From: Bacteroidia bacterium
GTDB lineage: Bacteria; Bacteroidota; Bacteroidia; NS11-12g; UBA9320
Direction of reading: 5' to 3'
DNA length: 55,915 nt
Assembly (NCBI GenBank): GCA_016779945.1
Contig: JADHMR010000005.1
Coordinates: forward strand, 1-55,915
The position numbers and the translations under genes were made by a program. This document shows positions 1-55,915 of this stretch, piece after piece (positions within the stretch are counted from its first letter, which is position 1; each line of letters begins with the position of its first letter). The notes beneath the pieces were generated by a model that had not been told where the DNA came from, ran no database searches, and saw only the letters and a list, made by a program, of their open reading frames with translations.

Positions 1-887
1 ATGATATAGCCTTATTTGGAAGTGCTGAAAAACAATTCACCTCTTTTTTATTGATGAGGGCTGGACTGAGATATGCCTATAATTCAGCTTTTGAAGCTCC
101 GTTGTTATATTCTTTACAAACCAAATTGAATTTAGGTAAATCTCAAATCTTTAAAATTGCATATGGTAGGGGATTTAGAGCACCATCTTTGAAAGAGTTG
201 TACCTAGATTTTAGTGATAGTAGACATGAAGTTTTTGGAAATTCATCGCTAACCTCGGAGTCCTCTCACTCGTTCACTGGAACTTACACCAAATATGCCA
301 AGCGTGGAAGTTTTGAGTCATCAACAAGTGTAGATGTTTTTTATAATGCTATCTCAAACAAAATTGAATTGATAGTTACTGGACCTATCCAAGCTCAATA
401 CGGAAACATAGGTATATACAAATCCGTAGGTGGAGGAGTTAGTCAAAATATATCATATGATAATTTTAAAGTTAATCTCTCATTTAATTATACGGGCATC
501 TATAATGGGGTAGATGTTTCTAAAAATGATTTCTTTTTCTCACCTCAATTAGCTATAAATCCAAGATATTCTTGGTCAAATATGCAAACAACGTTTAGTT
601 TATTTGTGAATCATTTTGGAGCAGTTAGTCGTGTGTTTTCAGATGAAGATAATTCTAATTTAAATATCCAAGAACAGGACGCCTACACTATGATAGATGG
701 TACAATTCATAAAATATGGGGTGGAAAACGTCTAAAAACAACGATAGGCGTACGTAATATTTTAAGTGTAGTAAATGTAAATGCCAATACAACAAGTGTG
801 GGTGCTCACACACCAAGTACATCCTTTATTTCTATTAGTCCAGGGAGGACCTATTTTATGACCATACGATATGAACTATTCAAATAA
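1..887 (+). CDS. TonB-dependent receptor, C-terminal part (cut by window edge)
   Basis: The reading frame is already open at base 3, so this is the last ~294 residues of a longer outer-membrane receptor; plug and TonB box lie outside the window. The start of the visible part carries GFRAPSLKELY, a motif common in the barrel of TonB-dependent siderophore and heme receptors. The rest alternates short beta-strand-like stretches and ends in an aromatic-rich strand (YELFK), as expected for a BAM-inserted barrel. The next gene starts inside its last codons (ATG at 871) and encodes a HmuY-like protein, which suggests a heme or iron-tetrapyrrole substrate. The substrate is inference; the receptor family is well supported. 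Confidence 0.85.
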   Translation, partial: DIALFGSAEKQFTSFLLMRAGLRYAYNSAFEAPLLYSLQTKLNLGKSQIFKIAYGRGFRAPSLKELYLDFSDSRHEVFGNSSLTSESSHSFTGTYTKYAKRGSFESSTSVDVFYNAISNKIELIVTGPIQAQYGNIGIYKSVGGGVSQNISYDNFKVNLSFNYTGIYNGVDVSKNDFFFSPQLAINPRYSWSNMQTTFSLFVNHFGAVSRVFSDEDNSNLNIQEQDAYTMIDGTIHKIWGGKRLKTTIGVRNILSVVNVNANTTSVGAHTPSTSFISISPGRTYFMTIRYELFK

Positions 888-1791
888 AATTCTCTTATTT
901 TTTGTAATTACAATCGTTTCTTGTTTTCCGAAAGAAGAAAAAGTTGAACCAAGTCCAAGAATTTACCAGTCTGTTTCTGTTGATGCAGGTCCAACAAAAA
1001 ATGACGTACTATTTTATTCCCTAGATGCTGGCCGGATAGTAGCTAAAGCCAGTCCTATGGAATGGGATTTATACATTGATAACGAGGTAATTCGTATCAA
1101 TTATTTCAGAAGTATGAGTGTTGCCAAAACATCAAAAAACTGGGAAGAGATTAACGATACCTTAGGATTGTCATTTTCTTTTCTTACCGATCAGATTAGT
1201 GATACTTTATCTCAATGGGAATTATCTGAAAATCAAATTTATGTTTTAAATATGGGATTGGATAATGAGTATGAGCCATTGGGATTTATGGTATTCCAAG
1301 CGAGTAGAACCTCCGATGGTGTCATTTTAAAATATAGAGATTTAGTTGGAACAAATGAGTGGACTAATCAAATTTCTGAAGACTATTTTTATTATCACTT
1401 AAAAAATGAGCAACGTTTGAATTTACCTAATGATAAAGAATATGATATTGCATTGGGCAAATACACAGACTACATTACGGTAGATGATATTTCACAAGAT
1501 TACACAATCTATGGTGCTATCGTTGGAAATGCTTCGGCTTATCTCTTGGATGATGATTTTGAAACGATTAATGCAAATGATTTTGATGTAAATCAATTAT
1601 CAAATAGAAAGGATATAATTGGTTGGGATTGGAAACGTTTTAATCTTGAAAAAAATGCGTATGAAATTCTACCTAAGATGACCTATATGATTTCAACAAA
1701 TTCAGATTATTTGTGCAAACTCCGATTTGTTGACTACTTGAATGATCAAGGAATTTCAGGTCATCCTACTTTTGAGTACGAAATACTTTAG
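871..1791 (+). CDS. HmuY family heme-binding-type lipoprotein
   Basis: A 306-residue protein with a lipoprotein signal (short hydrophobic stretch, then VSCFPKEE; lipobox Cys about residue 18). The body fits the HmuY family: an early FYSLDAG segment, a WDLYIDNEVIRIN strand, and a C-terminal KLRFVDYLNDQG...GHPTFEYE block near residues 283-304, the hallmark of the family. HmuY proteins capture heme at the cell surface and pass it to a TonB receptor. The start overlaps the receptor stop by 17 nt, so the two are translationally coupled. Heme as the ligand is inferred from the family; axial ligands cannot be assigned by eye. Confidence 0.8.
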   Translation: MNYSNKILLFFVITIVSCFPKEEKVEPSPRIYQSVSVDAGPTKNDVLFYSLDAGRIVAKASPMEWDLYIDNEVIRINYFRSMSVAKTSKNWEEINDTLGLSFSFLTDQISDTLSQWELSENQIYVLNMGLDNEYEPLGFMVFQASRTSDGVILKYRDLVGTNEWTNQISEDYFYYHLKNEQRLNLPNDKEYDIALGKYTDYITVDDISQDYTIYGAIVGNASAYLLDDDFETINANDFDVNQLSNRKDIIGWDWKRFNLEKNAYEILPKMTYMISTNSDYLCKLRFVDYLNDQGISGHPTFEYEIL

Positions 1792-1898
1792 TCACTTTTT
1801 AGTGATAATGTAAAAGTATTGTCAGAATATTTCAATGGTTTTGCCTTTTGGCTGACTATGACTAAAGTTGCAATGAATTAACTCTAAATACTCTAAAT

Positions 1899-2684
1899 AT
1901 GAAAAAATTTATTCAGCAAATTGCTATATTCTCTATTCTATCACTTACTATCCTGAATATTTTTGGATGCAAAGATGATGACGTCACGCCCAACAACTCA
2001 GGAACTGTAGATACAGCATTTGTAGCTACAATTACGTTTCTCTCTTTGGATAGTGTAGTGATCACTGCCGATCACTATCATACTAACAATGCTAATCCTA
2101 TTATAGTACTATGTCATCAGGCAGGTTGGAGTAGGGGAGAGTATCTTGAAATTGCTCCTCAGTTAAATGAATTAGGATATAATGTGCTTGCAATTGATCA
2201 AAGGTCTGGACAAGCCATTAATGGAGTTACAAATAAAACTGTTGGGTCAGCAGTAACTATGGGCAAAAATTACCAATTTATTGACGTAAAACTCGATATA
2301 AATGCAGCTTTAGATTGGTCAAAAAATAGATACAATAGAAATGTAATTTTGTGGGGTAGTTCATATTCTGCTAGTCTTTCTCTTATGATTGCAGCTGAGC
2401 GAGACGACATTGATAAAGTAATAGCATTTAGTCCAGGCGAGCATATACCTGGCGTTAGTGTGCAAGGAAATATTTCAGGGATTAAAGCACCGGCATTTTT
2501 AACTTCATCCAAACAAGAACGAATTCAAACTGAAAAATTATTTGATGTCATTTCAAATTCAGACTATAGAAAACAATATGTGCCTAAATGGGGTGAAGGA
2601 CAACATGGTAGTCGAAATCTTTGGTCTAGTACACCAAACAATGAAGAGTATTGGACTGCTGTCAAGAACTTTTTAAATTATTAA
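1899..2684 (+). CDS. alpha/beta hydrolase lipoprotein (dienelactone-hydrolase-like)
   Basis: A 261-residue protein beginning with a lipoprotein signal (ILNIFGCKDDD, Cys at residue 24). After it come alpha/beta-hydrolase hallmarks: VLCHQAGWSRGEY near residues 70-82 (oxyanion region), LAIDQRSG, a nucleophile elbow GSSYSA near residue 151, and a late QHGSRN that supplies a plausible catalytic His. The acid residue is not obvious. It is probably a periplasmic or outer-membrane-anchored esterase or hydrolase of unknown substrate. It sits 107 nt behind the HmuY gene, so it may be a separate unit. A perfect 20-bp AT-rich palindrome overlaps its stop codon. Confidence 0.75.
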   Translation: MKKFIQQIAIFSILSLTILNIFGCKDDDVTPNNSGTVDTAFVATITFLSLDSVVITADHYHTNNANPIIVLCHQAGWSRGEYLEIAPQLNELGYNVLAIDQRSGQAINGVTNKTVGSAVTMGKNYQFIDVKLDINAALDWSKNRYNRNVILWGSSYSASLSLMIAAERDDIDKVIAFSPGEHIPGVSVQGNISGIKAPAFLTSSKQERIQTEKLFDVISNSDYRKQYVPKWGEGQHGSRNLWSSTPNNEEYWTAVKNFLNY

Positions 2685-2772
2685 AATAAGCTTATTTTAA
2701 AATGTCATTTTTAGATATGCTTTTTTTGACTTTTAGCATCATCTTTAGATGAATATTGATTAATATTGAACA

Positions 2773-3874
2773 ATGAAAATTTATGGATTAATTGGTGTTT
2801 GTATACTTGTTTGGGGCTGCACAAAACAGGGTAGCCAGAATACAGAAGGAGAATAATCCCCAAAAAATTACTGAAGATACACTCGTCTATGAAGGCGAAA
2901 AACACCTCAAAAATATTCGACAACTTACATTTGGAGGTGACAATGCTGAGGCCTATTTCAGTTTTGATGGCTCAAAGCTTGTTTTTCAAGCAAAAAACCC
3001 AGCGTGGAATGCACCTTGTGATCAAATATATGTTACTCGTACCAATCAATCGTGGAAAGATTCAATTCCACCTCTAGTTAGTACAGGTAATGGAAGAACT
3101 ACCTGCAGTTACTTCATGCCTGGTGATTCTACCATAATTTATGCAAGCACTCATGAAGGAAATATAAATTGCCCTCCAGACCCTCCACGAGGAGCTAAAT
3201 ATGTCTGGCCTATTTATAGTGATTTTGAAATATATTCAGCTGATTTAGAAGGCAATATTATCCAAAAATTAACGGATCGAGAAGGCTATGATGCCGAAGC
3301 GACCGTTTCACCATCAGGAGATAAAATTGTATTTATAAGTACTCGCTCAGGTGATTTAGAATTATACACGATGAATATTGATGGGTCAGACATACGACAA
3401 GTAACCAACGAGTTGGGTTATGATGGTGGAGCTTTTTTCTCACCCGATGGCACTAAATTGATTTTTAGATCATCTCGTCCAAAGACGGAAAAGGAAATTA
3501 AAGAATATAAAGATTTATTGGCTCAAAACTTGGTTCAACCAATTAATATGGAGCTTTATGTCTGTAATGTAGACGGTTCAGATTTAAAAAAAATTACAGA
3601 CCTAGGAAGTGCAAATTGGGCTCCTTTTTTTCATCCAAGTGGTCAAAAAATTATCTTTTGTAGCAACCACCATAGCTTAAAGGGTGGGAGGCCCCAATTT
3701 AATTTATTTATGATTAATTTAGATGGAACAGGTTTGGAGCAAATCACATTTGATGGTGTATTTGATAGTTTCCCTATGTTCTCGCCAGATGAAACTCAAT
3801 TGGTTTTTTCCAGTAACCGAAATAATGGAGGTACACGAGAAACCAATCTATTTATTGCTGATTGGGTAGAATAA
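2773..3874 (+). CDS. PD40/TolB-like beta-propeller lipoprotein with apparent frameshift
   Basis: The body (frame of position 2792) holds at least five PD40/WD40-like repeats, seen as FSFDGSKLVF, VSPSGDKIVF, FSPDGTKLIF, FHPSGQKIIF and FSPDETQLVF, typical of TolB-like propellers. That frame has no ATG and no signal peptide at its beginning. In another frame, ATG 2773 encodes a clean lipoprotein signal (MKIYGLIGVCILVWGC, Cys codon 2818) that hits a TAA at 2854-2856. Removing one base near 2848 joins the two reads as ...NTE-ENNPQK..., so the natural protein is probably one lipoprotein of about 366 residues. A near-consensus promoter box TAATATTG (2761-2768) lies 4 nt before ATG 2773 and supports that start. 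Either a real frameshift or a sequence error; function unknown. Confidence 0.7.
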
Positions 3875-4378
3875 CTACTTCATTAATTTCGACCTGTAAA
3901 CGGAATCTTGAATGTGAATTACTTTTTTAACCTCATTCATATTTTCGTTAGGTATTGCCAGTGATAAAACGTATTGCTTGAGTTTCCATTCCTGATTTTT
4001 AAATACTAAAATGCCAGAACCTCTGCAAGTACCCATATGTGTTTCCAAAATTTCATAAAACCAAGCTGTATTATTACCATTAATTGTTAACGCTCGGTCA
4101 AGTGATTTAAAATTCCAGGTTCTCTTTTGTTCAAAATAAGGTTTACAGAACGATCTAAATTCATCTTTACTCCATTTTTCAGTTGCATCAGTTCCGATGT
4201 AAATGCAGTCATGATCCATAAAATCTACGTATTCTTTTAGGTTTGCTGACGCAGCATTTTGATGCCATTGATTTATTAGTTGATTAATGGTATGTTTTTG
4301 ATGGACTAATTTTTCATTTTGGGGTGTATTTGAACATCCCCACGACACCAACATAAATAAAAATATGGAATATTTCAT
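3875..4378 (-). CDS. SnoaL-like/DUF4440 (NTF2 fold) lipoprotein
   Basis: About 167 residues from ATG 4378, chosen over an upstream GTG at 4393 because it begins directly with a lipoprotein signal (MKYSIFLFMLVSWGC). The body looks like a secreted NTF2-fold protein: INQLINQWHQNAA, FMDHDCIYIGTD, a WSKDEF helix and strands ending KLKQYVLSLAIPNE. Such DUF4440/SnoaL-type proteins often have no known catalytic role in Bacteroidota. Its stop codon abuts the stop of the convergent propeller gene with no spacer. Confidence 0.65.
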   Translation of the reverse strand: MKYSIFLFMLVSWGCSNTPQNEKLVHQKHTINQLINQWHQNAASANLKEYVDFMDHDCIYIGTDATEKWSKDEFRSFCKPYFEQKRTWNFKSLDRALTINGNNTAWFYEILETHMGTCRGSGILVFKNQEWKLKQYVLSLAIPNENMNEVKKVIHIQDSVYRSKLMK

Positions 4379-4483
4379 AAGTGCAAAATACACTAGTTTA
4401 ATTAAAATTTACTTGAAGCATATTTTTCATCATAAATGATTAATATTTAGCCTATAATTGCCAAAGTAACTACTAATATTTGC

Positions 4484-5055
4484 ATGCAAGAATTACTTAA
4501 TTTTTTATCAAATCCATGGCCGTGGTATGTCTCTGGTCCTTTGATTGGTTTAATGATCCCAACTTTGTTATTAGTCATTAACAAAAATTTTGGTGTCTCA
4601 AGTTCATACAAACATATGTGTGCTGCTTTTGGCTTAAAAAAAATTAGTTTTTTTGATTATAACTGGAAGGATTATTCTTGGAGTTTATTTTTTGTATTGG
4701 GAATTTTCATAAGTGGTATCATAGTTGCGTTTTTCATACCCAATCCGAACAATATTGATCTATCAGAAAATTTCATTGTCTGGCTACAAGAACATGGTTT
4801 GAATAATGCCAATGGTTTTCTACCTCAGGAAATTTTTTGCTTTGAGCAATTAAGTTCGTTAAGAACATTAATCATTTTAATAGGGGGGGATTTTTAATTG
4901 GTTTTGGTTCAAGATACGCTGGAGGGTGTACTTCTGGGCACGCCATAATGGGGCTAAGTCAATTGAGTTTAGGTTCACTTATTGCAGTGATTGGTTTTTT
5001 CATAGGAGGTCTAATTGTTAGTTGGTTTATTTTACCTTTAGTTTTATCATTATGA
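4484..5055 (+). pseudogene. YeeE/YedE (TsuA-like) sulfur-compound transporter, frameshifted at a G7 run
   Basis: The 5' part (4484-4897) encodes 137 residues with several membrane segments. It reads through seven G (4883-4889) into a premature TAA at 4895-4897. In the +1 frame the sequence continues without a break as GFLIGFGSRYAGGCTSGHAIMGLSQL... to a TGA at 5053-5055. The GGCTSGHAIMG segment is the conserved Cys motif of the YeeE/YedE family (thiosulfate-type transport). One extra G would restore a protein of about 190 residues. The next gene starts at 5052, overlapping the restored stop (ATGA), which argues that the downstream frame is the natural one. Possible explanations are loss of function, slippage-based switching, or a homopolymer error. 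Confidence 0.75.
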
Positions 5056-5465
5056 GAAGTATAAAAGCATTATCTATCGGATTATTATTTGGAATTATTT
5101 TGATCAAATCTGAGGCTGTATATTGGTTTAGAATACAAGAGATGTTTCATTTTGAAAGTTTCCATATGTATGGTATAATCGGTAGTGCCGTTTTAACAGG
5201 TGCAATTTCATTGATTGTTATAAAAAAGATGAATATCCGCTCATTTAACGGAGAAAAGATTGATCTTCAATCCAAACCTTTATCCATATATAGTAATTTT
5301 ATAGGGGGTATTCTATTTGGTTTTGGATGGGCATTATTAGGAGCTTGTCCTGGCCCTCTTTATGGATTACTTGGACTTGGTTATAGTGTAATAATCATTC
5401 CTATTTGTTCTGCAATACTCGGCGTTATTTGTTATGCTTTGTTAAAAGGTAAATTGCCAAATTAG
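5052..5465 (+). CDS. YeeE/YedE family protein, second half (DUF6691-like)
   Basis: A 137-residue membrane protein starting at ATG 5052, overlapping the end of the preceding YeeE/YedE frame by 4 nt. It begins with a hydrophobic helix (LSIGLLFGIILI) and has about four membrane segments. Near residue 107 it carries GACPGPLYGLLGLG, the second conserved Cys motif of this split transporter type. In Bacteroidota the two halves are commonly encoded side by side and are thought to act together in uptake of sulfur compounds such as thiosulfate. A cysteine desulfurase gene follows convergently at 5517, a loose sulfur-metabolism link. Confidence 0.75.
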   Translation: MRSIKALSIGLLFGIILIKSEAVYWFRIQEMFHFESFHMYGIIGSAVLTGAISLIVIKKMNIRSFNGEKIDLQSKPLSIYSNFIGGILFGFGWALLGACPGPLYGLLGLGYSVIIIPICSAILGVICYALLKGKLPN

Positions 5466-5516
5466 TGGAAGACTACCTTTATAAAGGCTTAGATTTCAAA
5501 TAAATAATTGAAATTT

Positions 5517-6641
5517 TTAAATTAAACTTTTAAGCTTGTTTATAGCGTAGTCAACCTCTTTTTTGGTAGTATATTTACTAAACGAGAATCGAACTACTGA
5601 ACGGTTATCGGGATGTTTAATCCCTTTTAGCACATGACTAGATCCGATTGCACCGCTATTGCATGCAGAGCCACCACTCACATATACGCCATTAATATCA
5701 AGTTGAAAAAGTAGAGTTGATGATTTTTCAGAGGGCGGTAGTGACACGTTCAGTACAGTGTAAAGTCCTCCTTCAGGAGTAATATCTCCATTGAAACATG
5801 TACCAACAATTTTTTCTTCTAACTGATTAATGAAGTAAGTTTTAATAGCTTGCACGGATCTAATTTTGTCTTGTATCCCATTATTAGCAATCTCCAAAGC
5901 TTTAGCAAGTCCTACTATTCCTGTAACATTTTCTGTTCCTGCTCGCATTGAACTTTCTTGTCCACCACCAGTTACTATAGGTCTAATTTTGAGTGATTTA
6001 TTTTTATACATAAAGCCTACACCCTTGGGTCCATGAAATTTATGTGCAGAGCAAGTTATGAAGTCCACATCCCAATTGGATAAATCTATAGGATAATGAC
6101 CGATAGTTTGAACGGTATCGCTATGGAAGTAACATTGGTTTTCTCGAGCTATTTTACTGATTGCCTTCACATCGTTCAATGAACCAATTTCATTATTGGC
6201 ATGCATTAAGCTAATTAGGCTTCCAGGGTGTTTTTTAGTAAGTACTTCGAGGTCTTTTAGGTCCGCTTTACCATAAATATCAAGCTTTACATAACTAACG
6301 TTTAATGATTCTTTACTTTCAAGAGATTTGGCCGTATCTAATACAGCTTTATGTTCTATTTCGCTAGTAATGATGTGGGTAACCCCTAAATCATTGACAG
6401 CACATCGAAGAGCCATATTATCTGCTTCAGTACCACTTCCAGTAAATATAATTTCAGAACTATTGCAACGAAGCATTTTTGCTATATTTTTTCGTGCCAA
6501 TTCAACGGCAGCTTTAGCTTGCCTTCCTTTGCTGTGAATTGCAGAGGGGTTTCCAAAGATGTTTCTCATAGTATCGGCCATTTCGTCAATGACCTGAGTA
6601 TCCATAATTGTAGTTGCTGCGTTATCGAAATAGACTTGCAT
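5517..6641 (-). CDS. cysteine desulfurase (NifS/IscS type, class V aminotransferase fold)
   Basis: A 374-residue PLP enzyme that releases sulfur from cysteine as an enzyme persulfide for Fe-S clusters, tRNA thiolation or cofactors. Visible markers: YFDNAATT at the N-terminus, GTEADN near residue 71, HANNEIG near 147, SAHKFHGPKG with the PLP Lys at about 201, RAGTENV near 233, and SGGSACNSG with the catalytic Cys at about 327. The length is normal. It has no SUF or ISC scaffold neighbours here, so its exact acceptor is unknown and no specific symbol is given. A near-consensus TTTATTTG box lies about 8 nt before the ATG. Confidence 0.9.
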   Translation of the reverse strand: MQVYFDNAATTIMDTQVIDEMADTMRNIFGNPSAIHSKGRQAKAAVELARKNIAKMLRCNSSEIIFTGSGTEADNMALRCAVNDLGVTHIITSEIEHKAVLDTAKSLESKESLNVSYVKLDIYGKADLKDLEVLTKKHPGSLISLMHANNEIGSLNDVKAISKIARENQCYFHSDTVQTIGHYPIDLSNWDVDFITCSAHKFHGPKGVGFMYKNKSLKIRPIVTGGGQESSMRAGTENVTGIVGLAKALEIANNGIQDKIRSVQAIKTYFINQLEEKIVGTCFNGDITPEGGLYTVLNVSLPPSEKSSTLLFQLDINGVYVSGGSACNSGAIGSSHVLKGIKHPDNRSVVRFSFSKYTTKKEVDYAINKLKSLI

Positions 6642-6672
6642 TACAATTGCAAATAAACAAATTTTAAAATAA

Positions 6673-7548
6673 TCATATGTATTTGTAGCCTATTAATTTG
6701 TAGCAGAGTTGAGCCATAGCGTAGGCAGTCGTATCATCGTTAGAGGGAGGATTTAACTCAACAATATCAAAACCTTTAACATCGCATTTTTCGAATACTT
6801 TTTTAAGAAATTTTAGGGTTGGATACCATTGTAGTCCTCCAGGTTCTGGAGTACCCACACTTGGGCAAACGCTAGGGTCAAAAGCATCTGTATCAATAGT
6901 GATGTAAAGATTTTTAGGGAGTTTCTCTATTACTTGGTCCATCCATTGGTCATTGTCCCAGATTTGGTGATTATACCATGTGTGAATATTTGGAGAATTG
7001 TTAATTAAATCTCGTTCTTCTGAGCACTGTGCTCGTATCCCAACTTGGAAAATTTCAGGGTTTAGTTCATGTATCCTTGCCATTACGCATGCGTGCGACC
7101 ATCGGTTGTCCTCATATTCATCTCTCAAATCACTATGTGCATCCAATTGAAGAATTCCGATATCGTTCCATTTTTGTTGAAAAGCCTTAAAAATTCCATA
7201 TGTCACCGTATGCTCTGCACCTAAGCTGACTAATAACTTTTTTGCATCCAAATGCTTTGCTGTTTCAGCTTGGATGTAATCCATGGCTTTTTCATTAATT
7301 CTATTATTGAAATCTAAGGGTTTAGTGCATGCAATTCCACATTTTTTGTAGGATTCAGTATTGAGTTCAATGTCATAATATTCTACAAAATGAGAATTTT
7401 GAATAATAGCACTCGGTCCATTTGAAGAACCTTTTTTAAACGATGATGTGTGTTCGTATGGAAGCTGCTGAATAATGCATGATGATGATTCATAATCAAA
7501 CCATTTAGGGTCTGTAATGCCAAGAAAATTCGGTTTGTTGTCAACCAT
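6673..7548 (-). CDS. agmatinase/arginase-family ureohydrolase
   Basis: A 291-residue ureohydrolase-fold protein. The Mn-site motifs are present: LGAEHTVTYG (usually GGDHS) near residue 108, LQLDAHSDLRDEY near 134, and TIDTDAFDPSVCPSVGTPEPGG near 217. The metal-binding His and Asp residues of these motifs are kept, but the first motif has A and E where G and D are usual. The family hydrolyses agmatine, arginine or related guanidino compounds. Agmatinase is the most likely annotation, giving putrescine and urea, but no arginine decarboxylase is in the window. It lies 19 nt downstream of efp on the same strand and is probably cotranscribed with it. Confidence 0.75.
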   Translation of the reverse strand: MVDNKPNFLGITDPKWFDYESSSCIIQQLPYEHTSSFKKGSSNGPSAIIQNSHFVEYYDIELNTESYKKCGIACTKPLDFNNRINEKAMDYIQAETAKHLDAKKLLVSLGAEHTVTYGIFKAFQQKWNDIGILQLDAHSDLRDEYEDNRWSHACVMARIHELNPEIFQVGIRAQCSEERDLINNSPNIHTWYNHQIWDNDQWMDQVIEKLPKNLYITIDTDAFDPSVCPSVGTPEPGGLQWYPTLKFLKKVFEKCDVKGFDIVELNPPSNDDTTAYAMAQLCYKLIGYKYI

Positions 7549-7567
7549 TAGTAGTAAATTATGAGCA

Positions 7568-8128
7568 TTATTTTGCTCGTTCTACATATTCACCTGTACG
7601 GGTATCTACCTTTATTTTTTCGCCAGATTCTACAAATAATGGTACATTAACTACTGCTCCAGTTTCGAGTGTAGCTGGTTTAAGTGGATTATTTGCGGTA
7701 TCTCCTTTTACTCCTGGTTCGCTATATGTGATTTCGAGAACTACATGATTGGGTGCATCGGCCATGATTGGATTTCCATCATCAAAATATACGTTAAGTA
7801 TCATCTCTTCTTTGATAAATTTCATTTGGTCACCCAACATAGATTCAGCAACAGCAACCTGCTCATAAGTTTCGGTATTCATTAGCATAAGATTTGTACC
7901 ATCTTTATAAAGATACTGCATCTCAATTTGGTCTATTCGAACGTCGTCGATGGTTTCTCCACTTCTGAATCGATTTTCGATGGACTTGCCGGTGATTGCA
8001 TTTTTCATTTTTACTTGATAAAATGCACCGCCTTTTCCTGGCATGGTGTGCTGATAGTCGATAACTTGACAAAGTTGTCCATTGTATCTCAAAAACATTC
8101 CGCGGGATAAATCTTGTGTTGTTGCCAT
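7568..8128 (-). CDS. efp: elongation factor P
   Basis: A 186-residue, full-length EF-P that relieves ribosome stalling at polyproline stretches. The N-terminal KOW-like domain carries the modification loop MPGKGGAF, with Lys32 at the tip, where enteric EF-P has Lys34. The OB domains follow (FRSGETIDDVRI, EMQYLYKDG, YVERAK end). No EpmA, EpmB, EarP or other modification gene is seen nearby. The promoter box TATATTTG lies 8 nt before the ATG, so the mRNA may have almost no leader. The gene is divergent from the cobalamin riboswitch and btuB-like operon. Confidence 0.96.
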   Translation of the reverse strand: MATTQDLSRGMFLRYNGQLCQVIDYQHTMPGKGGAFYQVKMKNAITGKSIENRFRSGETIDDVRIDQIEMQYLYKDGTNLMLMNTETYEQVAVAESMLGDQMKFIKEEMILNVYFDDGNPIMADAPNHVVLEITYSEPGVKGDTANNPLKPATLETGAVVNVPLFVESGEKIKVDTRTGEYVERAK

Positions 8129-8136
8129 AAGGTTCG

Positions 8137-8144
8137 CAAATATA
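8137..8144 (-). promoter_or_regulatory. Bacteroidota -7 element for efp
   Basis: On the minus strand this reads TATATTTG, an exact match to TAnnTTTG, ending 8 nt before the efp ATG. No -33 TTG is visible at the usual distance. The spacing implies a very short or absent 5' leader. Confidence 0.55.
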
Positions 8145-8176
8145 TCATATCGTAATTATTTAATGTTTATATGTTG

Positions 8177-8209
8177 TTTGCTTGGTAATGAAAATTACTC
8201 CTATTTTTG
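8177..8209 (+). promoter_or_regulatory. promoter of the cobalamin riboswitch operon
   Basis: TTTG at 8177-8180, then 21 nt, then TATTTTTG at 8202-8209: a complete Bacteroidota -33/-7 promoter. It places the transcription start just before the 5' end of the riboswitch aptamer, as expected. Confidence 0.65.
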
Positions 8210-8211
8210 AA

Positions 8212-8372
8212 GTAGCAAAAAGTTAAGGGAAACGAAGTGAAAACCTTCTACTGTACCCGCAGCTGTGATGTTCTTATGATTTTGCTTATCTATTTCCACT
8301 GTTCAAATATGAATGGGAAGGGCAGCATAATCAGAACTTAGTCAGAAGACCTGCTTGTTGCGACGTTACTAT
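8212..8372 (+). ncRNA. cobalamin (B12) riboswitch
   Basis: The leader shows the conserved core of the cobalamin aptamer in the right order: AAGGGAAACGAAGTGAAAA at about 8225-8243, CTGTACCCGCAGCTGTGA around 8251-8268, a CCACTG / GGGAAGG pair at about 8296-8321, and the B12 box AGTCAGAAGACCTGC at 8340-8354. A small hairpin follows at 8377-8394 (GCTTT/AAAGC) that could be part of the expression platform. It sits between a promoter and a BtuB-like receptor gene, the classical arrangement in which cobalamin binding lowers uptake-gene expression. The 5' and 3' boundaries are approximate. Confidence 0.9.
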
Positions 8373-8475
8373 TAATGCTTTCGGGATGAAAAGCTATAGG
8401 AGCCAGACGAACTATCAGGTCTTTTATATATTTTATTCTCATAGGTATTTATTTTTTAAATTAAAATTAAAACCC

Positions 8476-10341
8476 ATGAAATCAGCCTTTGCTGTATTGT
8501 TAATACTTTGCCTTTATAGCCATTTAATGGCTCAGGTGATCCATGCTGATTTTTCAGAGGTGGATGACTCTAGTATGGTGATTGGGTTAGATTCTGTCGA
8601 TATTTTTTCTAAGAGTATCTCGCCCAATGAAGAGCTCATTGCTCAAGTTTTCTTAAAAACAAATCCGTTTCAGACCTATGCAGAATTACTTCAAAAACAG
8701 AGTGGCGTATTTATAAGAAGCGATGGCTATGGTGTCTTAAGTACACCATCCTTTAAGGGCCTAGGGACAATGCAAATGCCAATTATAATTAATGGGGTCA
8801 ATATGCAGAGTAGCATGAATGGAACTATGGATTTAAGTTTGATTGATGCAATTCATTTTAAGAATGCACAATTTGGATCCTCCGATTTGCAAACACTTGG
8901 TTCACCATCTTTGGGAGCAGGTGTTGCTATGGATTCAGATTTATCTAACGAAGGGGTAGATATTAATCTGAGTTATAGTAATCTTAGAGAACTTGGCTTA
9001 GGTGCCAAGTATTCATTTGTAAAAAAACGATTTAAGTATGCGTTAAGTACTTCATTTGTGAATTCTCAAAATAGGATAAGCCTTAAGCCCTACGAATTGG
9101 ACAGTATACTTACTAATACAGATATTCAAAGATTCAGTCTTATTCAAAATATGGCCTTTGATTTGACCTCCAAAAGCAGTATCCAATCCATGTTGTATTT
9201 TTTAAATGCAGATCGTGGAATCCCACCATCGATTGGTGAAAACAATCAAAATCGCCAGCAAGACAATAACATTGTTCATCTTTTCACCTACAGAAATAAG
9301 CTGAATTCAAATACAAGTTTGAAGATTTCAAATCAACTATCTCATGAAAAAATACATTTTTTTTTAAGTAAAAATAATATCCAAACAAATAACCAGGTAA
9401 GTAACATTAATACAAACATTAGTTTGATGCAAAAAATCTCGCATAAAACGGAACTTTTGATAAATGTTCAAAATCAACGAGCATATTATAGCTCTGATGC
9501 GTTAATAAATAGAGTTACTTGGAACCGAATACTTGCTTCATACGAATTGACTAAAAAATTTGACAAAGGAAGTGTGAAATTTGTTCAAGGTATCGTAAAC
9601 TGGAACAATCAATGGGCTATGAATGCTGGTCTTAATGGCAAAATATTATTTAATAAATTCTATTCATTAAAGGGTGAATTGCAAAAAGTATATCGCTTAC
9701 CGGTGCTTAATGAATTGTACTGGTATCAACCAAGTGAGGCCGTTGGAAATTTAGCCTTAAAACCTGAAGAAGGTTATAAATTAGATTTTGGACTAGCTTA
9801 TTCAGATAAAAAAGCTAGTATTCAAATTAATCCGCATATTGGTTTTTTTAAAAATTGGATTCAATGGATTGGATTACCAAATTCACCTCAAAATATCAGT
9901 CAAGTCTTAGTAAGTGGGGCAGTATTAAATGCTTCATATTCATACCCAATTAATGGTTATAAATTCATAGTACGTTCAAATATGCACTACGTTAGATCAG
10001 TTTATCGGTTTGATGATAAGAATACCCTTAGACAAAATAAACAACTCATCTTCACTCCAAGGTTTACCAGCAATCTAACTTTTAGTGTGATAGAAGAAAA
10101 CTTCGGGTTATTTGGAAATATTCAGTTTGTAGGTAAGAATTACGTAGCAACAGATAACTATTCTTATATTGATGCTTATTACCTAGTTGACATAGGAGGA
10201 TACTATAATCATTCAAAAATCAGATTGGGTTGTTCAATAACCAATATTATGAATACGCCATATTTTACAAAACCAAGAACGCCACTACCTGGAACAACAA
10301 TCAAACTAACATTAAATTATCAAATTAAAACCCAGCCATGA
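8476..10341 (+). CDS. btuB: BtuB-like TonB-dependent cobalamin receptor
   Basis: A 621-residue outer-membrane receptor from ATG 8476, chosen because it opens directly with a signal peptide (MKSAFAVLLILCLYSHLMAQ). An in-frame ATG at 8386 lies within the riboswitch expression region and would prepend 30 charged and aromatic residues. The plug is visible: SGVFIRSDGYGVLSTPSFKG, then PIIINGVNMQSSMNGTMDLS. Barrel strands follow, with YRLPVLNELYW and a typical C-terminal end. The length fits BtuB better than larger SusC proteins. The cobalamin riboswitch directly upstream and a BtuG-like gene in the same operon support B12 or corrinoid as substrate. The next gene overlaps by 4 nt. Confidence 0.85.
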   Translation: MKSAFAVLLILCLYSHLMAQVIHADFSEVDDSSMVIGLDSVDIFSKSISPNEELIAQVFLKTNPFQTYAELLQKQSGVFIRSDGYGVLSTPSFKGLGTMQMPIIINGVNMQSSMNGTMDLSLIDAIHFKNAQFGSSDLQTLGSPSLGAGVAMDSDLSNEGVDINLSYSNLRELGLGAKYSFVKKRFKYALSTSFVNSQNRISLKPYELDSILTNTDIQRFSLIQNMAFDLTSKSSIQSMLYFLNADRGIPPSIGENNQNRQQDNNIVHLFTYRNKLNSNTSLKISNQLSHEKIHFFLSKNNIQTNNQVSNINTNISLMQKISHKTELLINVQNQRAYYSSDALINRVTWNRILASYELTKKFDKGSVKFVQGIVNWNNQWAMNAGLNGKILFNKFYSLKGELQKVYRLPVLNELYWYQPSEAVGNLALKPEEGYKLDFGLAYSDKKASIQINPHIGFFKNWIQWIGLPNSPQNISQVLVSGAVLNASYSYPINGYKFIVRSNMHYVRSVYRFDDKNTLRQNKQLIFTPRFTSNLTFSVIEENFGLFGNIQFVGKNYVATDNYSYIDAYYLVDIGGYYNHSKIRLGCSITNIMNTPYFTKPRTPLPGTTIKLTLNYQIKTQP

Positions 10342-12005
10342 AAAGAAAAATTATTCAATTATTAAGTATATTACTTTTTTTAAATAGCTATGCCCAATAT
10401 GATCACACAAGGGTATATTCCACATTTGATAATATACCGTTATCCAAGTCTGACACCTTTAATAATGGTGCTGATTTAAGCGGTGGTTTTGCTCATTTCG
10501 GAAGAAATTGGACAAATTCGTACATGCCTGATTGGGGCAGCTGGTCAGGTTGGGCTCTAAGTAATATGACTGATACATTAACTCCGGGATACCAAAACCA
10601 GTATAGTGCTATTCCAGGTCATGGTGTAAGCCATACCAACAATTATATGGTTAGTTACGGAAATACCTTTATCAAATTAGATTCGTCTACTGATATTTCA
10701 GGGGCTTATTTTACCAACAGTACCTATGTATATTTAGATCTCATGAATGGGGGTGATTTTAGCAAAAAATTTGGTGGCGAAAATGGAGACGATCCTGATT
10801 ATTTTAGCGTTAAATTTTATTCTTACCTAATGGGAGAATTGGTAGACTCTACAACGTTATATCTGGCAGATTTTAGGTTTTCAGATAACTCTGAGGACTA
10901 CATTTTAAACGATTGGACTTATGTAGATTTTAACAATGATGTTGACGTAGATATTAGAATAGATAGTATAGCTATCAAATATGAGAGCTCAGATACTGGA
11001 TCATTTGGTATCAATACACCCACTTATTTGTGTATGGATGATTTTAATGCCATTAGTACCGCAGAGGTAATGCCAAAAATGATACGATTTGATGAGGATA
11101 CATTTTATAATGGAAGCGACGGTGCCGGTGGGTTTAATGTTAGTCATTTGTTTTTTCCTAATAACTACAACAACACTTGGGGTAGTTGGTCGGGTTGGAG
11201 TGTTAGCTCTATGTATGATGACGTTACTCCTGGATATACTAATCAGTATTCCTCTGTAAGAAGAATCATGTCAACCATACCAGAATCTGACTGGTATTTT
11301 GAGTCCGTTCATTTCGTAAACAATGGTCAGAAAAATACAGTTCGTTCACCTTATTTTAATGATGCTGATGAAGGGATATTTGGACTAGTAAGACTACCTG
11401 TTCCTGTTCAGTTTCACATCACTAATGCTACTTATGCTGCCTTAGACATGAGAGATGGGAGTGCTTTTAGTAAAAAATTTGGTGGGGATAGTGGTGACGA
11501 ACCCGATTTTTTTAGGTTGCTTGTCAAGAGTGTGTCTGCTTCAAATGATATTCTCAATATTGATACCATTTACTTGGCGGATTTTCGTTTTGATGACAAC
11601 ACTCAGGATTATATCTTGGATGAATGGGAAATGGCTGAAATAGTGCCTTGTGATCGGGTAGATTTTGAGTTGCAATCATCAGATGTTGGACAATATGGAA
11701 TGAATACACCTGCCTATTTCTGCTTGTCATTGGCTCAGAGTTTAACCAATTCTGTTACCAATAAAACACTTCCTCAATTAAATGTTTACCCAAATCCTAC
11801 CCAAAATATTTTGAACATTTTAACAGATAAATCCATTCAACGAATTGAATTAATCTCAGCAGATGGTAGAATTGTTGCAAACACAAAAGATAAAATTGTA
11901 TCAAATAAATATTCATTTGATGTTTCTAGTTTAGTAACTGGTGTTTATTTTGCTAAGATTTATACATCCAATGGAACATCTATTTCAAAATTCATAAAAC
12001 AATGA
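10338..12005 (+). CDS. tandem DUF4465 surface protein with T9SS sorting domain
   Basis: A 555-residue secreted protein: signal peptide to about residue 19 (LLFLNSYAQ), then two copies of the same domain. Copy 1 (about 20-240) has GSWSGWALSNM, FSKKFGGENGDDPDYF and LADFRFSDNSEDYILNDW; copy 2 (about 245-465) has GSWSGWSVSSM, FSKKFGGDSGDEPDFF and LADFRFDDNTQDYILDEW. This is the DUF4465 pattern. The last ~75 residues (VYPNPTQNIL ... GVYFAKIY) are a T9SS type A sorting domain, so the protein should be exported and attached to the surface. It lies inside the B12 riboswitch operon with 4-nt overlaps on both sides, so a role in corrinoid capture is likely but inferred. Confidence 0.8.
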   Translation: MKRKIIQLLSILLFLNSYAQYDHTRVYSTFDNIPLSKSDTFNNGADLSGGFAHFGRNWTNSYMPDWGSWSGWALSNMTDTLTPGYQNQYSAIPGHGVSHTNNYMVSYGNTFIKLDSSTDISGAYFTNSTYVYLDLMNGGDFSKKFGGENGDDPDYFSVKFYSYLMGELVDSTTLYLADFRFSDNSEDYILNDWTYVDFNNDVDVDIRIDSIAIKYESSDTGSFGINTPTYLCMDDFNAISTAEVMPKMIRFDEDTFYNGSDGAGGFNVSHLFFPNNYNNTWGSWSGWSVSSMYDDVTPGYTNQYSSVRRIMSTIPESDWYFESVHFVNNGQKNTVRSPYFNDADEGIFGLVRLPVPVQFHITNATYAALDMRDGSAFSKKFGGDSGDEPDFFRLLVKSVSASNDILNIDTIYLADFRFDDNTQDYILDEWEMAEIVPCDRVDFELQSSDVGQYGMNTPAYFCLSLAQSLTNSVTNKTLPQLNVYPNPTQNILNILTDKSIQRIELISADGRIVANTKDKIVSNKYSFDVSSLVTGVYFAKIYTSNGTSISKFIKQ

Positions 12006-12943
12006 GACTAGGAGCTTTAATAATCATATTTTTTCAAATACTATCGTATGCTCAGTTCGATGGGCCAGGTGGAGAGGAGGGGAGTAAATCAATTTCAAAA
12101 GATAACTCCTCAATTATTGGCTGGGCTACAGGAGCTCAATTGTTCAGGGGACCTATGCAAATTAATGATACTGCCTTGGGGTTAGCTTCAGTGGGAAACA
12201 AAACTAGTGCTCTTGGTCCGTGTGATGGTGATGTTGTTAGTCTTGGAGATGGAGGTTCAATCATTCTCTCTTTTAGTCAACCTATTTTGAATAGGAAGGG
12301 ATATGATTTTGCTACTTTTGAAAATGGGTTTCAAATAGGGTTTTCTTATTATTTAGAACTTGCTCATGTAGAAGTAAGTAAAGATGGGATAGCATATAAA
12401 CGTTTTCCAAATCAAAGTTTAACAGATACTGATTTTCAAACCAATAATTTTAGTTATACAGACCCCTATAATCTAGAAAACTTAGCGGGCAAACATCAAG
12501 CACCCTATGGAACATTATTTGATATTGACGAATTGGGTTTTGATACCATAAATTATATCAGATTGATTGATGTGGTTGGGAGTGTGAACGATAGTTTTGG
12601 AACAAAAGACAGTAAAGGTCGAATGATAAATGATCCTTTTCCTAGTCCTTTTGAAAGTTGTGGTTTCGATTTAGATGCCGTAGCAATTGTAAATGGTGAG
12701 TTGTTAAATATCGAAAAACAAGTACTGCAGGGAATAAACGTTTACCCAACACTAGTAGATCGAAATATACCAATTCGTATTGATGCTCCAGCTCTTTCTG
12801 ATATTTCAATAATAGATTTAACTGGTAGAAAAGTAAACTTTTTACGCAACCAAAATGAGATTTATATTTCCTCTATAGGTACGTATTTCGTAAATATTTC
12901 TTATCAAGGTAAATCATACACACAAAAGGTTTGCGTAAGATAG
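12002..12943 (+). CDS. B12-operon cell-surface protein with T9SS-type tail
   Basis: A 313-residue protein with a short signal peptide (IIIFFQILSYAQ) and a body of about 210 residues containing GWATGAQLFRG, SLGDGGSIILSF, YDFATFENGF, LELAHVEVSKDG, IRLIDVVGSV and ESCGFDLDAVAIVN. The end (INVYPTLVDRN ... GTYFVNISYQGKSYTQKVCV) resembles a T9SS sorting domain. I recognise this type only as a cell-surface protein found beside BtuB-like receptors in Bacteroidota; its ligand is unknown to me. It overlaps the DUF4465 gene by 4 nt and the next gene by 13 nt, so it belongs to the riboswitch-controlled operon. Confidence 0.65.
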   Translation: MRLGALIIIFFQILSYAQFDGPGGEEGSKSISKDNSSIIGWATGAQLFRGPMQINDTALGLASVGNKTSALGPCDGDVVSLGDGGSIILSFSQPILNRKGYDFATFENGFQIGFSYYLELAHVEVSKDGIAYKRFPNQSLTDTDFQTNNFSYTDPYNLENLAGKHQAPYGTLFDIDELGFDTINYIRLIDVVGSVNDSFGTKDSKGRMINDPFPSPFESCGFDLDAVAIVNGELLNIEKQVLQGINVYPTLVDRNIPIRIDAPALSDISIIDLTGRKVNFLRNQNEIYISSIGTYFVNISYQGKSYTQKVCVR

Positions 12944-13926
12944 TTGTCATATTAGTTAGCTTAGTGCTGCTTTCAGGGTGTAAGGATCAAGAAAGTAAAC
13001 CTCAAATAACTTTTTTGGAGTCGGGTGTCATGATTGCAAACCAAGGAAACTTTGGTTGGGGAGAAGGAACTCTAACACTGTACAATCCCGATGACAATAC
13101 CGTTCAGAATGACGTTTTTCAGAATATTAATGATAAAAGTTTAGGCAATGTATTTCAATCAATTACTCGCATAAATGGACTTTATTATTTTGTAATAAAT
13201 AACTCGGGTAAGATTATAGTCACTGATTCTGCTTTTTTACAGATTGGACAAATAGATGGACTCATATCTCCGCGTTATCTGTATCCCATAACCGACACAA
13301 AAGCATACGTTACCGATTTATATGCTGATGCTATATCCGTGATTGATTTGAATTTAAATAAAGTAACGAAATCCATTCCAGTAAAAGGGTGGTCTGAAAA
13401 GGGTGTTGTAAAGGGTGATATTTTTTGGTTTACAGTTACGGGGTCGAATAAAATATATGGTGTAGATATAAATACAGACAATGTTATTGATAGTTTGGAT
13501 GTGGGCAATTCTCCAGAATCAATCGTTTTGGATAATAGTGATCGTATTTGGGTTATATGTAAAGGTGATAAAGACATGAAAGCCATGCTAGTCCGATTTG
13601 ATATTTCTGATGAGTCAGCAGAATTTCAAATTGAGCTAGAAAATACACCAACAGGTTTAGTTTTTGATCAGTTTAATAATGTACTTTACTTTCTGAATAA
13701 TGGTTTATGGTCAATGAAACCTAATGAAACATTACCAAATTTAATATACGATGGAGAAGGTAAAACCTTTTACGCTTTGGAGATTAATCCGAGTAATGGA
13801 GATTTATATGTTTCCGATATTGTAGATTTTGTGAGTAACAGTTCGATATTAAGATTTGATAAAAATGGTGATTTAATCAATCAATTTTATGCTGGAATTA
13901 TCGCTGGAGATTTCTTTTTTCAGTAG
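12931..13926 (+). CDS. BtuG-like beta-propeller lipoprotein (DUF5074/YncE type)
   Basis: About 331 residues, probably initiated at TTG 12931, which overlaps the previous gene by 13 nt; no ATG exists before the signal sequence. The lipoprotein signal is VILVSLVLLSGCKDQE. The body has propeller-like repeats (VMIANQGNFGWGEGTLTLYNP, KAYVTDLYADAISVIDL, NKIYGVDINTDNVIDSLDVG, DLYVSDIVDF). The N-terminal ANQGNFG...GTLTLYNP block matches the style of DUF5074/YncE proteins such as BtuG, which binds cobalamin very tightly and caps BtuB in gut Bacteroides. Position at the end of the riboswitch-btuB operon strongly supports that role, though direct B12 binding is inference. Confidence 0.75.
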   Translation: MRKIVVILVSLVLLSGCKDQESKPQITFLESGVMIANQGNFGWGEGTLTLYNPDDNTVQNDVFQNINDKSLGNVFQSITRINGLYYFVINNSGKIIVTDSAFLQIGQIDGLISPRYLYPITDTKAYVTDLYADAISVIDLNLNKVTKSIPVKGWSEKGVVKGDIFWFTVTGSNKIYGVDINTDNVIDSLDVGNSPESIVLDNSDRIWVICKGDKDMKAMLVRFDISDESAEFQIELENTPTGLVFDQFNNVLYFLNNGLWSMKPNETLPNLIYDGEGKTFYALEINPSNGDLYVSDIVDFVSNSSILRFDKNGDLINQFYAGIIAGDFFFQ

Positions 13927-13956
13927 GATATAAGTTAGACGATTATCTTCGCAACT

Positions 13957-15771
13957 CTGAATGGATTTAAGAACATATATGCATTAGCTAGACCTTATTC
14001 ATCACGTTTAGCACAATTTTTTGGTTTTAACTTGCTGACCTCGATGTTCAATGTCTTGAGTATTGCCATGATTATTCCTTTTCTAGAGTTGATTTTTTAT
14101 GGTGATAAATCACAATTGAATGCGGTAGAATTATCGTCAGACCCAAATTCTTGGATGGCATATTTCAATTATTTAATGGGTGCTAAAATCAATGAACTTG
14201 GTCAACAATCAGCTCTAATTTATTTTTCGATAGGAATCGTAATTGCATTCTTCTTAAAGAACCTTGCTCTTTATTTGTCATTTTATAATCTAGCTTATGT
14301 GAGAAGTGCTGTTGTAAGAGATATTCGTGAGCAGATTTACAATCATTTATTGCGACTACCCTTGAGTTATTTTAATAAAGAAAAAAGGGGAGACACCATG
14401 TCTAGATTCACCAACGATGTGAAAGAAGTGGAATGGAGTCTTTTGGGTGTAGTTGAACTATACTTCAAGCATCCACTGGCAATATTTATTCCACTTGTCG
14501 TACTATTTGTGATGAGTTATAAGCTAACTTTATTTGTAATTGTGGTCTTGCCTATGAGTGGTTTTTTAATCAGCAGAATCGGAAAGAAATTAAAAAATGC
14601 CGCACAAGCTGGTCAAGAGAAATTATCGGATGTTTTATCTCATCTCGAGGAAAGTTTACACGGTATTAAAATAATTAAAGCATTTAGTGCCTCTGGAGAT
14701 AAACAAGAAAAATTCAAGGATTTGAATGATGATCATTTCAGACAAATGGTTCGACTTAATCGAAAAGAATTTTTAGCTTCTCCGCTTAGTGAATTTATGG
14801 CGAGTATTGTATTAAGTAGTATTTTAATATATAGTGGTTCATTGATACTTTCTGACAATTCATCACTACCACCGTCTGTGCTAATAGGTTATATTGCTAT
14901 ATTTTCACAACTCATTCCACCTGCAAAAGGCATATCTGAAGCCTTTTTTAGATTAAAAAAAGGAGCAGCTTCGATGGGTAGAATCAATGAGATTTTGGCA
15001 AGTAATCAAGAGATTGATAATCATGGAACCAAAGATACCTCATTTAAGGATTGCATTAAATTAACGAATGTATCTTTTGGATATACAGATACCCTTGTTT
15101 TGAAGAATATTAATCTAGAGATAAAGAAAGGAGATACTGTAGCTTTGGTGGGTCCTTCGGGAGGAGGTAAATCTACATTAGTAGACTTGATACCCCGTTT
15201 TCATGAACTAAATGAGGGTGAGATAACAATCGACGGAAGGGATATATCAAAAATAGACTTGTCATCACTACGAAGCTTAATGGGTATCGTAACACAAGAT
15301 GCTATACTTTTTAACGATTCAGCAGCCAATAACATTAAAATGGGTGATCATTATTTGTCTGGTGATCAGTTATTAGATGCTGCTAAAATTGCCAATGCTC
15401 ATACGTTTATCAAAAACTTAGCTGAGGGATACAATACAAACTTGGGAGAGAAGGGAACCAACTTGAGTGGTGGTCAACGACAACGAATGAGTATTGCACG
15501 AGCCGTAGCCAAAGAGCCTCCATTGCTTATTTTAGATGAAGCCACAAGTGCTCTGGATACAGAAAGCGAGAAGATGGTTCAAGATGCATTAGAAAAGGTG
15601 ATGCAAAACCGGACCAGTATTGTTATAGCCCATCGACTAAGTACTATTCAAAAAGCGGATAAAATTGTGGTATTAGACAAAGGTGAAATTGCAGAACAAG
15701 GAACACACGAAGAACTAATTTCTCAAAATGGTATTTACAAAAAATTAGTGGATCTTCAAACCTTCGGTTAG
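13957..15771 (+). CDS. ABC exporter, fused membrane and ATPase domains (MsbA-like)
   Basis: A half-transporter of about 604 residues. The N-terminal membrane domain has about six helices (e.g. LTSMFNVLSIAMIIPFLELI, ALIYFSIGIVIAFFLK). The ATPase domain has Walker A GPSGGGKST, signature LSGGQRQRMS, Walker B LLILDEATSALD and the H-loop IVIAHRLST. Function is export of lipid, polysaccharide or drug; MsbA-like lipid flipping is possible but not proven. The start is problematic: the coding frame is open back to 13939 and the sequence NGFKNIYALARPYSSRL belongs to the protein, but there is no ATG in frame. A CTG at 13957 or a TTG at 14032 are the visible choices. ATG 13961 is in another frame and would join if one A were missing at about 13969. 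Confidence 0.9.
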   Translation: MNGFKNIYALARPYSSRLAQFFGFNLLTSMFNVLSIAMIIPFLELIFYGDKSQLNAVELSSDPNSWMAYFNYLMGAKINELGQQSALIYFSIGIVIAFFLKNLALYLSFYNLAYVRSAVVRDIREQIYNHLLRLPLSYFNKEKRGDTMSRFTNDVKEVEWSLLGVVELYFKHPLAIFIPLVVLFVMSYKLTLFVIVVLPMSGFLISRIGKKLKNAAQAGQEKLSDVLSHLEESLHGIKIIKAFSASGDKQEKFKDLNDDHFRQMVRLNRKEFLASPLSEFMASIVLSSILIYSGSLILSDNSSLPPSVLIGYIAIFSQLIPPAKGISEAFFRLKKGAASMGRINEILASNQEIDNHGTKDTSFKDCIKLTNVSFGYTDTLVLKNINLEIKKGDTVALVGPSGGGKSTLVDLIPRFHELNEGEITIDGRDISKIDLSSLRSLMGIVTQDAILFNDSAANNIKMGDHYLSGDQLLDAAKIANAHTFIKNLAEGYNTNLGEKGTNLSGGQRQRMSIARAVAKEPPLLILDEATSALDTESEKMVQDALEKVMQNRTSIVIAHRLSTIQKADKIVVLDKGEIAEQGTHEELISQNGIYKKLVDLQTFG

Positions 15772-15857
15772 AATACAAATAAATTGAAAACTTATCTAAT
15801 TATCAGATTAAGATTAGTAGGTAAAAATATGTAATATTGCCTCAAAATTTATAATAA

Positions 15858-16925
15858 ATGAATCATACGATTAAACCTGGAGTAGCAACAGGAGATGAAG
15901 TTCAAGCCATTTTTGCTTATGCAAAAGAGAAAGGATTTGCTCTTCCTGCTGTAAATGTTACAAGTTCAAGTACAGTTAATTCAGTAATGGAAACTGCAGC
16001 AAAATTAAATTCCCCTGTAATTATTCAATTTAGTAATGGCGGAGCACAATTTTTTGCAGGAAAAGGACTAAGCAATGAGAACGAAAAAGCTGCAATTAAG
16101 GGTGGTATAGCAGGAGCAAAACACGTTCATGAACTTGCGGAAGCATATGGAGCTACCGTTATTCTTCATACTGATCATGCAGCAAAAAAATTATTGCCAT
16201 GGATTGATGGATTATTAGATGCAAGTGAAAAACATTTTGCCGAAACGGGTAAACCATTATACAGTTCTCACATGATTGATTTATCCGAGGAGCCTATTGA
16301 GGAAAATATTGAAATTTGTAAAACATACCTCGAACGAATGAGTAAGATGGGTATTACATTAGAAATTGAGTTGGGAATTACAGGTGGTGAGGAAGATGGA
16401 GTTGATAATACAGATGTGGATAGTAGTAAATTATATACACAGCCTAGTGAAGTAGCCTACGCATACGAGGAGCTTATGAAAGTAAGTCCAAGATTCACTG
16501 TAGCAGCAGCGTTTGGTAATGTTCACGGAGTATACAAACCGGGTAATGTGAAATTAACCCCAATCATACTCAAAAATTCGCAAGATTACATTCAGGAAAA
16601 TTATAGTACGGGTCACAATCCTATTGATTTTGTATTTCATGGAGGATCAGGTTCCACATTGGAAGAAATTCGTGAGGGAATTTCGTATGGAGTTATAAAA
16701 ATGAATATTGATACTGACTTACAATATGCATTTACAGAAGGAGTGAGGGATTATGTTCTTACCAAAAAAGATTACTTGTTATCTCAAATTGGTAACCCAG
16801 ATGGTGCAGACCAACCAAATAAAAAACACTATGATCCAAGAAAGTGGGTTAGAGAAGGAGAATTAACATTCATCAGCAGATTAGAAAAAGCCTTTGCCGA
16901 TTTGAATAATGTAAATTCATTATAG
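15858..16925 (+). CDS. fbaA: class II fructose-bisphosphate aldolase
   Basis: A 355-residue zinc-dependent aldolase of glycolysis and gluconeogenesis, splitting fructose-1,6-bisphosphate to two triose phosphates. Visible markers: FALPAVNVTSSSTVN at the N-terminus, ILHTDHAAKK near residue 100 (Asp and Zn-binding His), EIELGITGGEEDGVDN near 171, VHGVYKPGNVKL near 222 (Zn His), FHGGSGS near 262 and KMNIDTDLQYAF near 285. The length matches the long class IIA (E. coli FbaA type). A near-consensus TAATATTG at 15832-15839 may be its promoter. A strong bidirectional terminator follows. Confidence 0.95.
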   Translation: MNHTIKPGVATGDEVQAIFAYAKEKGFALPAVNVTSSSTVNSVMETAAKLNSPVIIQFSNGGAQFFAGKGLSNENEKAAIKGGIAGAKHVHELAEAYGATVILHTDHAAKKLLPWIDGLLDASEKHFAETGKPLYSSHMIDLSEEPIEENIEICKTYLERMSKMGITLEIELGITGGEEDGVDNTDVDSSKLYTQPSEVAYAYEELMKVSPRFTVAAAFGNVHGVYKPGNVKLTPIILKNSQDYIQENYSTGHNPIDFVFHGGSGSTLEEIREGISYGVIKMNIDTDLQYAFTEGVRDYVLTKKDYLLSQIGNPDGADQPNKKHYDPRKWVREGELTFISRLEKAFADLNNVNSL

Positions 16926-16940
16926 TTACTCAAATAAAAT

Positions 16941-16978
16941 ATAAAAAATCCTCCACATTATGTGGGGGATTTTTTTTA
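16941..16978. terminator. bidirectional rho-independent terminator between fbaA and cbs
   Basis: The stem AAAAAATCCTCCACA pairs with TGTGGGGGATTTTTT (one wobble) around the loop TTA, followed by more T. It has A-rich and T-rich flanks, so it can serve the plus-strand aldolase gene and the converging minus-strand gene that ends at 16981. Confidence 0.9.
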
Positions 16979-16980
16979 TG

Positions 16981-18345
16981 TCAGCTAGAAAGTGCACCAA
17001 TCAAATCATATTTGGTTAGGATATGAATGGTACCACTTAATTCACGAACGAGTACCGCTGGATTTTCTTTATTGATAAGCTTAGAGACGACCTCAATATT
17101 CTCAGATGCATCAATTACTGGGAAAGCTTTTTGCATGACTTCAGCAATTTTATGAGATGATAACTTTGGATTTTTGAGTAGTTGTGATAGAAGTTGATTA
17201 TCATTAATTGAGCCCACAAAATCACCTTGACTATTTTTTACAGGAAGTTGTGATATTCCGTGTTTTTCCATTAACTGAAATGCAGCACTTACTTCATCTG
17301 TATCCGATACTGTAAGCATTGGTAGATGCTTGTGCGTAGATATCATATCTTCAGCAGTTTTAGGTTTTGCATCTAAAAATCCACGCTCTTTCATCCATTC
17401 ATCATTGAATGCCTTACCCATGTATCGAGTAGCGTGATCATGAAAGAGAACAACAACTACATCCGTAGGTTTGAGCATGTGTGCACATTGTAAGATACCC
17501 TTAACGGCACTCCCTGCACTGTTTCCGGCAAGTATTCCCTCTTCTCTTGCTATTTTCCTTTGCCAAAGCAAACCGTCCTTATCAGTGACTTTTTCAAAAT
17601 GATCAATAACGTCAAAGTTGACACATTTAGGTAGGATATCTTCTCCAATTCCTTCCGTTATGTATGGGTAAATTTCTTTTTCATCAAATTCACCAGTTTC
17701 GTGGTATTTTTTGAACACAGAACCATAGGTGTCTATACCCCAACATTGAACCTCAGGATTTTTTTCTTTTAAATATTTTCCCACACCGCTGATTGTGCCA
17801 CCAGTCCCAACTCCAACTACAAAATGGGTTATTTTTCCTTGGGTTTGTTCCCAAATTTCCGGACCAGTGGTTTCGTAATGGGCTTGAACATTACTCGGGT
17901 TGTCATACTGATTCACATACCAAGCATTAGGAATTTCATCTCCCAATCTTTTAGATACCGAATAATAAGACCTTGAATCTTTTGGGTCAACATCAGTAGG
18001 ACAGACAATCACTTCAGCTCCAACTGATTTAAGGGCATCTACTTTTTCCTTACTTTGTTTGTCAGTAGTTACAAATATGCATTTGTAACCTTTGACTACG
18101 GCAGCTATAGCAAGTCCCATTCCCGTATTTCCACTTGTGCCTTCTACAATTGTTCCACCAGGCTTAAGTCTGCCATCTGCTTCTGCATCTTCAACCATTT
18201 TTAAAGCCATTCTGTCTTTAACTGAGTTGCCTGGATTTGTAGATTCTACCTTGGCCAAAACAGTACATGGAAGATCAGCTACAATTTTATTTAATTTGAC
18301 AAGCGGTGTATTGCCTATCGTCTCCAAAATATCCTTGTAATACAT
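16981..18345 (-). CDS. cystathionine beta-synthase-type PLP enzyme with C-terminal CBS domains
   Basis: A 454-residue fold-type II PLP enzyme followed by a pair of CBS domains. The catalytic part has IGNTPLVKLN, SVKDRMA with the PLP Lys near residue 43, EGTSGNTGMGLA near 68, VGTGGTISGVG near 182 and GNSAGSAVKG near 273. The CBS pair spans about residues 335-454 (MLTVSDTDEVSAAFQLMEKHGISQLPV; FPVIDASENIEV). This layout is that of cystathionine beta-synthase, joining serine and homocysteine, rather than the shorter cysteine synthase. The CBS domains suggest control by an adenosyl ligand. The promoter box TACATTTG lies 5 nt before the ATG. The gene is divergent from the S46 peptidase gene. Confidence 0.85.
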   Translation of the reverse strand: MYYKDILETIGNTPLVKLNKIVADLPCTVLAKVESTNPGNSVKDRMALKMVEDAEADGRLKPGGTIVEGTSGNTGMGLAIAAVVKGYKCIFVTTDKQSKEKVDALKSVGAEVIVCPTDVDPKDSRSYYSVSKRLGDEIPNAWYVNQYDNPSNVQAHYETTGPEIWEQTQGKITHFVVGVGTGGTISGVGKYLKEKNPEVQCWGIDTYGSVFKKYHETGEFDEKEIYPYITEGIGEDILPKCVNFDVIDHFEKVTDKDGLLWQRKIAREEGILAGNSAGSAVKGILQCAHMLKPTDVVVVLFHDHATRYMGKAFNDEWMKERGFLDAKPKTAEDMISTHKHLPMLTVSDTDEVSAAFQLMEKHGISQLPVKNSQGDFVGSINDNQLLSQLLKNPKLSSHKIAEVMQKAFPVIDASENIEVVSKLINKENPAVLVRELSGTIHILTKYDLIGALSS

Positions 18346-18350
18346 TTCTT

Positions 18351-18358
18351 CAAATGTA
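18351..18358 (-). promoter_or_regulatory. -7 element for the cystathionine beta-synthase gene
   Basis: On the minus strand this reads TACATTTG, exact TAnnTTTG, ending 5 nt before the ATG at 18345. A leaderless transcript is possible. No clear -33 element is seen. Confidence 0.5.
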
Positions 18359-18402
18359 ATTAAGACAAATAGTATATACTTAATATAGCCATAGATTGTG
18401 GA

Positions 18403-18541
18403 GATTATTAATCAACTTTGATAAATCGTAATTTAAAGCAAATATTATTTCGTGATCAATCATTTGAAAAATACTATTAAAAATTTTAATTTTTGGGTGA
18501 CACTAAGTTAAAAGTCGTATTTGATATGAAGATTAATAATC
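18403..18541. promoter_or_regulatory. pair of GATTAnTAATC palindromes (candidate operators)
   Basis: The 272-nt spacer between two divergent genes holds two copies of an 11-bp palindrome: GATTATTAATC at 18403-18413 and GATTAATAATC at 18531-18541, 128 bp apart. They look like two half-sites GATTA/TAATC with a free centre base. One copy adjoins CAACTTTG (18413-18420), a one-mismatch -7 box for the plus-strand gene. A dimeric repressor or looping operator is an inference; AT-rich DNA makes chance occurrence possible. Confidence 0.35.
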
Positions 18542-18617
18542 GATAATTATCAGAGATTTATCCATTGATTATAGGATTTTATGCTAAAAATGTGAGATTT
18601 GCTTACTAATTTAAATC

Positions 18618-20795
18618 ATGAAAAAATTATATACACTTATTCTAGTTTTATTCACGCTCATAAGTAGCCAAACTACTCGTGCAGATGAAGGGATGTGGAT
18701 ACCCGCTCTTCTAACAGATAATTACGCTGAAATGCAACGATTAGGCCTCGTTTTAACACCAGATCAAATTTACGATATCAACAAAAGCAGTATGAAAGAT
18801 GCTATTGTTCGCTTGGGTTCAGGATTTTGCACAGGAGAGGTTATCAGTAGTCAAGGATTGATACTGACTAATCACCACTGTGGATACAGTGCAATTCAGA
18901 AGTTGAGCACAACAACGGCAAATCATTTAAAAAATGGTTTTTGGGCAAAAACAAAGGATGAGGAGTTATCTGCTGGCTTTAGTGTTTCATTCCTAGTGAA
19001 AATTGTAGACATTACGGATGATATTTTGGCTGATGTTACTGATGAAAATAGAAGAAAGCTTGTAGGAGAACATTCTTCTTCTATTCGAAAAGAATTATCA
19101 GACTCTGGTGCTTATGCCGTTGATATTAAAGAGATGTTTAGCGGTAACAAATATTTTGCATACGTCTATGAGACATTTGGAGATGTTCGATTAGTAGGTA
19201 CACCGCCAGAATCAGTAGGTAAGTATGGTGGAGACACAGACAACTGGATGTGGCCAAGACACACAGGAGACTTTTCGATGTTTAGAGTATATGCGTCAAA
19301 AGATAATAAAGCTACTGAAGGCTATTCAGAAGATAATATACCTTACACACCAAAGCATCATTTGCCTGTTAGCATGAAAGGCGTTGATAAAGGTGATTTT
19401 GCAATGATATGGGGTTTCCCAGGTAGTACAGACCGATACTTATCTTCTTATGGAGTGAGAAATGCAACTGAAATTGATCAACCAGCTCGTGTGAAGATTA
19501 GAAGAGCCAAATTAGATGTGTATGAAAAATACCAGAAAAAAGATGAGGCTGTTGACTTAATGTATGCAGCCAAGCATGCACAAGTAGCCAATTACTGGAA
19601 ATATTTCATGGGACAGACACGTGGACTTAAACGATTAGATATAGAAGGTAAGAAAAGAGGAGAAGAAGCTGCTTTCGAACAATGGGTTAGTAATGGAAAT
19701 AAAGCTAGGAAAGATAAATATGGAAAAGTTCTTTCGATGTATAAGGATGCATATGCAGTTTATGATGCCAAAAAATTAGCAGAAACTTATTGGATGGAGG
19801 CAATCTACGGTATTGAATTTACCAAGTATGGATTTGGGTTTAGTAGACTTTCTTCCATGTATGCTATGCAAGCTGCAGAAAAAGATAAATCTAAAAAAGC
19901 TAAAATACAGACACAGATAGATGGCATGATCAATCGAATTAAATCAACTACAGAAGGTAGTTTCAAAGACTACTATGCCCCTATAGACCAGGAGGTAACT
20001 GTAGCTATGTTAGATTTTTACATGAATGACCTTTCTGCTGATTTGAGACCTGCTGCTTTCAATGACATGATTGCTAAATATAAAGGCAACACCACGGCAT
20101 TGGCTGAAAAGCTATTTGAGTCCTCTATTTTAGTAAATCAAGATAGAGCCATGAAATTTTTAGAAAATCCAAGTGCTAAGAAATTGAAAAAAGATTTGGG
20201 AGTTAAATTCTCTGGGATTATGCTTGATTTTTACTTGAATGGTATTCGAGCCATGTTTGCAGAAGCTGATCAAAAAAGAGCAACAGCCGATCGTTTATAC
20301 AAGGCAGCACTATTTCAAATGCACCCAGATAAGGCTTTTGCTCCCGATGCAAATAGTTCAATGCGTTTCACCTATGGTCAAGTATTAGACTACTCACCGG
20401 GAGATGCTATGCAATACAAACATTACACAACCATGAAAGGGGTAATTGAAAAATATCAACCAGGTGATGATGAATTTGACTTACCTGATGGATATCTTGA
20501 TGTTGCTAAATCAAAAAACTATGGTGATTATGCCAAAGATGGTGAGGATCTTAGAATATGTTTCTTAACCAATAACGATATTACTGGTGGAAACTCAGGT
20601 AGCCCTGTAATCAATGGAAATGGTGAACTGATTGGGTTAGCCTTTGACGGAAATTGGGAGGCTATGAGTGGTGATATTGCTTTTGAGCCAGAGTTGCAAC
20701 GTACGATATCTGTGGATATTCGTTATGTTCTATGGTGCATCGACAAACTTGCTGGTGCCAAGCATATCGTAGATGAAATGACGTTGGCGAGATAG
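18618..20795 (+). CDS. S46 family dipeptidyl-peptidase (DPP7-like)
   Basis: A 725-residue periplasmic serine exopeptidase that removes dipeptides from the N-terminus of peptides. A signal peptide ends at about residue 22 (TTRADEG). The catalytic His lies in LTNHHCGYSA (residues 86-87), the Asp in DTDNWMWPRHTGD, and the Ser in TGGNSGSPV (Ser660). Eighteen residues after that Ser is a Gly (FDGNW, residue 678), the position that in Porphyromonas enzymes is Gly in DPP7 and Arg in the acidic-specific DPP11. This points to hydrophobic rather than Asp/Glu specificity. A terminator follows at 20817. Confidence 0.92.
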   Translation: MKKLYTLILVLFTLISSQTTRADEGMWIPALLTDNYAEMQRLGLVLTPDQIYDINKSSMKDAIVRLGSGFCTGEVISSQGLILTNHHCGYSAIQKLSTTTANHLKNGFWAKTKDEELSAGFSVSFLVKIVDITDDILADVTDENRRKLVGEHSSSIRKELSDSGAYAVDIKEMFSGNKYFAYVYETFGDVRLVGTPPESVGKYGGDTDNWMWPRHTGDFSMFRVYASKDNKATEGYSEDNIPYTPKHHLPVSMKGVDKGDFAMIWGFPGSTDRYLSSYGVRNATEIDQPARVKIRRAKLDVYEKYQKKDEAVDLMYAAKHAQVANYWKYFMGQTRGLKRLDIEGKKRGEEAAFEQWVSNGNKARKDKYGKVLSMYKDAYAVYDAKKLAETYWMEAIYGIEFTKYGFGFSRLSSMYAMQAAEKDKSKKAKIQTQIDGMINRIKSTTEGSFKDYYAPIDQEVTVAMLDFYMNDLSADLRPAAFNDMIAKYKGNTTALAEKLFESSILVNQDRAMKFLENPSAKKLKKDLGVKFSGIMLDFYLNGIRAMFAEADQKRATADRLYKAALFQMHPDKAFAPDANSSMRFTYGQVLDYSPGDAMQYKHYTTMKGVIEKYQPGDDEFDLPDGYLDVAKSKNYGDYAKDGEDLRICFLTNNDITGGNSGSPVINGNGELIGLAFDGNWEAMSGDIAFEPELQRTISVDIRYVLWCIDKLAGAKHIVDEMTLAR

Positions 20796-20816
20796 TAATT
20801 TCTCAATTAAGAATTC

Positions 20817-20852
20817 AAAGACCCAGTGACATCAGTTTCTGGGTCTTTTTTT
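20817..20852 (+). terminator. rho-independent terminator after the S46 peptidase gene
   Basis: AAAGACCCAG pairs with CTGGGTCTTT across a 12-nt loop, followed by seven T at 20846-20852. It also lies at the 3' end of the converging minus-strand gene, whose stop is at 20851-20853. Confidence 0.85.
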
Positions 20853-22938
20853 ATTGAATTAGTTTCAACGCCTCGGCTATGGTTTTTACTGGTAACTTAC
20901 AAATGCCCTTTTCACACACATAGATTAAGGTTTCTTTATCTTGGTATCTATTCTTGAATATAGGAATGTCAGACTCTGAATTACTATACAAAACAAGCGT
21001 GTTTGGATGAAATGATTTTCTGAATTTTAATGCTTCCTGTTCTGCATTTTTTCCTACGATAACCACTTCATAATATGGTTTTGAAATTGCTAGGTGTGTT
21101 TTTGCCCAATTGCTATGTCCACTTGGGAATGAAACCATATTTGATTGAACCTTACCTACCAATGTTTCTGCGATTTCCATAAAACGACTATTGCCATAAA
21201 TCAATCCAAGTTGCCATAAATTATGAGCCATTACAGAATTAGTTGCTGGGATTACATTATCATGAACCTCTGTTGTTCTAACAATGAGTTCGTTGGTTTC
21301 GTTGAAGTAGAAAAACTCCTTTTCAGAATCATAGAATTTTTCCAAAACTACTTTTGTTAAATGATGTGCAGTAGTTAGGTATTTTTCATTGCTGGTAACA
21401 GTATATGCATCTGTGCATGCCTTGATAAGAAATGCATAATCTTCTAACATGCCGGGTATAGTTGAATGGCTATTTTTATAACTATGCCAAAGTTCTTTTT
21501 TATCGAGCTGAGTGGTCAATATTTTATCCAATGCATTGATTGCGAGATTTTTGTAGTGTTCATTTTCAGTTGATTTATAGGCATCAATAAGTCCGGAAAT
21601 TATCAAACCATTCCATGAGGTAAGGCACTTATCGTCCAAACCTGGCGGGATACGCTTACTTCTATATTGAAGTAGTTTTTGGTTTATTTGGCTAATCTTT
21701 TGAGCTAATTCTTGTGATGTAAGTTGAAATTCACGCTCGATTTGAGCATCATCCTTATCCCTGAGAAGGATATTATTTTGGTTTTCCCAAAGGGCTTTTT
21801 TGTCAACTTCGTAGTATGTTTCGGCTAAATTGTAATCTGCTTTTAAGACTTCTTTTAATTCTTCTGATTTCCATACATAATATTTGCCCTCTTCACCCTC
21901 GCTATCGGCGTCTAAGGCTGCATAAAATAGGCCGCTATTATCTAACATTTCGCGTTCTAGCCAATCAATGATTTTATGAATAGTGGTTAGGTATAATGGA
22001 TTTTTTGATTTTTTGTAGGCCTTGGCATAAACGGTTAAAAGTTGTGCATTATCATACAACATTTTTTCGAAGTGAGGTACTTTCCAAATACCGTCTACAC
22101 TGTATCTTGAAAAACCTCCACCAATTTGGTCAAAAATTCCTCCATAAGCCATTTTTGTTAGCGTAATGTCAATGAATTCGTCAATGGTATTATCCGATGA
22201 ATGTTGAGTGTATGAAATTAAAAAGTCGTAATTAGAAGGCATAGGAAACTTAGGTGTTCTGTTCATTCCCCCATTTTTATAGTCCCAATTCTTTTTCCAA
22301 CCTTCGACTAAATCATCTAGCACATTTGCATCTAATTTTTGTGCAGTTTGATCACTGATTGCTGTTTCCTGCATTTGGATACCACGAGTCAGTTTTTTGG
22401 CATATTCTTCTATCTTGTTGAAATTAGATTGGTATTGATCTGAAATATTTCGGAGCAATCTCAACCAATCTTTTCGAGGATAATATGTTCCTGCATGAAA
22501 AGGTTCACCGTTAGGTAGAGCAAAACAATTTAATGGCCAACCACCACGACCGGTAATAATGTTGGCTGCTGTCATATATATTTGATCCACGTCCGGGCGT
22601 TCTTCACGATCTACCTTTATGCAATAAAAATGCTCATTCATGTATTTAGCAACTTCTTCATCCTCAAAGCTTTCATGTTCCATAACATGACACCAATGAC
22701 AACTGCTATATCCTATGCTGATAAGAATGGGTTTATTCAATTTTTTAGCCTCTAACAAGTTGTCAGGATTCCATGCATGCCAATCAACAGGATTATGTGC
22801 ATGTTGCAGTAAATAAGGGCTAGTTTCATTAATAAGTTGATTGGTATAATCGGACATTGTATTGTTATCATTTTTTTGACCACAAGAAGAAATTACAGAG
22901 ATAATGCTAATTAAAAATAATAAATAGTTTTTCATCAT
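20851..22938 (-). CDS. DUF255/YyaL-type thioredoxin-fold lipoprotein
   Basis: About 695 residues from ATG 22938, chosen because it starts the lipoprotein signal ([19 protein letters not shown]); a start at 22959 would add seven residues ahead of it. The N-terminal domain matches the DUF255 (YyaL, SSP411) family: [17 protein letters not shown], then [18 protein letters not shown] with a CHWC thioredoxin-like motif, [11 protein letters not shown] and GGWPLN. The rest is an alpha-toroid-like domain ([31 protein letters not shown]). Cellular function is not established. The lipid anchor suggests an envelope location, whereas many family members are cytosolic. Confidence 0.85.
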
Positions 22939-22996
22939 ATGGTGTAAGCAAAGTTGCATATATTATTCAATTGACAACAGTAACTTTGATTTTTGT

Positions 22997-23004
22997 TATC
23001 TTTG
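22997..23004 (+). promoter_or_regulatory. -7 element for the CARDB/T9SS gene
   Basis: TATCTTTG is an exact TAnnTTTG, 6 nt before the GTG start at 23011. A TTGACA-like TTG sits 23 nt upstream (22971-22973). A possible leaderless transcript. Confidence 0.5.
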
Positions 23005-23010
23005 GAATTC

Positions 23011-26000
23011 GTGATTAGAAGATACTTAAATTTAATTTTAATACTATTTTTATCTGTTCTTTCCTTTGGTCAGTACACTAAGATTGGAAATGGTGGTTTT
23101 GCAAGTGGAAACTTTGGTCCATTAAGGACTGATACTTCTTCGTCTTATTTTAGTCGGTTTGCTTTTATTTATCCTAGCTCAACACTCACCAATTTGAAAC
23201 ATGGTGACAGTATTTCCGCTCTATCATTTTTTTATGAATCATTTGATTCAATTAGAGGTAACTGCAATATGAAGGTTTTTTTAAGGTCCACCAGCCAGGC
23301 TGATTTCGGGGCAACCGCCTTAAATTGGTCAGCAGAATCTCGAACAATGGTTCCGATTTATGACGATAATCCAAAAAAAATAATCGGTTCTATACCACAA
23401 GAAATATTATTGAAACTCTCCAAACCCTATGCTTGGGATACCACTGGAGGAAAGATACATTTAGAAATTTTAGTTGAGTACACACAAAAGGTCAATCAAG
23501 TTGGAACGATGAATTGGTCAGTTGAAAGTAGTTTTTATGTTCCAGGTTTTGTTTCTCAAAATGAAAGTAAATACATCTATGGAACCAGCAATTCGGGTAT
23601 AGACAGCATTACAACATTTTCAAATTCTATTCATCCAACACTAAAAATTTATCACCCAAGTGAATCAATTGATTTGGAGGCAACTAAACTATACAGTCTT
23701 GGAACAGTTCCGCTCTTAATGAATGAATCTGACAGCATAAAAGTTTCGATTGATAATGTCGGAATAGATACCGTTACTAACCATAAAGTATATTTAGATG
23801 TTAGCGGAGCTAATTCATACAAGGACAGTCTTCTGATTACAAAACTTGCCCCTTATGAGAGTCAATTTGTTTATTTTGACAAATACCAACCCAAAATTCA
23901 AGGAACTGAAACACTTAAAATAACGATTGATCAAGATAGTAATACGTTAAATAATCAGATTACAAAAGATCGTGTAATTAATTACAACGTATATTCTCAT
24001 GCTGATCCGTTTAATGGAAATTCGGGTGGAATTGGTTTTAATGGAGGTACTGGAGATTTTGTTGCAAGATTTTATGTAGATGGTACATCATATATTAACC
24101 AAATTAAAGTTGACTTCAATTCCGTTGGTACTTCATTTCAGTTAGGTGTTTGGGATGTTGGTGCAGATGGGTTTCCAGGTAAAGAATTATTCATATCAGA
24201 TACTTCGTTATCTGTAGCAGGCACATTTATCATGAATGTATTGCCAAGAATTTCGGTAACAAATAGCTTTTACGTTGGTATTCGTCAAACCTCTAACACT
24301 AATGTAGGGTTTAGTTTTCAAAGTGAGGTTCCTGTTCGACCTCATATTTTTTATTTTACTGCACCAGCAGGAGACACCACATGGGTACCTTTTTCACCTG
24401 GTTTTGATTTCAACTTTAATATACAGCCACGACTTCAGGTTGCCAATGATGTAGCAGTATTAGATATTTTGAGTCCTAAACCCGATTCAGCTTATCAATA
24501 TGATGAATATGATTCGTTAGAAATTGTTGCTCAATTTATCAACTACGGTTATCAGAATCAGACCAATTTTCCGGTAGAGGTTAAGTTATATAATGGTTTT
24601 GGTCAATTAGAGTTTTCAAAACAGTCAGTTACTTCAATATCGGCTGGTGACACATCTAAGGTAGTTTTTGGAAAAATCAGTAAATATCGTTTAGGTGATT
24701 ATACCCTTACTGCAACAACTAAACTTTCAAAAGATAGTGTTATTGACAACGATTCTAAAACCATAAAATTTTCTTTCATCAAAGATCATGATGTAGCGAT
24801 TGATCAAATTTTTTCTCCAAGTAACGGTTCGCAGTTTGATCTGCAAAGGGATCCAGTTCAGATGGTTGTTAGAGCTATAAATTATGGGGTTAAAACTCAA
24901 AATAATCTTACGGTTAGAATGGAATTAGTTAATTCTAATGGCAAGATTTTAATAGTTCAAGATAAAGTAATTAATCTGATAGGAGGGGCAACAACGATTT
25001 TACCTTTTGATACGATTTATTTACCTGAGGATGGTAACTTAATACTCCGTGCATTCACTATGTTAGCTATTGATAGTTTTCCTGAAAATGATACCATGAG
25101 GATTTCTATTTTTTCTAGAAAAGTTGATGATGTGATGGCTTTAGAAGTCGAAACTCCTTTCATTAACTCTTATTTCTCAAAAGATACAACCATTACACCT
25201 TATATCAGGTATCGAAATGACGGTATTACCAACCAAGATTCCATATTAATACGATACAGAATAGTTGATAAAGAAGATTCAATTTTATTCTATGATAGTG
25301 TGTTTCAAGACGCTTCTTTTTTAACCGAAAAACAAGTATTTTTTGATCCCATTAAGTTAGATTCTGCGGGTACTTTTAATTTTCAAACTTGGGTTTATAT
25401 CAAAGATGACCAGGTTCGATCAAACGATACAATTACTTCTAATTTTGATGTAATTAATGGGAATGACCTTCAAATATTAAGTGTTTATAGACCTCAGTTA
25501 GTTGAGCCACAGGGTAGGGCCCCAATTCCATTGAGTGTATTGATTAGAAACCAAGGTAATCTCAATGCGAATAATGTGAAAATCGTTGCGAATATTGAAA
25601 ATAACAAATCAGAAGTTATACTAAATGATACCCTATTTATAAATCTTAATAGACTAACAACTGACACTTTTGAATTTGAATCTTTAAATTTTGATCAAGT
25701 GGGGGATTATTATTTAAAAATTGTAAATCACTCTCAACTAGAGGACGTTCCCAATACGTTAGATACACTAAATTATAATTATATCGTACGTTATCAAAAT
25801 GATATTAGTATATCTCAACATTTGAACCCTTTGCCTCAAGATACCCTAGAATTAGATGAAATTATTTTTCCATCTGTTCAAGTTTTAAATAGTGGAATTG
25901 ATACGTTCAAAAATTTGGAGATTTGCGTTATTATCAAAAATTCATTAAATGACATTATTTACAGAGACAGTTTTGAACTAGTTCAATTGCCGCCAAACAG

Positions 26001-26718
26001 AGCGAGTAATTTTAATTCTATCCAAGAATGGGAGTCAAATGTTTCTGGTGATTATTTCATGCATTCCTGGTTTAAATCGTTGGATGACAATTCATCCAAT
26101 GACAGTTTAGTTACCTCGTTTGTTGTAGTAAAAAGAAGAGATGCTGTTATAGAATCAATCGCATTTCCTAACACGAACCTATACAAGCAACGATTATATA
26201 AACCAGTTGTAAATATCTTGAATGATGGTTTAGATAATCTATCAGGAGTTAATTTGTCATGCACAGTAAAAGTAGGTAGTACAACTATTTATCAAAAAAA
26301 TAAAATCATAGATGTTTTGTCAGGTCAATCGCTAACCATTGATTTTGATAGTACATTAACCTATGACAAAGCGGGAGAGGCACAAGCTATTTTCGTTATA
26401 GAGGCTTTGGATGACCAAGTTAGTTCGAATGACACTATGACGACTTCTTTTAATTTCATTCAAGGACTAGGAGTTCACGAATACTCACAATCGGATATTA
26501 TTACATATCCAAACCCTTTTGAAAACTACATAAATGTTTCAGCTGAAAATCCTATTTCAAGTTTAAGATTAATGGATATGTTTGGAAGAGTTGTTTATGA
26601 AGATAAAGATATAAATCAATTGATAGTGAGAATTGACCTTGATGTTTTGAAGGGGCTTTATATCCTTGAGATACGTTCGGGGAGTGAATGGTTCAAAATT
26701 CCAATTACTAAAGAATAA
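23011..26718 (+). CDS. large secreted CARDB-repeat protein with T9SS sorting domain
   Basis: About 1235 residues from GTG 23011, which begins a signal peptide (MIRRYLNLILILFLSVLSFGQ); a TTG at 22993 lies upstream but would precede the promoter box. Residues ~22-225 form a unique N-terminal region (SYFSRFAFIYP...). Then come about seven CARDB-like beta-sandwich repeats of roughly 110 residues, each with D-hydrophobic-A openings, an N-x-G core (e.g. FINYGYQNQTNFPVEVKL, AINYGVKTQNNLTVRMEL, ILNDGLDNLSGVNLS) and an S-N-D end. The C-terminus (TYPNPFENYINVSAENP ... GLYILEIRSG) is a T9SS sorting domain. Probably a surface or adhesin-like protein; ligand unknown. Confidence 0.85.
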   Translation: MIRRYLNLILILFLSVLSFGQYTKIGNGGFASGNFGPLRTDTSSSYFSRFAFIYPSSTLTNLKHGDSISALSFFYESFDSIRGNCNMKVFLRSTSQADFGATALNWSAESRTMVPIYDDNPKKIIGSIPQEILLKLSKPYAWDTTGGKIHLEILVEYTQKVNQVGTMNWSVESSFYVPGFVSQNESKYIYGTSNSGIDSITTFSNSIHPTLKIYHPSESIDLEATKLYSLGTVPLLMNESDSIKVSIDNVGIDTVTNHKVYLDVSGANSYKDSLLITKLAPYESQFVYFDKYQPKIQGTETLKITIDQDSNTLNNQITKDRVINYNVYSHADPFNGNSGGIGFNGGTGDFVARFYVDGTSYINQIKVDFNSVGTSFQLGVWDVGADGFPGKELFISDTSLSVAGTFIMNVLPRISVTNSFYVGIRQTSNTNVGFSFQSEVPVRPHIFYFTAPAGDTTWVPFSPGFDFNFNIQPRLQVANDVAVLDILSPKPDSAYQYDEYDSLEIVAQFINYGYQNQTNFPVEVKLYNGFGQLEFSKQSVTSISAGDTSKVVFGKISKYRLGDYTLTATTKLSKDSVIDNDSKTIKFSFIKDHDVAIDQIFSPSNGSQFDLQRDPVQMVVRAINYGVKTQNNLTVRMELVNSNGKILIVQDKVINLIGGATTILPFDTIYLPEDGNLILRAFTMLAIDSFPENDTMRISIFSRKVDDVMALEVETPFINSYFSKDTTITPYIRYRNDGITNQDSILIRYRIVDKEDSILFYDSVFQDASFLTEKQVFFDPIKLDSAGTFNFQTWVYIKDDQVRSNDTITSNFDVINGNDLQILSVYRPQLVEPQGRAPIPLSVLIRNQGNLNANNVKIVANIENNKSEVILNDTLFINLNRLTTDTFEFESLNFDQVGDYYLKIVNHSQLEDVPNTLDTLNYNYIVRYQNDISISQHLNPLPQDTLELDEIIFPSVQVLNSGIDTFKNLEICVIIKNSLNDIIYRDSFELVQLPPNRASNFNSIQEWESNVSGDYFMHSWFKSLDDNSSNDSLVTSFVVVKRRDAVIESIAFPNTNLYKQRLYKPVVNILNDGLDNLSGVNLSCTVKVGSTTIYQKNKIIDVLSGQSLTIDFDSTLTYDKAGEAQAIFVIEALDDQVSSNDTMTTSFNFIQGLGVHEYSQSDIITYPNPFENYINVSAENPISSLRLMDMFGRVVYEDKDINQLIVRIDLDVLKGLYILEIRSGSEWFKIPITKE

Positions 26719-26732
26719 CTCACTTAGTTTTT

Positions 26733-28424
26733 TTATTTAGGGTAGTTTTTTCTAATCTTATAAAGCTTGTCACCGTCTTGGTAAAATTGAATTTTGATTC
26801 TACTTATTTCATCATCTATCGGTGTTTTGGCATGGTGAACATTTGAAGGGATAATTCCTTTAAGCGAACTCATTTTTTTGTGATAATTTAAAAAACCTAA
26901 GAATTTCCGTCTCACATAATAGGTTAAGTCCATAGAGTTAGCTAATCCTTTGAAAACGATAATTTCACTAGAATTTGAAGAAAAAATAGATGGATTCGTT
27001 GTTTTAGAATTGATGTAATTTAGATATTCATAAGCTACATCAAATCGAGCAATTCCAAACCCTTTGATTGAGTCAGGATTATTATTTTGATCAGCTGTTT
27101 GACGAATTAAATTATTGATTTCTAAAGGAGATAATTTTGGAAATGCTTGTAAAAGGCATGCTACACCGCCCGCAACAATAGGAGTGGAGAAACTCGTGCC
27201 ATTTCCTTGATAATAATATCCTGAAGGACTTGAGACGGTTGCTTTGACACCTAATGCTACCACGTCAGGTTTAATAGATTTATTTGCATTATTACCTCTA
27301 CTACTAAAACGAGCAGGATCCCCATTTTTGGTAATAGCACCAACCGTCAAGACTTCTTCGGCATCACCTGGAAATCCAATTTTTTTCCATTTGCTATCGC
27401 CCTGATTTCCAGCACTATTTATTACGATTATTCCTTTGGATACTGCTGTTTTTGCACCTCTACTAATAAATGAAGTATTACCATCTAATTGACTATGATT
27501 ATAATTCATTTTTGGATCATCAAATTGGTTGTAGCCCAATGATGATGTAATAATATCTACACCTATACTATCAGCAATTTCTGCTGCTTTACACCAATTT
27601 AATTCTTCGATAGGATATTCACTTTTTCCATTTTCTGTTTTGAATAATGTAAGTTTTGCAAGTGGTCCACTACCGATAAACTTTCCTTTATCATAAGCTC
27701 CAAGTGCAGATGCACAAGCTGTACCGTGTGTGTCAAAATCGCTTAATGAATTATCTAAATTTACTAGATCATAACCAAACATCAACTTATCATTGGCTTG
27801 GTGTCTTAAAAAACCAGGTATTTTAGTGATGTTTTTAAATCCTGCATCGAAAACAGCAACACTTACACGATTTCCGTTAAACCCTTTTTTATGAAGATGT
27901 AGAACTCCTATTTGTTGATTTTGTTGATATGATTTACCGTAATCTAACTCATTTAAACTACTTGTTTCCATTGTGCTGGATTTCAATTTTACAGTGGGTT
28001 TATAGAAATCTACGGCTTCTCTTTTACTATTTGGATTTATCGTACCAACGTATTTTATTTCTGATATAAATGCTAAGCTATCTAGAGTTGAAACATAGGT
28101 TTTAGACGATTCAATAACGGCACTATTAGACCATTTTAAGGCATATCTAACTGTTATGCTATCCAATTGATTAAGTTTTTGTAGATAATCTTTTTTAACT
28201 GGATAGTCACTGTAATTCAGCGGAATTTGATATTTATTCCTTCGTTCAATTGCCTTGGGGCTCAAGATTTCGTTGATATTGAAATTAGTATCCTTATCAT
28301 TAAATTGAACGTAGAATGCATGATTAGCATTTTGAGAAAAACTAAGATGCGACCAAAACAAAATAATAATTAATATAATCTTACCAGTTGCTACTGATAA
28401 TGGTTTTTGTGTATTCGATTCCAT
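26733..28424 (-). CDS. secreted S8 (subtilisin-like) serine peptidase
   Basis: A 563-residue protein with a hydrophobic signal after residue 15 (IILIIILFWSHLSFSQ). The catalytic triad is visible: Asp193 in VAVFDAGF, His233 in DTHGTACAS and Ser411 in GNGTSFSTPIVAGG, with the oxyanion Asn340 in NSAGNQGD. Residues 30-170 look like a propeptide-type N-terminal domain. The end, after about residue 460, lacks an obvious T9SS tail. The start overlaps the upstream lipoprotein gene by 44 nt, so the two are probably coexpressed. It could process surface proteins or degrade exogenous protein. Confidence 0.9.
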   Translation of the reverse strand: MESNTQKPLSVATGKIILIIILFWSHLSFSQNANHAFYVQFNDKDTNFNINEILSPKAIERRNKYQIPLNYSDYPVKKDYLQKLNQLDSITVRYALKWSNSAVIESSKTYVSTLDSLAFISEIKYVGTINPNSKREAVDFYKPTVKLKSSTMETSSLNELDYGKSYQQNQQIGVLHLHKKGFNGNRVSVAVFDAGFKNITKIPGFLRHQANDKLMFGYDLVNLDNSLSDFDTHGTACASALGAYDKGKFIGSGPLAKLTLFKTENGKSEYPIEELNWCKAAEIADSIGVDIITSSLGYNQFDDPKMNYNHSQLDGNTSFISRGAKTAVSKGIIVINSAGNQGDSKWKKIGFPGDAEEVLTVGAITKNGDPARFSSRGNNANKSIKPDVVALGVKATVSSPSGYYYQGNGTSFSTPIVAGGVACLLQAFPKLSPLEINNLIRQTADQNNNPDSIKGFGIARFDVAYEYLNYINSKTTNPSIFSSNSSEIIVFKGLANSMDLTYYVRRKFLGFLNYHKKMSSLKGIIPSNVHHAKTPIDDEISRIKIQFYQDGDKLYKIRKNYPK

Positions 28425-29058
28425 CTTTATATTTTCCAGGTTGTGTTTCGATATCGCGGAATTTACGTGAAATTAGACCAATGCCACGAGCATATACTTC
28501 TTCTTCAAAAATTGTAAATATAATATCTTCTTGGTCACCAAGATTGACAATTACCGTCTCGGAGAATAAACTATCCTTGATACGATATAATCCATCTGTA
28601 TTTTGATAAAACCCATATTGGGTTTCTTGACTATTTAACATATTTATATCCCAACTTTTATTGTCTTTAACTGGGAAACTTAATTTGATACGTTTAACAT
28701 CTAAATCTGATCTTTCAAGGCTATAGTTGTCTACTTTAATGACTGCATAATATTGAAATTCCCAATTTAGTCCTTCATCATAACTATAATCTATTCGTAA
28801 TTGATACGAAGAGTCTTTTTCTTGATCAATAAATGGGGTTTCTATGGTTTCTTTAATCCAATAAGTTGTCGTATCAGTTGAACTATTAAATGCATCGTGA
28901 TTAAATTCTTCATAAGAATAAATAATAAACTTATCTTTTTTAGTTGGATAGAAGCTGGCTTTGGATGGGTAAACTAATTTACCAGTTTCACCACAGCCCC
29001 AACTAAATAACAGGACTTGTAAAAAGAAAATAAATATTACGGGATTTAATTTCATCAT
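28381..29058 (-). CDS. lipoprotein of unknown function
   Basis: A 225-residue protein with a lipoprotein signal (MMKLNPVIFIFFLQVLLFSWGCGETG, Cys at about residue 22). The mature part is beta-rich and polar (WIKETIETPF, YQLRIDYSYDEGLNWEFQYYAVI, VYARGIGLISRKFRDIE). I do not recognise a family. It lies directly upstream of a secreted subtilase and overlaps it by 44 nt, so the pair may work together, for instance as an anchored partner, but this is inference. A TACTTTTG promoter box lies 14 nt upstream. Confidence 0.6.
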   Translation of the reverse strand: MMKLNPVIFIFFLQVLLFSWGCGETGKLVYPSKASFYPTKKDKFIIYSYEEFNHDAFNSSTDTTTYWIKETIETPFIDQEKDSSYQLRIDYSYDEGLNWEFQYYAVIKVDNYSLERSDLDVKRIKLSFPVKDNKSWDINMLNSQETQYGFYQNTDGLYRIKDSLFSETVIVNLGDQEDIIFTIFEEEVYARGIGLISRKFRDIETQPGKYKDGIEYTKTIISSNW

Positions 29059-29072
29059 TATTTTACTTTGTT

Positions 29073-29080
29073 CAAAAGTA
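29073..29080 (-). promoter_or_regulatory. -7 element for the lipoprotein-subtilase unit
   Basis: On the minus strand this reads TACTTTTG, exact TAnnTTTG, 14 nt before the ATG at 29058. No -33 seen. Confidence 0.45.
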
Positions 29081-29138
29081 TTTTACGAAAATAACTCATC
29101 CTGATAAGTAGATACTTTATAATGGTGATATTATTACA

Positions 29139-29146
29139 TATTTTTG
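29139..29146 (+). promoter_or_regulatory. -7 element for folD-queE
   Basis: TATTTTTG is an exact TAnnTTTG, 8 nt before ATG 29155 and downstream of the alternative ATG 29122, so it favours the later start. Confidence 0.5.
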
Positions 29147-29154
29147 ACCCACAA

Positions 29155-30036
29155 ATGGTAACAATCATCGATGGCAAGAGTCTCGCTCAAAAACTGAGAC
29201 GTAAAATCAAAGAGGAAGTTTCAAAATATCTTGACTCTGGGAATCGAGCACCTCATTTGGCGGCTATTCTTGTAGGAGAGGATGGAGCTAGCAGGACTTA
29301 TGTTGCCAGTAAAGAAAGAGATTGTGATTTTGTTGGTTTTGATTCAACAGTTCATCGCTTACCCGTAGATACCTCAGAAAATGAATTATTAGATTTAATT
29401 GATAGTATCAACTCGAATGATAATATTGATGGTTTAATTGTGCAATTGCCTTTACCCAAGCATATGGATACTTCAAAAGTTACAGATGCTATTGCTCCAA
29501 AAATTGATGTTGATGGATTTCATCCTGTTAATGTTGGACGTCTTACAAAAAATGAAGATACCTATATTAGTGCTACACCTTTTGGCATTATTATGATGCT
29601 AGAAGAATACGGAATAGAAACTATAGGCAAGCATTGTGTTGTAATTGGTAGAAGTAATATTGTCGGAAGACCTATGAGCATACTAATGAGTAGAGGAGGT
29701 TATCCTGGTGATTCGACTGTGACTATTTGCCATAGAAATACAGAGAATCTTATATCTCATACCTCGGTGGCAGATATAGTTATTGTAGCTGTTGGAATAC
29801 CTCATTTTTTGAAAGGAGACATGGTTAAAAAAGGGGCGGTAGTCATCGATGTTGGAATTACAAGAGTGGATGCCGATAATGCTAAAGGATATGAATTAAG
29901 AGGGGATGCAGATTTTAATTCACTTGTAAACAAATGTACTGCAATCACCCCAGTGCCTGGTGGTGTTGGTCCAATGACCAGATATGGTTTGCTTCACAAT
30001 ACACTAAAGAGTTATAAAAGAAAATTGAATTTATGA
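29155..30036 (+). CDS. folD: bifunctional methylenetetrahydrofolate dehydrogenase/cyclohydrolase
   Basis: About 293 residues from ATG 29155, which begins with the family-typical MVTIIDGKSLAQKLR; the upstream ATG 29122 would add 11 residues and precedes the promoter box. FolD interconverts methylene-, methenyl- and formyl-tetrahydrofolate. Visible motifs: YVASKERDCDFVGF with the catalytic Lys near residue 55, DGLIVQLPLPKHMD near 100, KDVDGFHP-like IDVDGFHPVN near 120, VIGRSNIVGRP near 165 and the C-terminal TPVPGGVGPMT. The stop overlaps the queE start (ATGATGA). Confidence 0.96.
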   Translation: MVTIIDGKSLAQKLRRKIKEEVSKYLDSGNRAPHLAAILVGEDGASRTYVASKERDCDFVGFDSTVHRLPVDTSENELLDLIDSINSNDNIDGLIVQLPLPKHMDTSKVTDAIAPKIDVDGFHPVNVGRLTKNEDTYISATPFGIIMMLEEYGIETIGKHCVVIGRSNIVGRPMSILMSRGGYPGDSTVTICHRNTENLISHTSVADIVIVAVGIPHFLKGDMVKKGAVVIDVGITRVDADNAKGYELRGDADFNSLVNKCTAITPVPGGVGPMTRYGLLHNTLKSYKRKLNL

Positions 30037-30632
30037 TGAGCCTACCCGTCATGGAATATTTTTACTCGGTACAGGGTGAAGGAGTTTTTGTAGGTCAACC
30101 TTCCTTTTTTATTCGTTTGGGTGGTTGTGATATTGGCTGTGTCTGGTGTGATGTAAAAGATAGTTGGGATGCAGAAAAGCACCCTAGGTTATCTGTAGAT
30201 TTTTTAATTGAAGAAGCTAATAAACATCCCAGTAAATTATTAATTATAACCGGGGGTGAGCCAGCTATGTATGATTTGACTGAATTGACAAAAAAATTCA
30301 AGGAAGCAGGCTATCGAATTCATATTGAAACAAGTGGAGCTTATCCTTTAATTGGTCATTTTGATTGGATTACATTTTCACCTAAGAAATTTAAGGCACC
30401 ATTGAAAGAGGTCGCAAGGATAGCCAACGAATTGAAGGTTGTGGTGTTCAATAAAAGTGATATTCAATGGGCAGAGGAACACCAAAAATTAGTTTCTTCG
30501 GATTGTAAACTGTTCCTTCAACCAGAATGGGATAAACGAGAGATTACTGAAAAGATAGTATTTGAATATTCCTTATCAAAGCCAAACTGGTTTGTGAGTC
30601 TGCAAACTCATAAATATTTGGGTGTAGATTAA
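30033..30632 (+). CDS. queE: 7-carboxy-7-deazaguanine synthase (radical SAM)
   Basis: A 199-residue QueE that makes CDG, a precursor of queuosine. The N-terminus has YSVQGEGVFVGQPSFFIRLGGC, then the radical-SAM cluster motif C-DIG-C-VW-C (CxxxCxxC) near residues 31-38, followed by DVKDSWD, a block typical of the short Bacteroidota QueE. ITGGEPAMY near residue 72 is the SAM-binding GGE motif, and HIETSGA follows. No other que gene is present in the window. It overlaps folD by 4 nt, a functionally odd pairing. Confidence 0.9.
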   Translation: MMSLPVMEYFYSVQGEGVFVGQPSFFIRLGGCDIGCVWCDVKDSWDAEKHPRLSVDFLIEEANKHPSKLLIITGGEPAMYDLTELTKKFKEAGYRIHIETSGAYPLIGHFDWITFSPKKFKAPLKEVARIANELKVVVFNKSDIQWAEEHQKLVSSDCKLFLQPEWDKREITEKIVFEYSLSKPNWFVSLQTHKYLGVD

Positions 30633-30692
30633 GTTATCCCAATAACTTTAATAGGTCATATTACTTTCAATTGAGTATGAAAAAATCTCAAA

Positions 30693-32027
30693 TCACTGAA
30701 CATAGTTTTGTGCGGCACTAATTCTGCTAACGTTATGATTTCTTAATGTTTGAACAGCTGAATTAAACTGTCCATTAACATATGAATATCCGTTAACTTC
30801 ATTAGTTGCAGAAACATTCAAAAGGGATTCTTGATTGTCATAAATAGTTGTCATTCTACTATTTTCAAAAGAAGTTTCAATAAATGATTTAACGTAGCTT
30901 TTATAAATATTTTCGTACTCATTATCGGCAATAATATAGCTTATTAATGGCCAATCGTCTCCAACTTCGTTCATTTCAAAAGAGAGTGATCCCCCGCGTT
31001 TACCATTTTGAAAAGCTTCATTATTATCCCATGTTATCCATTTTATTAAATCGTCATTTGGATCGTGATAGAGGTAATAATTATGAGTCATTCTGCCATA
31101 GGTATCCCAATTCTGAAGTGTATTGTTTGCAGCGAGATATTTTAAAAATCCATCAACATCAAATACATTTTCTAAGTTTTTTTTCCATGCAGTAGGGTCA
31201 GTGTTTCGAGTGTCAGCGTGGAGCAAATCAAACATCTCTTTAATATCACTTCTGTTATTGATTTCTTCATTGGTTTTTAGTTCGAAGTCGTCTAGTGTAA
31301 AACCGTTCGTTGAAAATCTTGCACCATCTCCATCAGGTTTGTAACAATTTCCACTTTTAGATCCGAACCAGTTTTTTAGAAAAGTATCAAAAACAATCTC
31401 AGTCATGGTATAGACTCCATAATATTTATACGTTCCTGTGCCTTCATCAATATATATTTCATAAAAGGATGTCCTAACAGCGGGAACTCCGAAATTTCTG
31501 AATAGATCTGCAGCAGATTTTTCACGCATTATTGCAGGGTCGTTGTAATTACTGCTCAAAGACAGTTCTTTAAAACCATAAAAACGTTGATCTGAAATTT
31601 CGGGGAATTCATACTCCCACTTATCAAAGTCTAGCCTAAGAGGTAGTTTATTACTATTAGCTCTCAGCGATGAATTACCCTTGTATCTTATGCCAACATG
31701 TGCCCAAGTCATGTTATTAAAATTTACTTCACAATGAAAGTAATCCGGATTTTCAGTTGGGAAACCGCCTGGGCCTCCACCGCCTCTTTTTTGTGATAGA
31801 TCTCTTTGCATATCTTGCCACTCTTGAGTTGTAAATATGATATTAAGTCTATTTACCTTTTCTTGATTAAATACGACATCATAATCAGCTGGGAATCCGT
31901 TAGAATGACTAGCAGTCCCTTGTCTATTATCACCGTCTTGATTGGGTACAAAGATTTCTTTTTTACATGAAAACAAAACAAGAGTCAATAATGAAATACT
32001 TCCAATTTTTAACTTCCAATTTTTCAT
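30693..32027 (-). CDS. CotH family protein, lipoprotein
   Basis: A 444-residue lipoprotein (LLTLVLFSCKKE, Cys about residue 21) of the CotH kinase-like family. Visible markers: FNQEKVNRLNIIFTTQEWQDM, HVGIRYKGNSSLR, KLPLRLDFDKW, ELSLSSNYNDPAIMREKSAADLFRNFGVPA, YYGVYTMTEIVFDTFL and WITWDNNEAF. CotH proteins from spore coats and eukaryotes can act as atypical protein kinases; the substrate here is unknown. It is the last gene of a four-gene minus-strand unit with DUF2490, DUF4956 and VTC genes, a set I recall as recurrent in bacteria. A Gly-rich insert (QKRGGGGPGGF) follows the first helix. Confidence 0.85.
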   Translation of the reverse strand: MKNWKLKIGSISLLTLVLFSCKKEIFVPNQDGDNRQGTASHSNGFPADYDVVFNQEKVNRLNIIFTTQEWQDMQRDLSQKRGGGGPGGFPTENPDYFHCEVNFNNMTWAHVGIRYKGNSSLRANSNKLPLRLDFDKWEYEFPEISDQRFYGFKELSLSSNYNDPAIMREKSAADLFRNFGVPAVRTSFYEIYIDEGTGTYKYYGVYTMTEIVFDTFLKNWFGSKSGNCYKPDGDGARFSTNGFTLDDFELKTNEEINNRSDIKEMFDLLHADTRNTDPTAWKKNLENVFDVDGFLKYLAANNTLQNWDTYGRMTHNYYLYHDPNDDLIKWITWDNNEAFQNGKRGGSLSFEMNEVGDDWPLISYIIADNEYENIYKSYVKSFIETSFENSRMTTIYDNQESLLNVSATNEVNGYSYVNGQFNSAVQTLRNHNVSRISAAQNYVQ

Positions 32028-32034
32028 TTTAATG

Positions 32035-32727
32035 TTATTTAATGGTGAATTTATAGTTTATACCCATGATGTTTGTCCTTTTGGGGTAATCTCCAAAGAG
32101 TTCATTTTCAGTTCTTACGAAAGCACCTATGCTTCCTTTTTTCAATTTATAGTCCGAACCCAGCGTATAGCGAATTTTAAATATACCCTCGTTTACCGTA
32201 ATCCCATTGAATAGTTCAGCAGAAAATGTGGGGTCTATTTTCCAATCTCTAATATTGTAAGTAGATGCTACTTTGAATCGAACGGTTTTTATAATCTCAT
32301 CTGAAGTTCTTTCTAGTTCATCTTTATTTTGATATCTAATTCGATATTTCATTGCAAAGCGATCAATGGAATGTCTGAATTCGATGTCTCCATGCCATCT
32401 AAGGTGTTTTTCGTTACCTTGAATTTTACCTTCATTATCGTTCTCGATTATTAATCTAGAGGCAAAGCCGATACTCAAAAAGTCAGCTAGTTTGTATTTT
32501 AGCCCTAGTTGAGTAAAATTTACATCTAATGTGCTTGTATTATCTTTTAATCTGAGTTGTTGTGATAGGCTTAACCTTAACTTTTTTGTAGGTTTATATC
32601 GAAGATCAATAGATGTCCAAGTTTCAAAATCTTGTATCGTGTAATAGGTTCCGTCTTGGGCTTGAGAAACCATTGGTAGAAAAATTAATAAGCAGACGAC
32701 CAAACTTATATTTAATAATTTATTCAT
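32035..32727 (-). CDS. DUF2490-type outer-membrane barrel protein
   Basis: A 230-residue protein with a signal peptide ending near residue 23 (FLPMVSQAQ). The rest is made of amphipathic strands ending in aromatic residues (WTSIDLRYKPTKKLRLSLSQQLRL, RWHGDIEFRHSID, YKFTIK at the end), the pattern of a small beta-barrel of the DUF2490 family. Its role is unknown; in this operon it may provide an outer-membrane partner for the CotH and VTC/DUF4956 proteins. It overlaps the DUF4956 gene by 8 nt and is 7 nt before the CotH gene. Confidence 0.75.
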   Translation of the reverse strand: MNKLLNISLVVCLLIFLPMVSQAQDGTYYTIQDFETWTSIDLRYKPTKKLRLSLSQQLRLKDNTSTLDVNFTQLGLKYKLADFLSIGFASRLIIENDNEGKIQGNEKHLRWHGDIEFRHSIDRFAMKYRIRYQNKDELERTSDEIIKTVRFKVASTYNIRDWKIDPTFSAELFNGITVNEGIFKIRYTLGSDYKLKKGSIGAFVRTENELFGDYPKRTNIMGINYKFTIK

Positions 32728-33328
32728 GAGGTTTCAAATATTTAATAGTGATTAAAGTGGTATCTCTTAAGAAATCAATTGACCCAATTTCAACATCTAC
32801 TACGGTAAGACCTGTTCTCTCTTCAAGGTCTTGTATTAGTATGTCTCTCATTTCAGGTTTGATATTTTCAATTTTTTCGTAAGTGATTTTTTTACTTAGC
32901 GTATTTTCTCTGAACAATAACCGCTCAATGAGGTATATTGTAATAACAACAATGATGTTTGCACCCACAATTTCTGCATAGCTCATCTTTTGATTAGCTA
33001 ATGAGTTTATGACTGATATACCAATAATTATAAATAGGTAAGTCATTTCTTTGATAGGTATAGGATTGGTCCGGTAGCGTATAATTCCAAAAATCGCAAA
33101 CAATCCTAAAGCCATACCAATATCTAATTCATATTTTTTAAGTGTAAAGCAAAGAAAGAATACAATTATACCTATCATATAATAGGTAAATAGATAATCT
33201 CTATTTTTTACAGTAGAATAGTATAACCATTGAATAATGATTATTAAAAAGGAGATGTTGAGTAAAAATCGAAACATCATTTTATAGAAGTCATCATCAA
33301 ATAGGGGTATGCTCAAAAACTCACTCAT
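32720..33328 (-). CDS. DUF4956 membrane protein
   Basis: A 202-residue inner-membrane protein with four to five helices (LNISFLIIIIQWLYYS, YYMIGIIVFFLCFTL, GMALGLFAIFGIIRY, YLFIIIGISVINSLA, NIIVVITIYLIERLLF) and a C-terminal cytosolic tail (RDILIQDLEERTGLTVVDVEIGSIDF). The GLFAIFGIIRYRTNPIPIKEM block is the hallmark of DUF4956. In many genomes this family sits beside a VTC-domain polyphosphate polymerase, so it may be its membrane partner. It overlaps the VTC gene by 4 nt. Confidence 0.85.
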   Translation of the reverse strand: MSEFLSIPLFDDDFYKMMFRFLLNISFLIIIIQWLYYSTVKNRDYLFTYYMIGIIVFFLCFTLKKYELDIGMALGLFAIFGIIRYRTNPIPIKEMTYLFIIIGISVINSLANQKMSYAEIVGANIIVVITIYLIERLLFRENTLSKKITYEKIENIKPEMRDILIQDLEERTGLTVVDVEIGSIDFLRDTTLITIKYLKPHE

Positions 33329-34059
33329 AGGTTATTTATTTTACTGATTTTATTGAATTTACTTTTAAATATATTTTGCTTTAAGGATGCATCACTTTTT
33401 GCCATACCCATGCAATATTTACTTAATCTCATTGGGTGAATACCCATTGAACTTAACGATTGATATACTGGTGAATGCCTATTTATACGTTCATGTTTTA
33501 ATTCAAGAATAACAAGATTTTGGTAGAAAGGGGCACCATTAAACGATAGATTTGAGTCAATAGTTACTCGTTCAGTTAAATGCTTATTAACAAGAGTGAA
33601 TCGATTGAATTGATTGTCTATTGATTTTTCAAGAGTATAATTTTCACCAATTGTCTTATGAATAAAGGATAGTGAATTCATGTCTAATTTTTCATTGAAT
33701 GAAGTAATTGGTATCCTTTTTTTTGAGGTATTTCCGTTATTAGATTTCTTTTTCACTTCTAAGAAAAATAAATTGGATTCTACATAATTGCGAATTCTGA
33801 CTTTCACTCTTTTTGCTTTGCCATTATGATGCATTAGGTATAGATGAGCATCAGGTGTATCAAAGTAATTAGACTTGTAGGTCATCATACGATTTTGACC
33901 GATTTTTAAAACCTTATACTGTTCTTTAATATATTCTAATAGGAGAGGAACTAAGCTAACGTGAAAAACAAATTTTGTATCAACTCTTTTCATCAGTGAT
34001 ACAGCTTCCATTTCATTAAGAGATATGGATTCGAATTTATCTAAGTTATATGAAATCAA
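33325..34059 (-). CDS. VTC-domain (polyphosphate polymerase-like) protein
   Basis: Up to 244 residues. The CYTH-like VTC tunnel motifs are all visible: RVDTKFVFH near residue 25, YKSNYFDTPDAHLY near 63, KRVKVRIRNY near 84, FFLEVKKKSN near 97, VTIDSNLSF near 165, LVILELKHE near 180 and LSKYCMGMA near 214. In yeast Vtc4 this domain makes polyphosphate from ATP. The start is uncertain: no ATG exists before the conserved FESISLNEM block. The TTG at 34059 overlaps the promoter box, and the first ATG (34011) removes 16 residues. First gene of the CotH operon. Confidence 0.85.
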   Translation of the reverse strand: MISYNLDKFESISLNEMEAVSLMKRVDTKFVFHVSLVPLLLEYIKEQYKVLKIGQNRMMTYKSNYFDTPDAHLYLMHHNGKAKRVKVRIRNYVESNLFFLEVKKKSNNGNTSKKRIPITSFNEKLDMNSLSFIHKTIGENYTLEKSIDNQFNRFTLVNKHLTERVTIDSNLSFNGAPFYQNLVILELKHERINRHSPVYQSLSSMGIHPMRLSKYCMGMAKSDASLKQNIFKSKFNKISKINNL

Positions 34060-34087
34060 ATGTATATGGTAAAGATTTATAATTCAA
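34057..34087 (-). promoter_or_regulatory. promoter of the VTC-DUF4956-DUF2490-CotH operon
   Basis: On the minus strand TTG (34087-34085), 20 nt, then TACATTTG (34064-34057): a complete Bacteroidota -33/-7 promoter. The start of transcription would be near 34050, inside the presumed first codons of the VTC gene. Confidence 0.6.
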
Positions 34088-34109
34088 TTACATTACTTTG
34101 ATTTTTAAG

Positions 34110-34142
34110 TTACGTTAATTGAAAGTTTATTTTACGTTAATA
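34110..34142 (-). promoter_or_regulatory. three 11-bp phased repeats upstream of the VTC operon (candidate activator box)
   Basis: On the minus strand the core reads TTAAC-6 nt-TAAAC-6 nt-TTAAC, a strict 11-bp period. The outer copies share a 10-bp identity (TTACGTTAAT on the plus strand at 34110-34119 and 34132-34141). It lies about 45 nt upstream of the operon's -7 box. Phased 11-bp direct repeats are the typical target of OmpR/PhoB-type response regulators, so phosphate control of a polyphosphate-type gene is a reasonable hypothesis, not shown. Confidence 0.4.
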
Positions 34143-34206
34143 AATTACAAATAAAAGCATTTAAATATAACTTATACGTCATGGATGAGCTAATGCAAGC
34201 AAAAAA

Positions 34207-35361
34207 TTATAACCAATGAAGATGATAGTCCTTGATTTCTAAATCTAGGGCTGCCTTTGTTACTCTCAATGGCTTGAAGGTATCAATCATTACTGCAAGT
34301 TCTTCTGTGGCGGATTTTCCGATACTGGCTTCTTGAGCTCCAGGTGTTGGACCATGAGGTATTCCTCCTGGATGAAGACTCATTTGACCAGGTTCAACAT
34401 GTCCCTTACTCATAAATTGTCCATCGACATAATACATCACTTCATCGCTATCAATATTGCTGTGCCAATAGGGAGCTGGTATGCTAAGTGGATGATAATC
34501 AAATAATCGAGGCACAAAACTGCATATTACAAAATTGTGTGCTTCAAACGTTTGATGGATTGGGGGTGGAAGATGAATTCTGCCCGTGATAGGCTCAAAA
34601 TCATGTATACTAAAAATAAAGGGGTAATGAAAACCATCCCATCCAATCAAGCAAAACGGATGATATTTATAGGTATAAGGGTAAAGTTTATCTTCTTTTT
34701 TAGTTTTAATCAAAAACTCACCTTCTTCAATTATAGTTTCAAGATTTTCAGGTTGTTTAATGTCTCTTTCGCAGAAAGGAGAGTGTTCTAAAAGTTGTCC
34801 GGTTTTACTGGTATATCTTTTGGGATATAAAACAGGACTATGACTCTCTATGATGAGAAGTTTGTTGTCCTCACTATCAAACTCCATTTGATAAATCACT
34901 CCTCTTGGAATAACGATGTAGTCACCATACTTAAATTTAAGTTGTCCGTAATTGGTTCTACACGTGCCACTTCCATGATGAACAAAAATCACTTCATCAC
35001 TGTCGCCATTTTTGTAGAAATAGTTTTTCATGCTCTTACGTGGTTTGGCCATACATATTTGAACATCACTATTCGTCAAAAGGATGACACGACTATCCAA
35101 GAAATCATCTTCGGGTGCTACGTCAAAACTTTTGAAACTACGATGAAGCATTTCCATATCTCCAGCTAATTCTGGTTTGAGAGATGTGGGTTCATCTACT
35201 TTGATTATAGCAGTAGGAGGATAGTGGTGGTATAATAAACTGTAACTGTTAGAAAATCCTTCAGTTGAAAAAAGTTCTTCAGCATACAGTTCGCCGTCAG
35301 GCCTTCTAAATTGGGTATGTCTCTTTGGGGGTATTTGTCCTAAGCTTTTATAGTGTGGCAT
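34207..35361 (-). CDS. hmgA: homogentisate 1,2-dioxygenase-like protein
   Basis: A 384-residue cupin-fold enzyme that opens the ring of homogentisate in tyrosine and phenylalanine breakdown. It resembles the Bacteroidota form of the family: SLGQIPPKRHTQFR, YGDYIVIPRGVIYQME, WDGFHYPFIFSIHDFEPI, FVPRLFDYHPL, HSNIDSDEVMYYVDG near residue 300 and LHPGGIPHGPTPG near 326, where the iron-binding His and Glu residues are expected. No maleylacetoacetate isomerase or fumarylacetoacetase gene is seen nearby. It has its own TACTTTTG promoter box 19 nt upstream. Confidence 0.85.
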   Translation of the reverse strand: MPHYKSLGQIPPKRHTQFRRPDGELYAEELFSTEGFSNSYSLLYHHYPPTAIIKVDEPTSLKPELAGDMEMLHRSFKSFDVAPEDDFLDSRVILLTNSDVQICMAKPRKSMKNYFYKNGDSDEVIFVHHGSGTCRTNYGQLKFKYGDYIVIPRGVIYQMEFDSEDNKLLIIESHSPVLYPKRYTSKTGQLLEHSPFCERDIKQPENLETIIEEGEFLIKTKKEDKLYPYTYKYHPFCLIGWDGFHYPFIFSIHDFEPITGRIHLPPPIHQTFEAHNFVICSFVPRLFDYHPLSIPAPYWHSNIDSDEVMYYVDGQFMSKGHVEPGQMSLHPGGIPHGPTPGAQEASIGKSATEELAVMIDTFKPLRVTKAALDLEIKDYHLHWL

Positions 35362-35380
35362 ATGTATTTAAATGATACTT

Positions 35381-35388
35381 CAAAAGTA
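35381..35388 (-). promoter_or_regulatory. -7 element for hmgA
   Basis: On the minus strand this reads TACTTTTG, exact TAnnTTTG, 19 nt before the ATG at 35361. No -33 seen. Confidence 0.45.
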
Positions 35389-35482
35389 CATAATTGAAAA
35401 TTTAGTTAGATTATAGCTACTTGCAAAACGTTAAATTATTAAATAATTACCTATGTTCATTAACCCAACTCACTCAATATCT

Positions 35483-35490
35483 TACCTTTG
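35483..35490 (+). promoter_or_regulatory. -7 element for the TPR-thrS operon
   Basis: TACCTTTG is an exact TAnnTTTG, 7 nt before ATG 35498. It lies downstream of the alternative ATG 35453, favouring the later start. Confidence 0.5.
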
Positions 35491-35497
35491 CATATCA

Positions 35498-36532
35498 ATG
35501 AGATATGTACTTCATTTTTTATTAGGATTTTTTGCAGTCGTAGGCATATTCACTTCAGGGTGTAATAGCTTAAGTAACCAATCTAGGAGTCTGTCTAGTG
35601 ATACTACCATAAGTTTAGAGGCTAGAGAATGGAGTAAAAAAATAGATCAGTCCCCAAATATTGCTGAATATTACATACAACGTGCTGAAGTACTAAATAA
35701 TGAAAAAAGACATGATCTAGCTATTCTAGATTATCAACAAGCAATTCAATTAGAACCAGATAATTGTGCTTCATACTATAAACTTGGTGATGCATACTTT
35801 GCTGCAGATCAAACGACCAAAGCACTTGAATATTATAAATTAGCCGAGCGTGCGAACCCCAATGATGTTGAGGCAGTCTTCAAACATGCCCAGTTCTTAT
35901 ATTTTGTGAGACAATTTGATAAAGGCAAAATTAAATTTGGTAAATTATTGAATCTGAATCCTGAACATGCTGAAGGACATTTTTACAGTGCAATGTTGCA
36001 CAAAGAGTCTGGTGATACACTTCAAGCAATTTATTTATTCAAGAAAACCATCGAATTACTCGGAGCTGATTATAATAGCAGCATGCAATTAGGAACTATC
36101 TATGAGGCTCAAAACGAAATTAATAAATCTATTCAGTCCTATCAGCAAGCCATTAATACGGATCCCAACAGCGATGAAGCCTATTATGCAATAGGACTGG
36201 GATATCAGAAAATCGGAGATAATATACTTGCCATGAAGAATTATCAAAAAGCCATTGATATCAATTCACAACATTTTTTGGCCTATTACAATGCTGGTAA
36301 TATATTAGCAGCTGATGAAAATTACACTTCAGCAATTGACCATTTTGAGATTTGCTTGAGATTGAAACCTGATCTTGCAAAAGCATACAATCGAATTGGT
36401 CAATGTTTTGAACTCTTGAGTACAGATAATAAAGCAACTGAAAATTATCTAAAATGTTTAGAAATAGACCCTAATTTTGCACTCGCCAAAGAGGGATTAG
36501 CCCGTTTAGGTAAAATAGAATCGACAAACTAA
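35498..36532 (+). CDS. TPR-repeat lipoprotein
   Basis: 344 residues from ATG 35498, chosen because it begins the lipoprotein signal ([12 protein letters not shown]...FTSGC). After a ~35-residue linker come eight tetratricopeptide repeats of exactly 34 residues each, for example [60 protein letters not shown] and [20 protein letters not shown]. They form a protein-binding superhelix; partner unknown. It lies 11 nt upstream of thrS and may share its mRNA although the functions seem unrelated. Confidence 0.85.
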
Positions 36533-36543
36533 AAAAGTTAAAA

Positions 36544-38475
36544 TTGAACATTAAAATAACATTACCTGATGGTTCAGTCAGAGAGATTTCTCAGGGAGAT
36601 ACTGCTTTGGATGTTGCCAAAGGAATTAGCGAAGGACTTGCCCGCGTTGTAGTAAGTGCCAAAATCAATGGTGAGGTTTGGGATTTGAATCGTCCCATCA
36701 CGGAAGATTCTACATTGAGCTTATTAAAATTTGATGACTTAGATGGCAAAAAGACTTTTTGGCATAGTAGTTCCCATCTACTTGCGGAGGCTTTAGAGGC
36801 ATTATATCCAGGGGTTAAACTAGGGATTGGTCCTGCTATAGATAATGGATTTTATTATGATGTTGACTTTGGAGACCAACAATTCTCGTCTAATGATTTT
36901 GAAAAAGTAGAGCAAAAAATGAAAGAGCTAGCCAGTCAGGCAAATTCTTTTGAGCGAAAAGAAATTTCGAAGGCAGATGCAATCGACTATTTCAAAGAAA
37001 AAAATGACCCTTATAAATTGGAGTTAATTGATGGTCTTGATGATGGTTCAATTACTTTTTATACGCAGGGTAATTTTACGGATTTATGCCGTGGTCCACA
37101 CATTCAAAATACTTCTTCTATCAAAGCCATTAAGCTATTAAACGTTGCGGCTGCATACTGGAGAGGTGATGAAAAAAACAAGTCACTAACTCGAATTTAT
37201 GGTGTTTCATTTCCCAAGGCAGGAATGCTGAAAGAGCACCTGAATTTATTAGAAGAAGCCAAAAAGCGTGACCATCGCAAGCTTGGCAGAGAATTGGAGT
37301 TATTTATGTTTAGTGAAAAGGTTGGAGCAGGATTACCACTTTGGCTCCCCAAAGGGACTGCAATTCGAGAACGTCTTGAAAATTTTATGAGGCAAGCTCA
37401 AATAGAACGTGGATATAAGCAAGTAGTAACCCCACATATTGGTCGTAAAGAGTTATACGTGACTTCCGGACATTATGATAAGTATGGTGAAGATAGTTTT
37501 CAACCCATAAAAACACCGAGTGAAGACGAAGAGTTTCTATTAAAACCAATGAACTGTCCTCATCATTGTGAAGTATTTAAATTTAAACCTAAAAGCTACA
37601 AAGAGTTGCCCCTTCGAATTGCCGAATTCGGCACGGTATATAGGTATGAGCAAAGTGGTGAGTTAAATGGTCTAACTCGAGTACGCGGATTTACACAAGA
37701 TGATGCACATATTTTTTGTACACCTGATCAGCTAAAAGCAGAGTTTGTAGATGTCATTGATTTAGTGATGCATGTTTTTGGAAAACTAGGGTTTGAAGAT
37801 TTCACAGCTCAAATTTCGCTTCGTGATCCTGAAAACAAGCAGAAATATATAGGTAGTGACGAAAATTGGGATAAGGCTGAGAAAGCAATTATTGAAGCAA
37901 CTGCAGAACGGGATATGAAAACAGTAACCGAATATGGAGAAGCTGCTTTTTATGGCCCAAAGCTAGATTTCATGGTAAAAGACGCGTTAGGAAGAAGTTG
38001 GCAATTAGGTACAATTCAAGTAGATTACAACTTACCTGAACGATTTGATTTAGATTATATTGGTTCTGATAATGAAAAACACAGACCTGTAATGATACAT
38101 CGTGCACCTTTTGGAAGCATGGAACGATTCATTGGAATATTGATAGAACATACTGCTGGAAATTTTCCGCTATGGTTGAGCCCAGAACAAGTAGCAATCC
38201 TTCCAATTAGTGAAAAGTATCACGATTACTCCGATAAAGTTTTAAAATTCCTCAATAAAAACGATATTCGCGGGCTTATTGACGAGCGTGCCGAAAAAAT
38301 TGGACGAAAAATTCGCGATGCTTGGGCTTCAAAAATTCCAGTAATGATAATTATTGGAGAGGAAGAGTCTGATAATCAGGAGGTTTCGGTCAGAGTTCAA
38401 GGCGAAGGCGATGTTGGTAAGTTTAAATTAGATGAGTTTGTAGATTACTTCAACTCATTATTGAATAAAGAATAA
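36544..38475 (+). CDS. thrS: threonyl-tRNA synthetase
   Basis: A 643-residue class II synthetase initiated at TTG 36544; no ATG is near the homologous N-terminus [11 protein letters not shown]. Domains in order: TGS (1-60), editing tRNA-SAD domain (about 65-225, with [11 protein letters not shown] and the DLCRGPHI motif), catalytic core (about 240-535) with [10 protein letters not shown] supplying the Zn-binding Cys, [15 protein letters not shown] as motif 2 and [11 protein letters not shown] as motif 3, then the anticodon-binding domain ([15 protein letters not shown] onward). It heads the thrS-infC-rpmI-rplT order found in many bacteria. Confidence 0.97.
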
Positions 38476-38483
38476 ATAAATAC

Positions 38484-39020
38484 TTGAAGATAAAAAGAAA
38501 GCCATTTAGGGGTAGAGTTAAAGATCCCCACAGAATTAATGAGTTCATCATTGCAGATCCTGTACGTTTAGTAGGAGAAAATGTTGAGCAAGGAATTACA
38601 GATCTCTCAGTTGCAATCAGTATTGCACAGGAGCAAGATCTTGATTTGGTTGAAGTTTCTCCAAAGGCAAACCCGCCAGTTTGTAAGGTCATCGATTATC
38701 GAAAATTTTTGTATGACCAGAAGAAAAAAGCCAAAGAGCTTAAATCTACGCAAGCAAAGACGGATATTAAAGAGATAAGATTCGGACCTAATACGGACGA
38801 GCATGATGTTAACTTCAAGTTGAAGCATGCAGAGAAATTTATCGAAGATGGACACAAAGTGAGAGCTTATGTGTTTTTTAGAGGTAGATCAATCGTATTT
38901 AAGGAAAGAGGAGAACTTTTGTTACTTCAGTTTGCAGAAAAGTTGCAAGAAGTAGCTAAGTTAGAGCAAATGCCTAAAATGGAAGGCAAAAAAATGATCA
39001 TTGTTTTAGCACCTAAATAA
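38484..39020 (+). CDS. infC: translation initiation factor IF-3
   Basis: About 178 residues from TTG 38484; an ATA at 38472 is the only other plausible start in this frame and no ATG exists. IF-3 binds the 30S subunit and checks the start codon. Visible: RINEFIIADPVRLVGENVEQGI, LDLVEVSPKANPPVCKVIDYRKFLYDQ, KEIRFGPNTDEHDVNFKLKHAEKF and a C-terminal KMIIVLAPK. A non-AUG start is the rule for infC because IF-3 lowers its own synthesis by rejecting such starts, so the odd start is probably functional. It follows thrS by 8 nt. Confidence 0.95.
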   Translation: MKIKRKPFRGRVKDPHRINEFIIADPVRLVGENVEQGITDLSVAISIAQEQDLDLVEVSPKANPPVCKVIDYRKFLYDQKKKAKELKSTQAKTDIKEIRFGPNTDEHDVNFKLKHAEKFIEDGHKVRAYVFFRGRSIVFKERGELLLLQFAEKLQEVAKLEQMPKMEGKKMIIVLAPK

Positions 39021-39037
39021 ATTAAAAAAGAGAGAAA

Positions 39038-39238
39038 ATGCCAAAGATGAAAACCAACTCTAGTGCCAAGAAGAGATTCAGAATCACTGGAACTGGTAAA
39101 ATTAAAAGAAAACACGCTTACAAGCGTCACATTCTTACAAAGAAGTCTAAAAAGAGAAAATTAGCTTTAAGACACAGTGGTTTAGTTCATCCATCAGATG
39201 AAAGTAATATCAAGTTTTTGTTAAGAATCGGAAAGTAA
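39038..39238 (+). CDS. rpmI: 50S ribosomal protein L35
   Basis: 66 residues, highly basic, [24 protein letters not shown] and [15 protein letters not shown] are typical of L35. Standard length, and located between infC and rplT as in most bacteria. Confidence 0.97.
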
Positions 39239-39323
39239 TGTTAGCCAAGAGCTAATAAAGTACCATTATTCGGGCCAAAAAGTTTCGTATTTAACGAACG
39301 CCTAGTTTAAAAAAAAGAAAAAA

Positions 39324-39671
39324 ATGCCAAGATCAGTAAATGCAGTAGCCTCAAGGAGGAGACGAAAAAAAATGATGAAACACGCCAAAGGTTACTTTGG
39401 TAGAAGAAAAAATGTATGGACAGTTGCTAAAAATGCCGTTGAAAAGGCGTGGCAATATTCCTACAGAGACAGAAAAAACAACAAAAGAAACTTTCGCCGT
39501 TTATGGATTACCAGAATTAATGCTGGTGCTCGTTTACACGGTATGAGTTATTCCCAGTTTATGGGCGGTGTTCATGAAAATGGAATTGAGCTTAATAGAA
39601 AAGTTCTAGCAGACCTTGCTATGAACCATCCTGAAGCTTTTGCAGCCATTGTGAAAAAAGTAAAAAAGTAA
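39324..39671 (+). CDS. rplT: 50S ribosomal protein L20
   Basis: 115 residues, [62 protein letters not shown] and [11 protein letters not shown] are diagnostic of L20. L20 organises 23S rRNA during assembly and in several bacteria represses its own operon. It is preceded by an 85-nt spacer with two small hairpins (39242-39256 and 39283-39298 approximately) and followed by a terminator. Confidence 0.97.
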
Positions 39672-39694
39672 TTTAACTCGCTAAAATAATACTT

Positions 39695-39721
39695 AAGCCC
39701 TCCATTTGGTGGGCTTTTTTT
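39695..39721 (+). terminator. rho-independent terminator after rplT
   Basis: AAGCCC pairs with GGGCTT (with an inner CCA/TGG pairing) and is followed by a run of T. It closes the thrS-infC-rpmI-rplT unit. Confidence 0.85.
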
Positions 39722-39751
39722 GTGCTTGTATTTTATGAGTATACAAACATA

Positions 39752-40360
39752 TTAGTGCATACGATCGCCCCTTATCTCAATTTTTTTGACCATTTCAGCC
39801 TCAAAAGCGATAAACTCATCCCATCGATTTGTTACATATTCACTCGAACCAAACTCTTTTGCAAGATTTATGAATGCTTTATAATGTCCTGCTTCACTAA
39901 CCATAAAATCATGATAAAATTTTTTAAGTTCTTGATCTTGGATGTGAACACTTAATAGTCTAAAACGCTCACAACTTCTTGCTTCAATCATTGCGAATGA
40001 TAGCAAGTATTCGATAATCTGCTTATTTATATGATTGCCTTTTCTAATATAGCTGTTCAGCTGATTGACATATTCATCTTTTCGCTGATGACCCAATTCA
40101 AAACCTCTCTTTTTTAATTCTTTAACTACTTTTCTAAAATGCCCCCATTCCTCTGCTACAATTGGTGAAATTACTTCTACTATTTTAGGGTATTTACTAA
40201 ACTTACTAATAATACTTATTCCATGAACAGCAGCTTTTTGTTCGCACCATGCGTGGTCAGTTAAAATGAATTCTATGCTTTTCTCTGCAATATTGACCCA
40301 CCTTGGATCTGTAGCCATTTCAAGTCCGAGTGTGGTTTTTATTTTTTCTGAACTGTTCAT
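39752..40360 (-). CDS. miaE: tRNA-(ms2io6A37) hydroxylase, MiaE type
   Basis: About 202 residues from ATG 40360; the in-frame TTG at 40366 lies inside the promoter box. MiaE is a diiron enzyme that hydroxylates the isopentenyl group of modified A37 in tRNA. The four-helix diiron ligands are visible as ...DHAWCEQKAA, EEWGHFRKV, EARSCERFRLL and SEAGHYKAF. Length is close to known short MiaE. miaA and miaB are not in the window. The promoter TACATTTG ends 3 nt before the ATG. Confidence 0.9.
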   Translation of the reverse strand: MNSSEKIKTTLGLEMATDPRWVNIAEKSIEFILTDHAWCEQKAAVHGISIISKFSKYPKIVEVISPIVAEEWGHFRKVVKELKKRGFELGHQRKDEYVNQLNSYIRKGNHINKQIIEYLLSFAMIEARSCERFRLLSVHIQDQELKKFYHDFMVSEAGHYKAFINLAKEFGSSEYVTNRWDEFIAFEAEMVKKIEIRGDRMH

Positions 40361-40363
40361 CCT

Positions 40364-40371
40364 CAAATGTA
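40364..40371 (-). promoter_or_regulatory. -7 element for miaE
   Basis: On the minus strand this reads TACATTTG, exact TAnnTTTG, only 3 nt before ATG 40360. A TTG 26 nt upstream (40398-40400) is slightly too far to be a standard -33. Confidence 0.5.
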
Positions 40372-40380
40372 TTTTCTAAA

Positions 40381-41724
40381 TTAAAAAAGTGTTAAAACAA
40401 GTAAGAATATTAATATGCCCATCAGCATTAACATCAACGTGTATGGAAGGATATCCTTTGCTTTTAGCCCAGTGATACTTAATAAGGGTAGTGCCCAAAA
40501 TGGTTGAAGCATATTTGTGATTTGATCTCCATAGGCTAGAGCTAGTATTATTTTGGGTAATGATATACCTAATTCTAATGCTGCTTTTAAAATAATTGGT
40601 CCTTGTAATGCCCATTGACCTCCGCCACTTGGAACGAATATATTTACCAAACCAGCACTAAAAAAAGTATAAATAGGTAATGTTTTTTTTGAAGCTACAT
40701 CAATGAAAAAATCCGAGATATTTTCAATTAATCCACTACTCTGCATCAGTGCTAAAATTCCAAAATATAATGGGAATTGAATAAGTATTCCAGACGCACC
40801 TTGAATGGCCTTATCAACAGCACTCAAAAAAGAGCGAATATTCGCATGTAATAAAATATTTAACCCTAAAAGACTGAAATTGATATAATTAGGGTTGATA
40901 AACCCAGATTTATTTTGAGCAGAAATTGCAATATAGAATGCAATTAAAGTAAGAATTACACCAATTATTTTACTTATCCATCTAGAATTATCAATGTGCT
41001 CTGCACCAATGATTTTAGATTGTTTTTCTGGTGTTTGCTCATGTTTTATAACGTTTGGAATTTCTTTAGTTGTATTTTTACTTATGAGAGAACTTAGTAT
41101 AGGTACAACTATAATTAATAAAATAACTGCCGTTAAATTCATTGGGCTAAATACAGTATCACTGAATGAGATTAATTCTGGCATTAATTGGTTTTTGGTG
41201 ATATCTCTAATGTGACCAACTTCTGCTACTTTTGTTAATGCACTACCAGATATTCCTCCGTGCCAAACCATAAGTCCTACGTAACCAGAAGCACCTATCA
41301 AAGGGTAGTTTAGTTTGATTTTACGATTAGTGAAATTTTCCCCTACTTTTCTAGCGATTATCGCACCAAATATTAGCCCAAGTCCCCAATTGAATAGAGC
41401 AACTAAAATGGTAGTGAGTGTTACTGCAAATGCAGCTTGTGTCCCAGTTTGAAGTCGTTTAATAATTTGATTGATAAGTGAATTAAAAAAAGTGGTGAGT
41501 GCTAGTGAATGACCAAGGACCAACATCAGCATCATTTGCAACGCAAATGCCAACAAATTAGAATTCCATAGTCCCTTTTGCCAATCTAGGACTAAATTAA
41601 CTAATGGCTTATCTGAATTAATCAAAGCCATAAAAAATACGACAATGGTTATTAGTAATGCAATGCTAAAAGGCGTTGGCAGTATTCTTCTAAACCAGTT
41701 AGTGTAATGCTTTACAAATTTCAT
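40381..41724 (-). CDS. AtoE-like short-chain fatty acid transporter
   Basis: A 447-residue inner-membrane protein with about ten helices. Family markers: PTPFSIALLITIVVFFMAL at the N-terminus, FNWGLGLIFGAIIARKVG near residue 115, IGASGYVGLMVWHGGISGSALTKVAEVGH near 150, and IFVPSGGGQWALQGPIILKAA near 365, all matching AtoE/TIGR00366 proteins that take up short-chain fatty acids such as acetoacetate or butyrate. No thiolase or CoA-transferase gene is adjacent. It overlaps the upstream methionine sulfoxide reductase gene by 4 nt. Confidence 0.85.
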   Translation of the reverse strand: MKFVKHYTNWFRRILPTPFSIALLITIVVFFMALINSDKPLVNLVLDWQKGLWNSNLLAFALQMMLMLVLGHSLALTTFFNSLINQIIKRLQTGTQAAFAVTLTTILVALFNWGLGLIFGAIIARKVGENFTNRKIKLNYPLIGASGYVGLMVWHGGISGSALTKVAEVGHIRDITKNQLMPELISFSDTVFSPMNLTAVILLIIVVPILSSLISKNTTKEIPNVIKHEQTPEKQSKIIGAEHIDNSRWISKIIGVILTLIAFYIAISAQNKSGFINPNYINFSLLGLNILLHANIRSFLSAVDKAIQGASGILIQFPLYFGILALMQSSGLIENISDFFIDVASKKTLPIYTFFSAGLVNIFVPSGGGQWALQGPIILKAALELGISLPKIILALAYGDQITNMLQPFWALPLLSITGLKAKDILPYTLMLMLMGILIFLLVLTLF

Positions 41725-42161
41725 AGAAGTGAAACAATCTGCTCAAGATAAGATTGATCCTCAGAATCAAACATTTTATAATGGGTACTGTCAATATCTA
41801 AAACTGCAAAAACTTGATTTCCTCTGATGCATGGAATAACAATTTCGGAGTTTGATTGTGGACTGCAAGCGATATGTCCCTCAAATTGATGAACATCGTC
41901 AACGATGTATGTTTTTTTATGTAACCAAGACTTACCACAAACTCCTTTGCCCAAAGCAATTGATGTACAGGCAATGGGTCCATTGAAAGGACCCAACTGT
42001 AATTTGTCATCAATAACTCTATAAAATCCTATCCAATGGTGGGAGAAATGATCGTATAATAAACGAGATAAATTAGCCATGTTTGCAATGTCATCCACAT
42101 TTTTATCTATCAGAGATTCTGCTTCTTTAATTATGATCGAATACTTCTGAGCTTTTTTCAT
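41721..42161 (-). CDS. msrC: free methionine-(R)-sulfoxide reductase (GAF domain)
   Basis: A 146-residue single GAF domain that reduces free methionine-R-sulfoxide. The three catalytic-type cysteines occur in ACTSIALGKGVCG and EGHIACSPQSNSEIVIP with spacings of 10 and 24 residues, the exact pattern of fRMsr enzymes from E. coli and yeast. WIGFYRV and AVLDIDS are further GAF-fRMsr markers. A near-consensus TAATTTCG box lies 6 nt before the ATG. It is coupled to an AtoE-like transporter by a 4-nt overlap. Confidence 0.92.
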   Translation of the reverse strand: MKKAQKYSIIIKEAESLIDKNVDDIANMANLSRLLYDHFSHHWIGFYRVIDDKLQLGPFNGPIACTSIALGKGVCGKSWLHKKTYIVDDVHQFEGHIACSPQSNSEIVIPCIRGNQVFAVLDIDSTHYKMFDSEDQSYLEQIVSLL

Positions 42162-42212
42162 ACTTTACGAAATTATGACATATTGGATGATAGATACTGT
42201 CTAATATGAAAT

Positions 42213-42220
42213 TAATTTTG
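42213..42220 (+). promoter_or_regulatory. -7 element before a 28-codon ORF
   Basis: TAATTTTG is an exact TAnnTTTG, 6 nt before ATG 42227, the same spacing as at several confirmed genes here. Confidence 0.45.
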
Positions 42221-42226
42221 ACTTAA

Positions 42227-42313
42227 ATGTTAAATAAACATCTAAAAATAATTATATTTTTTTTATCAATCAATGTTGCATTTTTATATGCGATGCTGCT
42301 ATGGCTAGTATAA
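42227..42313 (+). CDS. candidate 28-residue single-pass membrane peptide
   Basis: An open frame of 28 codons in the spacer between two minus-strand genes. It encodes MLNKHLKIII, then a hydrophobic stretch FFLSINVAFLYAMLLWLV: a positively charged N-terminus and one membrane helix, as in regulatory or accessory microproteins. A perfect promoter box stands 6 nt upstream, and the ORF ends before the next gene. I know no homolog. It could also be a chance ORF inside a small RNA. Confidence 0.4.
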   Translation: MLNKHLKIIIFFLSINVAFLYAMLLWLV

Positions 42314-42339
42314 TTTAATGACTATTTTCTATCTAATAT

Positions 42340-43548
42340 CTAGGAAGAAGAATCATTAAGAATCGTATTAATAGAATACAAACTTATTCCTAACGAGCAA
42401 AAGGTTATTATACCTATTGCCTCTGTAAAATCTGACAACTGATGACCTAAAAAAAGTTCCGAAGTGAGCGTGATTAATATTATTGGATAGTAAAACCAAG
42501 ATTTAATAGTTCCTTTTTGTTGGTTATAAATTAATATGATAACAAGGGGTGTCAAAAAAACGAAATAATATTTCCATGCTAATGGAGATATTATTGGAAT
42601 TAGAGAAAGAGTAATAATAAATTGTTTAGCAAAACTATTTATGTTGTCTTTAGTAAGGTAAAACTTTGAAGCTATGTAAATACCCAAAATTCCAATTAAA
42701 ATAATTGTAACTGCTTTGTATTGCAGGTTTGATAAATTTAAAACGTTATAGCTGAAGGTATCTATTCGAGTATGTTGGGTTGTTAATCCGCACATCCAAC
42801 CCCATATAGATTGATTCATGTGTTCACATTTTAACCCATTAACAACTTGTGCATTGTTCCATTCTTTGAATAGTTCAATACCCAAATCAGATCCAAAATA
42901 CATGAATACAATCATCGTTGTCAGTGCTAGCCCTAACAATGTATACGACACAGATTTAAATTCTTTTTTGAATACCAAAAAACCAAGAATTAAAATGGGA
43001 TAAACTTTAATACTAATTATGAATGCCAAGACTATTCCGGCCCACAAGTTTTTTTTTTGAATAATTAATTGAAGTACGAATATGCTCAATCCCAAAATGA
43101 ATAGATTAATTTGGAGGTTACTTATTTCCTCTAGGAATATTCTTAGCGTACATACAAACGGTAAAATAAATAATGGATTGAGAAGATTTATTTGCTCATT
43201 TTTTTCTTGTTTTATGTTTAAGACGAGTTGGTATGGAGTGAAATAGGAGATAGTCCATTTAAAAATAATAAGATTAACTACAATAATTCCTATTAACCAA
43301 ACCAATCTTAGGCCAGTAAAACTTAATTCGTTCAACCAATAAAGTGGAATACAAATAATTGAAAAGAATGGAGGCCATGTATTTCTGTAATCTGAATATA
43401 TAGGTAAATTATTCCATGCCAACTTTCCAGCAGAAATATATCCGCCAAAATCACCTTCACGAAAAATATCTCTTAAAACCTCGCCAAAAACTACAATTGA
43501 ACATAAATAGAATAGGATTTTAAAAATATTTTTTTTATACCCGAACAT
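42340..43548 (-). CDS. GT87-type polyprenyl-phosphate-sugar mannosyltransferase-like membrane protein
   Basis: About 402 residues from ATG 43548; a TTG at 43569 is the alternative. It is a multi-pass membrane protein with around ten helices. The pattern resembles the DUF2029/GT87 family: FREGDFGGYISAGKLAWNNLPIYSDYRNTWPPFFSIICIPLYWL near the N-terminus (acidic loop after the first helix, then TWPPFF), and IISPLAWKYYFVFLTPLVIIL near residue 340. Such enzymes transfer a sugar from a polyprenyl-phosphate donor in the envelope. Substrate unknown. Confidence 0.7.
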   Translation of the reverse strand: MFGYKKNIFKILFYLCSIVVFGEVLRDIFREGDFGGYISAGKLAWNNLPIYSDYRNTWPPFFSIICIPLYWLNELSFTGLRLVWLIGIIVVNLIIFKWTISYFTPYQLVLNIKQEKNEQINLLNPLFILPFVCTLRIFLEEISNLQINLFILGLSIFVLQLIIQKKNLWAGIVLAFIISIKVYPILILGFLVFKKEFKSVSYTLLGLALTTMIVFMYFGSDLGIELFKEWNNAQVVNGLKCEHMNQSIWGWMCGLTTQHTRIDTFSYNVLNLSNLQYKAVTIILIGILGIYIASKFYLTKDNINSFAKQFIITLSLIPIISPLAWKYYFVFLTPLVIILIYNQQKGTIKSWFYYPIILITLTSELFLGHQLSDFTEAIGIITFCSLGISLYSINTILNDSSS

Positions 43549-43591
43549 ATTTGTGAAGTAGAATTTCAAGTGTTAAAAATAAGATATTTTA

Positions 43592-43599
43592 CAAAACTA
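43592..43599 (-). promoter_or_regulatory. -7 element upstream of the GT87-like gene
   Basis: On the minus strand this reads TAGTTTTG, exact TAnnTTTG, 43 nt before ATG 43548. It would give a leader of about 35 nt, longer than is usual in this window. Confidence 0.35.
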
Positions 43600-43631
43600 G
43601 CTGTCCAGAAACACAAAGAGATCAGCCAATA

Positions 43632-44285
43632 TTAATCGAATAGTTGCTTAAATCTATTCAAATCAGCAAAAGACCAGTTTTTAATTTGCAATTGAGCACC
43701 TTTCAATCCTTTATCTTCTCCAAATGCAATACTCTTCATTCCTGCTTTTTTGGCAGCGAGAAGACCAGCTTGAGAGTCTTCGATAACGAGGCACTCTGAT
43801 GGTTTGCAGTTTAATTTTTCAGCAGCTAGTAAAAATATGTCCGGTTCTGGTTTAGAATGTGGTGTCATTCCGCCGTCTACTATTGCTTGGAAGTCTAATA
43901 CTAAATCTAATTTATCAATTATTCGAATGGCATTTCGACTACTTGATCCGATGGCAACTTTGATGTCTTCTGATTTAGCTTGTGAATTAAATGATTTAAA
44001 GTTTGGAAAAATTTCATTAGGGGTCATGGTGTCGATGTATTTTAGATACATCTTATTTTTAGTTTGAAGTAGATTTTGTTTTTCTGCCTCTGAAATACGA
44101 GCACCACTCCATTTTAAAAGTTTGTCCAACGATTCTTTTCGTCCAACCCCTTTTAGTTTTTGATTTTGTTTTTCAGTTAAAACAAAATCGAGTTGCTTAG
44201 CAACCCATTTCCAACTTTCATAATGATATTTAGCAGTGTCTGTTATGACTCCATCAAGATCATAAATTATACCTTTTAAACTCAT
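43632..44285 (-). CDS. pgmB: beta-phosphoglucomutase
   Basis: A 217-residue HAD-family enzyme that converts beta-glucose 1-phosphate to glucose 6-phosphate in maltose and trehalose use. HAD motifs: DLDGVITDTA (I), GSSSRNA (II), HSKPEPDIF (III) and VIEDSQAGLLAA (IV). The GVGRKESLDKLLKWSG block of the cap domain fits pgmB more than other HAD phosphatases. No maltose or trehalose phosphorylase gene is adjacent. The start overlaps the stop of the N-acetylglucosamine kinase-like gene by 4 nt. Confidence 0.85.
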   Translation of the reverse strand: MSLKGIIYDLDGVITDTAKYHYESWKWVAKQLDFVLTEKQNQKLKGVGRKESLDKLLKWSGARISEAEKQNLLQTKNKMYLKYIDTMTPNEIFPNFKSFNSQAKSEDIKVAIGSSSRNAIRIIDKLDLVLDFQAIVDGGMTPHSKPEPDIFLLAAEKLNCKPSECLVIEDSQAGLLAAKKAGMKSIAFGEDKGLKGAQLQIKNWSFADLNRFKQLFD

Positions 44286-45142
44286 ATTGTTTGTTCTTGA
44301 TTGTTTAAATGATATTCGACTAATTGAAAAATTGGTTTCTTTTCTATTTTACCAATCGTAAAACGATGATTTGTTGCTACTTCTTCGAGTACGTCTCTAA
44401 AATAATATGCAATCGAGCCAACAAAGTTTATAGGTACTTCTCTAAAGTTATCGTAGCACCAAACATGAATATTGATAAACTTAGCAAGTCCTTGATAAAC
44501 CATGTCTTTCATATAAGGATGATCTTTATGATCGCTAACAAATGGCATGAAACTGGCTAGGTAAACATTGGGATGTTTTTTACGATGGATAGCATCAAAA
44601 ATCCCTTCTTTAGTTAATTCATATTTATCTTGAAACTCTGAATATAATTCTGAGGGCATTCGATGGTACAACCAATCAGCTAGAAGAATTTTTCCAAAAT
44701 AAGAACCACTGCCCTCATCTCCGAGGATATATCCTAATGCAGGTACATGTTCATTAATATTTTTACCATCAAAAAAACATGAATTTGATCCAGTACCAAG
44801 AATACAAGAAATTCCAGGTGTGTATGGTGTAGTAGCAAGTACCGCACCCGTTAAATCGTGGTCAACATCTATTTTTACTGCGGAGGTAAAAAACTGAGAT
44901 AATGCTCTTTCTAAAATAATTTTTCGGTCCGCACTTGAACACCCTGCTCCGTAGAAATAAATTTCTTTAACTTCTGATTTGTAATTCTGAAAAATTTCAT
45001 TTTCTTGTATTTTTTCGAGAATAAATTCAGTACTATGAAAGAATGGGTTGAACCCCATTGTATTTGTTCTATGATGTGTGTTGGATTGATCAATTAAGAT
45101 CCAATCACACTTTGTTGAACCGCTATCAGCAACTAGTATCAT
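44282..45142 (-). CDS. N-acetylglucosamine kinase-like protein (BadF/BadG ATPase family)
   Basis: About 286 residues from ATG 45142, which begins MILVADSGSTKCDWILID; a start at 45163 would lie in the promoter box. The sugar-kinase/actin-fold motifs are DSGSTKCDW (phosphate 1), LGTGSNSCFFDG (phosphate 2) and GYILGDEGSGSYFGK near residue 130. In Bacteroidota such proteins are usually annotated as N-acetylglucosamine kinases for cell-wall recycling; another amino sugar is possible. It precedes pgmB in a two-gene unit. Confidence 0.8.
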   Translation of the reverse strand: MILVADSGSTKCDWILIDQSNTHHRTNTMGFNPFFHSTEFILEKIQENEIFQNYKSEVKEIYFYGAGCSSADRKIILERALSQFFTSAVKIDVDHDLTGAVLATTPYTPGISCILGTGSNSCFFDGKNINEHVPALGYILGDEGSGSYFGKILLADWLYHRMPSELYSEFQDKYELTKEGIFDAIHRKKHPNVYLASFMPFVSDHKDHPYMKDMVYQGLAKFINIHVWCYDNFREVPINFVGSIAYYFRDVLEEVATNHRFTIGKIEKKPIFQLVEYHLNNQEQTI

Positions 45143-45160
45143 TTGGTTTAATCTAGTTAA

Positions 45161-45168
45161 CAAAGTTA
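45161..45168 (-). promoter_or_regulatory. -7 element for the kinase-pgmB unit
   Basis: On the minus strand this reads TAACTTTG, exact TAnnTTTG, 18 nt before ATG 45142. No -33 seen. Confidence 0.45.
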
Positions 45169-45257
45169 ATGTAAATATTACACATTGAGAAGTGTAATTG
45201 AATTTACAAGGCTTAAATTAAGCGTTTTTTAGTAGATTTTTAAGCTAATTATATTTA

Positions 45258-45758
45258 CTAGGGCTTTGGCTCACTGCAAGGGTCGCATTCTAAGTGAATT
45301 TCTAATGAAACATCTGTGGTTTCTTGATTTATATTTATTGTAGCTATAGGTTGAAAAGCTTTATGGATTTCACATTGGTAATCCATCATTTCATCTAAAT
45401 TATTAGATATATTTGACATGTTTGACGAATCTTGTTGATTATTTTCTGGTATGCTAACCTCAATGGCTGGATACCTGTAAACTGAGTATTTTCCATTTAC
45501 TAGACCTGAAATTGAGGCTTTTCCATTTTTGAATTTTTGTGTAATCCCTACATCCTCACGATCTTTATTTTTATGAATATAGAGGATACCATTGAATGGA
45601 CTGGGTGTAGCCAATTTTTTAAGTATTTCATTATTAGGATTTGCACCTTCACAATAATCTGACGTGCTCTGTATATTGAATTCTATTACTCTGTCGTACT
45701 GTCTGACTCCGCAAGATACAATTACAATAGCTGTTGTAATTACCATAAATAATTTCAT
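45258..45758 (-). CDS. lipoprotein of unknown function
   Basis: A 166-residue protein with a lipoprotein signal (MKLFMVITTAIVIVSCGVRQ). The mature part is beta-rich (RVIEFNIQSTSDYCEGANP, NGILYIHKN, GKASISGLVNGKYSVYRYP) and ends in a Cys-rich tail ECDPCSEPKP. The GLVNGKYSVY segment looks like a carboxypeptidase-regulatory or transthyretin-like fold, but no firm family can be given. It is transcribed alone, with a TAAATTTG box 4 nt before its ATG. Confidence 0.6.
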   Translation of the reverse strand: MKLFMVITTAIVIVSCGVRQYDRVIEFNIQSTSDYCEGANPNNEILKKLATPSPFNGILYIHKNKDREDVGITQKFKNGKASISGLVNGKYSVYRYPAIEVSIPENNQQDSSNMSNISNNLDEMMDYQCEIHKAFQPIATININQETTDVSLEIHLECDPCSEPKP

Positions 45759-45762
45759 TACA

Positions 45763-45770
45763 CAAATTTA
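45763..45770 (-). promoter_or_regulatory. -7 element for the 166-residue lipoprotein gene
   Basis: On the minus strand this reads TAAATTTG, exact TAnnTTTG, 4 nt before the ATG at 45758, again a near-leaderless layout. Confidence 0.5.
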
Positions 45771-45816
45771 ATCGAATAGGTTTGATGTTACTAATTTAAA
45801 AATTAAGTAATTTAAC

Positions 45817-46905
45817 TTAGACTTTATCAAAGCTTGACACAACAGATTTTGCAACAGTAGTTGAGGGTATTGATGTACCTAATTTTTTTCGAAGCTCCTG
45901 ATAATCTTGGCTAATTTCATCTTGAGTGTTCTTATCTTCAATTAATTTTTCGATTTCTGATTTGAGTTTTTTAGGATTAAACTCATCTTGAATTAGTTCA
46001 ATGATGCTTTTTTTGTCCAAAATCAAGTTTACTAGCGAAATATATTTTACCTTAATTACTGATCTTCCGATCCAATAACTTATTCGATTAGTGGTATAAC
46101 AGACAATTTGTGGAACACCCATTAGTGCTGTTTCAAGTGTTGCTGTTCCGGAGGTCACTAACGCAAACTTACTTTTACTTAATAAAGCATACATATCGTT
46201 GGGCACAAGTTTAAGTCTGGGGTTAAATTGATGGTAAAATTCGTCATCAAATCCGGGTGCTTGAGCTACTAATATTGGAAGATTTTGGTCTTTTACAGCT
46301 TCAAGCATTATGGGGAGTGCGGTTTTTATTTCTTGTTTTCTGCTTCCAGGCAATAATGCAATTGATTTCTTTTCTTGGGGTGTTGGATTAGATGCTAGGT
46401 AGTTGTCTACGGTCTCTTTACTTGGATTACCTACATAGTTACTTTCTACACCATGAGATTCAAAAAAAGCTTTTTCAAAGGGAAGTATGGAGTATAAGTA
46501 ATCGATATTTTGTTTTATTAAATTGACACGTTTTTCTCGCCAAGCCCAGACTTTTGGTGAAATGTAGTAATGTACTGGTATTCCTTCAGATTTACAAAAT
46601 TTCGCGATTTTAAAGTTAAATCCTGGATAGTCCACGAGAATGATAGCGTCGGGTTTCCAATCCATAATATCGTTCTTGATTTTTTTTAGATTTCGAGCTA
46701 TTTTGAATAAACTGGTCAGAATTTCGACAAATCCCATGATAGCCATTTCCTTTTGGTGTATTAGGAGAGTTTGTCCAGCCATCTGACTTTTATCTCCACC
46801 CATACCTCTGAAATGGGAATTTTTGTCAAGTTTAGAAATTTCTGAAATTACACGAGATGCGTGGTTATCTCCAGAAGTTTCTCCCGAAATAATATAATAA
46901 TTCAT
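45817..46905 (-). CDS. lpxB: lipid-A-disaccharide synthase
   Basis: A 362-residue GT19 glycosyltransferase that joins UDP-2,3-diacylglucosamine and lipid X to make the lipid A disaccharide at the inner membrane. Visible: ISGETSGDNHASRVI at the N-terminus, GMGGDKSQMAG, YPGFNFKIAKFCK, YYISPKVWAWREKRV near 126, LLPGSRKQEI near 190 and VTSGTATLETALMGVPQIV near 253. It follows surE and a small membrane protein gene on the same strand, 4 nt behind the latter. Confidence 0.95.
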   Translation of the reverse strand: MNYYIISGETSGDNHASRVISEISKLDKNSHFRGMGGDKSQMAGQTLLIHQKEMAIMGFVEILTSLFKIARNLKKIKNDIMDWKPDAIILVDYPGFNFKIAKFCKSEGIPVHYYISPKVWAWREKRVNLIKQNIDYLYSILPFEKAFFESHGVESNYVGNPSKETVDNYLASNPTPQEKKSIALLPGSRKQEIKTALPIMLEAVKDQNLPILVAQAPGFDDEFYHQFNPRLKLVPNDMYALLSKSKFALVTSGTATLETALMGVPQIVCYTTNRISYWIGRSVIKVKYISLVNLILDKKSIIELIQDEFNPKKLKSEIEKLIEDKNTQDEISQDYQELRKKLGTSIPSTTVAKSVVSSFDKV

Positions 46906-46909
46906 AGGG

Positions 46910-47194
46910 TTACATTAGTGTAAAATAGACAATTACTAATCCATATAATAAGGTAGCAAATACGACACCTCTACCCGATTTTAATCTGTTTTTGTTTACG
47001 AATCCAAAAAAAGGTATCAAGTTAAATAGTGTTGCAATTTTTAACCAAGGACTAAGTGTACCAGTTAAAAATCCTGTTTTTAGAAATAGCAAATAGGAGA
47101 GGTGCGAAAAATGGTATAGTTTCACTAACCAAAGAATAACAATTGGTATGATTATTCCTATGATTATTCCTAATATGATTTGGTTTTTATTCAT
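46910..47194 (-). CDS. small membrane protein between surE and lpxB
   Basis: 94 residues from ATG 47194, which overlaps the surE stop (ATGA); a start at 47206 would overlap surE more. Three hydrophobic segments are visible: IILGIIIGIIIPIVILWLV, WLKIATLFNLIPFFGFV and VVFATLLYGLVIVYFTL. The first helix contains a duplicated GIII unit encoded by a perfect 12-bp tandem repeat. Function unknown. I recall small membrane proteins in the same place in other Bacteroidota, which suggests a conserved but uncharacterised link to the envelope. Confidence 0.65.
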   Translation of the reverse strand: MNKNQIILGIIIGIIIPIVILWLVKLYHFSHLSYLLFLKTGFLTGTLSPWLKIATLFNLIPFFGFVNKNRLKSGRGVVFATLLYGLVIVYFTLM

Positions 47195-47970
47195 GAAAAA
47201 TCCCAAGAATTGAGGGGTTGAATAGCATGATGGGCTGTAAGATCAAACTGAACAGGTACCAGTGACACATAATTATTAGCTAAAGCCCATTCGTCGGTGT
47301 CTTCACCTTTGTCCATATTGGTAAACTTCCCTGTCAACCAATAGTAGTCTCGGCCATGTGGATCTTGTCTGTGATCAAATTCTTCAACCCATTTAGCTCG
47401 GGCTTGTCTGCATACTTTAACTCCATTTATCTGCTCTTGAGATACATTGGGGATATTGACACTTAAAAGCGTATTTTTTGGCATTCCGTGATGGAATACG
47501 TTTCGAATAATCATTTCCATGTATACTTTAGCTGCACTAAAATCTGCATCCCAACTGAAGTCAAGCAAAGAAAATCCTAATGAGGGTATTCCCTCAATTG
47601 CCCCTTCCATTGCGGCACTCATTGTACCGCTGTAGATTACATTTATCGATGAATTAGATCCGTGATTAATACCACTAACGAGTAGGTCAGGTTTTCGATG
47701 AAGTACTTTATCCACCGCAAGCTTTACACAATCAGCAGGTGTTCCACTACATTGATAACTTTCAATTTCATTCCCAAATTGATTATTCTTGATCATTCGT
47801 AGTGGCTTATTAATAGTGATGGCATGTCCCATTCCACTTTGTGGACTATCGGGAGCTACCACAACCACTTGTCCAAACGCGGACATAACTTCAACCGTAG
47901 CCTTTATTCCTGGAGCGGTTATGCCGTCATCATTGCAAACGAGTATAAGTGGTTTATTTTGATCCTTCAT
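47191..47970 (-). CDS. surE: 5'/3'-nucleotidase SurE
   Basis: A 259-residue metal-dependent nucleotidase important in stationary phase. The N-terminal VCNDDGITAPGI carries the metal-binding Asp pair, followed by APDSPQSGMGHAITIN, VSGINHGSNSSINVIYSGTMSAAMEG and NIPNVSQEQINGVKVCRQ. The length is normal. A near-consensus TACTTTCG box lies 5 nt before the ATG. It is divergent from recN and leads the surE-membrane protein-lpxB unit. Confidence 0.95.
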   Translation of the reverse strand: MKDQNKPLILVCNDDGITAPGIKATVEVMSAFGQVVVVAPDSPQSGMGHAITINKPLRMIKNNQFGNEIESYQCSGTPADCVKLAVDKVLHRKPDLLVSGINHGSNSSINVIYSGTMSAAMEGAIEGIPSLGFSLLDFSWDADFSAAKVYMEMIIRNVFHHGMPKNTLLSVNIPNVSQEQINGVKVCRQARAKWVEEFDHRQDPHGRDYYWLTGKFTNMDKGEDTDEWALANNYVSLVPVQFDLTAHHAIQPLNSWDFS

Positions 47971-48054
47971 TCATGCGAAAGTATAGAAATTTGATTTTAT
48001 ACTAACTAAATCAGATTGACAATAATTTTATCTAAAATTATGATAATATTCACG

Positions 48055-48062
48055 TAATTTTG
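48055..48062 (+). promoter_or_regulatory. -7 element for recN
   Basis: TAATTTTG is an exact TAnnTTTG, 9 nt before ATG 48072. The alternative TTG start at 48060 falls inside it, favouring ATG 48072. Confidence 0.5.
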
Positions 48063-48071
48063 AACCGATAT

Positions 48072-49718
48072 ATGTTATTGAATCTAAACGTCAAAAATTT
48101 CGCACTAATATCTGATGTTAAAATTGATTTTGGTGAAGGAATGAATATTATCACTGGAGAAACTGGAGCAGGTAAATCAATATTAATTGGTGCACTGGGT
48201 CTTGTCTTAGGTAAAAGAGCAGATACCAATTCTCTTCGTAATAATCAAAAAAAGTGTATAATAGAAGCCGAGTTTGATATCAAGAACTATCATTTAAATT
48301 CATTTTTTGAGGCTCACGATTTGGATTATGAAAATCAAACAATGTTTAGAAGAGAGATTAATCCTGCGGGGAAAAGTAGGTCATTTATTAATGATACTCC
48401 CGTAACCTTAAAAATACTACAAGAACTAGGATCTAAGCTAATTGAGATTCATTCACAAAGTGACAACGCTCTTCTTTTTACGACCGATTTTCAGTATAAA
48501 AGTTTAGATTTATTGTCTGGAAGTCATAATAAGCTCAAAGAATATGTCGCAAAGTATCATGCATTTATTCGCAAAAAAGATTTTCTCAACCAACTTAAAA
48601 TAGAGGAGGAGGAGTACAAACGAGAACATGATTATAATCAGTTTTTATTCGATGAATTAAGTCAAGCTAATCTTGAAAATATCGATGAGATTTCGATTAC
48701 TAAAGAATTGGAATTATTGGAAAACGCTGAGCAGTTGATTCAAACATACAAAGAGGCGGACCAATTGATACAATCGAGTGATCATTCTATTGTAAACCAA
48801 TTGTATGAATTGATTAAATTACTTAATGGAAATAAGCTCACTATTTTGAATGATCTACAAGAAAGAATTGATTCAGTTCTGATAGAGCTTCAAGATATTG
48901 GTAATGAGATAAATAATAATGCACTAAGTACGGAGATAAATCCGCAAAGATTAGAGGAATTGAATAACCAAAATAATCAATTATTTAACCTCAAAAATAA
49001 GCATCGTAAATCCTCTCTTGAAGAGTTAAAAGATTTATTAATATCATTAGAAGATAAATTGGTTTTGTCAAGTAAGTTGGAAAATCAAATTGTCGAGCTT
49101 GAATTAGAATTGAAGAATGATGAAAATGAGCTTAGAAAATTAGCCAACACTTTAAGTGAAATTAGAATAAAAAATTGTTCAAAAGTAGAACTATCCGTAA
49201 ATGAACTCCTCGCTCAAATGGGAATGGAACATTCTTTGATTAAATATCAAATTATTAATCAAGATGAACTCAATAGCTATGGTTGTAACCAACTAAACGT
49301 ATTGTTATCTTCAAATAATGGGGAATCATTTAATGAGCTGAAGAAATCGACATCTGGAGGAGAACTGGCAAGAATTAACCTTACATTTAAATATATTTTA
49401 TCAAAATACATGCAGATGCCAACTAGTATTTTTGATGAGATTGATACGGGGGTTAGTGGAGAGATAGCCCGTAAAGTAGGATCTGTCATGAAAAATATGG
49501 CTAATAATCAGCAGTTGATTGTAATTACGCATCTGCCTCAAATAGCTTCCATGGGAAATTATCACAAGCACGTACACAAAACAGATAAAAATAATTTGAT
49601 TGAAACGCAAGTGCGTGATTTAGATGGAAATGAGCGTATTCACGAAATTGCTAAGATGATTAGTGGTGATAATCTAACCAAGCATGCTATCGAGCAGAGT
49701 AAGATGCTTTTGAACTAA
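48072..49718 (+). CDS. recN: DNA repair protein RecN
   Basis: About 548 residues, an SMC-like ATPase in double-strand break repair. N-terminal MLLNLNVKNFALISDVKIDFGEGMNIITGETGAGKS holds Walker A. The middle is a long coiled coil (about 150-380, for example QIVELELELKNDENELRKLAN). The C-terminal ATPase half has STSGGELARINL (signature) and TSIFDEIDTGVSGEIA (Walker B), then VITHLPQIASMG. ATG 48072 is chosen over TTG 48060 by the promoter box and by homology of the N-terminus. Its stop abuts the murF stop with no gap. Confidence 0.95.
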   Translation: MLLNLNVKNFALISDVKIDFGEGMNIITGETGAGKSILIGALGLVLGKRADTNSLRNNQKKCIIEAEFDIKNYHLNSFFEAHDLDYENQTMFRREINPAGKSRSFINDTPVTLKILQELGSKLIEIHSQSDNALLFTTDFQYKSLDLLSGSHNKLKEYVAKYHAFIRKKDFLNQLKIEEEEYKREHDYNQFLFDELSQANLENIDEISITKELELLENAEQLIQTYKEADQLIQSSDHSIVNQLYELIKLLNGNKLTILNDLQERIDSVLIELQDIGNEINNNALSTEINPQRLEELNNQNNQLFNLKNKHRKSSLEELKDLLISLEDKLVLSSKLENQIVELELELKNDENELRKLANTLSEIRIKNCSKVELSVNELLAQMGMEHSLIKYQIINQDELNSYGCNQLNVLLSSNNGESFNELKKSTSGGELARINLTFKYILSKYMQMPTSIFDEIDTGVSGEIARKVGSVMKNMANNQQLIVITHLPQIASMGNYHKHVHKTDKNNLIETQVRDLDGNERIHEIAKMISGDNLTKHAIEQSKMLLN

Positions 49719-50984
49719 CTATAAGTATTTAATAACTCTTTCCATTTTCATGCCTCGACTGCCTTTGATTAAGATTGCTGTATCTTCATAATTCAAGGAT
49801 TTTAGGGTTTCTCCAAGTTTTTCCATCGATGAGAATGTTTCTAAATCGCAGTTTAAGGAAACTTGATTGAAATTTTCACCTAAAAGATAGATCGCTTCAA
49901 ATTCAAATTGTTTCGCCCAAATTAATAAGTCAAGGTGTTCTTTTTTGGCATGATTTCCCATCTCAAACATGTCGCCTAATATTAGAATTTGCTTTTTGTT
50001 GGGCATTTTGCTAAAATTTTCAATAGCAACTTGCATGCTTGATGGATTAGCATTGTATGCATCCAACAAAATATCATTTGAATTTTGGTGTATCCACTGT
50101 GAACGATTATTCTCGGGTATGTATGACTCAATACCAGATTGTATTTCATCAATAGTTAGACCCAATTGTTGTCCAATGGTAATGGCAGCAAGCATGTTGT
50201 CGAGATTATAATCACCCATTAGAGGAGACTTAATCTTTCTATTTTCAACTAAAATCTCAATAGCAGGAACCGTTGATATAATATCTACATTATTCTTAGA
50301 GTAATAATGGATATTTTGGATTGATCTGCTCATTCGTTTTAACCAATCATCATCTTTATTTACCAATGCCACACCATTATTTTTTAAAAGGTAATGATAG
50401 ATCTCACTTTCCTCTTTTGCTACAGCTTCCAGTGTTCCAAAACCTTCTAAATGTTCCTTGCCAATGTTAGTGATTAGTCCGTGAGTGGGAGCGGTTATTT
50501 TACACAATGCTTCGATTTCTCCAGGATGATTTGTTCCAAGTTCGATAATGGCTACTTCACAATCCATTGGAATATTAAGAATAGTAATAGGTACACCAAT
50601 ATGATTGTTAAAATTTCCTTGTGTAGAATGGGCTTTAAATTTTTGTTTTAATACGTTAACAATAAGATTTTTGGTTGTTGTTTTTCCGTTACTACCTCCA
50701 ATAGCAATTATTGGAATATCAAAACATTTTCGGTGAAAGGATGCCAATTCTTGCATAAAAGTTAGCACATCATCGACTAATATTAGCTTGTTATTTTTTT
50801 CTAATTGTTCGTCAACTACAGCATATGATGCTCCTTCTTTTAGTGCATCAATTGCAAACAAATTACCATTAAAATTATCCCCTTTTAAAGCAAAGAAAAT
50901 AGATCCCTTCGCTATAGAGCGACTATCAGTTGTGAATTTATAATCACATTCCGTAAAGAGATTGTAAAATAATTCTAATTGCAC
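49719..50984 (-). CDS. murF: UDP-N-acetylmuramoyl-tripeptide--D-alanyl-D-alanine ligase
   Basis: A 421-residue Mur ligase that adds D-Ala-D-Ala to the peptidoglycan precursor. The initiator is GTG 50984. Visible: DSRSIAKGSIFFALKGDNFNG at the N-terminus, GGSNGKTTTKNLI (P-loop) near residue 93, GTNHPGEIE near 149, NIGKEHLEGFG near 173, DAYNANPSSM near 309 and ILGDMFEMG near 335. Unusually for a cell-wall gene it stands alone, not in a mur-fts cluster. Its 3' end touches recN. Confidence 0.95.
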   Translation of the reverse strand: MQLELFYNLFTECDYKFTTDSRSIAKGSIFFALKGDNFNGNLFAIDALKEGASYAVVDEQLEKNNKLILVDDVLTFMQELASFHRKCFDIPIIAIGGSNGKTTTKNLIVNVLKQKFKAHSTQGNFNNHIGVPITILNIPMDCEVAIIELGTNHPGEIEALCKITAPTHGLITNIGKEHLEGFGTLEAVAKEESEIYHYLLKNNGVALVNKDDDWLKRMSRSIQNIHYYSKNNVDIISTVPAIEILVENRKIKSPLMGDYNLDNMLAAITIGQQLGLTIDEIQSGIESYIPENNRSQWIHQNSNDILLDAYNANPSSMQVAIENFSKMPNKKQILILGDMFEMGNHAKKEHLDLLIWAKQFEFEAIYLLGENFNQVSLNCDLETFSSMEKLGETLKSLNYEDTAILIKGSRGMKMERVIKYL

Positions 50985-51046
50985 TTTTTAACTTACTTGG
51001 TCTGCAGCAAAAGTGTTAATTTAGTGGACGATAAAAAAGCACTCCA

Positions 51047-53323
51047 ATGAGAAAATTAGTATTTGTGTCCATTTTTTTAGTTTACGCTCTAAGTATGAGT
51101 GCTCAATTATTTGAAATTTCTTTTGAACCTAATTTTAAAAACATAAATGGTGAGTCGATTTCTTTAGCGTTGTCAGGTGGTTTAAATCAGCCACAATTTT
51201 CAAATATTGACTTTAATAATGATGGTAAACTAGATTTATTTGTTTTTGATAGAAACGGAAATAAAGCACTTACTTTTATTGCTAAGTCAGTTCATGGAAA
51301 AATAATTTATGACTACGACCCTCAATACGAGGAATTATTTCCCTCTGCTCAGGAGTTTATGCAATTGCATGATTATAACGCGGATGATAAACCAGATCTA
51401 TGGATATATAACGGAGATTCTGTCGTTTTATATCAAAACAATGGTCAAACAATGCCCAGTTTTGACAGAATTAAAGGCTTATTTGCTTTTGATCGTGTGA
51501 ACTATGTGCCTTTTAATCCATTTAAAAAACTTTCCGAGATAAAGGGTTGCCTTCCAGCAATAGTTGATATTGACGGTGATACAGATATTGATTTTATAAC
51601 AAATTTAAACGTTACCGGATCCCAGATGATATTCAATAGAAATACTACTATCGATAGTAATTTTCAATTGGAAAATATCAAGTTTGATATTGTTGATAAG
51701 TGTTTTGGGGGAATTGACGAATTCAATGGTAATCTTATTGTTAATGCTCCTTGTTATTTTTATGAGGCCTATAAACAAAAGAAAAAGCATGTTGCCACCA
51801 AAACCATTTTGTTATTTGATGAAGATGCCGATGGCGATTTAGATTTATTGTTTGGTAGCTCAGAGCGATCTACCAACCCAGTATACTTTTTTAGAAATGG
51901 GAAAGCTGATTTAGAATATTATAAAGACACTTTTTTATCCGTAGATACAGCTTATTTTACTAGTATAATCGAATCTCAACTTCCTGTGTCGCCAGCAATG
52001 TCATACGTGGATGTTAATTTGGATGGTGTTAAAGATTTAATTTTAAGTACCAATGAGATTGACAAATCCTCATATCCTATAATGGAGAGTAACAATTCAA
52101 TTTTGTTTATCAATGATGGGTTGACAAACGATGTTGATTTTGTTTTTGAACAGAATGATTTTCTAGTGGGTGATATGATTGATTATGGTTCTGGTTGTTC
52201 ACCATCATTCGTTGATTTGGATAACGATGGAGATCAAGATTTAATTTTTGCAACCAGTGGAAACCACTATATAACAGGGGATACTTCAGACTTCTTAGTC
52301 TACTTTGAAAACAAAGGTTCGTCGAGTCTACCCGATTTTCAGTTAGTTGATGATAATTATTTGAATTTAAAATCTAAGCATATTAGAGGTATAATGCCAA
52401 CATTTGCTGATATTGATGGCGACAATGATTTAGATTTATTTTTTGGCAAAATGGATGGGTCAATTAGTTTTTATGAGAATATAGGTAATACTGAAAATCC
52501 AGATTTTTCCTACATTACTTCCAATTATGAAAATATTCAAGTTACAAATTATGCTGCTCCATACTTTGATGATTTGAATCGTGACGGGATAATTGATTTG
52601 ATTGTGGGGAGTTATGATGGGACTATTGATTATTACCAAAATACAGGCACTACTGCGAATCCTATCTTTAATCTTACTCGAGATACTTTTGGAGGAATCA
52701 TTGTCAATGAATTAGTCCGAACTTCTAAACTTGGTTCAGATGGACAGATATATGATACCATGGTTTATCAAAACTATGGATTTAGCTCTCCTGTTGTTTT
52801 GCATTGGGAAAATGGTTCTCGTTGTATTGCTGTGGGAAATAACCAAGGACTAGTTCGTGTATATGATCTCAAATCTGATTTGAACGAGAATTTGAATGAA
52901 ATTGAAGATTACATGATAGAATTTCACAGCCAAAAAAAATACACAAAAGATTGGGGAAGAAGAGCTAATCCGTCCAGTTCAGATTTAAATGGTGATGGTT
53001 ATCCAGATATGTTAATTGGTAACGATCGCGGAGGGATGAACTTTGTAAAAGGAAACAAGAAAACAAGTGCAACTCTTGCTAAAGAAAAATTAACTGTATT
53101 CAAAATTATACCAAACCCTGCCAAACACTATTTTAGAATTGAAACAAAATCAAATAGACGAATTCAATACAAGATTTCAGATTTAAGTGGAAGAGTAATA
53201 CAAGAGAGTTCTACATTCTCAGGTGATCGAATTTCGATGGACAAGTTTCCAAATGGAATCTACTTTGTTTCAATCGAAGATGGTTTTAGGAAGTACCACG
53301 TTGAAAAGCTTATTTCTCTATAA
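51047..53323 (+). CDS. FG-GAP/VCBS repeat protein with T9SS sorting domain
   Basis: A 758-residue secreted protein: signal peptide to about residue 20 (LVYALSMSAQ), then many FG-GAP/VCBS-type calcium-loop repeats with D-x-N/D-x-D-G-D motifs, such as DFNNDGKLDLFVFD, DIDGDTDIDF, DEDADGDLDLLFGS, DLDNDGDQDLIFA, DIDGDNDLDLFFG, DLNRDGIIDLIVGS and DLNGDGYPDMLIGN. These form an integrin-like propeller. The end (IIPNPAKHYFRIETKS ... GIYFVSIEDG) is a T9SS sorting domain. Probably a surface-attached or secreted adhesion or binding protein; no catalytic domain seen. Confidence 0.88.
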   Translation: MRKLVFVSIFLVYALSMSAQLFEISFEPNFKNINGESISLALSGGLNQPQFSNIDFNNDGKLDLFVFDRNGNKALTFIAKSVHGKIIYDYDPQYEELFPSAQEFMQLHDYNADDKPDLWIYNGDSVVLYQNNGQTMPSFDRIKGLFAFDRVNYVPFNPFKKLSEIKGCLPAIVDIDGDTDIDFITNLNVTGSQMIFNRNTTIDSNFQLENIKFDIVDKCFGGIDEFNGNLIVNAPCYFYEAYKQKKKHVATKTILLFDEDADGDLDLLFGSSERSTNPVYFFRNGKADLEYYKDTFLSVDTAYFTSIIESQLPVSPAMSYVDVNLDGVKDLILSTNEIDKSSYPIMESNNSILFINDGLTNDVDFVFEQNDFLVGDMIDYGSGCSPSFVDLDNDGDQDLIFATSGNHYITGDTSDFLVYFENKGSSSLPDFQLVDDNYLNLKSKHIRGIMPTFADIDGDNDLDLFFGKMDGSISFYENIGNTENPDFSYITSNYENIQVTNYAAPYFDDLNRDGIIDLIVGSYDGTIDYYQNTGTTANPIFNLTRDTFGGIIVNELVRTSKLGSDGQIYDTMVYQNYGFSSPVVLHWENGSRCIAVGNNQGLVRVYDLKSDLNENLNEIEDYMIEFHSQKKYTKDWGRRANPSSSDLNGDGYPDMLIGNDRGGMNFVKGNKKTSATLAKEKLTVFKIIPNPAKHYFRIETKSNRRIQYKISDLSGRVIQESSTFSGDRISMDKFPNGIYFVSIEDGFRKYHVEKLISL

Positions 53324-53728
53324 TTAAAGTTGATTGATTACACTCAAAGGCCCTTCACAATATACAGTATGACAGTTTTTACATGCTCGAATTGAAGCGT
53401 CATAATAATATTGCTGTGAATCTTTACGATCTATACCTTTCAGTGCATTAGTGTAAGATGGGACCATTCCTTGAAAAGCAGCTTCAAGGTGTTCGTCACG
53501 CGTAGCTTTCTGATTTGCTAAATCATAAAAATTTTGCGGAACATCATCAATAACTTCTCCTTTGGAGAGTAGATTTTTAGTCTCCTTACTCCACAGAACC
53601 ATATCTCGCATCATTTGGGAGAGTTCTGAAGGATGATACATGTCGGCAGTTTCAGTATTTTGATTTTGTTTTGTGCACGCAAAAATGCCCAAAACTAGGG
53701 TTAGAATTATCGATAGTTTAAGATTCAT
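53324..53728 (-). CDS. cytochrome c-like lipoprotein with C-terminal CxxCH
   Basis: A 134-residue protein with a lipoprotein signal (LTLVLGIFACTKQ). Helical body: MYHPSELSQMMRDMVLWSKETKNLL, YTNALKGIDR, then near the C-terminus ACKNCHTVYCEG, a single heme c attachment motif (CKNCH). Helices first and heme motif last is the layout of class II cytochromes c (cytochrome c'). It may be an electron carrier or a gas or heme sensor in the periplasm. It is the last gene of the fabZ-lpxA-ABC-DUF4920 unit, 3 nt behind DUF4920. Confidence 0.7.
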   Translation of the reverse strand: MNLKLSIILTLVLGIFACTKQNQNTETADMYHPSELSQMMRDMVLWSKETKNLLSKGEVIDDVPQNFYDLANQKATRDEHLEAAFQGMVPSYTNALKGIDRKDSQQYYYDASIRACKNCHTVYCEGPLSVINQL

Positions 53729-53731
53729 TTT

Positions 53732-54187
53732 TTAATTAATAACTACACCGTTAGCCATAAATTGAAGTTTTACTTTTGGAGAATTTATTTGGGCAATTTC
53801 CTCCTCGGTTGCATTAGCATCTTTAGCAATTTCAATTTGCTGAGAAACGGAAATCGTGTCAGAATAAGCCCATCCAGAAATTATGGCTTCATGATCAGCA
53901 CTATTTTTGGGTACAAAAAAACCATAGTCTTTGAATTGGACTAGCATTTGATTGCCATCCATGTCCATATTCATCCAGCATCCTTTGGCTTGACAAGCAG
54001 CGGTTATATTTCCTTTGACAGTTGTAAATAAGGAATCTTTCCCTTGTAATTCTTGCATTAATTCTTCGCCAGTTATAGCAGTATTTTGATCCCAATCAGT
54101 ATCGCCATAATTGCCATTGATTGTGTTTGTTTGCTGACATCCAAAAATTGTGATGATGATTAGAGAGGTAAGAATTGTTTTTTTCAT
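53732..54187 (-). CDS. DUF4920 lipoprotein
   Basis: A 151-residue lipoprotein (LIIITIFGCQQTN). The mature part fits DUF4920: NGNYGDTDWDQNTAITGEELMQ, TTVKGNITAACQAKGCWMNM near residue 65, MLVQFKDYGFFVPKNSADHEAIISGWA. The Cys pair in ACQAKGCW and the nearby Met residues suggest a metal site, possibly copper, but this is inference. It lies in line with a cytochrome c-like gene and a lone ABC ATPase gene with gaps of 3 nt each. Confidence 0.75.
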   Translation of the reverse strand: MKKTILTSLIIITIFGCQQTNTINGNYGDTDWDQNTAITGEELMQELQGKDSLFTTVKGNITAACQAKGCWMNMDMDGNQMLVQFKDYGFFVPKNSADHEAIISGWAYSDTISVSQQIEIAKDANATEEEIAQINSPKVKLQFMANGVVIN

Positions 54188-54190
54188 GTT

Positions 54191-54787
54191 TTATTTAAAA
54201 TTTTGAATAATAATATGTTCGTTACAAAAATTGTATTCGTTTGCGTTGTTTGATGCGACAATAATTAGTTGATTGTCACAGTATTCTTTAATCATATTTA
54301 CATACCATTTGATATTTTCATGATCAAAATTGGTGCACGGCTCATCTAGTAATAATACCGGTGAATCTGAAAAAATAGCCAAGGACAATTTTACTTTATT
54401 CATTAGACCAGATGAAAGTGTATAATATTTTTTGTTTTTAAATTCTGATAGTTTTGAAGCAGTTAATTGCTCGTTGATTGTTATTTTAGGTTTTTTAAAT
54501 TGAAAATGAAAGTCAAATAACTCTTGAACTGAGTAATCAAGAAGTAAATCCATTTCGGGACTTGTAAAACTAATTTGATTGGATTCGACGATATTTTCTG
54601 AGTAATTTATTTCGCCTTTTGTAGGAGATAATACCCCACCTATAATTTTGAGTAATGTACTTTTACCAGACGAATTTTCACCAAGGATTGCATACTTATT
54701 GTTGTTCTTGAAATTGAAAGTAAATTCTCGAAATAGGATATCTCGATTAAAGCGTTTCGATATTCCAATGCAATCTATCTGAGTCAT
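54191..54787 (-). CDS. lone ABC transporter ATP-binding protein
   Basis: A 198-residue ATPase: Walker A GENSSGKST near residue 36, a Q-loop around ESNQISFTSPEMDLLL, a degenerate signature LSSGLMNKVKLSLAIF near 125 (LSSGL in place of LSGGQ) and Walker B VLLLDEPCTNFD. It is short and has no permease gene next to it. The start overlaps the lpxA stop by 1 nt (TAATG). Likely a component of a small multi-subunit transporter with the permease elsewhere, perhaps acting on a lipid or heme; not determinable here. Confidence 0.85.
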   Translation of the reverse strand: MTQIDCIGISKRFNRDILFREFTFNFKNNNKYAILGENSSGKSTLLKIIGGVLSPTKGEINYSENIVESNQISFTSPEMDLLLDYSVQELFDFHFQFKKPKITINEQLTASKLSEFKNKKYYTLSSGLMNKVKLSLAIFSDSPVLLLDEPCTNFDHENIKWYVNMIKEYCDNQLIIVASNNANEYNFCNEHIIIQNFK

Positions 54788-55569
54788 TATCTAGAGATAT
54801 ACCCTTTCATTACTCCACGATCTGAAGCCCTGATAAAGCTGATAATTTCGTCTCTTTCTTGGGTTGCAGGCATCTCGGTTTCAATTTTAGTAAGAGCTTT
54901 AGCGTTGTTGAGTCCTCTTAAGTATAAATTTCTGTAGATTTCTTGAATTTCAGCTATTTTTTCTGAGCTAAATCCTCTTCGTCTAAGGCCAATACTATTA
55001 ACTCCTTCATAACTCAATGGTTCTCTAGCAGCTTTTGTGTATGGAGGAACATCCTTTCTTACAAGACTTCCACCACTGATCATCACATGAGGACCAATAT
55101 TTACAAATTGATGTACGGCAACTAGACCACTCAGAATAGCAAAGTCATGGATGATAACTTCACCTGCAATTTGAGAACCATTACCAATAATCACATTATT
55201 ACCAACAATGGTGTCGTGTGCGATGTGGGAGTATGCCATCAAAAGGCAATTATTTCCAACTACGGTTTTGTTCTTTGCGGCAGTACCTTTGTTAATAGTT
55301 ACACATTCACGAATTGTTGTGTTATCACCAATTTCAACGGTTGTTTCTTCTCCGTTATATTTTAAGTCTTGTGGAATGGCTGAAATTACAGCTCCAGGAA
55401 AAATTTTGCAATTTTTACCAATTCGAGCTCCTTCCATTATGGTAACATTTGAACCGACCCAAGTTCCTTCTCCAATTTCTACATTCTTATGAATTGTAAC
55501 AAAAGGTTCAATAACTACGGTATCAGCAATTTTTGCACCGGGATTTACATATGCTAAAGGTTGAATCAT
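54787..55569 (-). CDS. lpxA: UDP-N-acetylglucosamine acyltransferase
   Basis: A 260-residue left-handed beta-helix acyltransferase, the first step of lipid A synthesis. Hexapeptide repeats fill the first ~190 residues (AYVNPGAKIADTVVIEPF, IGEGTWVGSNVTI, ARIGKNCKIFPGAV); the catalytic His sits in AYSHIAHDTIVGN near residue 118. The C-terminal helical part has NSIGLRRRGFSSEKIAEIQEIY. It follows the fabZ stop by one base and is coupled to an ABC ATPase gene downstream. Confidence 0.96.
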   Translation of the reverse strand: MIQPLAYVNPGAKIADTVVIEPFVTIHKNVEIGEGTWVGSNVTIMEGARIGKNCKIFPGAVISAIPQDLKYNGEETTVEIGDNTTIRECVTINKGTAAKNKTVVGNNCLLMAYSHIAHDTIVGNNVIIGNGSQIAGEVIIHDFAILSGLVAVHQFVNIGPHVMISGGSLVRKDVPPYTKAAREPLSYEGVNSIGLRRRGFSSEKIAEIQEIYRNLYLRGLNNAKALTKIETEMPATQERDEIISFIRASDRGVMKGYISR

Positions 55570-55570
55570 A

Positions 55571-55915
55571 TTATCTATTTTCTACTATTTGTGCCATTAA
55601 GTTGGCTTCGGAAACTAGCTTATTACCTACATAAGCTTCTCCTTTCATTGCGCATAAACCTCTACGGATAGGACCAGTTAATGCCATTCTAATTACCAAT
55701 GTATCTCCAGGAACGACTTTGTCTTTGAATTTGGCGTTTTCTATCTTTACAAAGTAAGTACTCCAATTTTCAGGATTTTCTTTCCCAGCTAAAACCAAGA
55801 TACCTCCTGCTTGAGCCATAGCTTCAATTTGAAGAACACCTGGCATAATTGGCTCACCGGGGAAATGACCTTGAAAGAAATATTGATCCCCAGTAATATT
55901 TTTTACAGCAATTAT
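55571..55915 (-). CDS. fabZ: 3-hydroxyacyl-ACP dehydratase FabZ domain (likely LpxC/FabZ fusion), cut by window edge
   Basis: The frame is open through the right edge, so about 114 C-terminal residues are visible. They contain the hot-dog fold core GHFPGEPIMPGVLQIEAMAQAGG with the catalytic His and Glu, then IENAKFKDKVVPGDTLVIRM and the terminal ANLMAQIVENR. FabZ dehydrates 3-hydroxyacyl-ACP in fatty acid synthesis. In Bacteroidota this domain is usually fused behind LpxC, and the lpxA gene 1 nt downstream fits that; the LpxC part would lie outside the window. The first in-window ATG (55846) is internal. Confidence 0.9.
   Translation of the reverse strand: MIAVKNITGDQYFFQGHFPGEPIMPGVLQIEAMAQAGGILVLAGKENPENWSTYFVKIENAKFKDKVVPGDTLVIRMALTGPIRRGLCAMKGEAYVGNKLVSEANLMAQIVENR

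Follow-up and report, generated by a model that had tools for sequence, protein, structure and literature searches.

A cobalamin riboswitch followed by four overlapping genes in a Bacteroidia bacterium raises the question of whether the locus serves vitamin B12 uptake and what its two middle genes encode. The window, i.e. the whole stretch of DNA analysed, comprises 55,915 nucleotides, and all features described lie on its + strand. The first-pass annotation had read the region as a riboswitch-headed B12 capture operon. This was confirmed by the presence of an RF00174 aptamer, BtuB, BtuG as a lipoprotein and two proteins with T9SS tails. The locus is a true vitamin B12 uptake operon with the gene order btuB-btuJJ-btuH-btuG, where btuH stands for a BtuH-like gene. 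Open reading frame coordinates agree with the gene overlaps of 4 to 13 nt noticed earlier: btuB ends at 10341 and the DUF4465 gene spans 10338-12005 (4 nt), the second surface-protein gene follows at 12002-12943 (4 nt), and btuG, starting with TTG, occupies 12931-13926 (13 nt). A PHROGs search yielded no significant match. In all likelihood, the operon serves B12 scavenging with BtuJ and BtuH-like capture proteins delivered by T9SS.

A Bacteroidota-type promoter is read from the sequence at 8177-8209, consisting of TTTG (8177-8180), a 21-nt spacer and TATTTTTG (8202-8209). Alignment of the upstream regions from eight relatives shows the -7 box TAnnTTTG to be conserved, slightly altered in two of them, and the -33 box to be less clear. 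The aptamer (8203-8372) matches RF00174 over the full model length with 76.9 bits (gathering threshold 31.5, E = 3e-17). It is the sole Rfam match in the window and the sole cobalamin riboswitch found in the assembly. A hairpin 3' of the aptamer (8377-8394) is kept in the eight aligned relatives. The CGGG of its loop (8382-8385) can base-pair with CCCG (8256-8259) of aptamer loop L5, probably as an L5-L13 kissing loop. AAGACCTG (8346-8353) could also pair with CAGGTCTT (8416-8423); this match is perfect in the window and not shared by most relatives, and a mechanism of riboswitch control is therefore not proposed. The operon is most likely repressed by cobamide.

The first gene (8476-10341) encodes a BtuB-like TonB-dependent receptor with the Pfam plug and barrel domains. 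As called, its reading frame begins with ATG at 8386, inside the loop of the conserved hairpin. Conservation points to the ATG at 8476 (MKSAFAVLLILCLYSHLMAQ..., signal peptide) as the likely start; among relatives an in-frame start codon stands here too, ATG at loci L032 and L033, GTG at L036 and L041. A PDB search returned as sole solved relatives the receptors of the Bacteroides BtuB-BtuG complexes, matched mainly in the C-terminal part (residues 428-642). The domain composition, the kinship to Bacteroides BtuB and the B12 riboswitch identify the protein as BtuB, for which transport is predicted. The last gene (12931-13926) encodes a beta-propeller lipoprotein akin to solved BtuG (8p97_B, the BtuG of 8p97, E = 7e-48; DUF5074, 65.7 bits) in one operon with btuB. 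Its lipobox LSGC was recognized by eye, and LPAM_1 scored 19.6 bits, just under the cut-off. The two products are homologues, encoded in adjacency, of the BtuB-BtuG transporter-lid complex (8P97, 8P98, 8BMX; PMC10404256), and BtuG is a full-length lipoprotein without notable difference.

The second gene (10338-12005) encodes a protein with two DUF4465 domains, which matches PF14717 in two stretches with 253 bits (E = 2.8e-75). Its PDB match is 9hmu (E = 2.8e-23). DUF4465 is the BtuJ family, of which eight divergent members bind B12 (PMC13398666; family also in PMC12751083). Tyr146 and Tyr245 of BtuJ1 are contact residues of the DE- and HI-loops; aligned counterparts are present in both domains, namely Tyr130/Tyr230 and Tyr366/Tyr460. 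By profile and residues, the protein is a BtuJ family member and would be expected to bind B12 itself. With BtuJ1 (9FCT) and D5EK51 (9HMU) it shares full DUF4465 domains and both contact tyrosines. BtuJ1 and BtuJ2 are single-domain lipoproteins, whereas the window protein carries tandem domains in one chain and a T9SS type A sorting tail (11784-12002).

The third gene (12002-12943) encodes a protein with a signal peptide. Pfam and NCBIfam revealed only its tail and a weak, sub-cut-off match to LIC_13355, and a single-sequence PDB search returned gingipain tails only. No Pfam model matching BtuH was found among those searched in this analysis. BtuH has reportedly been described as lacking known structural homologues, and its distribution is said to have been surveyed in human gut genomes. 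A profile built from homologues of the window protein, searched against 4,512 open reading frames, gave 78 matches, 76 of them BtuH proteins; in the reversed-decoy control the best E value was 2.6. An hhalign comparison to BtuH reached 95.6% probability with bridging homologues and 47% without them. The domain concerned is N-terminal, approximately residues 38-231 (12113-12694). A PDB sequence search matched it to the BtuH domain of 8blw_B, and the predicted structure matched best to BtuH2 (7biz_A, Z 12.7 over 152 residues, about 20% identity). Because Foldseek aligned the domain jointly with the tail, it returned poor TM-scores and ranked 8blw_B second; a second look with VIA-align resolved this. 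Across 39 homologues, Asn108 and Phe110 do not vary; they are the counterparts of BtuH2 Asn399 and Phe401, which touch the B12 phosphate and lower ligand. Gln333 of BtuH2, from the contact set of nucleotide loop and lower ligand, is not kept, and the corrin contacts Tyr510, Trp511, His476 and Trp577 could not be aligned confidently to the window protein.

By homologous profiles and the modelled fold, the second surface protein is a divergent BtuH-domain protein, and B12 binding is predicted for it. It is called BtuH-like rather than BtuH because no lipobox was seen, a T9SS tail being present instead, and because Gln333 is not kept. The lipobox search was a crude pattern scan that also overlooked many Bacteroidales BtuH and even clear lipoboxes of BtuG, and serves as a supporting contrast only. 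BtuH2 (BT_1956, 7BIZ) and the BtuH domain of BtuG1 (8BLW) share with the window protein the predicted fold, profile homology, the Asn and Phe residues and the adjacency to btuG; the window protein differs in having no PKD domains or lipobox, in its T9SS tail and in the Gln333 position. A wholly new family was ruled out for this protein by the profile and fold searches. The suggestion that both middle proteins are of an unfamiliar kind was thus not supported: one belongs to the BtuJ family, and the other is a BtuH-domain protein, judged from its gene neighbourhood and ligand residues as well as from profile and fold. Nothing was found pointing to corrinoid remodelling.

The operon arrangement recurs across the phylum. 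The homology extends the BtuH type to further families of the phylum and, within the window's order, to 79 of 108 genomes; most of these genes stand in btuB/btuG operons headed by a riboswitch. Homologues of the BtuH-like protein do not lie mostly outside B12 loci, an outcome that the first-pass annotation had named as contrary to its reading: 56 of 74 fetched loci adjoin btuB and/or btuG. Among 29 scanned loci beside these genes, 27 contain a cobalamin riboswitch. In 13 sister-family genomes, the BtuH-like gene stands outside the operon and without a nearby riboswitch. Such lone copies, the missing Gln333 and the CBM32 domains that follow in the fold comparison at about Z 10 would suit a discoidin/CBM32-type adhesin or glycan binder that entered the operon by chance and does not bind B12. 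This interpretation is improbable: among 999 fold matches, both solved BtuH domains take the first two ranks (Z 12.7 and 11.9), the profile matches are BtuH-specific, the phosphate and lower-ligand contacts are invariant, the gene adjoins btuB and/or btuG in most fetched loci, and genomes with a lone copy still carry a btuB-btuJ operon.

The T9SS tails proposed for both middle proteins stood firmly for the BtuJ-type protein (PF18962, 51.1 bits, cut-off 27; TIGR04183, 48.4 bits, cut-off 23). For the BtuH-like protein (tail at 12740-12937), the Pfam score of 22.2 bits stays below the cut-off of 27, while TIGR04183 exceeds the NCBIfam cut-off of 23 with 29.4 bits. The predicted fold of this tail matches the T9SS substrate tail 8glk_D (Z 8.6). 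Type A tails were detected in all 31 BtuJ homologues tested and in 32 of 39 BtuH-like homologues. The genome yields 77 T9SS tail matches, and its GldM is full-length. A search of the assembly, which is 91% complete, did not turn up SprA; among 19 genomes of the genus, 16 have it. The missing SprA and the sub-threshold Pfam score would agree with vestigial tails and with both proteins being periplasmic B12 binders without a function in surface capture. This is very unlikely in view of the tail inventory with GldM, SprA in the genus, the NCBIfam score and fold of the weaker tail, and the retention of tails among homologues. Both middle proteins would rather be exported by T9SS, instead of being lipid-anchored, and reach the cell surface. 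A literature search found no paper on T9SS-delivered B12 capture.

The cobamide uptake locus 2 of Bacteroides thetaiotaomicron (btuJ2, btuH2, btuL, btuG2, btuB2, btuF, btuC, btuD; PMC12751083) is likewise riboswitch-controlled and encodes BtuB, BtuG, a DUF4465 protein and a BtuH-domain protein. The window operon, in contrast, starts with btuB, has a two-domain BtuJ, carries T9SS tails in place of lipid anchors on BtuJ and the BtuH-like protein, and contains no BtuL, BtuF, BtuC or BtuD. The contrast drawn in the first-pass annotation with lipoprotein-based capture in gut Bacteroides is thereby supported, the Bacteroides versions being lipoproteins. BtuCDF were not found in the assembly, where a FecCD search gave only a zinc/manganese-type ABC cluster; this counts against the B12-scavenging reading. 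The genome encodes MetH and methylmalonyl-CoA mutase, which speaks in its favour. An equivalence of the second surface protein to BtuL (BT_1955), a non-binding, vesicle-promoting lipoprotein encoded beside BtuG2 (BT_1954), would fit its gene lying directly upstream of btuG (PMC12751083), but it is next to impossible and was rejected: the gene in the place of BtuL in B. faecis (L073, 7631-9844) encodes a 738-aa leucine-rich-repeat-type protein omitted by the profile, which matches the neighbouring 593-aa PKD protein with the length and architecture of BtuH2.

For the B12-scavenging operon with T9SS-delivered capture proteins, the following course is proposed. Under cobamide lack, the riboswitch would permit expression of the four genes. 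BtuB and the BtuG lipoprotein would form an outer-membrane transporter with a lid. After Sec export, the BtuH-like protein and the two-domain BtuJ would cross the outer membrane through T9SS by means of their C-terminal tails and then either remain surface-held or be released in part. Together they may add as many as three sites that catch cobamide, from which it would be passed on to BtuG and BtuB.

HmuY/HusA-type haemophores and siderophores bind a scarce cofactor at the surface or after secretion and deliver it to a TonB-dependent receptor. BtuJJ and the BtuH-like protein could be T9SS-released 'cobalophores', soluble or loosely held scavengers binding cobamides at a distance from the cell and returning them to BtuB-BtuG. 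This extension is speculative and rather doubtful; it resembles the role proposed for vesicle-borne BtuJ in B. thetaiotaomicron. The likeness to haemophores and siderophores would be one of working and not of membership, as ligand, folds and families differ and release is hypothetical here. If true, T9SS export would, in many Bacteroidota living outside the gut, take the place that lipoproteins have in gut Bacteroides. Independently of this extension, the homology found means that related B12 capture proteins come with two modes of surface delivery, by lipid anchor or by T9SS tail, a testable case of nutrient-capture proteins switching their secretion route. This suggests that bacteria other than gut Bacteroides, too, compete for B12 by means of dedicated surface binders.

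A cobalamin riboswitch aptamer (RF00174, 76.9 bits against a gathering score of 31.5) lies at 8203-8372 on the forward strand and is the only one found across the 2.24-Mb assembly. The -7 box of its promoter is conserved among eight aligned relatives, with slight deviations in two. Immediately 3' of the aptamer follows a conserved hairpin, GCTTT-CGGGATGA-AAAGC. The ATG at 8386 sits in its loop, whereas the in-frame btuB start at 8476 is kept in close relatives. The hairpin loop CGGG is complementary to CCCG of aptamer loop L5, and the two would probably form the L5-L13 kissing loop. Because the two sides hardly vary, covariation is unable to support this pairing. A perfect 8-nt complement between 8346-8353, in the 3' part of the aptamer, and 8416-8423 in the leader may give an alternative helix that is confined to the window's own lineage.

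Four forward-strand genes are located 3' of the riboswitch and overlap by 4, 4 and 13 nt. They encode a TonB-dependent receptor (ending at 10341), a double-DUF4465 protein bearing a type IX secretion system (T9SS) tail (10338-12005), a 313-aa protein whose T9SS tail is weaker (12002-12943), and a beta-propeller lipoprotein (12931-13926) with a lipobox judged by eye. At E 0.001, the receptor has relatives among solved structures only in the Bacteroides BtuB-BtuG complexes 8bmx, 8p98 and 8p97, namely their TonB-dependent receptors. The last protein aligns nearly full length with BtuG of 8p97 (E 7e-48), the protein which forms the lid of BtuB in B. thetaiotaomicron (PMC10404256). The riboswitch-headed B12 operon proposed in the first-pass annotation is confirmed.

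The DUF4465 proteins BtuJ1 and BtuJ2 of B. thetaiotaomicron bind B12 tightly (PMC12751083). Binding has been demonstrated for eight DUF4465 members with identities as low as 16%, including one from Fluviicola taffensis; conserved contacts of BtuJ1 are Tyr146 in the DE loop and Tyr245 in the HI loop (PMC13398666). The contact tyrosines are present in both domains of the window protein (Tyr130/Tyr230 and Tyr366/Tyr460). It belongs to the BtuJ family, is termed BtuJJ here, and by its sequence would itself bind B12.

Of 108 genomes from the window's order, 79 carry homologues of the 313-aa protein, a few of these matches being to the tail only. A profile from 41 homologues was searched against 4,512 ORFs from 80 Bacteroidales loci fetched through BtuG. 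It matched proteins near BtuG in two size classes, one of about 310-330 aa and one of about 570-640 aa that begins with PKD domains; the B. faecis match, a 593-aa PKD protein, agrees with BtuH2 (BT_1956) in length and architecture. With bridging homologues from a phylum-wide search included, E values reached 4e-10, against 2.6 at best for reversed decoys. BtuH accounted for 76 of the 78 matches under E 1e-3, the other two arising via the T9SS tail alone. When PDB sequences were searched by profile, the BtuH domain of BtuG1 (8blw_B, E 0.009) was, T9SS tails aside, the single clear relative. The AlphaFold2 model (pLDDT 89) matches BtuH2 best (7biz_A; Z 12.7, 2.7 A, 152 residues), followed by 8blw_B (Z 11.9) and CBM32 domains (Z about 10). 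BtuH2 contacts the B12 phosphate and lower ligand through Asn399 and Phe401 (PMC8941943), the N and F of 'GNAF' (residue numbering taken from the B. faecis protein). Asn108 and Phe110 ('FENGF') align with them and are invariant in 39 homologues. Gln333 of BtuH2 has a counterpart in bridging homologues and none in the window protein; since the corrin contacts also could not be mapped, the protein is named BtuH-like, and its own B12 binding is predicted from sequence and model. The lipoprotein family NF033170 (LIC_13355) was matched weakly, under the cut-off, by 18 of the 39 BtuH-like proteins and is possibly a BtuH relative outside Bacteroidota.

BtuJ and BtuH are lipoproteins in Bacteroides (PMC12751083). 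The T9SS type A sorting domain is matched by all 31 BtuJ-type and 32 of 39 BtuH-like homologues. The earlier interpretation holds for the operon and the predicted T9SS delivery, but not for the middle proteins, which it considered to be of no known function and which fall into known B12-binding families. The window's own genome contains 77 T9SS tail matches and GldM; SprA was not found in this assembly, probably an assembly gap, since 16 of the genus's 19 genomes carry it. Further T9SS-tailed proteins are encoded at 22993-26718 and 51047-53323. T9SS goes unmentioned in the DUF4465 binding paper (PMC13398666). In a literature search that left most subscription journals out of reach, neither T9SS-delivered B12 capture nor BtuH in Flavobacterium-type organisms was found described.

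The homologues do not lie mostly away from B12 loci: btuB and/or btuG adjoin the BtuH-like gene in 56 of 74 loci fetched (27/40 in the window's order, 29/34 phylum-wide), and 27 of 29 such loci scanned carry a cobalamin riboswitch. L185 and L187, operon-type loci of one family, have a tRNA alone beside btuB and no recognisable cobalamin riboswitch; a divergent riboswitch or other control may be at work. In 13 sister-family genomes (loci L048, L049, L053-L055, L057-L059, L061, L064, L065, L069, L070) the BtuH-like gene is solitary, with no cobalamin riboswitch nearby and a housekeeping neighbourhood where looked at; ftcD/glmM/mutS2-type genes flank it in several. All 13 genomes harbor a cobalamin riboswitch followed by btuB elsewhere. 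Eleven of these loci were read further: btuJ comes next in all, and btuG in ten, the eleventh stretch being short. Three changes on the tree, rooted at midpoint only, suffice for the operon/solitary trait, and solitary copies nest among operon-borne ones. Relocation out of the B12 operon is therefore the likelier direction. The solitary gene may now be constitutive or serve another role.

Upstream, 51-1791 holds the tail end of another TonB-dependent receptor and, after it, a small lipoprotein which to the eye resembles HmuY (haem or iron uptake). The genome encodes MetH and methylmalonyl-CoA mutase, so the cell has a clear use for B12. In its L248 (1176-3869) and L249 (1531-3999) pair of loci, the MetH model is matched only from about position 321, so that the homocysteine domain is apparently encoded separately; an IcmF-type fused mutase/GTPase stands alongside the ordinary mutase.

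On the best reading, cobamide shortage would induce the operon. BtuJJ and the BtuH-like protein would be exported through Sec and then T9SS, remain surface-anchored or be released, and bind cobamide extracellularly at up to three sites before hand-over to the BtuG-BtuB gate. Sequence anatomy, homology, conserved residues and recurrence are observed here, and the steps of regulation, binding, export, anchoring or release, and hand-over are inferred. New are how far BtuH-type proteins extend and the fact that they, together with BtuJ, are combined with T9SS.
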